Assembly (NCBI GenBank): GCA_016745055.1
Contig: JADGDF010000019.1
Span: 1 to 40,660, forward strand
Direction: 5' to 3'
DNA: 40,660 nucleotides
Origin: Thiotrichaceae bacterium
Lineage (GTDB): Bacteria > Pseudomonadota > Gammaproteobacteria > Beggiatoales > Beggiatoaceae
The notes beneath the pieces were generated by a model. That model was given only the letters and a program-made list of their open reading frames with translations, made no database searches and had not been told where the DNA came from. The number at the start of each line of letters is the position of its first letter. Positions within the stretch are counted from its first letter, which is position 1. Both the position numbers and the translations under genes were made by a program. Shown here piece after piece: positions 1 to 40,660 of this stretch.

Positions 1-83
1 AAGCGGTAGCGTCATCCACCAAATCAAAGCAGAATAATTAAGTTTCGTGCAATCTCTCCGAATGGCGGATGACGCTAACGCTT
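1..83. repeat. imperfect inverted repeat
   Basis: Arms at 1-20 and 64-83 are inverted copies matching at 18 of 20 positions; the right arm reads GGCGGATGACGCTAACGCTT. The right arm also pairs with the adjacent ATCCGCC to form a shorter hairpin. Such GCGGATGACGC palindromes are interspersed repeats in several gammaproteobacteria. No gene is seen between the arms. Confidence 0.6.
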
Positions 84-236
84 ATCCGCCTTACGAGTTG
101 CTCACTTTAATTGTTATCACGTATTTCTATTTTAAGTTTATTAAAATTAAGCTTGTTAATTTTTCATTTTTTGTCGTGGAAAATTGCTGCAAGACATGGA
201 AAAGCAAAGCCGCACTGCCATTAAGTTAAGCTCGTA

Positions 237-282
237 GGAGTGCAAACTTTAGTTTGCATATGCAAGATAAATCTTGCACGCC
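237..282. repeat. GGAGTGCA-type palindromic repeat
   Basis: Two adjacent perfect hairpins, TGCAAACT/AGTTTGCA (241-258) and TGCAAGAT/ATCTTGCA (261-278), are bounded by GGAGTGCA on the left and TGCACGCC on the right. The same family recurs at 40000-40037 and 40113-40150, with a smaller relative at 31475-31495, so it is a dispersed repeat of this genome. Confidence 0.7.
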
Positions 283-299
283 AAACTGAAAAAATCCTT

Positions 300-683
300 A
301 ACTTAGCAGTGAGGGAAGCCGGTGTTAAGTAGTTCGCGACTAGCTGGGATTATTGAAAGTGTAACGGAGTGCGGAGCCTGCCCGTCTGGGCAATCAATGA
401 CAGTCTCGCTGCGGAATTGAATAGTTCTAAGGAGCACGGATATCCGTGAACATCGTGAAATCTTTGCAAGATACCAGAAAGTTTTAGGCATAAATTTCCA
501 GCTTCTCCAAATATTGTGATTTACCCAGCATTAGCTTTCGCATCACAAATTTGTCTGATTAGGCCACCGACTCTCTCTCCTACTTGCTTAGTTAGAATTT
601 TGTGACGATACTTGTATCCATCTAAGGTGGACTTTTAAGTCACAAACAGCAGCGTGAAGAGCATTATTCTTTGGTCTCATCAT
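300..683 (-). pseudogene. tnpA: decayed IS200/IS605 element (tnpA remnant)
   Basis: On the minus strand an ATG-ATG at 683-678 opens MMRPKNNALHAAVCDLKVHL-RWI, the typical start of an IS200/IS605 Y1 transposase. After RWI the frame breaks; the next frame resumes KYRHKILTKQVGERVGGLIR-QIC, the expected continuation in this family. The HUH catalytic motif and the C-terminal tyrosine helix are absent, so it cannot transpose. Below about position 530 the sequence no longer matches TnpA. A poorly preserved ANAG...GEAG stretch could be the tail of a partner tnpB, which would mean an internal deletion, but that part is weak. A 62-codon open frame at 303-491 lies in this tail and is probably not a gene. 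Confidence 0.65.
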
Positions 684-759
684 GCTTAGGTTATGCTAAA
701 AGTCTTGGACTCAAAATCTAGCAACCAACAATAAAGTTAACAAAAGGATACTTGTTAAT

Positions 760-2685
760 ATGCAACTGTTATCAATAAATTCAAATTCAATTGACAAGAT
801 TTTTTTTCAACTTTTTTTATTTGTTCTACTCTTCTTTTCTTACCTTCATTACGGTAATCCACCTGCCAATACCCCAGACCTTTCGTGGATGCAAGCCCTG
901 GGTGTTGCCTACACACAGGAATTACAACATGGGGTTGAACTAATGTTTACTTATGGGCCACTTGGTTATTTCTATAATGGAACAGCCCCTTATGTACCAG
1001 GTTTATTTCATCTTTTTATGACCTGGCAATTTTTAGCAGCAATAATTATTGCTTCACTTTTTATATTACGAGGCAGCCAACTTTCAAATGTATTAGATAA
1101 ATTCGTTTTTTTCTACTTAGCATTAGTTCTTCTCTCTGTTCAATCCATTCACTTAGTTGATTCAGTTTATTATTTCAGTATGTTTTTGACGGTAACATTG
1201 ATTGCTGACCCTCCTCGTTTCTTAAAGCAGAAATTTTATTTAGGTTTTATTATTTTTGTCATTTTGATGTTTTCCATTCTTGCTGTGACTAAATTTACAC
1301 AATTTATTATTGCAGGTATTAATGTTTTTATTATCATGGGAATAATTGGGCACCGCTATGGATGGTTTAGAGCTATATTAATTCCCATTGGCTACATTAG
1401 TTTAGTTGCGTTGCTTTGGGTTACCTTGGGACAACAAATTGAACATTTTCCTAAATTTGTTGTCAACTCTTTGGAATTAGCCAAAGGCTACAGTGAAGCG
1501 ATGTCATTAAATGGTGAAAAGCGTGAAGCAGTACTTGCTATAGGCGTTATGAGTTTAGCTGCATTCATTGGTATTATCAGTACATTTGCTCCTAAATTTA
1601 GCATAGAGAAGCTGTTACTTACTGTCTCAATTGGCTTGGGGACTTTTATGGCATTTAAAGCGGGTTTAGTCAGGCATGATTCGCCTCATGCATCAATTTT
1701 CTTTGGTTTTGCTATGCTTATCCCATTTTTATTTGCTTATGATACGAAAATGAATTTTATCTTAAAAAGTTTTTTTCATTTACTACGTTATACCTTAATC
1801 ATTACAGCAGTCATTGGGTTGTTTTGGACAAATCAATTTATGAATGTTAAGAATATGCTCGCACTTTGGAATCAAAACATCGTCGAGAATATCCAAAAAA
1901 TTAGACAAATCCCTGAATATGAGGAATATTACAAGCAACACATTGTTCTTCTGCAGCAACAATTTGATTTACCTAAAATACGCAAAATTGTTGGTAATGA
2001 AACTGTTGATATATTTTCTTATGAGCAACTAGTCGTCTTTGTTAACCACTTAAATTGGCATCCACGTCCTATTTTTCAAAGTTATAGCGCATATACACCT
2101 AAGCTATTAAAAATTAATCGTGATTTTTATGAAAGCCAACAAGCACCAAAATTTGTAATATTCAAATTACAAACGCTCGCTCAACGTTTTCCCATTATGG
2201 ATGATATAGAAGCGATAAAAGTACTGTTACGGGATTATGTACCGGTATTGGAAGAGCGAGATTATTTATTACTTAAGCGTTCACAACAGCTAAATAATGT
2301 AACAACAAGCAGTGTTTTACTGAAGCAGAATATTAAATTTGATGAATCCTTAGACGTTGCTTCACTAAGTAATGAACCGCTTTTGTTAAGCCTTGAAATA
2401 TCCAAAACTTGGGTAGGTAAAGTGTATGCACTTCTCTATAAGTCTTCTGCAGTGTATTTAGAATTAACCACAGTAGACAATGAGAAGCTACTATATCGTA
2501 TTATTCCCAACATGTTAAAGTCTGGCGTGCTTATTAACCCATTGGTTATTAACCAAGCAGACTTTGTAAATTGGTATGAAGGCAAACCTCTTAAGCAGGT
2601 TGCAAGCGTGAAAATCACAACGAACCGTGGAAGTATCAGACAATTTGAGGATGAAATAACACTGACAATTAGTTCATATCAGTAA
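760..2685 (+). CDS. polytopic membrane protein, unknown function
   Basis: 641 residues. About ten hydrophobic segments occupy residues 10-360, followed by a soluble part of about 280 residues, probably periplasmic. The N-terminal loop carries DLSWMQALG and FTYGPLGYF, and the soluble part carries HPRPIFQSYSAYT. This combination recurs in large uncharacterised membrane proteins that resemble GT-C glycosyltransferases in layout: many membrane helices, an acidic first loop and a C-terminal periplasmic domain. A role in cell-envelope glycan transfer is therefore only a possibility. The start is the ATG after an AAAGGA located about 12 bases upstream, a long spacing. The gene stands alone between a decayed IS element and a small opposite-strand gene. 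No substrate can be assigned. Confidence 0.8.
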   Translation: MQLLSINSNSIDKIFFQLFLFVLLFFSYLHYGNPPANTPDLSWMQALGVAYTQELQHGVELMFTYGPLGYFYNGTAPYVPGLFHLFMTWQFLAAIIIASLFILRGSQLSNVLDKFVFFYLALVLLSVQSIHLVDSVYYFSMFLTVTLIADPPRFLKQKFYLGFIIFVILMFSILAVTKFTQFIIAGINVFIIMGIIGHRYGWFRAILIPIGYISLVALLWVTLGQQIEHFPKFVVNSLELAKGYSEAMSLNGEKREAVLAIGVMSLAAFIGIISTFAPKFSIEKLLLTVSIGLGTFMAFKAGLVRHDSPHASIFFGFAMLIPFLFAYDTKMNFILKSFFHLLRYTLIITAVIGLFWTNQFMNVKNMLALWNQNIVENIQKIRQIPEYEEYYKQHIVLLQQQFDLPKIRKIVGNETVDIFSYEQLVVFVNHLNWHPRPIFQSYSAYTPKLLKINRDFYESQQAPKFVIFKLQTLAQRFPIMDDIEAIKVLLRDYVPVLEERDYLLLKRSQQLNNVTTSSVLLKQNIKFDESLDVASLSNEPLLLSLEISKTWVGKVYALLYKSSAVYLELTTVDNEKLLYRIIPNMLKSGVLINPLVINQADFVNWYEGKPLKQVASVKITTNRGSIRQFEDEITLTISSYQ

Positions 2686-2807
2686 ACGAAACAGAATCAA
2701 CCCTCTACAAAATAGATTGGAAAAAGAGATTAATTCTTTTTTTCAAATGGTTAGAGAAACATAAGTGCTATGTTTTATTTGTGATAAACATAATGCATTT
2801 TGAATGG

Positions 2808-2984
2808 TTAATAAAAAGTGGCTTCTAAACGTTCCTCCCAATTTTCGGGCGTATCTGGAAAAGAGGGACGTACATCCATTCTGAAAAAGCGTTCATTTTT
2901 TGACTTTTGACCAATTAATTCTACTAATTGGTCAAAATTTTGTAGTTCATGGTGTTCTATTAGAACTTCACTTAAGTTTAACAT
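2808..2984 (-). CDS. small hypothetical protein, 58 residues
   Basis: An ATG at 2984 is preceded by GAGGA at good spacing (GAGGAATACGCG-ATG) and opens a 58-residue frame ending at 2808. The product begins MLNLSEVLIEHHELQNFDQL and ends PENWEERLEATFY; it is acidic and predicted helical, with no signal peptide, membrane segment or cysteine. I do not recognise the family. The strong ribosome binding site and protein-like composition argue for a real gene. The coding sequence contains a perfect 13-bp inverted repeat (2905-2917/2925-2937). It lies upstream of the histidine kinase gap and could be cotranscribed from elsewhere or stand alone. Confidence 0.55.
   Translation of the reverse strand: MLNLSEVLIEHHELQNFDQLVELIGQKSKNERFFRMDVRPSFPDTPENWEERLEATFY
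2905..2937. repeat. perfect 13-bp inverted repeat inside a small gene
   Basis: TTTTGACCAATTA at 2905-2917 and its exact complement at 2925-2937 flank a 7-nt loop. It lies within the 58-residue minus-strand gene, so it would form a stable hairpin in that mRNA or be a protein-binding palindrome. Confidence 0.6.
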
Positions 2985-3173
2985 CGCGTATTCCTCATAT
3001 TTAACAACTTTGTATTTTACTATGTCCTATTTTCAAACAAAAGGTTGGTGCTTTTTTAGGTAGGAGAAAATAAATATTTTATATACATAAAACTTCACAA
3101 CATTCTATGTGCAGTAGCATATGAAATTTAAAAAAACAGACCGCGTTTATCATGATTCTTACGACCAGTCTCA

Positions 3174-6100
3174 TTAATTAAGCCATGGCTCGACTAAATT
3201 ACAAATTTCACTGTCTTCAAAATTGTCTGCTAATTCTTGGATTTTGGTGGCCAATGCTGTTAGTTTTTTGTCTGTGTTAATGAGTTCTTCCGCATATTCT
3301 TTGATAGCCATTGTATCTCCTTGCATGGCTAAATCGTATAAAACACTGGCTTGTTCTACATTCAACGTCCAATTTCCCACTGATTCATTTTCTTCTTCAG
3401 CTTGAATGGGTTCAGGCTGTTCGTAAATCCAAGTAAGTTTTAGCCAGTGTTGCAATTCAGCAAATAGTGTTTCTGTGCGAAAAGGTTTGGGAACAAAAGC
3501 ATTACAGCCTGCAGCATAACTTTGTTGCTGATCGTAATCAAATACACTAGCAGTCACGGCTATAATAGGAGTATCTGAAAATTTAGGTTGTTGTCTGAGC
3601 TGTTTGGCTAATTCAAAACCATCCATGATGGGCATAGCTAAATCGGTGATAATCAAATCAGGATTAATGGCAATGGCTTTGTCCAAACCAAGTTGTCCAT
3701 TGTCTGCGTTAATCAGTTCAAATCCTAAAGGTGTTAATAAATCAACCATGACAGCATAACTTTCAGCATGACTATCCACCACTAAAATAGTCTTAGGGGC
3801 TTCTTTAAAACCGATGATGGTTGGTTGGTTTTTAAGTGATTTATTGAAGGTAGTAAAACTAGGCGCTGCTTCCAATTGAAGTGTTACCCAAAAAGTACTG
3901 CCTTGACCCAAGGTACTTTCAACGTGAATTTCCCCCTCCATCATTTCAACAATTTTCTGGGTAATGGACAACCCTAATCCTGTACCTTCTATCTTATAAG
4001 TGCCATCACCTGATTGTTGAAAAGGTTGAAAAATCGTTTCTAAGTCTTTTTCTACAATACCAATACCTGTATCTTCTACTTGAAAACGAAGTTTATCCTC
4101 ATGGTAACCTACTTTGAGGGTAACATTCCCTTTTTCAGTAAATTTGATCGCATTGGTCAATAAATTAATAATTACCTGACGTAAGCGTTTTTCATCTGCG
4201 TGAATCCCTTCAGGTAAATGGGATAAAGCTTCATAGTGAAAGTTAATCCCTTTTTTTTCGGCCCGTATTTGGAACAATTCAACAATTCCCTGTAAGAATT
4301 CTCCAAAACCAAAATCTGTTGGACAAAATTCTATATGGTTGGCTTCAATTTTAGCTAAATCAAGAATATCATTAATTAAAGTAAGCAGATAATCACCGCT
4401 ACGTTGAATAACACCAATCCCTTTCCGTTGTTTTTCAGTGAGCTTTTTATCTGCATTTAAAATTTGCGCATAGCCTAAAATACCATTGAGCGGTGTGCGT
4501 AGTTCATGACTCATATTGGCTAGAAACATACTTTTTGCTTGATTAGCAACATCAGCGGTTTTTTTTGCTTCTTGTAAAGCCTGTTCTGCTTGTTTACGTT
4601 GGCTAATATCAATCACGAACCCAACGATATAATTTACTTGGCCTTGTTCATGACGTACACAACTGACGGAAACTGTAGTATATACAATTTGTTCATCTTT
4701 ACGAATGAAACGTTTATCAAGTGTATAAGCATCCACTTCTCCTGCCAACAAACGTTCAAAATAAACAATATCAAGAGCAAGATCATCAGGATGGGTAATT
4801 TGTGCCCAATCAATTTGCATTAACTCTTCTCGCACATAACCCAGTATATTACAAAGGGTATCGTTAATTTCTAAGAAACCTTTTTCAGGTGAGGTAATGG
4901 TCATACCCACCAAAGATTGTTCAAAAAAACTCCGTAAATAAACTTCTTTTTGTTCTAGTGTATACTGAGCCTCTTTAAGTTTGGTAATGTCTGTGGAAAT
5001 TTCCAGGCGAACTAATCGTCTATCTGTCCACTGAATAGCTTGCTCCTGCATGTAATACCAACGTTGATTTACACTATTTTTATACTCCCATGTGTAAATA
5101 TCAGTAGGTTTACTTGCTTTATTAACCTGTTTTGGTATTTCACAAAAGCTGCAAGGGCCTGTTTGTTCTTTTTGCAGTACTTGCCAACATTTTTTACCCA
5201 CAATTTGATAACCAAACAATTTTTTTGCATATTGATTCGCAAATAAAATTTCATACGTTTCAATATCGGCCACATAAATGAGACTTTCCAAACTATCTAA
5301 TACTATCGAAAACTTTGCTTGTTCTTTTTCAAGCTGTTGAGATTGTTCTCTTAAAATAATGGCTTGTTGGTGTAACTCATCATTAATGGTTTCCAATTCT
5401 TCAGATTGCACAGCAATTTCTTCTGTTTTTTCAGCTACTTCTTGTTCTAATGTTTGTTGATAATTTTGGTGTAATATTTCAGCTCGCTTACGTTCAGTAA
5501 TATCTTCAATCGTATTTAAGAGACCAACGACTTTGCCTCTAAGATTATGTAAGGGAATTTTATTAGTTTCTACCCAATGTGGCTGACCGTTTTCATCAAT
5601 AATTGAAGAAATTTGACTCAATTCTGGCGTATCACTTTCCATAATTCGATGGTCATCTTGAATGAATTTAGCCGCTTGTTTCCAGGCTAAATCCAAATCT
5701 GTTTTACCAATAATATCTTCTGGCGAATTTAAGCCATTAATATCAGCAAATCGCTGATTACATCCTAAATACATAGCATGATGATCTTTCCAAAAAATTA
5801 ATTGTGGGATATTATCAATCACTAAACGTAAAAAAGCTTCTTTTTCTTTCAGCGTTTTTTCTGCGTGTTTACGCACTACAATTTCTTTTCGTAAACGCAA
5901 GTTATGTCTGATTGAACTCAGTAAATAAAGTACGATAAATAATGTAAATAGAACACTGACTAATGGGATAAACCAAGACATCCATGAACCTTCTTGTTCT
6001 ACATAGTTAGCATTAGGCCAATAAATTATAGACCATATACGATTGAGTACGTGAAATTTCTCTCTAAACATAGGCTTACGATTTAATTCAACATTAGCAC

Positions 6101-6902
6101 TGCGGTAAAGTAATTGTTCCAAGAAAGGCTCTGACTCATCTTGGATGAGCAACTCAAAATGAGTTTGATGACCACTTCGTGCTATTACTGATTCAATAAT
6201 ATTCCTCATTTTAAATACAGCTAACACAAAACCTTCTAAATTTTCTTGGCGTTGTTCAAGTGTTATTACTGGCTTTTCTCTTTTAAAAATAGGCTTAAAA
6301 ACTAAAAAACCAAAGCTATTGGCGTGAGAATCTTGAATCAATTTGATTGGTGCTGTTGCTTGCATAGAACCTTTGTCTCGCGCCAAATTTAATGTACTCA
6401 GACGCATAGTATTTGAACCTAGATCGAATCCCAATGCGACTTCATTTCCTTGATGAGGTTCAACGTAATATACTGGGAAATAGACAGAACGTTCTGTTGC
6501 TTGAATCAATGCTTTTTGTGCTGAACGTTCCTTAAAGTAAAAATTGGGATAAAGTAATTTTGCTTGAGTTTCATAAGCGATACGTTCTTCATGAGGAATT
6601 TTAGGTATCCACTCTAATGCTTGAATATGAGGATGTAATGCTAAAAAAGGTTGAGTAAATGTATGAAATTCATTTCGAGTAACTTCATCTGATGCACCGT
6701 AAAATGCGGAAAGTGAGATTAAAGATTCTTCAATTGTTGAAATAATTTCACTTTTTATTTGTGTGGCAAGGAATTGAGTATCTTTTTGCATTTTTTCATG
6801 AATAGACTGCATTTCAAAATTTTGAATCATGAAAAAACTGGCAATAGATAAAGCAATGCCTAATGACAGTGCAATGAATACCATAAAGTAATTACGAAGC
6901 AT
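3174..6902 (-). CDS. hybrid sensor histidine kinase (CHASE, three PAS, HisKA, HATPase, REC)
   Basis: The ATG at 6902 with AAGGA upstream gives 1242 residues; a TTG 24 bases further upstream keeps the frame but has no better signal. Order: membrane helix at about 5-27, periplasmic CHASE-like sensor 50-270, second helix about 306-332, PAS domain 355-470, coiled coil 475-535, PAS domain 530-650, PAS domain 650-775, HisKA with phospho-acceptor His799 in SHELRTP, HATPase with N-box NLLTN at 913-917, DTGIG at 944 and GTGLGL at 973, then a receiver domain with Asp1087 (ITDLAMP) and Lys1139 (PKPF). The second PAS domain has Cys572, Cys584 and Cys587, a cysteine pattern seen in one PAS subgroup. The last 65 residues form a helical tail without an obvious phospho-histidine. 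It should autophosphorylate in response to a periplasmic ligand and pass phosphate to its own receiver. No cognate regulator is adjacent. Confidence 0.92.
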   Translation of the reverse strand: MLRNYFMVFIALSLGIALSIASFFMIQNFEMQSIHEKMQKDTQFLATQIKSEIISTIEESLISLSAFYGASDEVTRNEFHTFTQPFLALHPHIQALEWIPKIPHEERIAYETQAKLLYPNFYFKERSAQKALIQATERSVYFPVYYVEPHQGNEVALGFDLGSNTMRLSTLNLARDKGSMQATAPIKLIQDSHANSFGFLVFKPIFKREKPVITLEQRQENLEGFVLAVFKMRNIIESVIARSGHQTHFELLIQDESEPFLEQLLYRSANVELNRKPMFREKFHVLNRIWSIIYWPNANYVEQEGSWMSWFIPLVSVLFTLFIVLYLLSSIRHNLRLRKEIVVRKHAEKTLKEKEAFLRLVIDNIPQLIFWKDHHAMYLGCNQRFADINGLNSPEDIIGKTDLDLAWKQAAKFIQDDHRIMESDTPELSQISSIIDENGQPHWVETNKIPLHNLRGKVVGLLNTIEDITERKRAEILHQNYQQTLEQEVAEKTEEIAVQSEELETINDELHQQAIILREQSQQLEKEQAKFSIVLDSLESLIYVADIETYEILFANQYAKKLFGYQIVGKKCWQVLQKEQTGPCSFCEIPKQVNKASKPTDIYTWEYKNSVNQRWYYMQEQAIQWTDRRLVRLEISTDITKLKEAQYTLEQKEVYLRSFFEQSLVGMTITSPEKGFLEINDTLCNILGYVREELMQIDWAQITHPDDLALDIVYFERLLAGEVDAYTLDKRFIRKDEQIVYTTVSVSCVRHEQGQVNYIVGFVIDISQRKQAEQALQEAKKTADVANQAKSMFLANMSHELRTPLNGILGYAQILNADKKLTEKQRKGIGVIQRSGDYLLTLINDILDLAKIEANHIEFCPTDFGFGEFLQGIVELFQIRAEKKGINFHYEALSHLPEGIHADEKRLRQVIINLLTNAIKFTEKGNVTLKVGYHEDKLRFQVEDTGIGIVEKDLETIFQPFQQSGDGTYKIEGTGLGLSITQKIVEMMEGEIHVESTLGQGSTFWVTLQLEAAPSFTTFNKSLKNQPTIIGFKEAPKTILVVDSHAESYAVMVDLLTPLGFELINADNGQLGLDKAIAINPDLIITDLAMPIMDGFELAKQLRQQPKFSDTPIIAVTASVFDYDQQQSYAAGCNAFVPKPFRTETLFAELQHWLKLTWIYEQPEPIQAEEENESVGNWTLNVEQASVLYDLAMQGDTMAIKEYAEELINTDKKLTALATKIQELADNFEDSEICNLVEPWLN

Positions 6903-6926
6903 GGTGCTTTGTCCTTGAAAAAACAA

Positions 6927-7218
6927 ATTTTCATCAGAAAGTTAATATATTAAAATATTTAATATATACAATATTTTGCATAATATATAGTTAATTTTAA
7001 TAAAAATATAATAAAATTTAGTGGTTTTTTGTAACACTGATAATAAATTAAATAATATCTCCCTTTATCTTTTTAAAGTCAGAGACATTTTTAAATAAAA
7101 AAATAATTGGTTTATCATGATTTACATGAAGAGGGATGGCAATATTTATGCGTGCAAAGGAAGGAGAAATAAGTTCGTGTAAATTATCCAATGAAAATAC
7201 TGAAGGTGGTGTCTTCTA
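6927..7218. other. AT-rich intergenic stretch with an unstarted reading frame
   Basis: 6927-7040 is very AT-rich and probably holds the kinase promoter, though no single -35/-10 pair is convincing. On the minus strand, the frame of EtfA continues past two stop codons (TAG TAG at 7221-7216) into an open frame of 47 codons from a TTG at 7191 to a TAA at 7048. It contains SPSFARINIAIPLHVNHDKP and has no good ribosome binding site. It may be a gene remnant; I do not recognise it. Confidence 0.35.
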
Positions 7219-8145
7219 CTATTGGCATAGAATGAGTAATATTTCTTTAATTTTACCTACTAAACCATAGTCCGCAATTTGAAAGATAGGCGCATCAGGG
7301 TCTTGATTAATAGCCACAATTGTTTGGCTTGCTTTAATGCCTGCCAAATGTTGAAGTGCACCTGAAATACCGATAGCAAGATAGAGTTTAGGTGCAATAA
7401 CTTTACCTGTTTGTCCGATTTGAAAATCATTAGACAATAATCCCATATCAACGGCAGCTCTTGAAGCCCCAATGGCAGCATTAAGTTTTTGAGCGAGTTT
7501 TTCTATCCAAAAAAAATGTTGCTGACTTTCAATACCTCGCCCAACACCAATCACAATTTGTGCTGTTTCTAATTGCGGATATTCTGAACTTGTGGAAATT
7601 CGGTTTATAAATTGGGATAATGTTTGGACACTATTTTGGACGATGACTTTTTCAATAGGGGAATTATTGTCTTTTAATGGTGCAGGAGAAAATGCGGTTG
7701 TTTGGATGGTTAAAATTTTGATGAGATCAAATGATTTTAAAGTCGCGAGGGCATTACCTGCATAAATAGGTTGCACAAAGGTATTTTCATTAATAATTTT
7801 AACAACATTGGAAATTTGGGCAACATTTAATAATGCAGCTATTCTAGGCATCAAATTTTTGCCAAAAGTAGAAGCAGGTGCCAATATATGGGTGAATGAT
7901 GATCCTAAACCAGCAATCAGTAGGACTAACGTTTCTGCTAAAGGGTATTGATAACACAACGCATCAACATAAAGTACTTTTTCAACATGGGAAATTTGGC
8001 TAGCCGCTTGAACAACTGCATGACACTGATAACCTATAACTAAAATTGTAATAGGCTTACTGAAAAAATTTGCGGCTTGAACGACCGGATAAACAGTTGG
8101 TTTTAGTTTGAAATTGTCGTGTTCAGCAACGACGAGTGTAGACAT
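7219..8145 (-). CDS. etfA: electron transfer flavoprotein, alpha subunit
   Basis: 308 residues, the usual size for EtfA. The C-terminal FAD-binding domain is clear: IGVGRGIE, then GASRAAVDMG, QIGQTGKVIAPKLYLAIGIS, GALQHLAG, INQDPDAPIF and ADYGLVG, all hallmarks of this subunit. The N-terminal half is the more variable Rossmann-like domain. EtfA/EtfB heterodimers carry electrons from acyl-CoA and related dehydrogenases to EtfQO and the quinone pool. The beta subunit is normally adjacent, but the next gene upstream on this strand is grxD and no etfB is visible in the window, so the partner must be elsewhere or lost. No clear ribosome binding site precedes the ATG. Confidence 0.93.
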   Translation of the reverse strand: MSTLVVAEHDNFKLKPTVYPVVQAANFFSKPITILVIGYQCHAVVQAASQISHVEKVLYVDALCYQYPLAETLVLLIAGLGSSFTHILAPASTFGKNLMPRIAALLNVAQISNVVKIINENTFVQPIYAGNALATLKSFDLIKILTIQTTAFSPAPLKDNNSPIEKVIVQNSVQTLSQFINRISTSSEYPQLETAQIVIGVGRGIESQQHFFWIEKLAQKLNAAIGASRAAVDMGLLSNDFQIGQTGKVIAPKLYLAIGISGALQHLAGIKASQTIVAINQDPDAPIFQIADYGLVGKIKEILLILCQ

Positions 8146-8313
8146 GGGCGTTATCAGAAGTCAAAAAAATAGTTTAAATACTAATTTTTAATTGTTGTTT
8201 AGATCGGAAATTCCTTTATAACATTTGAAAACTAACCATTTAAGCTATTCAATGTTGGTTACCTGTAAATAATTAAACTTTTTACTTTGACTTCTGAATT
8301 TTACATTCAGGTT

Positions 8314-8634
8314 TTAAGCAGTTTTAGAGGCATTTTCTAACATGGATTTTAATTCACCTTTTGCAAATAAATCTAATAAAATATCGCAACCACCAATTAA
8401 TTCGCCACTGACATAAATTTGTGGGAAAGTAGGCCAATTGGCATAACTTTTTATATTTTCATAAACTTCCCGATCTTCAAATACATTAATATAAGCGAAT
8501 TCTACGCCACACTTTTTTAAAGTTTCAGCCGCACGACTGGAAAAACCACATTGAGGAAATTGTGGTGTGCCTTTCATATAAACCACAATTGGGTGACTTT
8601 TGACTTGTTGATCGATTTTTTCCATGATGTCCAT
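8314..8634 (-). CDS. grxD: monothiol glutaredoxin, Grx4 family
   Basis: 106 residues from the ATG at 8634. An in-frame ATG at 8640 sits one base after GGAG, too close to be used, whereas the ATG at 8634 is seven bases away, so I choose the latter. The CGFS active site (PQCGFSSRA) follows the MKGTPQFP loop, and the WPTFPQIYVSGELIGGCDIL region binds glutathione. The family carries [2Fe-2S] clusters bridged with glutathione and BolA-like partners and functions in iron-sulfur delivery and iron sensing in the cytoplasm. It stands alone here, with no bolA or isc genes beside it. Confidence 0.95.
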   Translation of the reverse strand: MDIMEKIDQQVKSHPIVVYMKGTPQFPQCGFSSRAAETLKKCGVEFAYINVFEDREVYENIKSYANWPTFPQIYVSGELIGGCDILLDLFAKGELKSMLENASKTA

Positions 8635-8750
8635 TCGCATACTCCATGATCAATTTTTGAAATAAAGGTTTAGAATTACCTATATACGTATACTACTTAG
8701 GTAATTTAAGCGCTAAGGGTTTGCGGGTAAGCATACACCTTTCTTATCAA

Positions 8751-9824
8751 TTATTCTACATTGATCATTTCGATATTTGAGTAGGCACTCCAACAATTCC
8801 CTTGATAACCACGAATCGAAATATAGTAGGCATCCCCTTTGTTTAAATTAGCAGTAAACTGGGTTTGATCCCCCATATATATACTATGGATATGATCAAA
8901 CTTGATATCTTCGATAGTGGGTACGTAAGGTGTGTAATAAAGCTGGTAGCCTTCAACGTTTTCTACTACGTTCCAGGTAACGTTTACTTTATCGTTTTCT
9001 ATGTTTACCTGAATATTTGGTTGTGAAAGCGGAGGCATATCTTGACACACATGTTCTTTAATAAAACTTTCAAATGAGGAAACACGAGTATATACACCAT
9101 AATAGTTAGGTAATGCACAGCCTTCTCCAAAGCTGATAATGCCAGCTTGTTCCCAATCAGTACCATTCCAAACAATCAATGGACCGCCACTATCGCCCAC
9201 ACAGGCATCTATTTCACCCTTTTCATAACCTGCACAGAACATTCTTTCATCGACATCTCCTTTATAAGGTTGATTGCAAACTTCGCTAGAAATAATAGGT
9301 ACGGATGCCTTTAGCAATACAGAAGAAAACGAACCATGAATATTTTTAGGATTTGTTGTACCCCAACCTGTAACAACACCTGTTTGAGAGGGGGCATCTA
9401 AATCTGTATAACTAGCGGCAATACGTATAATTTCTTGATCATGATAAGGTGCTTTTAATTTTAACAAAGCAATATCTGCGGTAGGTGCGTCAGGATCTCC
9501 ATCATATTCCGGATGAACAATTATTTCAGCAATGCCAAACCGTGTTCCTTCCTCGCTTTCTAAATCATAATGCCCCATAAAAACATCAATTGAAGTGATA
9601 GATTCACCCAAAGTACAGTGTGCTGCAGTTAATACCCATTCTGGGTGAATCAGTGTCCCACCACAAACTTGTCCACTCTTTGGCGATACGTTCACTTCAA
9701 TAAGCGCAACCATCCAAGGAAAATTAGCAGGTCTACCGCCAATAATACGTGTTTTAGCAAAGGTATATGTGTGGAATAAGAATGTTAGGAGGCTGATGAC
9801 TAAACCATATTTAAAAAATTTCAT
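8751..9824 (-). CDS. secreted trypsin-like serine protease (S1A) with C-terminal Fn3-like domain
   Basis: 357 residues. Signal peptide 1-23 (ends TFA), very short propeptide, then R26-IIGG, the classic activation site of chymotrypsin-fold zymogens. Catalytic triad His69 (TAAHC), Asp117 (ADIAL) and Ser212 (GDSGGP). Asp206, six residues before the serine, is the trypsin S1-pocket aspartate, so cleavage after Lys/Arg is expected. Six cysteines in the protease part fit three disulfides. Residues about 268-357 resemble a fibronectin type III module, possibly for binding a polymer or surface. The ATG overlaps the hslR stop codon (ATGA) and has its own strong AGGAGG, so the two are cotranscribed. 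Export would be by Sec, perhaps then type II secretion. Confidence 0.93.
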   Translation of the reverse strand: MKFFKYGLVISLLTFLFHTYTFAKTRIIGGRPANFPWMVALIEVNVSPKSGQVCGGTLIHPEWVLTAAHCTLGESITSIDVFMGHYDLESEEGTRFGIAEIIVHPEYDGDPDAPTADIALLKLKAPYHDQEIIRIAASYTDLDAPSQTGVVTGWGTTNPKNIHGSFSSVLLKASVPIISSEVCNQPYKGDVDERMFCAGYEKGEIDACVGDSGGPLIVWNGTDWEQAGIISFGEGCALPNYYGVYTRVSSFESFIKEHVCQDMPPLSQPNIQVNIENDKVNVTWNVVENVEGYQLYYTPYVPTIEDIKFDHIHSIYMGDQTQFTANLNKGDAYYISIRGYQGNCWSAYSNIEMINVE

Positions 9825-10222
9825 GTATCCTCCTCAGGCGTTATACGAGTAAATTGACGAATCAAACGTCGATCTTTCTTATTTGGACGAGCATTAGATT
9901 GCGCAACAATGCCTTGTTTACGTTGTTCTGCTAGCTGTTCACGTTTAAGCACACTTTCAGGTGTTTCTTCATAGAGCAAACTAGCTTCAGCATAAGAGCG
10001 ACGTTGTGCTGATAAACTATTGATAACCACTGTTTTTTCAACATGACTAATACGAATAGTCAGGGTATCTCCTACATGTACTTCTTTGGACGGTTTAGCA
10101 CGTTGTTGATTTAAGTGTACTTTTCCACCGCTCACCGCTCCTGTAGCTAAACTGCGTGTTTTATAAAAGCGAGCAGCCCATAGCCATTTATCTAAACGTA
10201 ATTTTTCTACCATTGCTTGCAT
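9821..10222 (-). CDS. hslR: ribosome-associated heat shock protein Hsp15 (S4 domain)
   Basis: 133 residues. The S4 RNA-binding domain is at about 6-70: LRLDKWLWAARFYKTRS, AVSGGKVHLN, and VHVGDTLTI. The tail is basic and rich in Arg/Lys and Gln, as in HslR of other gammaproteobacteria. HslR binds 50S subunits that still carry a nascent chain after premature dissociation and returns them to the active pool. The ATG at 10222 has only a weak GAG upstream; a second ATG three codons later has none better. Its stop codon overlaps the start of the secreted protease, an unusual partner for this gene. Confidence 0.93.
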   Translation of the reverse strand: MQAMVEKLRLDKWLWAARFYKTRSLATGAVSGGKVHLNQQRAKPSKEVHVGDTLTIRISHVEKTVVINSLSAQRRSYAEASLLYEETPESVLKREQLAEQRKQGIVAQSNARPNKKDRRLIRQFTRITPEEDT

Positions 10223-10431
10223 AAACTTTACTCATGCTGGATTATCATACATAAAAAAAGTGTAGCACAAAGTAGAAGTAGCGATTTGGCTTTTTGGTAG
10301 TCTGCTTTATTGATATTTTATAAGGCTAAATAAATAAAGGTTAAGCTAAGTACTGTTAAGATTTTAACGTAACCATGCCTAACGCATCGTACAAAATACA
10401 TTTAATATTTAGCCAATTTTTCAAAGTGCTA

Positions 10432-11283
10432 TTAATGAAATGTTTTTCCAACATTCAAAATGGTCATTTCTATTCGTCGGTTTTTTTTGCGACCCGCAGC
10501 AGTTCTATTACTGGCAATTGCCAATGTTTCTCCCAAGCCTCTTGCTAAAATGCGATTAGAAGCCACTCCTTTTTTAATCAGGGCAAAACGTACTGCATTT
10601 GCTCTTCTATCAGATAACCCCATGTTGTATTCTGGTGTGCCAACATTATCTGTATGCCCTTCGATCAATATATTGCGTTGAGGATGGGCCACTAAAAAAG
10701 TAGCTACTTTTTTGATAACGCCTAACGCACTTGATAATAAGTCAGCTTTACCTGTTTCAAACAACCTATCTCCTAAAGTGAGAGTGAGTCTGAGCCCTTT
10801 ATTTGTCGATTTGCCTTCAAATTCTGCAAGTTGTCGTTGTAGCGCATAGGTTGTTTGAGTGTTTAACTTTTTTTTTGGAGTACCCAGTACATTAGTGGCT
10901 TGCCATACCTTTTCTGCTTTCAGTTCACGCGAATGCATAATGGTTTGATCCTGGCTTTTTACCAGTTCAACCCGTTCATTTTCAGCTGCGACCCGTTCTC
11001 CCACAAATACAGCAATTTCAGCTTTTCTTTTGGCAATATAAGCGAGATGTGCTACTTCTTGAGTATTTTGTGCCATTTCTGCTTGGTTTAACGCTTTTTC
11101 AGCTTCATACAAGCTATTTTTTGATGTGATGGGATTTTGTTTTGCTGTTTCATATGCTGTATGTGCATCTACTAATATTTGGCTGGTTGGTTTTTTTGAT
11201 ATGTTGCCACCACATGCGGACAACAGACTAACAACTGTTAAAATGACAAAATGTGTTGTCAAATGGTGAAATTTGATTTCCAT
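10432..11283 (-). CDS. OmpA-family lipoprotein with N-terminal DUF4398-like region
   Basis: 283 residues from the ATG at 11283, chosen because GAGGA lies five bases upstream; an ATG at 11295 has no such site. A lipoprotein signal ends in LLSACGG with lipidated Cys24. Residues about 35-110 are helical and Ala/Glu-rich, resembling DUF4398. Residues 160-280 form an OmpA-like peptidoglycan-binding domain: GDRLFETGKADL, LIEGHTDNVG, LSDRRANAV, and KKNRRIEMTI. It should anchor the outer membrane to peptidoglycan by binding diaminopimelate. It starts 16 bases after a second DUF4398-type lipoprotein, so the two form an operon and may act together. Confidence 0.9.
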   Translation of the reverse strand: MEIKFHHLTTHFVILTVVSLLSACGGNISKKPTSQILVDAHTAYETAKQNPITSKNSLYEAEKALNQAEMAQNTQEVAHLAYIAKRKAEIAVFVGERVAAENERVELVKSQDQTIMHSRELKAEKVWQATNVLGTPKKKLNTQTTYALQRQLAEFEGKSTNKGLRLTLTLGDRLFETGKADLLSSALGVIKKVATFLVAHPQRNILIEGHTDNVGTPEYNMGLSDRRANAVRFALIKKGVASNRILARGLGETLAIASNRTAAGRKKNRRIEMTILNVGKTFH

Positions 11284-11299
11284 CGTTGTCCTCATTTGG

Positions 11300-11665
11300 T
11301 TAATTTTGAGTGTATTCTATTTCTTGATGCAATGTATCAATACTTTGACGAAGGCTTTCAGTTGCTTCTTTAGCTGTATCAGCTTCAGCTTTTGCCTCTA
11401 CCAATTCAGCATCCACAGATGCTTGTTCTGCAAGCTGTTTTGCTTGTTGATAATTTTCAGCTTGAACGGCCTGTTTTGCTTGCTCTAATTTGTCTATAGC
11501 ACTATGTAATGCCTCTGAATCGTAGGCACCTGCTTCTTGAGCATTTTCAATTGCAGATTCTGCCGTTTCAATTTCGCCTGTTGGTATTGAAGTTACAGAA
11601 CTACAACTATTGGCGAGAAAAACACTTACTATTAACCAATAATACTTTGCTGGAAATTTTGGCAT
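11300..11665 (-). CDS. small DUF4398-type lipoprotein
   Basis: 121 residues. Signal sequence with lipobox LANSC and lipidated Cys21, then an almost wholly helical, Ala/Glu/Gln-rich domain with regular LEQAKQAVQAENYQQAKQLA-like repeats, typical of DUF4398. Function of the family is not established. It lies directly upstream of an OmpA-type lipoprotein that carries a similar helical region, suggesting that the pair form a periplasmic assembly tethered to the outer membrane. No charged residue follows Cys21 that would retain it in the inner membrane (Ser at +2). Confidence 0.8.
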   Translation of the reverse strand: MPKFPAKYYWLIVSVFLANSCSSVTSIPTGEIETAESAIENAQEAGAYDSEALHSAIDKLEQAKQAVQAENYQQAKQLAEQASVDAELVEAKAEADTAKEATESLRQSIDTLHQEIEYTQN

Positions 11666-11834
11666 AATGATTTCCTATTTCAGTGATATTTTTGAAAAGT
11701 AATTTTCGGTTTGTCGCTCCAACTAAAGCATTAAAGAATGTACAGCAACATTAAAACATAAAAGTTGCTTATTTTGATGATTTGCCACTAAAATTTCAAC
11801 TGCTTCATAGGTTAGTTTGTACAAGATGAAACCA

Positions 11835-12914
11835 TTACTTAGGAGAAACGACTGGTGTGAAAATTGTAGTTTTGGCCCATTTTGCTAATTTTTCTGTGTA
11901 TTGAGGTAAAATGGGGTGGTTAAAAGTATAAACTTGTCGCCAAGGTTTAGCTTTATAACGTTTATGAGTGATGTTAAAATGAACCTGGCGCATACGATGG
12001 CCACCTTCATACCATAAGGTTAATCGCAAAGCAGAAGAAGGAAAATAATTAACTAGCAAAGGGTCAATATTTAGTGTTAATCCAGTTAATTGGTTAATGG
12101 TTATTTGCTGATAAAAGGGAGATGTTTTACGAAATTGGATAAGTTGTTCTGCCTGTGCTGGTGACATATTATAGATTGCTTGTAATGCTAAGGTCGGTGC
12201 AGTATTGAAATTAGGGTAACGGCTAGCCACTAATGTTGTCGTTAATTGTCGAAATGCGCTATTTTTCCAAATGCTTGCTTGTTCAGGCCAATCAAGTATG
12301 CGCCACATTTCCATTGGGTGCAATAAAAGGTGATTGCGTGGTGGCGGAAGTTTACGGTCAAGATAGTCCTCTTTTTCAGCGCCATCTAAACGGTGATAAT
12401 CATCAAGATCAATATAATCTTTATATTTGGCGATTAATGGTGCCTGTGATTCATAATCAATACCTAAAGTACTCAGTAAGCGTGACCAAACTGCATCTGA
12501 CATAAAATTAACGGCAATTAAACCAGCTTCATCTTGAATAGCGAAATAAGCTTTACCATAGCCATGATAAGGCGTATCGTTTAAAGCAATTTCATCTCCA
12601 ATCGCAAAAATATTATCAACAGGATGAGTCATAATATCTTCATGGACTTTATCCATTAAACTTTCTTCGCTTCCCAGTTCATCTTTCTTTTTAGGTACTG
12701 TCAAACCCGCAATGGTTAAACCCTGAGTTGCTGTGAGGTACATTACGCCTGCTTGCGTACTATGCATATCAATTTCGCCTTGCAAATCGGCTTGCATAGT
12801 TTGGATGGTATTAAATGTCCGTTCTGTCCATAGCCCAAAAAAGCTTGCGGCAATGGTCAATACTGAGAGTAACCATAAGGTAGTTAAGAGGACAAAAGCT
12901 TTTTGAGGAAACAT
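11835..12914 (-). CDS. gspK: type II secretion minor pseudopilin GspK
   Basis: 359 residues. The N-terminus KAFVLLTTLWLLSVLTIAAS is the hydrophobic helix typical of GspK, which lacks the usual Glu5 of other pseudopilins. The large insert domain follows, and at about 233-275 there is a helix-hairpin-helix region (NFNTAPTLALQAIYNMSPAQ, then LTGL) that marks the T2SK family. GspK caps the pseudopilus tip with GspI and GspJ. No other gsp gene is in the window, so it is detached from its operon or the operon ends here upstream of a transposon insertion. The secreted protease and the surface proteins nearby are possible clients, but that is inference. Confidence 0.82.
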   Translation of the reverse strand: MFPQKAFVLLTTLWLLSVLTIAASFFGLWTERTFNTIQTMQADLQGEIDMHSTQAGVMYLTATQGLTIAGLTVPKKKDELGSEESLMDKVHEDIMTHPVDNIFAIGDEIALNDTPYHGYGKAYFAIQDEAGLIAVNFMSDAVWSRLLSTLGIDYESQAPLIAKYKDYIDLDDYHRLDGAEKEDYLDRKLPPPRNHLLLHPMEMWRILDWPEQASIWKNSAFRQLTTTLVASRYPNFNTAPTLALQAIYNMSPAQAEQLIQFRKTSPFYQQITINQLTGLTLNIDPLLVNYFPSSALRLTLWYEGGHRMRQVHFNITHKRYKAKPWRQVYTFNHPILPQYTEKLAKWAKTTIFTPVVSPK

Positions 12915-13200
12915 AAATCAATATTTTGTGAATATCCAGGCAATGTTGTATATAAGCATTGTAATTGTTTTGAGAGCAATTGTGTAATCTCTATGAGTTA
13001 ATTAGAATAGGTCTACTTTCAAGCCCTTGCTCTCTTTAGAAATAATGAGTATTGCACTTTTTCTGGTTGACATCATTATTATAGTTAGCTTTACAATAAT
13101 ATTTGTATATAAAAATACTGAGTCTTAATGAAGGAGGGGTTAGAAATCACTTTGCGTAACACCTGTGATTAAGTCTTTACCTATAAATATTAAAAAAAGC
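12915..13200. other. intergenic stretch without a recognised feature
   Basis: AT-rich sequence between gspK and the left end of the IS66-family element. I see no open frame with a ribosome binding site, no terminator with a U-run and no repeat. It may hold the gspK promoter. Confidence 0.4.
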
Positions 13201-13788
13201 GTAACTACCTACCTATAGCGATTAAGCAATAGTAGTAGGCAAGAATAAATTACGTAAAGAGGTGACCAACAGTCGTGCACTGCGGCTCCTTTGAAATCTT
13301 TAATTTTGGATATTTACCATGTTGTTTTACTCCACAACATGTTATCTGCCCTATTTGATGTTTGGTTACTTCTAGTTTTGGGTCTGGTATATCAAATACT
13401 TGTCTATTTTTTATCGTTTGATGTTTGTTTTTTTCGCTGAATTTACGTCCACAACATGTACATTTTTCTGGTAAATGCACTTTCACATGGTCTGGGTTGG
13501 ATACTTGTTTTAAGGTTTTTCCTTTGTGGCCTACCTTCCCACCATGAGGATGTTTTACACTTTTTGGGATGGCTGGTTTAGTGGTTTTCTTATATCCATC
13601 GCTACTTGGTGGTTTATGGCTATTTCCACTATTCAACCCCAAACGACCACGCAACTTAGCTATTTCTGCTTTTAGTTGCTTGTTCTCTTCTAATAGTTCC
13701 AATATTAGGATTTTTAATGAGTCTATGTCGTTTGGTAAGTCTTTCATCTTTTTATTTTAACCGTTTTTTTGTTATCGTAGGTAGTTAC
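13201..13788 (-). mobile_element. internally deleted IS66-family element with intact ends
   Basis: The ends are a perfect 12-bp inverted repeat, GTAACTACCTAC at 13201-13212 and its complement at 13777-13788. Directly outside them is an 8-bp direct repeat AAAAAAGC (13193-13200 and 13789-13796). IS66-family elements start with GTAA and make 8-bp target duplications, so both fit. The element is only 588 bp and encodes just the transposase N-terminus, so the DDE catalytic part is missing. It could still be moved by an intact relative acting in trans. Confidence 0.85.
13250..13747 (-). pseudogene. IS66-family transposase, N-terminal fragment
   Basis: 165 codons. A leucine-rich coiled coil (LKILILELLEENKQLKAEIA) is followed by LNSGNSHKPPSSDG, then the zinc-binding segment with CTCCGRKF and ITCCGV. 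This is the N-terminal DNA-binding region of IS66-type (TnpC-like) transposases. The frame ends at QCTTVGHLFT, far short of the usual 450-550 residues, with the whole RNase H-like catalytic domain absent. It lies inside the 588-bp element with intact ends. It may still make a DNA-binding fragment that competes with a full transposase, but that is speculation. Confidence 0.85.
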
Positions 13789-13979
13789 AAAAAAGCAAAC
13801 ATAAATTTGTCATCTTTAGTGAGATAGTGCTCAACGATTCTTGTTTTTTTACATCAAGCACCAAATTATAACTTAACGCATATTCTGGGTTATTAATGAA
13901 TGAGGTAAAATAGAAATTTATCCTCATGACAATGATTTACACAACCGTTTAGGAACTGTCACGAAATAACTTACTATAT

Positions 13980-14052
13980 AACCACCCCCTAACCCCCTCC
14001 TTCTCAAGGAGGGGGAACTCCCCTCCTTATTAAGGAGGGGCTGGGGGTGGTT
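13980..14052. repeat. nested CCCCTCCTT palindromic repeat
   Basis: Outer arms AACCACCCCC (13980-13989) and GGGGGTGGTT (14043-14052) enclose two inner hairpins built of CCTCCTT/AAGGAGG. This C/G-rich block stands out from its AT-rich surroundings and looks like a dispersed palindromic unit. A fragment with ACCACCCC at about 40271 may be related. Confidence 0.6.
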
Positions 14053-14151
14053 GATTATTTACAAAACGGGAAGTTATTTAATTCCCATTCCTTAATGATG
14101 CAACCTGTACGCACCAACATCCTAACTTGATAACAAAAATGAGGATAAACG

Positions 14152-15636
14152 ATGGATGATACAATTGAATTTTTAGCCCTTAATTTAAAATTATTAGGGC
14201 GTCGTACCAAAAAAAATATATTGATTAGTACTGGCCGAAAAGATTATAAATTAAAAATGCTGAATGCTATTAAAGAATTACTTAAACTTGATGTTACCTT
14301 GTTTGCAACGCATGGTACGGCTGTTTTTCTTCGAGAACATGGCATTGAAACTCAAGAACTATACAAAATCGCAGGAAAAAAAGAGCCTAATATCCGTTCC
14401 TTTCTTCAAGCTGATCGTTTCGATCTTGTCATTAATATTTTAACGGGTGATCATGATTACGACGAAACTACTGATAGTAATTTAATTAGATGTGCTTGTA
14501 TTGAACGTAGTATTCCTCTGATTACAGACGTAGATATTGGCATTAATACCATTAAAAACCTGGTCAAAAAAAGTGAACGCGGCGATTTAAAATACAAGTT
14601 AGATAATCCTAACCAACCCTGGAATATTCAAAATGAATTCATGCGACTGGTAAAACAAAATGGTGGATTTGCTTGCTACCACGCACATTTTGATAAAGCC
14701 TATTTGATCTCTATGGAAAATCTGAAATTGAGCCAGGTCGATATGCAAAAAAAGTGGAGCTTATATAAATATCTTAAAGAAAGTTATACCCACGAAGATT
14801 TGGTTGAACGTATGTCTCGAGCTGTTGAAATCATGATTCAACAGGGTGTAACCCATTGCCGCAGCTTTATTGATGCAGATAGTACTGTCAAACTTCAACC
14901 CATTGAAGCAGCGCTTGAAGTCAGAGAAAAATATAAAGACTTAATTTACCTTGAATTTGCAGTTCAACCATTGCAAGGTGTAATTGACAACGATTCTCGC
15001 CACTACTTTCAAAAAGCCTGTGAACTAGCAGATGTGATTGGCGGTTTACCTTCCAAAGATCGACCCACACCAGAAAAACATTTAGATTTTATTATGACCA
15101 TCGCCAAAGACCTTGGCAAAGCAGTTGATGTCCATGTAGATCAGGAAAATAATCCTGACGAGGATGAAACTGAATTATTAGCAATTAAAACCATTGAGCA
15201 TGGTTTGGAAGGTAAGGTAAGATGTGTACATTCCGTTTCTCTTGCGGCTAAACCTGTCAGTGAACAAGATAGAATTATTAAACGGATGCAAGAAGCAGGT
15301 TTAAGTGTTGTCATTTGCCCTTCAGCCGCTATTAGCATGAAACAGTTGGATCGTGTTGCTCCCTTACATAATTCCATAGCACCCGTGATTAAATTGGTTG
15401 AAAATGAAATTCCGATTTATTTAGGCGTAGATAATATCTACGACTTATTCATGCCGGTTTCTAACGGTGATATGTGGTTTGAAAGTCGTTTATTGATGGA
15501 AGCTTGTCGATTTTATGATATAGAAAAAGTAGCTGCAATAGCTTGTGATAAAGCTGGTTTTGAGACAGATCATCATTTTACTCGGCAGGTAATGCCCGAA
15601 AATCAGAAGGAAAAAACATGGAAAGTCTGTACCTGA
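14152..15636 (+). CDS. fusion of an MGS-like domain and a cytosine deaminase-like amidohydrolase
   Basis: 494 residues, start supported by GAGGA six bases upstream. Residues about 20-135 match the methylglyoxal synthase-like fold found at the C-terminus of carbamoyl-phosphate synthetase large subunits: [53 protein letters not shown]. From about 160 on it is an amidohydrolase: metal ligands His177 and His179 in HAHFDKAY, His328 in DVHVDQE, His360 in VHSVSL and Asp427 in LGVDN. The spacing is closest to cytosine deaminase and related aminohydrolases. The MGS-like fold often binds a phosphate ligand or an allosteric nucleotide, so a regulated pyrimidine or related deaminase/hydrolase is a reasonable guess; the substrate is unknown. 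rnt follows within 10 bases. Confidence 0.82.
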
Positions 15637-15646
15637 AAAAAAATTA

Positions 15647-16273
15647 ATGCACACTAATAATTTTTACGATATATCAAGACGCTTCCGTGGATACTTACCC
15701 GTCGTAGTGGATGTTGAAACGGCAGGATTTAACCCACAGCGCGATGCGTTATTAGAAATTGCTGCCGTTACCTTACAAATTAACGAGGCAGGACTTTGGC
15801 AACGAAAGAAAACCCACCATTGTCATGTATTGCCTTTTGAAGGGGCAAATTTGGAGCCAAGCGCATTGGAATTTACGGGGATTGATCCGTACCATCCTTT
15901 TCGCTATGCAGTTTCAGAATCTGATGCTTTAAAAAAAATTTTCAAACCGATTCGAGAAGACGTGAAGACAACACATTGCAGTCGCGCTATTTTGGTGGGT
16001 CACAATCCTTCATTTGATTTGAGCTTTATCAATGCAGCCGCCAAACGCACCAGTATGAAACGTAACCCTTTCCATCCTTTCAGTACGTTTGATACAGCAA
16101 CTTTAGGCGGGTTGATTTATGGACAAACGGTTTTAGCAAAAGGCGTGATGGCTGCAGGGATTCAATGGGATCCAAAAGAGGCACACTCAGCAATTTATGA
16201 TGCAGAACAGACAGCCGATTTATTTTGTAAAATTGTGAATGTTTGGCACCAAGCCAGCAGAAATAATCGATAA
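15647..16273 (+). CDS. rnt: ribonuclease T
   Basis: 208 residues, the normal length. DEDDh exonuclease motifs are complete: Asp22 and Glu24 in VDVETAG, Asp124 in NPSFDLSF, His180 and Asp185 in [12 protein letters not shown]. Other family features are [13 protein letters not shown] and [12 protein letters not shown]. RNase T is a dimeric 3'-5' exonuclease that trims tRNA 3' ends (CCA turnover) and matures 5S and 23S rRNA. The ATG lies ten bases after the upstream stop codon with no clear ribosome binding site, suggesting translational coupling to the deaminase-like gene. Confidence 0.95.
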
Positions 16274-16837
16274 ATCAGGATAAAAGAAGTTACCTATGAC
16301 TCGCTTGCGTGACACAAACCGGGGATGAAATTCCTGAACATTGCATTTTGTTAATATAAACTTCCTCTCAGTGCTAGAAACACTTGGAGCTATTATCGCT
16401 AATACAAACAGATTGATAGGTCCCTTACTGATCACACCACTGATTATCTATATTTCAAAAGCTTCACATGTTTGCTTGACCAAATCACGAATACCCAATG
16501 TCACATCCCTTAACAGAGCTTTGTGACGATAAAGCTGTAGAAATTTTAACAATGGCTTTTTCCAACACTAAGTGAATATTACTTTTTTGAATAGAAGATA
16601 ACATAAGTCTCAAAACAAAATTATAGTCACTGCCATTCAAAATTCGGTTTTTATTTTACTGAAAATCGTTGTCAATAAACGAATGTCCAATTTTCAGTAA
16701 CCGAGAAATGACATGCCGTGACTATAAATAGATTTTAAGATGGGTAGAATGAAAAATCTTGTTGCCCATTACCTGCTTAAATCTTATTCAAATTTACTAA
16801 CAATTACAAATTAAAACAGGCACTTTTCATAAACGCA
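16274..16837. other. 560-bp gap holding a MITE copy
   Basis: Convergent region between rnt and xthA. Apart from the 105-bp inverted-repeat element at 16622-16726, I see no gene with a plausible start; the short open frames here lack ribosome binding sites and resemble no protein I know. No convincing terminator with a U-run was found. Confidence 0.4.
16622..16726. mobile_element. 105-bp MITE, copy A
   Basis: The ends are TATAGTCAC and GTGACTATA, and internal arms TACTGAAAAT/ATTTTCAGTA make most of it a long hairpin. A second copy of exactly 105 bp lies at 40367-40471, about four fifths identical by eye. The TA at each end suggests insertion at TA dinucleotides, as in Tc1/mariner-IS630 relatives. 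It has no coding capacity. Confidence 0.75.
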
Positions 16838-17611
16838 TCAGTTAATATCAAACGTGGCAACGACTGGCGTATGATCAGAAGGCTTTGGCAAACTGCGCGG
16901 TTGTTTATCAATAAAACTGCTTTGACAAGTAGATATAAGCGCTTTGTTAGCTAAAATTAAATCAATGCGGACACCAAGGTTACGTTTGAAGCTGTTGACA
17001 CGATAATCCCACCAACTGAAACTTTTCTCTGTTTGTTCAAATAAACGAAAAGTATCCTGTAAACCTAAATTTTGTAGCGCTTGCAACGCAGCCCTTTCTT
17101 TAGGACTGACTAATATTTTGCCTGCCCAGCTTGGTGGATCGTAAACATCAGCATCTTGGGGGGCAATATTAAAATCACCTAACACAATCAATTGTGAATA
17201 AATCTTTAATTCTGCAATTAAAGTTTGTCGTAATTGCTCAAGCCAATTTAGTTTGTACGCATACTTTTCAGAATCGACCATAGCACCATTGGGTACATAA
17301 ACATTCCAAATTCTCACCTCACCATAGGTGGCCGCTAAAATGCGTCTTTGTGGATCATCAAAATTAGAAAAGTCTGTTACCACATGGTTTACTGGTTGGC
17401 GAGTTAACAGTGCAACTCCATTATAGGTTTTTTGGCCTGCGTAAGCTGCATGGTAACCAGCTGCTTGAATATCTGCTAAGGGAAAATTTTGATCTTGAGT
17501 TTTGATTTCCTGTAGTGCAAGCACATCTGGCTGATGTTCATTTAACCAATCAATGACTTGTGGCAAACGTACTTTCAATGAATTAACATTCCAACTGGCA
17601 ATTTTTAGCAT
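16838..17611 (-). CDS. xthA: exodeoxyribonuclease III
   Basis: 257 residues with the complete EEP-family active site: Asn8 (SWNVNSLK), Glu35 (LQEIKT), Tyr105 (VYVPNG), Asp146 and Asn148 (LGDFNIAP), Asp217 (RIDLIL), Asp246-His247 (SDHTPV). This is the base-excision-repair AP endonuclease and 3'-5' exonuclease. It is transcribed away from the microviridin-type cluster, with 230 bp between the two starts, so the spacer holds divergent promoters. Housekeeping gene, not obviously linked in function to the cluster. Confidence 0.95.
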   Translation of the reverse strand: MLKIASWNVNSLKVRLPQVIDWLNEHQPDVLALQEIKTQDQNFPLADIQAAGYHAAYAGQKTYNGVALLTRQPVNHVVTDFSNFDDPQRRILAATYGEVRIWNVYVPNGAMVDSEKYAYKLNWLEQLRQTLIAELKIYSQLIVLGDFNIAPQDADVYDPPSWAGKILVSPKERAALQALQNLGLQDTFRLFEQTEKSFSWWDYRVNSFKRNLGVRIDLILANKALISTCQSSFIDKQPRSLPKPSDHTPVVATFDIN

Positions 17612-17841
17612 AATATTAAATAATTTAGTGATTAAAAATCTAAGGTATTTTACGTGTTGGTATTATAAAGTGGTGCTACCTGGTTTATGCACCTTACGAG
17701 TTAGCATGAATTTCTGCTCAAAGTGCTCTTGCTATAAAAAATTACTTATGTTAGCTTTACTCACTGTAGAATATACACTGGTATACGAGGTATATATTCT
17801 TACACAAAACAGTAAACAACCTAACTTTTAGGAGTATTGAT
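17612..17841. promoter_or_regulatory. divergent promoter region of xthA and the graspetide cluster
   Basis: 230 bp between two divergent starts. At 17769-17799 an imperfect palindrome has arms GAATATA and TATATTC; it lies 43 bases before the precursor ATG, so it could be an operator or overlap a promoter. Several AT-rich hexamers could serve as -10 elements, but I cannot single out a -35/-10 pair. A clean AGGAG lies seven bases before the precursor start. Confidence 0.35.
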
Positions 17842-17994
17842 ATGCTTACCGATATGCAATCCAACACTCAAGCTGAAACAGTTCCTTTTTTTGCTCGTTT
17901 CTTAGAAAGCCAAAAATCTGCAAAATCAACACAGGAACTCAATGCAGCCGCTCCTGTAACCTACAAATACCCTTCTGATGATGAAGACTATTAG
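17842..17994 (+). CDS. mdnA: microviridin-type graspetide precursor peptide
   Basis: 50 residues with AGGAG at ideal spacing. Residues 15-22 are PFFARFLE, the conserved leader helix that docks on microviridin ATP-grasp ligases. The last 11 residues are TYKYPSDDEDY, matching the microviridin core TxKYPSDxE(D/E)(Y/W). By analogy, Thr40-Asp46 and Ser45-Glu48 would form the two lactones and Lys42-Asp49 the lactam, giving a tricyclic cage. The residue in the x position of TxK, Tyr41, sets protease selectivity in known members and predicts a chymotrypsin-like target. Position 47 is Asp instead of the common Trp, adding an extra acidic residue. The leader/core cut is not marked by a double glycine; APV precedes the Thr. 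It is followed by both ligases and an exporter. Confidence 0.93.
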   Translation: MLTDMQSNTQAETVPFFARFLESQKSAKSTQELNAAAPVTYKYPSDDEDY

Positions 17995-18026
17995 TAGCGA
18001 CGAAGTAAAAGCTTTAGCATGAAAGC

Positions 18027-18098
18027 TAGGTTCTGTTGGTATTTTATGATATAGCTTATTAAGCTATAAGGAGTTGTGTTAAATAGTAACAGAACCTA
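18027..18098. repeat. 72-bp TA-flanked palindromic element between precursor and ligase
   Basis: 20-nt arms at 18027-18046 and 18079-18098 are inverted copies with 17 of 20 matches, including the perfect outer 11 bp TAGGTTCTGTT. Inside is a second hairpin, TATAGCTTA/TAAGCTATA (18050-18058/18060-18068). Both ends carry TA. It could be a tiny transposon-derived unit. As RNA it would put a stable structure 33 bases after the precursor stop, which could protect the precursor mRNA or reduce read-through into the ligase genes. There is no U-run, so it is not a standard terminator. Confidence 0.65.
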
Positions 18099-18207
18099 AT
18101 AATGATTAGCGTGTTAGCCTTTAAAATACTCTACTTCTTAATATATTGCTATCAAACATTACTTACTTGGTTATTTTTCATCCCTCATTAAAACCTAAGA
18201 TAAGTTT

Positions 18208-19185
18208 ATGCATTTATCCCGCAACGTTATTTTATTAGTCACACATAGTGGTGATTTTTTCACCATTGATCGAGTAAGCGATGCTTTATCAAACAAAGGG
18301 GCTAATCCTTTTCGTCTGGATACCGATAAATTTCCATTAGACATTCAGTTTAGTTCACAGTTTTCTGGCCAAGGTCACAGTTATATTCTCCACTACGGTA
18401 GTGAATCTATCAGTTCGGAATCAGTGCGTGCTGTTTGGATGCGTCGTTTGTGGAAGCCTGATCTGGGACAGAGTTTATCTCCACAGTATCAAGAAGCTTG
18501 TATTCGTGAATCCAAAGCGACGTTATCAGGATTTTGGGATAGTTTGAGAAATGTCCGTTGGATAGATAATTTAGAACGTGTAGACTTTGCTCAAAATAAA
18601 CAGCGTCAACTACGTGTTGCATCTGAAGTGGGCCTGACAATTCCTCGTACATTAATTACTAATAACCCAGAATCTGTACGCAAATTTTTCCAACAATTAC
18701 AGGGAAAAATGGTTACGAAGCTTTTAACCGCACTCTCTTACAGTATGGAATATTCTTCTTTTTCCTTTTATACCAGTGCGGTTAAAGAAGAAGATTTGCA
18801 AATGGCTGACTCACTACGTTATTGTCCCATGGTATTTCAAGAAGAAATTCCTAAACAATTAGAATTACGAGTGGTATTTGTTCAAGGCAAAGTCTTTGTG
18901 GGTGCATTGGATGTATCTGCTTACACGGCATCTAAAACAGATTGGCGTAAACCAGATGTTGCAGTGGGCGCATGGCAACATCACGATTTACCAAGTGAAC
19001 TTATCGAAAAAATTCAAACCTTTATGACTCAATTTGGGCTACTTTTTGGAGCCTTCGACTTTATTCTTACCCCTTCTGGAGAATATATTTTTTTAGAAGT
19101 GAATCCCGCAGGCGAATGGGGCATGTTGGAACGTGATCTCAATTTGCCAATTTCTGAAGCAATTGCAGAAGCTTTAATTGCTTAG
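18208..19185 (+). CDS. mdnB: ATP-grasp peptide ligase, MdnB/MvdC type (lactam-forming)
   Basis: 325 residues. Matches the MdnB branch of graspetide ligases closely: LLVTHSGDFFTIDRV, FRLDTDKFPL, VWMRRLWKP, ACIRESKATL, FWDSL, VGLTIPRTLITNNP, MVFQEEIPKQLELRVV, WQHHDLP. The ATP/Mg site is in the C-terminal ATP-grasp half, with Asp284 (GAFDF), Glu297 and Asn299 (FLEVNPAGEWG). By homology it activates the side-chain carboxylate of the precursor as acyl phosphate and joins it to the core lysine, closing the lactam after both lactones. The gene starts 213 bases after the precursor and lacks an obvious ribosome binding site, so expression may be lower than that of the precursor. It is followed by a short hairpin (TACTTTG/CAAAGTA) and the second ligase. 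Confidence 0.93.
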   Translation: MHLSRNVILLVTHSGDFFTIDRVSDALSNKGANPFRLDTDKFPLDIQFSSQFSGQGHSYILHYGSESISSESVRAVWMRRLWKPDLGQSLSPQYQEACIRESKATLSGFWDSLRNVRWIDNLERVDFAQNKQRQLRVASEVGLTIPRTLITNNPESVRKFFQQLQGKMVTKLLTALSYSMEYSSFSFYTSAVKEEDLQMADSLRYCPMVFQEEIPKQLELRVVFVQGKVFVGALDVSAYTASKTDWRKPDVAVGAWQHHDLPSELIEKIQTFMTQFGLLFGAFDFILTPSGEYIFLEVNPAGEWGMLERDLNLPISEAIAEALIA

Positions 19186-19300
19186 TACTTTGCCAAAGTA
19201 TAATGACTAGCACAATAACACCTAGTGCATAAGACGCATTCTACAAAGTAATATTGGCAGCATACTAGGTCCTCAACATTAGAAATAATTATAAAATAAT

Positions 19301-20284
19301 ATGACAGTACTCATTGTAACGTTTAGCCAAGATAATGAAAGTATTTCCTTGGTCACTCAAGCGATTGAAGCTAAAGGTGGCAACGCATTTCGTTTTGATA
19401 CAGACCGATTTCCTACTGAAGTGTTACTGGATATTGGCCAAGGAAATGATGAGTGTGTCATCATCTCAGACGGTGACCAACAACTTAATTTAAATGATGT
19501 TTCTGCGGTGTGGTATCGGCGGGCGCGTTATGGTAAAAAAATTCCTGACACGATGGAACAACAACATAGAGAAGCTTCTATTAAGGAAACGCGAGTCACC
19601 ATTAGAGGAATGCTTGCCAGCGTCCAAGGGTTCCATTTTGATAATATATTTGATGTCGAACGAGCTAATAATAAGCAATTGCAATTGCAAGTGGCACGGG
19701 AAGTGGGTTTAACTACACCACGCACATTAAGTACAAATAATCCTGAAGCAGTCAAGCAATTTGCTGATAAATGCAAAGCACAAGGTATCATTGCCAAAAT
19801 GCTTTCTTCATTTGCAATTTATGGAGAGCAAGGTGAAGAACAAGTTGTTTTTACCAATCCTGTGACTGACGAAGATTTAGCAAATCTTGAGGGTTTACGC
19901 TTTTGTCCCACGACTTTTCAAGAAAAAATCCCCAAAGCATTAGAATTACGCACCACGATTGTTGGCCAGCAAATATTTACTGCTGCTGTCGATTCACAAA
20001 GTTTGAAACAGTCTACTTACGATTGGAGAAAGGAAGGAGCAGCTCTCGTCAAATCTTGGCAACCTTATGATTTACCAAAAGAGGTTGAAAGCAAATTGCT
20101 TCAATTAATGGCTTATTTTCATTTAAACTACGGTGCAATTGATATTATTGTCACACCCGACGGACGTTATGTCTTTCTTGAAATAAACCCCGTAGGTGAG
20201 TTTTTTTGGATGGAATTGTATTCCCCTTACTTTCCAATTTCACAAGCAATTGCAGAGATGCTACTTGTACAAAGCAAGAAATAG
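19301..20284 (+). CDS. mdnC: ATP-grasp peptide ligase, MdnC/MvdD type (lactone-forming)
   Basis: 327 residues. It matches the MdnC branch from the first residues: MTVLIVTFSQDNESI, FRFDTDRFPTE, VSAVWYRR, NNKQLQLQVAREVGL, KMLSSFAIYGEQ, FCPTTFQEKIPKALELRTTI, WQPYDLP, LNYGAIDIIVTPDGRYVFLE. Metal-binding residues are Asp281, Glu294 and Asn296 (LEINPVGEFFW). By homology it forms the two omega-ester bonds (Thr-Asp, then Ser-Glu) on the leader-bound precursor before the lactam ligase acts. It lies 115 bases after mdnB; no strong ribosome binding site is visible. The exporter starts 26 bases after its stop. Only about a third of residues agree with mdnB by eye, so the two are ancient paralogues, not a recent duplication. 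Confidence 0.94.
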   Translation: MTVLIVTFSQDNESISLVTQAIEAKGGNAFRFDTDRFPTEVLLDIGQGNDECVIISDGDQQLNLNDVSAVWYRRARYGKKIPDTMEQQHREASIKETRVTIRGMLASVQGFHFDNIFDVERANNKQLQLQVAREVGLTTPRTLSTNNPEAVKQFADKCKAQGIIAKMLSSFAIYGEQGEEQVVFTNPVTDEDLANLEGLRFCPTTFQEKIPKALELRTTIVGQQIFTAAVDSQSLKQSTYDWRKEGAALVKSWQPYDLPKEVESKLLQLMAYFHLNYGAIDIIVTPDGRYVFLEINPVGEFFWMELYSPYFPISQAIAEMLLVQSKK

Positions 20285-20310
20285 TTCTATCACATATTTT
20301 GGAGGGTGAG

Positions 20311-22392
20311 ATGGCCCAACCTAATAAAAATCAACATTCTAATGTTGTTCACCTTTCTGGAATTGCGGTAGGCAGCGCCTTATTTGGCACACCCCTTGCT
20401 GTGGCGCTTGTTGCAAACTATGCGAGCGTTTCTCTAACAGGCCAAAATTTATTAACTAATCTGTTCAAAACACGTAAAAAAAACAAATTATCAAAAAGAC
20501 AGGAACTATATCAAAAATATCAACAGAAAAAGACACTCTCAAAAAATAAAACAGTTGATGCTAACACTGAAAAAACTGAACCTCAATTTATAAAAAATGT
20601 TGAACTCTTCAAACTAATCTCATCGCTAGAAACATCGCAACAAAGGCATTTACGTTATAGAGCGATGGCTTATTCTTCTTTAACGACAACGACCACGCTT
20701 ATTACCCACATTTCAATAGGACTAATTGCTGTGGCAGTCATTTCTGGTGGGCTACCAATACTCACACAGTGGGGAATCAAAAGTGTATTCGTACAAATAG
20801 GCGCTTTAAGTGGTGTGGCCTTAACCTCAATGGCAGGAGAGTCTTTTACCCGTTATCAAAGCACTCGACAATGGAAAAATTATGCGACAGAGATTGAACA
20901 TGAATTACGTGTAAAAGCTTATGATCATGTCCAATGTTTGGATATGGTAGAATTGGAAAAACATAGCAGTGGGGAATTAGCTAATTTAATTCATTTTAAC
21001 CCGGTAAAAGTCAGATTATTTTTAGAAATGATACCTCAACGTATCATTGACAGAACTTTAAATTTACTACTTGGTGCCTTATTTTTGTTATTCTTTATTC
21101 CCATTTCTCTAGCGCTGGCTTTAACAGCGTTACTTTTACCTTATTTTTTACTTCGGCATTTTCATCATAAAATTGCCTCTCAATACCAACAATCAAGTCA
21201 AGCTGAAGCCAATGTTAATAAACAATTACTCAATAGCCTGGGAGGGCTACCCACGATAAAAAGTTTTACGACAGAAGCACATGAAGTTAAGTGTTTAGCA
21301 GAGCAAAGCAACGCGATGCGCGAACAACACGCCAATGTCACCAAGTTAGTTTCTCAAAGTATTGAACTCAGCCAGTTTTCCCTTTTCCCTGGTTTACTTG
21401 CACCTGTTGCTATAGGGGGAATTTTTGTATTAACAGGACAACTTTCTTTAACCGTTTTCATACTTCAAAACGCCATTTTACCTAAAGTAATGCAAGTGAT
21501 GATGCATTTAAGCAATGATTATCACTTTTATCGTAATGCTGACATTGCCTCTCAGGAATTGAATCAGCTCTTTAACCAACAATCCATTATTCATAATGGC
21601 ACAATTCATCTGCAAACGACACCAAATCAAGATCAAATATCATTCCAAAACATCTCTTTTTCATACAACGTTAATGAAAGAGTATTGAATAACATAAACT
21701 TGCATATTGATCCAGGAGAAACTATTGCCTTTGTTGGACCTACAGGGGCAGGAAAAACCACGATCACAAAATTGCTACTCCGTTTTTATGATATTCAAGC
21801 AGGCCAAATTTTGTTAAACGGTTATAATTTGCGTGATTTAGATATTTTAAGTTTACGTCAAGCGATAGGCTTAGTTAGCCAAGAGGTTTATTTATTTCCT
21901 GGTACTATTTATGAAAATATTTGCTATGGCACACCCAATAGTTCTGACGAAGCTGTGATGGAAGCTGCGCGTATTGCCGAAGTGAGTTCATTTGTGAGCA
22001 AATTACCCAATGGATTTGAGACGATTGTGGGAGAACGGGGACAAAAGTTATCTGGTGGACAACGACAACGCATTGCGATTGCCAGAGCATTACTCAGAAA
22101 TCCGCCTATTATGATCATGGATGAAGCAACGTCAGCTATAGATAATGAGACAGAAGCCGCTATTCAAAGAGCCATTGCTCGATTTTCTCAAGGACGGATT
22201 ACCATTATTATTGCACATCGTCTTTCTACTGTTCGCCATGTTGATTGCATTTACGTCATGAAACAAGGTCAAATTATTGAACAGGGAACGCATGATAATT
22301 TGCTAAAAGAACAAGGTTATTATGAGCAATTATGGAAGTTGCAAACAGGAGAAAACCAATTAGAGTTAGTAATTCCTACATTAAACGATTGA
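20311..22392 (+). CDS. mdnE: ABC exporter of the graspetide cluster, MdnE-like
   Basis: 693 residues from the ATG at 20311, chosen because GGAGGGTGAG abuts it; an in-frame ATG at 20206 lies inside mdnC and has no ribosome site. Residues 1-110 are an extension with one hydrophobic segment (17-41) and a Lys/Gln-rich linker. An exporter-type membrane domain (about 115-410) follows, then a nucleotide-binding domain: Walker A GPTGAGKT (476-483), Q-loop Gln524, signature LSGGQ (580-584), Walker B with Asp604-Glu605, His636 in IAHRLST. It is a half transporter and should work as a homodimer. There is no C39 peptidase domain, so leader removal needs another protease. Its place fits export of the cyclised peptide, and in cyanobacteria the transporter is also reported to support correct processing. 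Confidence 0.92.
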   Translation: MAQPNKNQHSNVVHLSGIAVGSALFGTPLAVALVANYASVSLTGQNLLTNLFKTRKKNKLSKRQELYQKYQQKKTLSKNKTVDANTEKTEPQFIKNVELFKLISSLETSQQRHLRYRAMAYSSLTTTTTLITHISIGLIAVAVISGGLPILTQWGIKSVFVQIGALSGVALTSMAGESFTRYQSTRQWKNYATEIEHELRVKAYDHVQCLDMVELEKHSSGELANLIHFNPVKVRLFLEMIPQRIIDRTLNLLLGALFLLFFIPISLALALTALLLPYFLLRHFHHKIASQYQQSSQAEANVNKQLLNSLGGLPTIKSFTTEAHEVKCLAEQSNAMREQHANVTKLVSQSIELSQFSLFPGLLAPVAIGGIFVLTGQLSLTVFILQNAILPKVMQVMMHLSNDYHFYRNADIASQELNQLFNQQSIIHNGTIHLQTTPNQDQISFQNISFSYNVNERVLNNINLHIDPGETIAFVGPTGAGKTTITKLLLRFYDIQAGQILLNGYNLRDLDILSLRQAIGLVSQEVYLFPGTIYENICYGTPNSSDEAVMEAARIAEVSSFVSKLPNGFETIVGERGQKLSGGQRQRIAIARALLRNPPIMIMDEATSAIDNETEAAIQRAIARFSQGRITIIIAHRLSTVRHVDCIYVMKQGQIIEQGTHDNLLKEQGYYEQLWKLQTGENQLELVIPTLND

Positions 22393-22511
22393 TACGTTTT
22401 GTGAATATACGGGTTTCTATAATGACCATACAGAAAATATACGTCATTGATGCATTTTGTCAATCATTAGATTGTAAAATTAATGAGGATACTATTTTGG
22501 TACATAACGAG

Positions 22512-22967
22512 TTAATCGATCTCAAATGACCTATATATTTCTTTTACAAAACCTTCCTTTGATACTAAGAGTGCTCTGTAATGGAAGTCCTCATACTTTA
22601 GTCCATGTTTACTATAAAAGTAAACAAACTCATCAATATGTGATGTAGAAAATTCATCTGACTGATAAGTTACATGGTATATATTATCTTTAAGTTCCAA
22701 CTCTCTAACTTCATTTAAGCTCACTCCTCCATATTCAGAAATTGTAAGAGAAACACCCAAAAGTGCTATTACTTGCGATATATTCATTCCAACTCTCACT
22801 TTTAAAAAGTTGGATTCAGAGAACTCTGGTGCATATATTGTGTCATCAGGAAAAAAATACCATAAAATAGGATTCTCTTGCGGAAAATTATGATTATGAT
22901 AAGCAAATAGCAGTACTATTATTATAAATAATATAATTGTTAGCCATAAAATATTTTTTAAACACAT
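22512..22967 (-). CDS. single-span membrane protein with BamE-like motif
   Basis: 151 residues from the ATG at 22967; the open frame extends 70 codons further upstream, but that part is low-complexity repeat-like sequence with no protein character. Residues 5-24 (ILWLTIILFIIIVLLFAY) form one membrane helix, leaving a C-terminal extracytoplasmic domain. KVRVGMNISQVIALLGVS resembles the first helix of SmpA/BamE-like folds (GM...QV..LLG). The rest, with many acidic and aromatic residues, is not recognised. GAG lies about eight bases before the start. It converges on mdnE with 119 bases between the stops, so it is unlikely to be part of the peptide cluster. Confidence 0.6.
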   Translation of the reverse strand: MCLKNILWLTIILFIIIVLLFAYHNHNFPQENPILWYFFPDDTIYAPEFSESNFLKVRVGMNISQVIALLGVSLTISEYGGVSLNEVRELELKDNIYHVTYQSDEFSTSHIDEFVYFYSKHGLKYEDFHYRALLVSKEGFVKEIYRSFEID

Positions 22968-23185
22968 GATATACTCATAAAAAACTAATGTTATGATTTT
23001 ATTTAAAGGTAAGCTGCCCACCAAAACGTTGAAATTAGATATAATTCGCAAATATCGTTGGACGAGACGAATGGTGAGCAAACAATAAAAACGTTTGTCC
23101 ATCCTACCTGGCTCTAGTTTGGGAACGAGGATACAGGATTTCGAATTCCGAACTCCATCCAGCCAAAATAAAATCAATATATGAA

Positions 23186-25441
23186 TTAGATGATAGTATC
23201 CAATTGAAGCCCATTCGTACTACAAGAAACAACAACTTTATCAATACCACGAAAACCGCGTGGTAACTTATAACCGCGCCGATTTCTATCTACTTTATAG
23301 AAATCAATATCGCGCTCTTTTAAAGTTAAATAACGTTTACCTGCATATAACGTAATCATGTCAGCCTGATTGAGTAAACTTAAACTGACGATAGATTCTT
23401 CACTTTTAGCAGGAATATTCAATAATTTAATGCCTTTTCCTTTGCTTAATAAAGGTAACTCACTGAGTAAAACAATGCTTAAGTAACCTTCACTCGTCAC
23501 AACAATATAATAATTCTCTTTTAATTGAGAAACTAATACGGGAGGCAATATTTTAGCGTTTTTAGGTAAAGTTAAAATTACTTTACCTGCTTTGTTTTTT
23601 GTATATAAATCACCCAAGTTTGCGATAAAACCATAACCTGCATCTGAGGCTAATAAGTACTGAGTGTCTGGTTCGCCCAAAAGTATATACTCAAATAATG
23701 CGCCTGTTGGTGGTGTGAAACGTCCTGTCAGAGGTTCCCCTTGCCCACGCGCTGAAGGCAAGGTATGTGCGAGTGCAGAGTAACTTCTGCCCGTACTGTC
23801 AATAAATACGGCTTGTTGCTGACTTTTACCCAAAGAAGCTGCTGCAAAACCATCGCCTGCGCGGTAATTGATTGTTTGCGGATCAATATCATGTCCTTTG
23901 GCCGCCCGTACCCAGCCTTTGGTGGATAAAATTACGGTCACAGGTTCAGAAGGTGCCAATACAGTTTGATCCAGGGCTTGAGCTTGTTGGCGTGCAATCA
24001 CAGGCGAACGACGTTTGTTACCATATCCTGTGACATCTGCTTTAATTTCTTTAATTAACAAATTTTTTAAGATTAACTCAGAATTTAAAATTTGTTGAAT
24101 TTCTTCGCGTTCTTTATCTAATAAAATTTGTTCATCACGTAACTTAGCTTCTTCCAATTTAGCTAATTGCCGTAATTTAAGTTCAAGAATAGAATCTGCC
24201 TGAATTTCAGTTAAATTCAATTTTTTGATAAGAACGGTTTTTGGATGATCTTCATCACGAATAATCGCTATGACTGTATCTAAATGTAAATAGGCTACTA
24301 GCAATCCAGCAAGAATATGTAAACGTTTTTGTATTTTTTCCAAACGATAAATTAATCGTTTACGGATTGTCGTTAGACGATATTCTAGCCATTCTTGTAG
24401 TAAAATTTTTAAATTTTTAACCTGTGGTCGCCCATTTAGACCAATCATGTTCATGTTAACACGATAACTGCGCTCCAAATCGGTGGTGGCCAATAAATGC
24501 GGCATAATTTCTTCAATATTCACTTTTTTGGAACGCGGCACAATCACCAGTCGTACTGGGTTTTCATGATCAGATTCATCACGCACATCTTCAACCATCG
24601 GCAATTTTTTTGCTGTCATTTGGGCCGCAATTTGAGTAATGACTTTTGCTCCCGAGGTTTGATGGGGTAAAGCGGTAATAATAATATCGTCATCTTCTCG
24701 TTGATAACACGCACGCATCCGAATTGAACCGTTGCCCGTTTGGTACATTTTAATGATTTCGGCTTTAGGCGTGATAATTTCCGCATCCGTGGGATAATCT
24801 GGCGCAGGCAACAATTCGCAGAGTGATTCTATTGTGGACTCAGGATGCTTCAGTAATTGTATACACGCATTGGCAACTTCAATCAGGTTATGTGGTGGAA
24901 TATCCGTTGCCATACCCACCGCAATCCCCGTCGACCCATTGAGTAAAATATGAGGTAACCGCGCGGGTAATAAAACAGGCTCTTCTAAGGTGCCATCAAA
25001 ATTGTCCGTCCAATCCACGGTACCTTGAGATAATTCCACCAGTAAAATATTGGCAAAATTGGATAATCTTGATTCTGTGTACCGCATGGCAGCAAATGAT
25101 TTGGGATCATCAATTGATCCCCAATTACCTTGGCCCTCAACTAAAGGGTAACGATAGGTAAAGGGTTGCGCCATGAGCACCATCGCTTCATAGCAGGCAC
25201 TATCACCATGCGGGTGAAATTTACCCAACACATCCCCAACCGTTCGTGCAGATTTTTTGAATTTACTACCTGCTTTGAGACCTAATTCAGACATAGCATA
25301 AACAATGCGGCGCTGCACGGGCTTTAAACCATCAGCAATATGTGGCAAAGCACGATCTAAAATAACGTACATTGCATAGTTGAGATAAGCTTGTTCTGTA
25401 AAATTGTGTAAGGGTTGTTTTTCTATATCGTCAATGATCAC
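23186..25441 (-). CDS. parC: DNA topoisomerase IV subunit A
   Basis: 751 residues, nearly the length of the E. coli protein. The start appears to be GTG at 25441. Catalytic Tyr121 lies in AAMRYTES; the quinolone region reads [11 protein letters not shown], the sensitive wild-type form. LPDGLKP-like [40 protein letters not shown] and [19 protein letters not shown] are typical ParC segments. The C-terminal part (from about 490) holds the beta-pinwheel with degenerate blades. With ParE it decatenates daughter chromosomes. parE is not adjacent, which is common in gammaproteobacteria. Confidence 0.96.
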
Positions 25442-25615
25442 TGGTCGTTATTCACCATAATTTGTGGGTAAAAAAGGAGATACTTTGAAGAGTAATGATT
25501 AAATCTATTAGAGGCTAGAAACAATTGCCGAGGGCATTTTTCTGTGGATTGTAGCAGTTATTATGGTAAAAAAGAAATTCCTAAGTAGAGCAGGGCAGGA
25601 TAATTATAGGTCCAT

Positions 25616-25939
25616 CTACATGGATTTTACCACTTCATCAATCCAGGAGAGATAACTTGGTAACCCTGCCACGATAGGTAATGCAATCAACTCTGGTACC
25701 TCGTAGGGATGTAGCGTAATAACCATTTTTTCAACTTCTGCATACAAATCTACACGCGTTTTAATTAGCAACAATATTTCACTTTCTTGCACAACTTTGC
25801 CTTGCCATTCGTAAATAGAATAAACTTGGGGTAAAATGTTGATACAAGCGGCCAAACGATTTTTAATTAAGGCTTCAGCAAGTTGTTGAGCAACTTCTTG
25901 ATTGGGACAGGTGTTTAAAATAATTTGATAATCTGACAT
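25616..25939 (-). CDS. cutA: divalent-cation tolerance protein CutA
   Basis: 107 residues, the usual size. Family signatures are visible: NTCPNQEVAQQLAEALI, NRLAACINILP, SIYEWQGKVVQESEILLLIK, and HPYEVPELIALPI. CutA forms very stable trimers with a ferredoxin-like fold; mutants in E. coli are copper-sensitive, but the molecular role is still unclear. It is transcribed away from the HdeA-like gene with 60 bases between starts and stands alone. Confidence 0.95.
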   Translation of the reverse strand: MSDYQIILNTCPNQEVAQQLAEALIKNRLAACINILPQVYSIYEWQGKVVQESEILLLIKTRVDLYAEVEKMVITLHPYEVPELIALPIVAGLPSYLSWIDEVVKSM

Positions 25940-25999
25940 TTTTTACTATTAATTAAATTTAAACTATTTTAATGCTTAACTTATGGAGGTACAACCAAA

Positions 26000-26320
26000 A
26001 TGAAATATTTAAAGTTTTTTTCGTTTATAACCTTAATTTTTACAATGGTTAATGTTTACGCAAACTTTGACCAATTTAATCCTACAATTTATTCGTGTAA
26101 ACAGTTTTTAGAAGATATTGATAATAAATCTGATATGGCAGCCATCGCTGTTGTGTGGGCAAATGGTTACATCGCAGGCATACTGGGCGCTGAAAGTGCC
26201 CAGATCTTAAGTAATCGAAATTTAGAAAAAGATGTGGCTTCCATCAGTCAAATTTGTATTCATTCTGACCAGGCACCAAATACATTTTTAGAAGCTTTAC
26301 AAATTGTATTAAAAAAATAA
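26000..26320 (+). CDS. HdeA/HdeB-like periplasmic protein
   Basis: 106 residues with GGAGG ten bases before the ATG. Signal peptide 1-21 (ends VYA). The mature part has [10 protein letters not shown], then [11 protein letters not shown], then ICIHSD: two cysteines (33 and 86) spaced as in HdeA/HdeB, which form one disulfide. HdeA and HdeB are acid-activated periplasmic chaperones in enterobacteria; relatives in other bacteria share the fold, but acid protection has rarely been shown. A further gene, folD, begins 52 bases later on the same strand, though the two need not be coregulated. Confidence 0.72.
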
Positions 26321-26372
26321 TCGAAAGTTTGGTGTACAATGCTCAACAACGTATTTTGATGAAGGATTTCAA

Positions 26373-27236
26373 ATGACTGCAAAATTGATTGATGGCAAAA
26401 GTATTGCGGCACAGGTCAAGCAAACTATTCAACAACAAGTGGTAAATTATACATCGCAAGGTTTACGTCCACCAGGATTAACCGTAGTATTAGTAGGATA
26501 TAATTCTGCTTCTCAAGTTTATGTGCGTAATAAGCGTAAAGCTTGTGAACAGATAGGCATAAACTCAAAATCCTATGATTTACCCGCTGACACAACCCAG
26601 GCTGATTTACTGACACTTTTAGATCAATTAAATGAAGATCAAGAAATTGATGGAATTTTAGTGCAACTCCCTTTACCTGCACATATTGATCCTGAAACCG
26701 TGATTGAACGTATTATTCCCACAAAAGATGTCGATGGATTTCATCCTTACAATGTAGGCAGGTTAGCACTCCGTATGCCATTACTGCGTTCCTGTACACC
26801 TAAAGGAATTATGACCTTATTATCAAGTATTAACGTCGATTTGATGGGGTTGGATGCAGTGATGATCGGTCAATCTAATATTGTGGGACGGCCGATGTTG
26901 CTTGAATTACTTGCAGCCCGTTGTACTGTCACCATTTGTCACAGTCGCACTAAAGATTTGGCTGATAAAGTCAGAAATGCTGATATTGTCGTTGTTGCCA
27001 TTGGTCAAGCCAAATTTGTTCCAGGTGATTGGATTAAGCCTGGCGCAATCGTCATTGATGTGGGTATGAATCGCTTGGAAAACGGTAAATTGGTTGGTGA
27101 TGTTGATTTTGAAACAGCAAGTCAACAAGCAAGCTGGATTACGCCAGTCCCTGGTGGTGTAGGACCAATGACAGTGGCCAGTTTGTTAGAAAATACTTTG
27201 ATCAGTTATCAATCCTCTGTGGTGATACCTAAATAG
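26373..27236 (+). CDS. folD: methylenetetrahydrofolate dehydrogenase / cyclohydrolase
   Basis: 287 residues with GAAGGA before the ATG. Active-site residues: Tyr50 and Lys54 ([10 protein letters not shown]), Gln98 (VQLPLP), Asp121 (KDVDGFHP). The NADP site carries GQSNIVGRP (166-174) and the C-terminal signature is [10 protein letters not shown]. It interconverts 5,10-methylene- and 10-formyl-tetrahydrofolate in the cytoplasm. The methionine synthase 1.6 kb downstream uses the same folate pool, though a pseudogene and a lipoprotein lie between them. Confidence 0.96.
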
Positions 27237-27385
27237 AGAGAGTGTTAAATGCTATGGAAAAAGTACTTAAAATAGTTTCTTGAAAAAATCAACCTTCAGA
27301 TTACAAATATTGGATTTCCCAACCTATTGTAGACAGGCTAGATGCAATAGAAATATACGGCAACAATATCTGGAGTTTAACAAAC
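27237..27385. other. short intergenic stretch after folD
   Basis: No gene, terminator or repeat is evident. A weak TGGAG lies nine bases before the start of the nucleotidyltransferase remnant. Confidence 0.3.
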
Positions 27386-27746
27386 ATGTGGAGCCAAGAC
27401 TTCAAAGAGTTATTAAACCAACATGAGGTTGAATACCTTATTGTCGGAGGTTATGCTCTAGGTATATATGGCTATCCAAGATATACAGGAGATTTTGATG
27501 TATAGATAAATCCTATACCGGATAACGCCCATAAAGTTGCTGGCAACAAAATTGGGATATTAAAAGCAATTCGTATTCAAGGTGATTGGAATCTAACACA
27601 ATTACAAGCCAGAGAAAAGTTAATGGAAGCGTTTGCTTCTAAAACATTCACTACAATTTTAGCAAAGCATGGGATTGATAGACCTTAAAAGTCATATACG
27701 AAGAAAGTTAAAAAATATCCAAGAAATAATAAACGCTCTTCCCAAA
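27386..27746 (+). pseudogene. nucleotidyltransferase (MNT/AbiEii-like) remnant
   Basis: The frame opens MWSQDFKELLNQHEVEYLIV, then GGYALGIYGYPRYTGDFDV, the typical start of small nucleotidyltransferases: GGYAL is the glycine motif and the DFD pair corresponds to the metal-binding aspartates. A TAG follows at 27503. The same frame then continues INPIPDNAHKV, expected for the family, but after that the central domain is missing and the sequence becomes unrelated until a TAA at 27686-27688. A short IDLKSHIRRKLKNIQEI stretch in another frame resembles the usual C-terminal end (IDLKNLKKNK...). So the gene has a stop codon, an internal deletion and a frameshift. Intact relatives are often toxin or antitoxin components of two-gene systems. 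Confidence 0.7.
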
Positions 27747-27850
27747 TGTTAGCTAATTTTTGTATTGATTTTAAATACTAAAATAATTTTGATTTTGCCT
27801 AGTATTACGATTAGAATTTGCTTTGATATAATAAGACTTATTCATAAAAA

Positions 27851-27900
27851 TGGACTCTCCAGAGTCCAAAGTGACCAATAAAATCCCTACACTGGAGAGT
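27851..27900 (+). promoter_or_regulatory. leader with two mutually exclusive hairpins
   Basis: TGGACTCT (27851-27858) pairs with AGAGTCCA (27861-27868). The overlapping ACTCTCCAG (27854-27862) instead pairs perfectly with CTGGAGAGT (27892-27900). Both cannot form together. The second would end 21 bases before the lipoprotein ATG and just before its GGAG site. The short one is also a good DNA operator palindrome, so it may act as either DNA or RNA. Confidence 0.4.
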
Positions 27901-27921
27901 AGGAAAATCGGAGAAAATTAA

Positions 27922-28599
27922 ATGAAGTTGCTGTCTTTTAAACATTTTGTAGGCTTATTACTTATTTCTTTTCTGTTAACAAGCTGCGGTGGCGTTGCAA
28001 TTCGTGATACAGCCACTGCTGAAAATAAAATTAAAGATTCAACCACAGTATTTGGTGATTTAACTGAAAGTGTGCCAGCCGACTTATTAGGCAATGCAAC
28101 AGCTGTGTTGGCAATTCCTAATGTCAAAAAACTTGCTTTATTCGGTTTAGGTGGAGAAGCAGGTGTGGGTATCTTGTCCAGAAGAAATGCAGGAAATGAC
28201 TGGAGTAACCCAGTTTTTGTAAATATTTCTAGCGCTTCAGCTGGGCTACAATTAGGTATCCAATCCACAGATTTAGTCTTATTAGTCATGGATTATGGTA
28301 GCCTTGACGATATTTTATCCGGTAAATTCACATTAGGCGCTGAAGGTGGTGTTGCCGCTGGCCCAGTCGGTGCTGATGCTCAAATTGATTCCAATGCTAA
28401 AATTTACACCTATTCCCGTAATTCAGGGCTTTATGCCGGTATTGCTTTGGAAGGCTTAGTTCTCTCTGTCAGTGATGCTGCTAACTCAACTTTTTATGGT
28501 AGAGAAGTTGATGCTGAAGAAGTGTTACGCGGAGATGTAAATATTTCTTCAAATGCTGCCCAAGACTTCCGAGACACCTTAAGTCGTGTCATGCGATAA
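27922..28599 (+). CDS. SYLF-domain (Ysc84-like) lipoprotein
   Basis: 225 residues, GGAG at good spacing. Lipoprotein signal ends LLTSCGG with Cys22. From about 50 onward it matches the SYLF/Ysc84 lipid-binding domain: LLGNATAVLAIPNVKKLALF, GLGGEAGVGILSRR, WSNPVFVNISSASAGLQLG, DLVLLVMD, KFTLGAEGGVAAGPVG, YSRNSGLYAGIALEG. The family binds membranes or phosphoinositides in eukaryotes; in bacteria the role is unknown, perhaps envelope maintenance. A good intrinsic terminator follows, so it is monocistronic. Confidence 0.88.
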   Translation: MKLLSFKHFVGLLLISFLLTSCGGVAIRDTATAENKIKDSTTVFGDLTESVPADLLGNATAVLAIPNVKKLALFGLGGEAGVGILSRRNAGNDWSNPVFVNISSASAGLQLGIQSTDLVLLVMDYGSLDDILSGKFTLGAEGGVAAGPVGADAQIDSNAKIYTYSRNSGLYAGIALEGLVLSVSDAANSTFYGREVDAEEVLRGDVNISSNAAQDFRDTLSRVMR

Positions 28600-28680
28600 A
28601 AGTAAAGTAGAAAGTAAGGTAGATAGGATACAAAATTTACCTTAAAATGTAGTTAACGGCTAACAAGTCAAAGTAGTAAA

Positions 28681-28717
28681 AGCCCCTATTTCATTAGGAA
28701 ATAGGGGCTTCTTTTTT
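28681..28717 (+). terminator. intrinsic terminator after the SYLF lipoprotein
   Basis: AGCCCCTATTTC (28681-28692) pairs perfectly with GAAATAGGGGCT (28698-28709) around a five-base loop, followed by TCTTTTTT. It lies 82 bases after the lipoprotein stop. Confidence 0.9.
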
Positions 28718-28869
28718 ATGGCAACGCCTGTTACAATCTAATGACTACAATAACTTTTCTCAAGGTTCTTTCTATCGGATGGTAGGCTTTCTATTTCCTA
28801 TTCATACAACCTACTATAGTTACCCTATTTTTTCCTTTCATTATTCAAATTTAAAATCAAAGGTCTCCT

Positions 28870-31395
28870 ATGCAAACTTTTATGGAACGTATAAAAAGTC
28901 ATGTATTACTCTGTGACGGTGGTACAGGCACATTAATTCAAGATGAAGAATGGGATGTAGAAAAAGACTTTTTGGGACTAGAAAACTGTTCAGAAATTTT
29001 ATGTGAGACACGTCCAGATTTTGTTAAAAGTATGCATCGTACCTACTTTGAAGCGGGTGCGGATTGCGTCGAAACAAACAGTTTTGGCTCAAATAAGGTT
29101 GTTTTTGCAGAATTTGATTTAGTTGAGAAAACTTACCAATTAAATAAATTAGCCGCAGAATTGGCCAAAGAAGTTGCAGATGAACTGAGTACAGAAGGCT
29201 GGCCACGCTACGTTATTGGTTCTATTGGGCCTGGCACGAAATTACCGAGTTTAGGCCATCTTGGTTATGACGAACTGGTTGACTCTTACGCAGAGCAAGC
29301 GCGTGGTTTAATTGATGGCAAAGTTGATGTTTTGTTGCTAGAAACCAACCAAGACTTATTAACCATGAAAACAGCCATCCAAGGTTGTCGCATTGCCATG
29401 CAAGAACGGAATGTCAAAGTGCCCATTATGGCACAAATCACTGTTGAAACTACTGGTACCATGCTGGTGGGCTCTGACATTGCTTGTGCAGTCACCACAT
29501 TGGCGGCAATGGATGTAGATTTTATCGGGATGAACTGTGCAACGGGTCCCACTGAAATGGCTGAGCATGTCAAATATTTGGGAGAAAACTGGCCTCATTT
29601 AATTTCTATCATGCCTAATGCAGGCATGCCTATGCTAGTGGATGGCAAAACTGAATATCCTTTATTTCCTCAAGAATTAGCGGATTGGCATCGGCGTTTC
29701 ATTGAAGAAGATGGTATTAATCTGGTGGGAGGCTGTTGTGGCACAACGCCAGGGCATATTAAAGCCGTGCGGGCAATGCTAGATGCCAGAGAAAATCCAG
29801 CCCCCAAACCTCGCAATGTCAAATTAACGCCTGCCGTTAGCTCACTTTACAGTTCCGTCGACTTACGTCAGGAAAACAGTGTCTTTGCCATTGGTGAACG
29901 TTCCAATGCCAATGGTTCCAAAAAATTCCGTGAATTACTGGCCACTGAAGACTGGGATGCTTTAGTGGGTATTGGTCGCGAACAAGTCAAAGAAAGTTCC
30001 CATGCCTTAGATGTCTGTGTCGCTTACGTGGGACGTCCTGAAGCTAGTGATATAAGTGAAGTGTTGACCCGTTATCGTGGCCAAGTTAGTGTCCCATTAG
30101 TGGTAGATTCTACAGAAACGCCTGTGATCGAAACCGCTTTGAAATTATTAGCTGGTAAAAGCATTATTAACTCCATCAACTTTGAAGACGGTGAAGAAAA
30201 AGCGGCTCATATTCTCAAGCTTGCAAAACAATTTGGTTGTGCCGTGATCGCGCTCACGATTGACGAAGATGGCATGGCCAAAGAGATTGACAAAAAACTA
30301 GACATTGCCAAACGTCTGTACGATTTTGCAGTCAACAAACACGGTTTACCTGCACATGATTTAATCTTCGATCCCTTAACCTTTACCATTGCAACAGGGA
30401 TGGAAGAAGATCGGCTCCACGGTGTCAATACGCTAGATGCCATAGAACGTATTGCCAAAGAATTGCCTGAATGTCAAATTGTGTTGGGTTTATCCAATAT
30501 TTCCTTCGGCTTGAAAGCAGCCGCGCGGCATACGCTTAACTCCGTATTTTTACATCATGCGCAACAACGTGGTATGACAGGCGCAATTATTCACGTTTCC
30601 AAAATCAAACCTCTGCACAAAATTGATCCCATCCATCGTGAAGCCTCAGAAGACTTGATTTTCAACATTTCCCGTGATGGTAGAGACCCATTATTGTACT
30701 TTGTGGATTTATTCAAAAATGTCAAGCTCACAGATGAAGTGGTTAAAAAACCAGAAACCATTGAAGAAGCCCTCAAACAACGCATTATTGATGGTGACAA
30801 ACAAGGCTTACATGATGATTTAGCCAAAACCATGGAAAAATACACGCCACTAGAGATTATCAACACATTATTGCTAGAAGGCATGAAAGTAGTGGGTGAG
30901 CTGTTCGGCTCTGGTGAAATGCAGCTTCCCTTTGTCTTACAGTCGGCTGAAACTATGAAAGCCGCCGTGGCTTATCTTGAACAATTTATGGAAAAAATTG
31001 AAGGGCAAGAAAAAGGAATTATGGTACTGGCTACAGTCAAAGGTGATGTACATGACATTGGTAAAAATCTGGTAGACATCATTTTAACCAATAATGGTTA
31101 CAAAGTCGTCAATATTGGCATTAAACAACCCTTACCTAATATTTTGGAAGCTGCGAAAGAACATAAAGCAGACGCCATTGGTATGTCTGGTTTACTGGTT
31201 AAATCCACTGTCATTATGAAAGATAATCTTGAAGAAATGCAACGCTTGGGGATGAACACGCCGGTCATTTTAGGCGGTGCAGCATTGACCCGCCGTTATG
31301 TTGAGAAAGACTGCCATGAAATCTATCCTGCAGTACATTATGCCAAAGATGCATTTTCTGGTTTGAAGTTAATGAATGAGATTATGAGTACTTGA
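28870..31395 (+). CDS. metH: cobalamin-dependent methionine synthase, short form
   Basis: 841 residues. Homocysteine/zinc domain 1-310 with Cys223 (MNCATGP) and Cys289-Cys290 (GGCCGTTPGH); pterin-binding domain about 335-600 (IGERSNANGS, DVCVAY, LGLSNISFG); B12 cap domain about 630-715; B12-binding domain to the end with His728 in GDVHDIG, the lower ligand of cobalt, then GMSGLLVKST and LGGAALTRRY. It ends where the roughly 330-residue AdoMet-binding reactivation domain of E. coli MetH (1227 residues) would begin. Short forms exist in other bacteria and need a separate reactivation partner or a different route. Methyl is taken from 5-methyl-tetrahydrofolate and passed to homocysteine. AAAGG precedes the start. 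Confidence 0.93.
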   Translation: MQTFMERIKSHVLLCDGGTGTLIQDEEWDVEKDFLGLENCSEILCETRPDFVKSMHRTYFEAGADCVETNSFGSNKVVFAEFDLVEKTYQLNKLAAELAKEVADELSTEGWPRYVIGSIGPGTKLPSLGHLGYDELVDSYAEQARGLIDGKVDVLLLETNQDLLTMKTAIQGCRIAMQERNVKVPIMAQITVETTGTMLVGSDIACAVTTLAAMDVDFIGMNCATGPTEMAEHVKYLGENWPHLISIMPNAGMPMLVDGKTEYPLFPQELADWHRRFIEEDGINLVGGCCGTTPGHIKAVRAMLDARENPAPKPRNVKLTPAVSSLYSSVDLRQENSVFAIGERSNANGSKKFRELLATEDWDALVGIGREQVKESSHALDVCVAYVGRPEASDISEVLTRYRGQVSVPLVVDSTETPVIETALKLLAGKSIINSINFEDGEEKAAHILKLAKQFGCAVIALTIDEDGMAKEIDKKLDIAKRLYDFAVNKHGLPAHDLIFDPLTFTIATGMEEDRLHGVNTLDAIERIAKELPECQIVLGLSNISFGLKAAARHTLNSVFLHHAQQRGMTGAIIHVSKIKPLHKIDPIHREASEDLIFNISRDGRDPLLYFVDLFKNVKLTDEVVKKPETIEEALKQRIIDGDKQGLHDDLAKTMEKYTPLEIINTLLLEGMKVVGELFGSGEMQLPFVLQSAETMKAAVAYLEQFMEKIEGQEKGIMVLATVKGDVHDIGKNLVDIILTNNGYKVVNIGIKQPLPNILEAAKEHKADAIGMSGLLVKSTVIMKDNLEEMQRLGMNTPVILGGAALTRRYVEKDCHEIYPAVHYAKDAFSGLKLMNEIMST

Positions 31396-31474
31396 TTAAC
31401 ATTTCTAAATATTCCTATTCCCAGCCTTGATCCAAACATTTTTGCAAGTCTTTGAATTTGTTTAAAACGTTAGA

Positions 31475-31495
31475 GTGCAGATTACAAATCTGCAC
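31475..31495. repeat. GTGCAGAT hairpin repeat
   Basis: GTGCAGAT (31475-31482) and ATCTGCAC (31488-31495) enclose five bases. It resembles the GGAGTGCA-type repeats at 237-282 and 40000-40150, and could also terminate metH, though no U-run follows. Confidence 0.5.
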
Positions 31496-31519
31496 CCGCG
31501 AGTAATACTTCTGATAATC

Positions 31520-31546
31520 AATTAATTTTACTTTGACCCCAATTAT
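31520..31546. repeat. dispersed 27-bp repeat, copy 1
   Basis: AATTAATTTTACTTTGACCC plus CAATTAT recurs at 40318-40344 with a single change (T to C). It ends seven bases before the nuclease-like gene's start and so occupies its promoter-proximal region. Confidence 0.6.
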
Positions 31547-31553
31547 GTAAATA

Positions 31554-32483
31554 ATGAAGCTAAACTGGCATCGCCTTTTAGGGCTGGCACTGACTGACTA
31601 CTTTACTAATACCTGTTACAAAGTAGAGATGGAAGTTGATTTGTCCCTTCAACAACAGTTTTTGGATATCGTTATCATCAAACAAACCAAAGGAAAACCT
31701 CCTGAGGAATTACCTGACGGGTTTGAAAACTTATCCACTTATAATTTATTAACGTATAAATCTTTGAGGGAACCTTTAGATAGTTGGGCAATGAGTGAGT
31801 TGTTGGGACATTTTGTTAACTATCGTAAACAAATTAGCCCAGATAACAATAAGTTATTGCCTTTGGAACACTTTAACTTATATGCAGTCAGTACCCGTTA
31901 TCCTCGTAAATTGGAAGAAGAAATCACCTTAAAAAAACAACAAGATGGCTTATACTTAACGCAATGGGGCGCATTTACCATTGAAGTATTGGTCTTAACT
32001 GAAATGCCTATTGAAAAACAAAATGCTTTATGGCAACTTTTCAGTGGAGACAGAGACAAAGTGTTTTTTGGTAAGGAGCATTTTGCCTGGCATGAAGAAC
32101 AAACAAGTTCGGTCATTGACCAATTATTTGAACGTTATCAAGTGGAGGGAATATTTATGCCTTATACAATGGCTGATTTTCAAAGAGAATACAAGCAAGA
32201 GTTATTGCAGTCCTTAACGCCTGAAGAAATCTTTCGTCAGTTCAAACCAGAAGAGCGTCTGAAGGGATTAACGCCAGAAGAGCGTTTGCAGGGGCTTGGA
32301 CCAGAAGAGCGTTTGCAGGGGCTTGGGCCTGAAGAGCGTTTGCAGGGGCTTGAGCCAGAAGAGCGTTTGCAGGGGCTTGGGCCAGAAGAGCGTTTGCAGG
32401 GATTAACGCCTGAAGAAATTGAAGCGTATTTAGAGAAGTTAAAAAAATCTGGGTCAGAGGCGAATAATGGAGTGAAGCATTAG
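31554..32483 (+). CDS. PD-(D/E)XK nuclease-like protein with 9-residue tandem repeat tail
   Basis: 309 residues. The body matches a family of uncharacterised proteins related to Rpn/PD-(D/E)XK nucleases: WHRLLGLALTDYFT, VEMEVDLSLQQQFLDIVII, LSTYNLLTYKSLREPLD, HFVNYRKQISP, LYAVSTRYPRKL, IDQLFERYQVEGI, MPYTMADFQREY. The Glu/Asp in the early strand and the Lys in TYKS would be the core residues. Residues 221-292 are eight 9-residue repeats (consensus LGPEERLQG), encoded by 27-nt tandem repeats at 32214-32429. The repeat tail is probably helical and its copy number should vary between strains. Rpn relatives promote recombination in E. coli; the role here is unknown. No ribosome binding site is visible before the ATG. 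Confidence 0.78.
   Translation: MKLNWHRLLGLALTDYFTNTCYKVEMEVDLSLQQQFLDIVIIKQTKGKPPEELPDGFENLSTYNLLTYKSLREPLDSWAMSELLGHFVNYRKQISPDNNKLLPLEHFNLYAVSTRYPRKLEEEITLKKQQDGLYLTQWGAFTIEVLVLTEMPIEKQNALWQLFSGDRDKVFFGKEHFAWHEEQTSSVIDQLFERYQVEGIFMPYTMADFQREYKQELLQSLTPEEIFRQFKPEERLKGLTPEERLQGLGPEERLQGLGPEERLQGLEPEERLQGLGPEERLQGLTPEEIEAYLEKLKKSGSEANNGVKH
32214..32429 (+). repeat. 27-bp tandem repeat, eight units, coding
   Basis: Eight in-frame units of 27 bases; the middle ones are almost identical (around GAAGAGCGTTTGCAGGGGCT) and the outer ones diverge. Recent expansion by slippage or unequal crossing-over is likely in the middle units. Confidence 0.85.
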
Positions 32484-32622
32484 TTTATTACACGCAGTGT
32501 AACAAAAATAAAAAAAGTAGCCGTTGTGACGTGCAGTGTAACAGCTAATGGGTGTAACCTATGTAGAAAATTTTATCAGGAGTAAGCATTTTCAGATTTC
32601 TTAGCTCATGAGCTAGAAAAGG

Positions 32623-32661
32623 GGAATGTCCAAAGACTTTGACGAGACGACAGGACATTCC
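32623..32661 (+). promoter_or_regulatory. leader hairpin with 21-nt loop, copy 1
   Basis: Perfect arms GGAATGTCC (32623-32631) and GGACATTCC (32653-32661) enclose a 21-nt loop with GACTTTGACGAGACGA. The surface-protein gene starts 34 bases later. A similar hairpin with the same loop length and core lies before the second surface-protein gene (36061-36105). Confidence 0.55.
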
Positions 32662-32695
32662 ATTTTGACAGTTGACACTCATAAAGGAGATTATT

Positions 32696-34924
32696 ATGTC
32701 AATATTCAATTATATCAAGAAATGTACCAATGTGGTACGACAAAGAGAAGATTTTTCCTCCGGTTGTTCAAGTGAATTTAGGCTTGGGCGATTTCTACTT
32801 GCATGGCTATTGATTGGTTTATTTTCTAGTTTAGCTTATGCTGTCCCTAATACAACCAATTACCAAGGTTACTTGGAAAATTCCGAAACTGAACCGTTAA
32901 ATGCGACTGTCAATATGACTTTTGCTTTGTACGATGCTGTGGAAGGTGGTAACGTACTTTGGACTGAGGCACATCAAGGTGTGGTGGTGACTAATGGTGT
33001 GTTTAGTTTGATTCTTGGTAGTGGTACGCCATTTAATGATGAAAGTTTAGCGGGTGAGCGTTATTTAGGAATTGCTGTTGGGGGTGATCCTGAAATGACA
33101 CCACGTCAGAAGTTGACCAGTGCTTTTTTTGCGATGCGAGCAGGCGTTGCTGAGACTGTGAGTGCAGAGGCAATTAATTCAGAAAGTATTGCTGCGGGTG
33201 CGGTGACTGCTGAGAAAATAGCTGCTGCTAGTGTTACGGCTGATAAGATTGCTGATGGTGTGACTATTACTGATGCGGAGCGGGTGAAGTTGGAGGGTTT
33301 GGGAACTGGTGGGGTTGGTAGTAATCCAACTTTTGATAATGTTGTTGTTGAGGAGCAGTTGAATGTTAAGAAGCGGATTAAAGTTGGGGAAAATTCGCTT
33401 TATTTGGATGGTTCTGGTGGTACTACCGCGCCAGCTAATCATATTTATGCTTCAGGTGGCGCTCCTTTGTTATTACAAGCTGCACCTAGTAGTGGGGGAG
33501 ATGGAAATGTTGGTATTGGTACAACAACTCCAGAATATGGTCTTGACATTGGTATAGGAATGGAAGTAACAAAAAGTGGTGGAGCATCTTCTAAGGCGCA
33601 GAGCCTTCGTGTAGGTGCTGGACATATTATCACTAACCATAAAAATGGTGCTTTGGTACTAAATTCAGGACCTGATGGCACAGGTGAAGGTTATTCTGGT
33701 ATTTGGTTTAGAAAAGCTAATGTTAGAGGAGATATTGCCAGTTCTACTAACCTTGCAAGAATTACTTCTGACGGTAATGTTGGTATAGGTATAGATGATC
33801 CAAAAGCTAAGTTGGATGTTGAGGGTGTTCTCAAAATGTCTCCAATACTAGAATCTGAAGTTAAATTTCTTATGAATAAATTTGGTAAAGGAATCTGGGC
33901 ATTTTACAATGAAACTGCAAATGAAGGTGAAATATCTTCTGTAAATTTATTTTACCCTAGAAGTTATTCTCCATTAATTATTAATGGTAAAGATGTCATT
34001 ATTAATCAACAACTACCACCGGGTAATCTTCAACCCGGTAATGTTGGAATCGGTGTTACAGTAGTTGATCCTAAATATAAACTGCAAGTTGGAGGAAAAA
34101 CAAGAATAAACGAACAGTTTGTAGTTAGAGGAGCTGTTAAAAGTGACTTAACTGATTTTGTTAATGAAGCTGCAAACGTACCTACTGGTAGTACATTATT
34201 GTGGTTAAAATACGTTAACGCTAATCAACCTGATAATCCGATGTTAATCCAAGCTTCTGGTCATGGTGATTGGACTGTTGCTGATAGATTTGTTGTAAGA
34301 ACTAATGGTGAAGTTGGCATTGGTACAAGAAATATGGATGCTGGGGTGGCATTACAAATTATCCACAAAAATGAAGATGCTAACGGTAAAAATTTGGTAT
34401 TAGGCCCGACTCATTCATCTAATTTGAGATTAGGATACCATTCCAATTATAGCTGGATTCAATCACATGGTAGTAAGCCATTGGCAATCAATCCTATTGG
34501 AAATAACGTTGGAATTGGTACAACAACTCCAAGCTGTAAACTTGACGTTCGTAGTGGAAATATTTGTCAAAATGGTATTCCTATAAAAAGTTTTTTTTCT
34601 GATAAACGATGGAAAAAAGACATCGAACCACTAGAAAATAGTTTAGAAAAAGTTTCCAGTTTACAAGGGGTAAATTATAAATGGGATATTGAAAAATATC
34701 CTGAAATGGGATTTGATGATAAACCTCAAATTGGCTTGATTGCTCAAGAAGTTGAACAAGTAATTCCAGAACTAGTGATGACTAACAATGAAGGTTACAA
34801 GGGTGTTTCGTATGGAAACATGACAGCCGTCTTAGTAGAAGCCGTCAAAGAACTCAAATCCCAAAACGACGCACTCAAAACCATCGTTTGCAAAGATCAT
34901 CCAGAGGAAGCGATTTGTCAATAA
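32696..34924 (+). CDS. surface protein with C-terminal S74 intramolecular chaperone
   Basis: 742 residues from the ATG at 32696, which has AAGGAG six bases upstream; a TTG at 32672 lies upstream in frame without one. A long N-terminal region precedes a hydrophobic helix ending FSSLAYA (about 31-49), probably the signal. NYQGYLENSETEPLNATVNM begins a domain common at the N-terminus of fibre-like surface proteins. The middle has several GNVGIGT-TP...LDV repeats typical of beta-rich tail-fibre-like stalks. Residues 633-742 are a peptidase S74 (endosialidase-type) chaperone: FFSDKRWKKDIEPL, IGLIAQEVEQVIPELV, YGNMTAVLVEAVKEL. In this family it assists trimer folding and then cuts itself off at the Ser of SDKR. 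A secreted trimeric fibre is expected; the ligand is unknown. Confidence 0.88.
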   Translation: MSIFNYIKKCTNVVRQREDFSSGCSSEFRLGRFLLAWLLIGLFSSLAYAVPNTTNYQGYLENSETEPLNATVNMTFALYDAVEGGNVLWTEAHQGVVVTNGVFSLILGSGTPFNDESLAGERYLGIAVGGDPEMTPRQKLTSAFFAMRAGVAETVSAEAINSESIAAGAVTAEKIAAASVTADKIADGVTITDAERVKLEGLGTGGVGSNPTFDNVVVEEQLNVKKRIKVGENSLYLDGSGGTTAPANHIYASGGAPLLLQAAPSSGGDGNVGIGTTTPEYGLDIGIGMEVTKSGGASSKAQSLRVGAGHIITNHKNGALVLNSGPDGTGEGYSGIWFRKANVRGDIASSTNLARITSDGNVGIGIDDPKAKLDVEGVLKMSPILESEVKFLMNKFGKGIWAFYNETANEGEISSVNLFYPRSYSPLIINGKDVIINQQLPPGNLQPGNVGIGVTVVDPKYKLQVGGKTRINEQFVVRGAVKSDLTDFVNEAANVPTGSTLLWLKYVNANQPDNPMLIQASGHGDWTVADRFVVRTNGEVGIGTRNMDAGVALQIIHKNEDANGKNLVLGPTHSSNLRLGYHSNYSWIQSHGSKPLAINPIGNNVGIGTTTPSCKLDVRSGNICQNGIPIKSFFSDKRWKKDIEPLENSLEKVSSLQGVNYKWDIEKYPEMGFDDKPQIGLIAQEVEQVIPELVMTNNEGYKGVSYGNMTAVLVEAVKELKSQNDALKTIVCKDHPEEAICQ

Positions 34925-34931
34925 ACTGTCT

Positions 34932-35029
34932 GAATCAGAATTTACGGAATTTTAGAATTTTCAGAATTAAAAAATATTTGAAACGATGTCGTTATTCTGG
35001 AAATTCTATAATTCTGTGAGTTTTGATTC
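34932..35029. repeat. 98-bp long imperfect hairpin between convergent genes
   Basis: 36-nt arms at 34932-34967 and 34994-35029 match at 30 of 36 positions, with a 26-nt loop. The arms are built of GAATTTT-like steps. It fills the gap between the S74 protein gene and the convergent vapC-like gene, so it may act as a bidirectional terminator, or be a miniature palindromic element. Confidence 0.7.
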
Positions 35030-35041
35030 AAATTAGACAAA

Positions 35042-35453
35042 TTATATTTCTACCCAATTTTCTAGTTTTAAACCAGAAATACGAGAAAAATGACGTTGAT
35101 TATTCGTTACTAAAATAGCATCTAAACGAAGTGCATGAGCAGCAATTAGCATATCCATGTTACCAATCGGTAAACCTTTGCATTCTAAATCAGCACGTAA
35201 AATTGCATAATGTTGAGCTGTTTCCGCATCCCATGCAAAAACGCTTAATTTTAAATTAGTAATGAAAAAATCAATGTCATGTTGAGTAAAACTACTCGAA
35301 TTAAGGCGTTCAACACCATAACGCAATTCTGCTAAAGTCATGGAAGAAATACCAATCAGCGACCCTTCCATCCTTTGCAAATGTTGTAACACCGACAAAG
35401 GATGGCGTTTCATTATGTAACTGCTAATATCTGTGTCAAGTAATATAAGGCAT
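35042..35453 (-). pseudogene. vapC: VapC-like PIN-domain toxin, frameshifted at its start
   Basis: The long open frame from the ATG at 35413 starts MKRHPLSVLQHL, which lacks the first PIN strand. Upstream in the same frame is CLILLDTDISSYI, the true N-terminus with the first catalytic Asp (LLDTD), but no start codon there. An ATG at 35453 is one base out of frame: it reads ATGCCTTATA, and removing one C gives MLILLDTDISSYIMKRHP, a normal VapC of 136 residues. Other PIN acids are present: Glu in TLAELRYG, Asp in IGNMDMLIAAHA, and VTNNQRHF. So the toxin is either inactivated by a single-base insertion, started at a non-AUG codon, or the base is a sequence error. It would be an RNase of tRNA or other RNA. 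It follows its antitoxin directly. Confidence 0.75.
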
Positions 35454-35455
35454 GA

Positions 35456-35716
35456 TCACAAAATTCGTTGCTGAGGAAGTTCATCAACGATATCTTCCAT
35501 AAACTCTTCAGGCGCTTTACGGGCAGTTGCGAAATAATTTTTCCAACGTTTACTTAAGTCATTTGAATTTTCAAGTGTTTGCTCAGATTGAACAGTTGCT
35601 AAACTATTTTTCGCAGCAGTTAGCAGAAATTGATTAACCGAAATATGATTTTTTTCAGCAGCTTGTTGGATTATAGTCAATAAGCTACCAGAAATTTGTA
35701 GCACAGATTTACTCAT
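35456..35716 (-). CDS. antitoxin of the VapBC-like pair
   Basis: 86 residues from the ATG at 35716 (GAGG eight bases upstream); the frame stays open 23 codons further but has no better start. MSKSVLQISGSLLTIIQQAA then KNHISVNQFLLTAAKNSLAT resembles a ribbon-helix-helix DNA-binding domain (strand plus two helices, as in small antitoxins). The C-terminal half, with SKRWKNYFATARKAPEEFME, would wrap and block the toxin. The stop codon TGA is three bases from the displaced toxin ATG, the tight spacing typical of these operons. It should also repress its own promoter. Confidence 0.72.
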   Translation of the reverse strand: MSKSVLQISGSLLTIIQQAAEKNHISVNQFLLTAAKNSLATVQSEQTLENSNDLSKRWKNYFATARKAPEEFMEDIVDELPQQRIL

Positions 35717-35825
35717 TATTATAACCTCATTAAGGTAAGGAGATATTATGTCATTTACTGATTGTAATAAAATCTTAGTATCCAATTAATCCTAATTCTT
35801 CATAATATTACAAAGGTTTTTTTTC

Positions 35826-35951
35826 ATGCAAACATTATTACAACTACCTGATAAATTAATTGAAGAAACCAGTCATTATATTTCACTGGAAAATCAATCA
35901 GAAGCATTAATACAAATTATTCAGAAATGGATGAGATACAAAAAAATCTAA
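35826..35951 (+). CDS. small VapB-type antitoxin-like protein, orphan
   Basis: 41 residues; AAAGG lies nine bases upstream. MQTLLQLPDKLIEETSHYIS then ALIQIIQKWMRYKKI resembles the DNA-binding half of small ribbon-helix-helix antitoxins (a strand followed by two helices). No toxin follows: downstream sequence to the leader hairpin is non-coding. Either a remnant of a second toxin-antitoxin pair or a stand-alone small regulator. It is divergent from the VapBC-like pair with 109 bases between the starts. Confidence 0.45.
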   Translation: MQTLLQLPDKLIEETSHYISLENQSEALIQIIQKWMRYKKI

Positions 35952-36045
35952 GAATTCAAACAATTTATGAGTTAAATTGTGACTATTAGTTAGAATTTAA
36001 TAAAGTATATTCAATTATTACCTATTTATACCGAATCTTGTCTAC

Positions 36046-36117
36046 GAGGTGGGACAAGGTGGAACGTTCTAAGTTGGACTTTGGCGAGAACGATTAGAAC
36101 GTTCCTTATGACACCTC
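36046..36117 (+). promoter_or_regulatory. leader hairpin with 21-nt loop, copy 2
   Basis: Inner arms GGAACGTTCTAA (36061-36072) and TTAGAACGTTCC (36094-36105) are perfect and enclose 21 bases with GACTTTGGCGAGAACGA. Outer arms GAGGTG (36046-36051) and CACCTC (36112-36117) extend it beyond an internal loop. It ends 27 bases before the ATG of the 1280-residue surface protein. Loop length and core match the hairpin before the S74 protein gene, while the arms differ in sequence. Confidence 0.6.
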
Positions 36118-36144
36118 AACATCAACTTAAGAGGATATTAACTT

Positions 36145-39100
36145 ATGTCATGTAATAAGTTTAACATGGTATCGCTTCTGTTACTTATACTGACATCCTT
36201 CAACATGGTTTCTGCGCATGAACAACGCAGCAATAGTTATACCATGCCCAAGGATGTGTTAAGTAACGGCGGGGATAAGAGCAGTTCTTCTGGCTATCAA
36301 ATGGTTGCGACAGTAGGGCAATATGCCACGCAAAAAGTGGCGGCTAATGGAAGTACGTTATATTCGGGGTTTTATTCGCCGAGAACGCGATCTTCTAAAT
36401 CGACGAAAGCTTGTGGTGGAATTACCGAAGGTTTAGTCGCTTGTTATCCCTTTGACGGTAATGCTAATGATGCCAGTGGGAATGGAAATGATGGGACAGA
36501 ACATGGTGGTTTTAGTTATGTTACTGGAAAAATAGGACAAGCTGCCCAGTTCGATGGAATTAATGACTATGTTGAAGTTCCTAGTGGCAACAACTTAAAT
36601 CCTGCTCAAATAACCGTATCCGCATGGATTAAAATTTCTGACGTTTCACAAGTAACAGCACCGCATAACCATCACATTGTTTTCTACATGACACGGCAAT
36701 ATGAACTTGCTGTTTTTGGTTCTTCATACCCAAATAATCAGTGGAGTGATGGCATACAACCAAATGAGCTTAGTTTTGCGCTTAATCCTCATTGGTATTG
36801 GTATTCAACTGACTATTTTCCTCAAAAGCACCAATTTGAACACGTTACGTTAACGTTTGATGAAAAAATGGTGGGTACGCTCTACATCAATGGGGAATAT
36901 GTACATGAAACTCAGTATTCAAATCCCATGAGTCCAAATCCAAATTGCTTAATGATCGGTGCAAGAACTTGTCCTCCTTCTAAAGCACAAGCATTTTTCA
37001 ACGGTTTAATAGATGATCTTCGTATTTACAATCGTGTTCTCTCCAAGTCTGAAATCAAACAACTTTATAACCCAACTTGTGGTGGAGTCACCGAAGGCCT
37101 AGTTGCTTGTTATCCCTTTGATGGGAATGCCAATGATTACAGTGGAAATGGGAATCATGGAATTTTACAAAGTGGCGTAAGTTTTGTGGAAGGTAAAATC
37201 CGTGAAGCTGCCTCGTTTGATGGTGGGAACAATGCATACATTAGAATTCCTCATACTGATACCCAAAAATTTGATGATCAATTTAGTATGGCTGGTTGGG
37301 TATTATCAAATGGTAAAGGTGGAGTCATTTTCAATAAATACACTTGGGCTGCTGCTGGTGGCGGTGGTAAAGGTTTTGGTGTATCTGGAAGTGATGAGCT
37401 TTCACTGGCGTCTTCAGGTTCCGCAGTATCAGGGTATGCACGTTTTAATACGTCATATGGTGGTGAAGAAAACAATTGGCCAGTGTCTCAAATTTCACCC
37501 GGACAGTTCCACTATTTCACTGTGACTTATAACAACAGTCAGATAAAATTGTATATTAATGCAGAGTTGAAATCGGAAAAAAACATTCCATTTGCGAAAA
37601 CGCTGGACAATTCTTACGACATGCTTATTGGAGCATTTTTTACCAACAACGGTAAAAGAATATATCCAGGAAGTTTTTTCAATGGATTACTTGATGAGCT
37701 TCGAGTTTACAATCGTGCCTTATCCGAATCAGAAATCAAACAGCTCTACAACAGCAAAGAAGAGCCCTGCAAACCAGAACTTTCTGTTGAACCACTCTAC
37801 AAAGTCCTCAATTGGGGACAACGCAATACCACCTTTGAACTAGAAAACAAAACGGACTGCGCAATGGAGTGGAACATCAAAACCAACCTATTGTCTATTT
37901 CCCCAAACAGTGGAAAAAATTCGCAAACACTTGAAGCCACGATGACGCCTTCATTCTGGTTTAAAGTGGGCACATTTATGACCACGGCATCTGACGCCGT
38001 AGAAAGTCCAGCCAACAACATCCTTGTCCAACCTGGTCTTTGGTGGTGGTGGCAATTCTGGACGATGCAAGAACAGTCCGGCACGCTTCATCCAGACGAG
38101 CACGCTTCACATTTTATTCCGATTGACCTTATCATGCGTGGCCCTATGATTTTCAGAGTCACTTGGCCAGGAAGCGATTTGGATTTAAAAATCACCACAC
38201 CCTCTGGCAAGGTGTTAACCAAAGACAGCCCAGAAGTGCTCAATGTCTACGAAGGTGATACAGAAGAGCATTGGGTAGTTGACAGTAAGGAAACGGGAAA
38301 TTGGCAAGTGGATGTGATTGCCATTGAAGTCGATCCTGAAGGCGAACCTTATAAACTCAGTGTGATTGGTAACAAACGCAATGAACCACCGACTGAAGAT
38401 ACTGATGGTGACGGCTTGCCAGATGAATGGGAAACCTACTTCCTGGGCGATTTAACCCAAGACGGCACCGATGATTCTGACAAAGACGGTGTGTCTAATT
38501 TGCGAGAATATCAAGAAAACCTCAATCCTACCAGCGAAGATACCGATGGTGATGGTAAATTGGATGGACAAGAAATAGAGAATTACACTACTTTGGGCAC
38601 CCTCAAAGACAAAACCGGTAATCCAATTGCTGGTGCTACCATTGAAATTGATGGTCAAACGACAATCACAGATGCGGCGGGCAATTGGGAAATTCCAAAT
38701 CTTAGCGAAGGTGAATATACGTTGAATGCCAGTAAAGAGGGTTTTGCATTTTTGCCACAAACCATTGAACTGGGCAATCAGAAGTATTTGCAATCCGTGG
38801 AGTTAAAACCTTTGTCTGAACTCGGATTATGGGTCAAACCTGCCACACGTCAACCTTTGAAACAAGGTCAAAACCAACGTTATACGGCAACCGTGGTTAA
38901 TGGTGGGGAAAATACCGCAACCGGTGTGACTTTGTCAGAAACCTTGCCAGAAGGCAGTACGCTGGTGAGTTTAACGACTGTGGATGGTGGTGACTGTGAT
39001 GCGCAAACGTTGACCTGTCAATTGCCTGATTTATCTACAGGTCAAAGTGCACGAGTCACTATTGAAATTACAGACTTGCCACCTAATAGCTTACGCAATA

Positions 39101-39987
39101 TGGTCACGGTGTCGAGCAATGAGTATCCAGAGGATGTGAAAAAGACTTGGAATCATGTTGATCCTTATTTATCTGTACAAATCAGTGATCAACCTGATCC
39201 TGTGTTGTTGAAAGGCAAATTGCATTATGAATTGGCTGTGGACTTGAACGAGTACGCATCCAACGGTAAAGCAACGGGGATTGAATTGACCAGCCGTTTA
39301 CCTCAAGGTACTCAACTTGATAATGTGTCTACTGATGATGGACAGTGTGTGCATGAAGCCGGTGTGATTATTTGTGCGATGGATGATTTAAGCATTGCTA
39401 ATGCCGCAGATAAAAGCCATGCGACTGTCAATGTTGATGTGATTTTACAAGATGCGGGTTTGCTGGTGTTAAATCACGAAGCGACGGTAAAAGCCAATGG
39501 CTATCCCAGTGATATGCATCGTGAAAAGACCAAAGTCTTTGTCGGTGATACCCAGGTGGATATGGTGTTAGTGCTAGATACAACCCACAGTATGCATGAG
39601 GAAATCAATGGTGTCATTAAAGCCTTGAAAGCGTTTATCAAGGAAAAAATGACGAATAATCCCATGCAAGTAGCATTGATTGAGTTCAAGGACGATGTGC
39701 TTCTGAGAGCTTTCAGCAGCGATATGGAAACCTTGTTACAAGCGGTTGAGAAACTTGAAGTTTCTGGCGGGGGTACCTGTCCTGAAGCGTCAGTCGAAGC
39801 GTTGAATCTCGCGGTTGATCATTTGAAAGACAGCGGGGTGATTTTCTTCAGTACTGATGCCTCACCGTATGAAGAAGCCAATATTGATACCTTGTATGAA
39901 CGGATTCAAGACAAGAAAATTCAAGTCACGGCGGTGATTTCGGGGGATTGTTCCGAGGGTGAAACATCTTGGAATGATATTCAGTAG
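36145..39987 (+). CDS. large modular surface protein: two LamG, Ca-binding, two DUF11, vWA
   Basis: 1280 residues. Signal peptide 1-24. Two LamG-like domains, about 90-308 and 312-537, each begin CGG(I/V)TEGLVACYPFDGNAND and end LRIYNR/LRVYNR-LS-SEIKQLYN; they are likely sugar- or matrix-binding. 540-745 are beta-rich. 750-812 carry thrombospondin-3-like Ca-binding repeats (EDTDGDGLPDEWE, DSDKDGVSNLREYQ, DTDGDGKLDGQE). 815-890 is a carboxypeptidase-regulatory-like fold. 895-1010 and 1010-1130 are DUF11-like. From 1135 comes a von Willebrand A domain with a MIDAS-like DTTHSM (Asp1145, Ser1149), then GGGTCPEAS and FFSTDAS. The protein ends at TSWNDIQ, before the last vWA helix expected, right next to a repeat, so the C-terminus may have been lost. 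An extracellular adhesin is likely. Confidence 0.85.
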   Translation: MSCNKFNMVSLLLLILTSFNMVSAHEQRSNSYTMPKDVLSNGGDKSSSSGYQMVATVGQYATQKVAANGSTLYSGFYSPRTRSSKSTKACGGITEGLVACYPFDGNANDASGNGNDGTEHGGFSYVTGKIGQAAQFDGINDYVEVPSGNNLNPAQITVSAWIKISDVSQVTAPHNHHIVFYMTRQYELAVFGSSYPNNQWSDGIQPNELSFALNPHWYWYSTDYFPQKHQFEHVTLTFDEKMVGTLYINGEYVHETQYSNPMSPNPNCLMIGARTCPPSKAQAFFNGLIDDLRIYNRVLSKSEIKQLYNPTCGGVTEGLVACYPFDGNANDYSGNGNHGILQSGVSFVEGKIREAASFDGGNNAYIRIPHTDTQKFDDQFSMAGWVLSNGKGGVIFNKYTWAAAGGGGKGFGVSGSDELSLASSGSAVSGYARFNTSYGGEENNWPVSQISPGQFHYFTVTYNNSQIKLYINAELKSEKNIPFAKTLDNSYDMLIGAFFTNNGKRIYPGSFFNGLLDELRVYNRALSESEIKQLYNSKEEPCKPELSVEPLYKVLNWGQRNTTFELENKTDCAMEWNIKTNLLSISPNSGKNSQTLEATMTPSFWFKVGTFMTTASDAVESPANNILVQPGLWWWWQFWTMQEQSGTLHPDEHASHFIPIDLIMRGPMIFRVTWPGSDLDLKITTPSGKVLTKDSPEVLNVYEGDTEEHWVVDSKETGNWQVDVIAIEVDPEGEPYKLSVIGNKRNEPPTEDTDGDGLPDEWETYFLGDLTQDGTDDSDKDGVSNLREYQENLNPTSEDTDGDGKLDGQEIENYTTLGTLKDKTGNPIAGATIEIDGQTTITDAAGNWEIPNLSEGEYTLNASKEGFAFLPQTIELGNQKYLQSVELKPLSELGLWVKPATRQPLKQGQNQRYTATVVNGGENTATGVTLSETLPEGSTLVSLTTVDGGDCDAQTLTCQLPDLSTGQSARVTIEITDLPPNSLRNMVTVSSNEYPEDVKKTWNHVDPYLSVQISDQPDPVLLKGKLHYELAVDLNEYASNGKATGIELTSRLPQGTQLDNVSTDDGQCVHEAGVIICAMDDLSIANAADKSHATVNVDVILQDAGLLVLNHEATVKANGYPSDMHREKTKVFVGDTQVDMVLVLDTTHSMHEEINGVIKALKAFIKEKMTNNPMQVALIEFKDDVLLRAFSSDMETLLQAVEKLEVSGGGTCPEASVEALNLAVDHLKDSGVIFFSTDASPYEEANIDTLYERIQDKKIQVTAVISGDCSEGETSWNDIQ

Positions 39988-39994
39988 GACGTAG

Positions 39995-40224
39995 CTAATG
40001 GAGTGCAGGTTGTTTTGCAAGATAAATCTTGCACTCCTTCAAAGACAAACCTGGCAGGTTTTGAAAACCTGCCAGGTCTTTTTTTTGGTTTTATTTAGTT
40101 CTCGTTCCTAATGGAGTGCAAAACTTGTTTTGCAAGATAACGTACACTCCTTCTTGGTAGATGTTAAAAACAAACCTGACTGGTTTTGAAAACCAGCCGG
40201 TCTTGTTTCTGGTTTTATTTAGTT
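39995..40224. repeat. tandem duplication of palindrome plus terminator-like hairpin
   Basis: Two units, about 39995-40100 and 40108-40224. Each begins CTAATGGAGTGCA, has a GGAGTGCA...CACTCC palindrome (40000-40037; 40113-40150), then a CTGGCAGG- or CTGACTGG-type hairpin, and ends GGTTTTATTTAGTT. Copy 2 is the more decayed. Duplication may be by slippage or insertion of one repeat next to another. Confidence 0.7.
40041..40087 (+). terminator. intrinsic terminator after the large surface protein
   Basis: ACCTGGCAGGTTTT (40049-40062) pairs with AAAACCTGCCAGGT (40064-40077); flanking AAAGAC and GTCTTT extend the stem; a run of Ts follows (40079-40086). A diverged second hairpin at about 40169-40200 repeats it. 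Confidence 0.8.
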
Positions 40225-40317
40225 ACAGTTAATCGCTTCATTCATTTGAAAAATAACAGTAAATTAGTCAACCACCCCATAGGGGTAGGAAGTATGACCT
40301 CCCCTCTCTGTGAACCG

Positions 40318-40344
40318 AATTAATTTTACTCTGACCCCAATTAT
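40318..40344. repeat. dispersed 27-bp repeat, copy 2
   Basis: Differs from 31520-31546 at one base (ACTCTGACCCC instead of ACTTTGACCCC). It lies 22 bases before the second MITE copy. Confidence 0.6.
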
Positions 40345-40366
40345 ACACAAAACGCTGAAAATGTAT

Positions 40367-40471
40367 TATAGTCTCGGCAATTCAAAATTCGGTTTTTATT
40401 TTACCTAAAATTGTTACCAACAGTGGAATGTTGAGTTTTCAATAACCGAAACATGACACGCCATGACTATA
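40367..40471. mobile_element. 105-bp MITE, copy B
   Basis: Same length and ends as 16622-16726 (TATAGTC...GACTATA), with the shared block ATTCAAAATTCGGTTTTTAT and later AACCGA. By eye about 20 of 105 positions differ, so the copies are not recent. No coding capacity. Confidence 0.75.
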
Positions 40472-40653
40472 CAAACTTGTTCTTGCTTAAAGCCATCAAT
40501 TTTGAATATTAAAAATCTAAAAGTTTAGTTCTCAAGACAAGGCTTTCAATTTCTACTTCTACATAATAGAGTTGTATCACGGAATTTAAGATGGTATTTT
40601 GCGAAAAGGAGGATATAAGAAAGAACAAGTTTTGTAAACTTAGGAGAACGAGT

Positions 40654-40660
40654 ATGAAAA
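40654..40660 (+). CDS. start of a gene cut by the window end
   Basis: TTAGGAG lies seven bases before ATGAAAA at the window edge, a strong initiation site. An ATG at 40591 is in the same frame and open to the end, but without a good site. Only MK is visible, so nothing can be said about function; a lysine at position 2 is common in signal peptides. Confidence 0.5.

Follow-up and report, generated by a model that had tools for sequence, protein, structure and literature searches.

The window, a 40,660-nucleotide stretch of DNA from a Thiotrichaceae bacterium, carries a gene that joins an MGS-like domain to an amidohydrolase, and outside Patescibacteria this fusion is almost mutually exclusive with the genes for the canonical ATCase PyrB and dihydroorotase PyrC. 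We consider it very probable that the fusion protein functionally takes the place of PyrB and PyrC when pyrimidines are made de novo, and we favor, with less assurance, a fuller explanation in which both enzymes are replaced by way of argininosuccinate and its conversion to dihydroorotate. To our knowledge, synthesis of UMP in six steps is regarded as close to universal. No description of this family (NCBIfam NF005365), of the fusion or of such a route was found in the literature searched, most subscription journals being outside the scope of that search.

The gene encodes 494 amino acids from an ATG start, with a GAGG motif 7 nt upstream (Table 1). As an earlier note made from the letters alone had proposed, the product is a two-domain protein: Pfam detected the MGS domain (E = 8.4e-16; score 58.3 bits, cut-off 24.1) and an Amidohydro_1 domain at residues 172–450 (E = 2.5e-9), and NCBIfam assigned the amidohydrolase part to NF005365 (score 436.6 bits, cut-off 340), which is the same family as PRK06886 and is labeled "hypothetical protein" by NCBI. 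Because near full-length fused homologues occur in several phyla and form one clade, the joining of the two domains is a genuine, old and conserved architecture and not a chance read-through.

Table 1. Positions of the fusion gene and its functional landmarks in the window, and of two further kinds of MGS fusion in Patescibacterial loci
Feature	Position	Strand	Basis
MGS-amidohydrolase fusion gene (NF005365 family)	14152..15636	+	ORF, Pfam, NCBIfam
MGS-like domain, residues 36-125	14257..14526	+	Pfam PF02142; aligned with CarB of the same genome
Amidohydrolase domain, residues 158-465, cytosine deaminase/AtzC-like barrel	14623..15546	+	NCBIfam, AlphaFold2 model
HxH metal-binding motif, H177 and H179	14680..14688	+	44/44 rows
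Family signature H328-x-D-Q-E-N-N-P335, including metal ligand H328	15133..15156	+	all but x in 44/44 rows
H360, counterpart of AtzC His249	15229..15231	+	alignment with AtzC; 44/44 rows
D427-N428, counterparts of AtzC Asp303-Asn304	15430..15435	+	alignment with AtzC; 44/44 rows
Argininosuccinate synthase-MGS and asparagine-ligase/AsnRS-like-MGS fusions	L051:4804-6417, L051:7301-8719; L038:6989-8626		

Scanning a single genome for each species yielded 49 NF005365-type loci. The fused form was found in Thiotrichaceae, Chromatiaceae, Hyphomicrobiales, Desulfobulbaceae (including cable bacteria), Campylobacterales, Planctomycetes, Verrucomicrobia and a Myxococcales MAG, and it formed a single clade in a quick tree (SH-aLRT 99). 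The amidohydrolase stands alone in 14 genomes, which belong to Patescibacteria and to two bacteria that group with them (together, the Patescibacteria type). The family was present in 11 of the 397 genomes of the Hyphomicrobium order, and one of the fused genomes (G055, locus L019) is that of Hyphomicrobium zavarzinii ATCC 27496. The carriers searched amounted to 52 genomes, 50 of them distinct, since G018 and G040, as well as G020 and G045, gave identical match places.

The surroundings of the fused gene were considered as a functional clue and showed no common theme, with the exception of Verrucomicrobia, where the fusion lies directly 5' of pyrF (L031 and L032); the proteobacterial fusion genes have no adjoining arg or pyr genes. 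In the window an RNase T gene (15647..16273, plus strand, 306.8 bits) begins 10 nt 3' of the fusion gene, and a related RNase T gene also lies 3' of the fusion in L004; the neighbors are genes for a YgfZ-like protein and a methyladenine glycosylase in Hyphomicrobium and for a TPR protein in Desulfobulbaceae, and different again in other groups. On the 5' side, a fragment-sized N-terminal piece of an IS66-type transposase (DUF6444, with zf-IS66 slightly under its cut-off) occupies 13250..13747 of the minus strand. Farther along, at 17842..22392 (plus strand), this Beggiatoa-like genome holds a microviridin-type RiPP cluster comprising a 50-residue precursor with a PFFARFLE leader motif and a TYKYPSDDEDY terminus, which we take to be microviridin-type motifs, an MvdC ATP-grasp ligase (501 bits), a second ATP-grasp protein with an MvdD pre-ATP-grasp domain and an ABC transporter.

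The occurrence of PyrB was scored with the model TIGR00670, which exceeded its cut-off in 14 of 14 controls; here and below, absence means that a profile cut-off was not reached in a draft genome or MAG. PyrB passed in only 8 of the 50 distinct carriers, namely seven of the Patescibacteria type and the MAG G046, and hence in 1 of 36 fused genomes; four extra carriers from the Hyphomicrobium order had none (0/4). When these were pooled, PyrB was present in 1 of 40 non-Patescibacterial carriers as compared with 103 of 106 relatives without the fusion. The difference was seen within the window's family (0/3 carriers versus 22/22 non-carriers; Fisher p = 4e-4, kinship ignored) and within the Hyphomicrobium order, where 69 of the 386 family-negative genomes were tested (0/11 versus 67/69; Fisher p = 7e-12, kinship ignored), and the loss recurs in several phyla. 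Counting all relatives tested along with those of the window's family, 36 of 37 had PyrB, the one miss being a 62% complete genome; the two misses in the Hyphomicrobium order are a gene split over two contigs (G117) and a genome with two matches below the cut-off (G132).

Type I PyrC (TIGR00857) was over its cut-off in none of the 36 fused genomes, compared with 19 of 22 relatives in the window's family, where two further relatives scored 259–270 bits; some fused genomes gave weaker amidohydrolase matches, those of G046 and G061 reaching 253 and 208 bits. Type II PyrC (TIGR00856) passed in one of the 36, again G046. These PyrC counts cover the 36 fused genomes, the four extra Hyphomicrobium-order carriers standing outside them. 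The MAG G046, labeled Rhodobacterales (L010/L101), thus contains the fusion, PyrB and PyrC together, with two MGS matches only, neither in a CarB-sized frame. Contamination was considered: the contigs bearing the fusion, pyrB and pyrC are similar in GC content and tetranucleotides, the first correlating at 0.92 with the other two, and base composition does not mark them as foreign, so that G046, which may be a real exception or a mixed bin, is kept as a counter-example.

The later enzymes of the pathway were largely retained. A PyrD-family protein was found in 50 of 54 carriers and PyrF, over its cut-off, in 46 of 50. ArgG passed in 39 of 50 carriers and in 33 of 36 fused genomes; none was found in G058 and G065, and in G054 the gene is split. 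The genome of the window lacks PyrB and PyrC and has CarB, OTC, ArgG, PyrD and PyrF. The link to pyrimidines that the earlier note had suspected thus holds, both in the association of the gene with missing PyrB and PyrC and in the pyrD, pyrE and pyrF neighbors described below.

The missing PyrC and the amidohydrolase fold could also mean that the protein represents a novel dihydroorotase class substituting for PyrC only, with OTC or some other enzyme carbamoylating aspartate in place of PyrB, and each of the 11 positive Hyphomicrobium-order genomes indeed has exactly one carbamoyltransferase. We regard this explanation as rather unlikely. The lone carbamoyltransferases of G000, G055 (H. zavarzinii) and G115 scored 415, 372 and 383 bits against TIGR00658 and by these scores are ordinary OTCs; PyrB from two non-carriers, taken for comparison, scored as ATCase. 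Moreover, six Patescibacteria with the gene (G074, G075, G077, G078, G081 and G087) gave no match to any carbamoyltransferase or to PyrC in profile searches, and no MGS match in a CarB-sized frame. All six had a PyrD-family protein, with weak matches in G077 and G087, and five had PyrF. Fragmentation is an unlikely cause of the absences in G075 and G087, because their loci lie on contigs of 831 and 1020 kb.

The gene neighborhoods of the Patescibacteria type connect the amidohydrolase to arginine as well as pyrimidine synthesis. At all 14 loci, argH (12 loci) or a gene for an ArgG-MGS fusion (two loci) adjoins the amidohydrolase gene or shares its operon: argH is adjacent in 11, in both gene orders, and in the same operon in L050/L098, and argG-MGS is adjacent in L038 and L051 (argH was called by NCBIfam in L039, L041 and L098, and by BLAST to the argH of L039 in the rest). 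A new dihydroorotase would leave this association unexplained. In L038 the order is amidohydrolase, argG-MGS, pyrD, a DHOD Fe-S subunit gene, a pyrE-like phosphoribosyltransferase gene and pyrF, without pyrB or pyrC; in L039 it is pyrE, amidohydrolase, argH and an asparagine-ligase-like gene; and in L051 it is argG-MGS, amidohydrolase, an asparagine-ligase-like gene fused to MGS and a pyrD-like gene, followed by pyrF and pyrE. The asparagine-ligase-like neighbors in L039 and L051 resemble each other only remotely, and the one in L039 has no relative in the PDB. A divergent 284-residue class II synthetase-like protein encoded 3' of argH (L039:8347-9201), which matched no NCBIfam model at 1e-20 and nothing in the PDB at 0.001, is possibly a cyclizing or amide-forming enzyme of the same pathway.

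Since ArgG and ArgH share argininosuccinate and the gene for either one adjoins the amidohydrolase gene, we propose this compound as the starting point. Argininosuccinate, made by ArgG and split, or in reverse made, by ArgH, holds every ring atom of dihydroorotate: the aspartate skeleton, C2 as its guanidino carbon and N3 as its terminal nitrogen. It cyclizes spontaneously, and the lyase reaction is reversible. Context and chemistry together make argininosuccinate the probable substrate of the amidohydrolase. The fusion itself, the pattern of missing enzymes, the neighboring genes and the retained residues are direct observations; the substrate, the order of ring closure and ornithine release, the direction of ArgH and the ligand of the MGS domain are what we infer here.

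According to this proposal, OTC would form citrulline from carbamoyl phosphate and ornithine, and ArgG would convert citrulline, aspartate and ATP to argininosuccinate. A guanidino nitrogen would then close a ring with the beta-carboxylate, and metal-bound hydroxide would attack C2 of the cyclized argininosuccinate, whereupon ornithine would leave and dihydroorotate would remain. Hydrolysis of the open form would yield N-carbamoylaspartate, and cutting the bond between C2 and the ornithine nitrogen in the six-membered anhydride would give dihydroorotate directly. PyrD, PyrE and PyrF would carry dihydroorotate to UMP, and ornithine would be recycled. In G075, G077, G078 and G081, which lack ArgG as well and in which argH adjoins the amidohydrolase gene, we propose arginine and fumarate as the feed for this reason; such Patescibacteria would make argininosuccinate by reversed ArgH. 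The proposed product and the subsequent PyrD, PyrE and PyrF steps are identical to those of the route through PyrB and PyrC, which are of other protein families, start from carbamoyl phosphate and aspartate instead of argininosuccinate and release no ornithine. Ornithine, citrulline, argininosuccinate and the regeneration of ornithine are common to the proposal and the ornithine (urea) cycle, from which it differs in that dihydroorotate, and not arginine or urea, would be the product that exits.

The amidohydrolase domain retains a complete set of metal ligands, as the earlier note had stated: H177, H179, H328 and D427, together with the catalytic H360, were invariant in all 44 aligned rows. 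The alignment consists of the window and 43 of the 49 scanned loci, leaving aside two near copies (L009 and L015), a broken frame (L028), two genes cut by contig ends (L035 and L049) and one with an N run (L051). An AlphaFold2 model of the fusion protein (mean pLDDT 86.6; residues 473–494 below 50) has a barrel that superimposes on cytosine deaminase 3o7u (Z 39.1, 330 residues, rmsd 5.0) and on AtzC 4cqb (Z 36.7, 300 residues, rmsd 2.3). Consistent with these matches, a profile of 44 homologues detected AtzC at 1.8e-34 and CodA at 3.1e-30 in the PDB, as well as the MGS domain of carbamoyl-phosphate synthase (2yvq) at 2.3e-10. The best structural matches are mononuclear deaminases, and the 50 matches listed include no dihydroorotase and give no evidence for a different fold; neither type of PyrC model matched the fusion protein at E values up to 0.01. 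As far as the listed entries reach, a new dihydroorotase class is disfavored by these structural matches as well.

The nearest solved sequence relative is AtzC (N-isopropylammelide isopropylaminohydrolase; PDB 2qt3 and 4cqb), with 24–25% identity. Its Lys65, His249, Asp303 and Asn304 have counterparts in K182 (Lys in 38 and Arg in 6 of 44 rows), H360, D427 and N428 (44/44), and its chemistry, hydrolysis of an N-alkylamine from a carbon of a six-membered ring, resembles the step proposed here; metal hydroxide removes the alkylamine from the ring carbon with His249 as the base, and CodA Asp314 is the position of AtzC Asn304 (PMC4577212). CodA (PDB 3o7u and 1k6w) has the fold and the three-His/Asp metal site in common with the fusion and differs in its Asp314, which is Asn here, in the MGS fusion and in genome context. 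The substrate-binding Gln of both enzymes (CodA Gln156, AtzC Gln160) is replaced by Leu in 42 of 44 rows (L274), and because of this replacement the pocket, as judged from the alignment, differs from those of CodA and AtzC. AtzC furthermore has no MGS domain and serves atrazine breakdown, as opposed to the proposed UMP synthesis. D330-Q331-E332, in the region of CodA Glu217 and AtzC His219, is present in 44/44 rows, the exact partner of Glu217 being ambiguous by sequence. K201, K209, R220, R304 and R453, which are also invariant in the 44 rows, could bind carboxylates.

With cytosine deaminases and AtzC as its nearest named relatives, the protein might instead deaminate cytosine or some other base for salvage in organisms that have lost de novo synthesis. 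This is decidedly improbable, given the retention of PyrD and PyrF in most carriers, their clustering with pyrE in L038 and L051 and the substitutions of CodA Asp314 and of the CodA/AtzC Gln. Plain salvage of cytosine or isocytosine was ruled out because PyrD and PyrF stay while PyrB and PyrC go, and the deaminase acting on cytosine, isocytosine or triazines that the earlier note had guessed at is a misfit with this loss and with the argG/argH and pyrD/E/F context. A further argument comes from a study that used H. zavarzinii and in which strains were grown where possible on mineral salts and methanol without pyrimidines (PMC8141765). H. zavarzinii, for which the growth section gives no strain, is not among the exceptions named there (PMC8141765); if it was grown on the pyrimidine-free medium, H. 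zavarzinii needs neither PyrB nor PyrC to make pyrimidines. The loss of these two enzymes with the gene and the argG/argH and pyrD/E/F neighbors in Patescibacteria point to de novo synthesis of dihydroorotate and not to salvage of bases.

The nucleotide site of CarB presumably comprises Lys954, Thr974, Asn1015 and Thr1017 along with Thr977 and Lys993. Five of these six positions have counterparts in K33 (just upstream of the domain), T53, T56, K72 and N95 of the fusion, which all 31 fused rows retain; the sixth, Thr1017, is Leu in all 31 (L97). Unlike the C-terminal allosteric domain of CarB, the MGS domain of the fusion is N-terminal to its enzyme, and it is closer to the ArgG-MGS of L038 (E = 7.5e-23) than to the CarB of L050 (2.3e-11); residues were compared with those of CarB, the asparagine-ligase-like MGS and ArgG-MGS. 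UMP inhibits CarB, whereas IMP and ornithine activate it, and its Thr977 and Lys993 matter for UMP inhibition and binding (PMC6245113). The conserved residues lead us to lean slightly toward a nucleotide sensor; regulation by a nucleotide had been suggested in the earlier note, which named loss of the phosphate-site residues in relatives as evidence to the contrary, a loss that the 31 fused rows do not show. Once ATCase is lost, the first committed step would fall to the amidohydrolase, where control by UMP would make sense, and the MGS domain would probably sense UMP or another nucleotide there. Two more kinds of MGS fusion lie in Patescibacterial pyr clusters, argininosuccinate synthase-MGS and asparagine-ligase/AsnRS-like-MGS (Table 1).

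The conserved phosphate/nucleotide site, and the loss of two steps matched by one chain with two domains, would also suit an enzyme whose MGS domain binds carbamoyl phosphate and carbamoylates aspartate before the amidohydrolase half closes the ring. We consider this highly improbable: the Patescibacterial amidohydrolase has no fused MGS domain, and MGS is also fused to argG and, in L051, to the asparagine-ligase-like gene. G075, G078 and G081 have neither any MGS domain nor a carbamoyltransferase match, so that carbamoyl phosphate is probably not made in them and MGS is not needed for the chemistry. The same three genomes weaken the idea, drawn by analogy with PurH, that MGS is an indispensable ring-closing domain.

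Half of the Patescibacteria-type genomes (G076, G079, G080, G083, G084, G086 and G088) keep PyrB, and six of these seven have PyrC over the cut-off, that of G086 being short and below it. In Kerfeldbacteria, an operon at L098:7318-19145 contains the stand-alone amidohydrolase gene, carA, carB, a short pyrB (282 aa), a short pyrC (324 aa) and argH, with 3' ORFs consistent with pyrD, an electron-transfer subunit gene, pyrE and pyrF. This operon (L050/L098) demonstrates that the amidohydrolase can coexist with the classical route, and it would hold the classical and proposed routes side by side. These seven genomes and the argH or argG neighbors would be accommodated if the amidohydrolase degraded arginine or citrulline and were tied to pyrimidines through shared regulation only, but this reading is improbable, as it offers no reason why 35 of the 36 fused genomes have lost both PyrB and PyrC. 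Under the argininosuccinate route, the gene may provide an additional entry fed by arginine where the classical enzymes persist.

Taken together, we find it somewhat likelier than its negation that bacteria possess a second de novo pyrimidine route, built from the ornithine cycle and an AtzC-like amidohydrolase, with UMP control on an MGS domain borne by the amidohydrolase or by ArgG, and operating in some Patescibacteria without carbamoyl phosphate. If this is true, a widespread gene that replaces two steps of the UMP route by way of a different intermediate would add to biochemistry at a basic level, and arginine and pyrimidine metabolism would be joined in one cycle. Many assignments of pyrimidine auxotrophy made from missing pyrB and pyrC, above all in Patescibacteria, would be corrected, and a family of "hypothetical proteins" would gain a function that can be tested in cultivable Hyphomicrobium and Rhodomicrobium.

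Follow-up and report, generated by a model that had tools for sequence, protein, structure and literature searches.

The window, by which we mean the whole stretch of 40,660 nucleotides analysed here, carries a small gene cluster in which a microviridin precursor, MvdC, MvdD and an ABC transporter follow one another in this order on the same strand (Table 1). Microviridins are cage-shaped protease inhibitors, best known from cyanobacteria. The genes of the cluster and the motifs of the precursor are read directly from the DNA.

Table 1. Features of the microviridin locus, with positions in the window
Feature	Position	Strand	Basis
Ribosome-binding site AGGAG	17830..17834	+	Sequence; 7 bases 5' of ATG
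Microviridin precursor gene, 50 aa, class I layout	17842..17994	+	NF033738, PF12559
Leader motif PFFARFL, ligase-binding helix	17884..17904	+	Translation; role from PMC7823629, PMC13039773
LESQ, matching the putative LEEQ/LAEQ leader-cleavage motif	17902..17913	+	Alignment with cyanobacterial precursors
Core TYKYPSDDEDY	17959..17991	+	Followed by TAG stop; fits published consensus
Strong intergenic hairpin between precursor and MvdC	18027..18098	+	Inverted repeat; arms 18027-18037 and 18088-18098
MvdC (MdnB-type), lactam-forming ATP-grasp ligase	18208..19185	+	TIGR04185; MdnB 5ig8
MvdD (MdnC-type), lactone-forming ATP-grasp ligase	19301..20284	+	TIGR04184; MdnC 5ig9
ABC transporter (MsbA/HlyB-like), presumed exporter	20311..22392	+	Pfam ABC_membrane, ABC_tran

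The precursor and its core

Translation of the precursor reading frame gives MLTDMQSNTQAETVPFFARFLESQKSAKSTQELNAAAPVTYKYPSDDEDY. This protein reaches 42.9 bits with the NCBIfam model for microviridin/marinostatin precursors (NF033738; cut-off 26, E 6e-11) and 35.2 bits, which is above the gathering score, with Pfam Inhibitor_I10 (PF12559). The NF033738 score and the neighbourhood of the two ligases put the frame far beyond chance. The leader carries an exact PFFARFL motif, and LESQ occupies the place equivalent to LEEQ/LAEQ, a putative cleavage site in the class I precursors of the Nostoc/Planktothrix group, for which the peptidase is encoded in trans (PMC13039773). A single core is present at the C-terminus and the precursor has no double-Gly motif.

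The published consensus of the microviridin core is TX1KYPSDX2(D/E)(E/D) (PMC5934393), and TYKYPSDDED agrees with it at every fixed position, with Tyr at X1 and Asp at X2. A preliminary description of this DNA had read Tyr at position 2, Asp at positions 8 and 10 and four acidic residues after Ser, all of which are confirmed by the translation. The core motif that it reported is indeed present, although the start that it gave (17955) is 4 bases upstream of the first codon of the core and out of frame with it.

Modifying enzymes, exporter and intergenic hairpin

Both ligases exceed the equivalog cut-offs of their families (MvdC, 501.5 bits against 425 for TIGR04185; MvdD, 537.5 bits against 475 for TIGR04184). 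MvdD aligns with MdnC (5ig9) without gaps over residues 1-322 and keeps Glu191, Asp192 and Asn195, the residues of MdnC that contact the leader (PMC7823629). The best solved match of MvdC is MdnB (5ig8), and this alignment is likewise ungapped. No C39 peptidase domain is recognised by Pfam in the ABC transporter, the cluster contains no leader peptidase, and no match to an MvdB-type GNAT acetyltransferase is present among the flanking frames scanned.

The intergenic hairpin consists of an outer stem of about 12 bp and an inner stem, with TA on its flanks, and has a folding energy of -32.9 kcal/mol (z -4.1; reached by 0 of 200 shuffles). It is terminator- or attenuator-like and could favour expression of the precursor over the ligases, or it could be a small MITE.

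Two other observations concern the remainder of the window. In the protein encoded at 31554-32483, a short unit (PEERLQGLGPEERLQGL...) is repeated several times within the C-terminal part, which suggests that it has expanded recently. A VapC-type (PIN) toxin-like gene at 35042-35413 scores just below the NCBIfam cut-off.

Comparison with known microviridins

The locus resembles those of the class I microviridins (A-K, N3-N9; MdnA/MvdE), which also have a single C-terminal core, the PFFARFL motif without a double-Gly motif, MvdC together with MvdD, a core of the type TxKYPSDxE(D/E) and a cluster without a leader peptidase. In contrast to these, where Trp (or Phe) is usual at X2 and the leader carries LEEQ or LAEQ, the precursor described here has Asp and LESQ. 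It further differs in its gammaproteobacterial host and in that no MvdB acetyltransferase was recognised among the flanking frames scanned; acetylation is lacking in microviridins N3-N9.

The closest MvdC and MvdD proteins are those of Symploca sp. SIO2E6 (L027) and Moorena sp. (L105), those of Symploca being 73-77% identical. PFFARFLESQ is common to the Symploca precursor and the one in the window, but the former has two cores where only one is present here. The X2 position is acidic or polar in these nearest relatives (THKYPSDEED in Symploca, TVKYPSDQED in Moorena); since it is the second Symploca core that has Glu at X2, a non-Trp, acidic residue at this position occurs in the nearest relative itself.

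Variability of the X2 position

The occurrence of Asp at X2 was assessed in samples of cores, which are no census and of which the two cyanobacterial ones overlap. The multi-phylum sample, collected with a degenerate core pattern that required acids at positions 7, 9 and 10, and with one genome per species, comprises at least 115 stretches with at least 207 valid cores. Among these at least 207 listed cores, X2 is Gly in 102, Ser in 35, Asn in 21, Ala in 10, Gln in 9 and Trp in 7, followed by His (6), Leu (4), Arg, Asp and Lys (3 each), Thr (2), and Glu and Ile (1 each). The 124 cores found in 389 genomes of one cyanobacterial order have Trp in 35 cases, Gly in 21, Ser in 13, Gln in 11 and Glu in 1, and none has Asp; among the matches listed for Nostocaceae, Asp is found in 0 of 111 cores and Glu in 1. 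Variability at X2 is thus a direct observation, and Trp at this position is typical only of the cyanobacterial class I compounds. The preliminary statement that known microviridins mostly have Trp here is correct for the isolated compounds of that class but not for genomic cores at large. Nor is the replacement of Trp by Asp as remarkable as it had been taken to be, because the consensus already leaves the position free (PMC5934393) and Trp accounts for only 7 of 207 listed multi-phylum and 35 of 124 cyanobacterial-order cores.

The three Asp-X2 cores among the listed multi-phylum matches come from a deltaproteobacterial MAG, Sinomicrobium and Nannocystis and all read SDDDE; a planctomycete core, TLKWPSDDDE, likewise has Asp at X2. 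The SDDDE cores (TMKYPSDDDE, L018; TLKYPSDDDE, L043; TKKYPSDDDE, L046; TLKWPSDDDE, L120) share this Asp with the core in the window. However, they have Asp instead of Glu at position 9, belong mostly to multi-core precursors and occur in other phyla with distant ligases. Another TYKYPSDDED, or any exact DDED core, is absent among the matches listed for the multi-phylum, cyanobacterial-order and Nostocaceae samples, and no exact TxKYPSDDED was found in viral contigs. From the X2 counts in the sampled cores, Asp at this position is rare (about 1-2%) yet precedented. A count of this kind had been proposed in the preliminary description.

Isolated compounds also differ at this position. Microviridin E has Phe where Trp is usual, and in microviridin L changes at positions 7, 9 and 11, the last being the Trp of X2, do not eliminate inhibition (PMC7823629). 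Since variation at the site of this Asp is nothing new, the core represents a minor, consensus-conforming variant of the canonical microviridin precursor.

Tyr at X1 and Asp at the lactam position

Tyr at X1 is not found among the listed multi-phylum cores; it is uncommon but present in cyanobacterial cores, where X2 is Trp, Phe, Leu or Gln (TYKYPSD[WFLQ]E). The exchange F5Y in microviridin L moves activity toward chymotrypsin (PMC7823629), in agreement with the earlier proposal that Tyr at the P1 residue (X1) directs the product to chymotrypsin-like enzymes. This engineered variant has Tyr at P1 as in the window, but it is a laboratory product with Trp at X2. A trypsin-like S1 protease, encoded some 8 kb away from the inhibitor genes (8751-9824, - strand), has Asp at position 189, as in a trypsin-type pocket; this protease would not be expected to be the target of an inhibitor with Tyr at P1.

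Asp at the lactam position had been listed as a further unusual feature. Microviridin E has long been known to carry Asp there, the SD compounds contain hydroxy-Asp at this place, and the consensus itself allows (E/D) at the last position (PMC5934393).

Proposed maturation and ring topology

From these similarities we infer the ring connectivity, leader cleavage, export and protease target of the product as follows. MvdD would bind the PFFARFL leader helix and form an ester between Thr1 and Asp7 and then a second one between Ser6 and Glu9, and MvdC would form the amide between Lys3 and Asp10. Removal of the leader would fall to an unlinked peptidase that cuts near LESQ, perhaps in combination with trimming, and export of the tricyclic product to the neighbouring ABC transporter. 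Tyr2 would enter the S1 pocket of the target serine protease, which would favour chymotrypsin-like enzymes. Asp8, at the free X2 position, would stay unlinked and add one negative charge, so that the product is predicted to have one free carboxylate more than a Trp congener, which is in line with the more acidic product suggested earlier.

The canonical links T1-D7, S6-E9 and K3-D10, with D8 as a free carboxylate, are the most likely pattern. This is the best prediction because the consensus acceptors are all present in register. The preliminary description had instead proposed Asp8 as an alternative acceptor, and it is conceivable that MvdD links Thr1 or Ser6 partly or wholly to Asp8, giving a shifted or mixed topology. 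The extra carboxylate does sit between the two lactone acceptors, and graspetide ligases have been termed catalytically versatile, with AMdnC presumably lactonising a deviating 'quasi core' (PMC5934393). However, TYKYPSDDED retains acceptors 7, 9 and 10 in register. In addition, alanine at the first acceptor Asp of AMdnA blocks lactonisation of that core despite the acids that remain in it (PMC5934393), which implies that these other acids did not take over. An acid at X2 together with the normal acceptors is also seen in THKYPSDEED of Symploca and in the SDDDE cores, although the search pattern itself demanded acids at positions 7, 9 and 10. Competition by Asp8 is accordingly quite unlikely. 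The stronger suggestion that Asp8 is a lactone acceptor in a shifted or mixed ring, and that a gammaproteobacterium has in this way redirected a pathway from cyanobacteria to a new target protease, is very unlikely.

We consider with high confidence that the locus encodes a class I microviridin precursor for which the canonical links are predicted, with Asp8 unlinked, and that the cluster probably stems from a cyanobacterium. Against this explanation count, as regards expression and maturation, the strong hairpin and the lack of a recognised leader peptidase or acetyltransferase in the cluster; further points are the absence, among the matches listed, of an exact DDED core for comparison and the low identity of the ABC transporter to that of the Symploca cluster.

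A second, interrupted leader

A second microviridin leader, MSTETQSNTQTTEGAPFFARFLES, is located on another contig (G000:C202:15045-15125; L006 7046-7125). It runs straight into a transposase, the contig ends, and the core is missing from the assembly. Across the genome, 48 places match the DNA of the transposase element beside it. The stretch AACTTTTAGGAG in the ribosome-binding region occurs upstream of both this leader and the precursor in the window. The interruption at the transposase and the contig end suggests that a second precursor was once present, or is still present across an assembly gap. A DNA search of the assembly for further KYPSD cores returned only two chance matches, both outside any precursor-like frame. 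A weak family match elsewhere (C318:845-907) was rejected as a precursor, because a kinase-like frame occupies the opposite strand there.

These observations raise the possibility that the cluster is decaying or silent, with one precursor broken by an insertion sequence and the core of the other drifting from Trp to Asp under relaxed selection, so that no functional inhibitor is made. The meeting of MSTETQSNTQTTEGAPFFARFLES with a multi-copy transposase, the lack of another KYPSD core in the assembly and the absence of Asp at X2 among the matches listed for the cyanobacterial samples are consistent with such decay. However, the precursor, both ligases and the transporter are intact open frames, the precursor and the ligases score well above the family cut-offs, and the core keeps all of its linking residues, with differences confined to free positions. 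Polar or acidic residues at X2 are also found in the nearest ligase relatives (Ser and Glu in Symploca, Gln in Moorena). Decay of the cluster is thus unlikely.

Origin of the cluster

The position of the ligases in the trees is established directly. MvdD falls in a clade of ten that is otherwise cyanobacterial and has 100/100 support, and MvdC in a clade (SH-aLRT 99) with Symploca, Moorena and G496, a genome of the cyanobacterial order sampled. MvdC and MvdD were found in none of the other genomes of the order to which the host belongs (42 genomes), and no microviridin precursor in other genomes of the class (369 genomes); among the papers searched, none reports microviridins in Beggiatoa. To judge by its relatives, the host is probably a Beggiatoa-like gammaproteobacterium. 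Genes for a Gram-negative ParC, RNase T and an Hsp15-like protein lie on either side of the cluster on the same 40 kb contig. The cyanobacterial nesting of the ligases, their absence from relatives of the order and the nature of the flanking genes together point to transfer from a cyanobacterium. We infer the direction of this transfer from the same evidence: the cluster was probably acquired by the gammaproteobacterium from a filamentous cyanobacterium. Whereas the ligases reach 73-77% identity to those of Symploca, the ABC transporter and its counterpart in the Symploca cluster share only 35%, and the exporter may have a separate origin or have been recruited separately.

The same ligase identities, and the lack of counterparts in other genomes of the order, would also be seen if this piece of the contig were cyanobacterial contamination and no transfer had occurred. 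This is extremely unlikely, as the ParC, RNase T and Hsp15-like genes surround the cluster on one 40 kb contig, a different contig carries the second leader next to an insertion sequence with many copies in this genome, and the contamination estimate for the assembly is 0.01. Nesting of the ligases, absence from the order and the second leader cut by an insertion sequence are more notable than the core itself.

The core is one more sequence in a family of which many members are known. In having Tyr at X1 it is a natural equivalent of the chymotrypsin inhibitor engineered by the F5Y exchange, and its product might be made more soluble by Asp at X2. If the transfer is real, a cyanobacterial protease-inhibitor cluster is present in a gammaproteobacterium, in 1 of 42 genomes of its order, and this would allow the role of such inhibitors outside cyanobacteria to be addressed.
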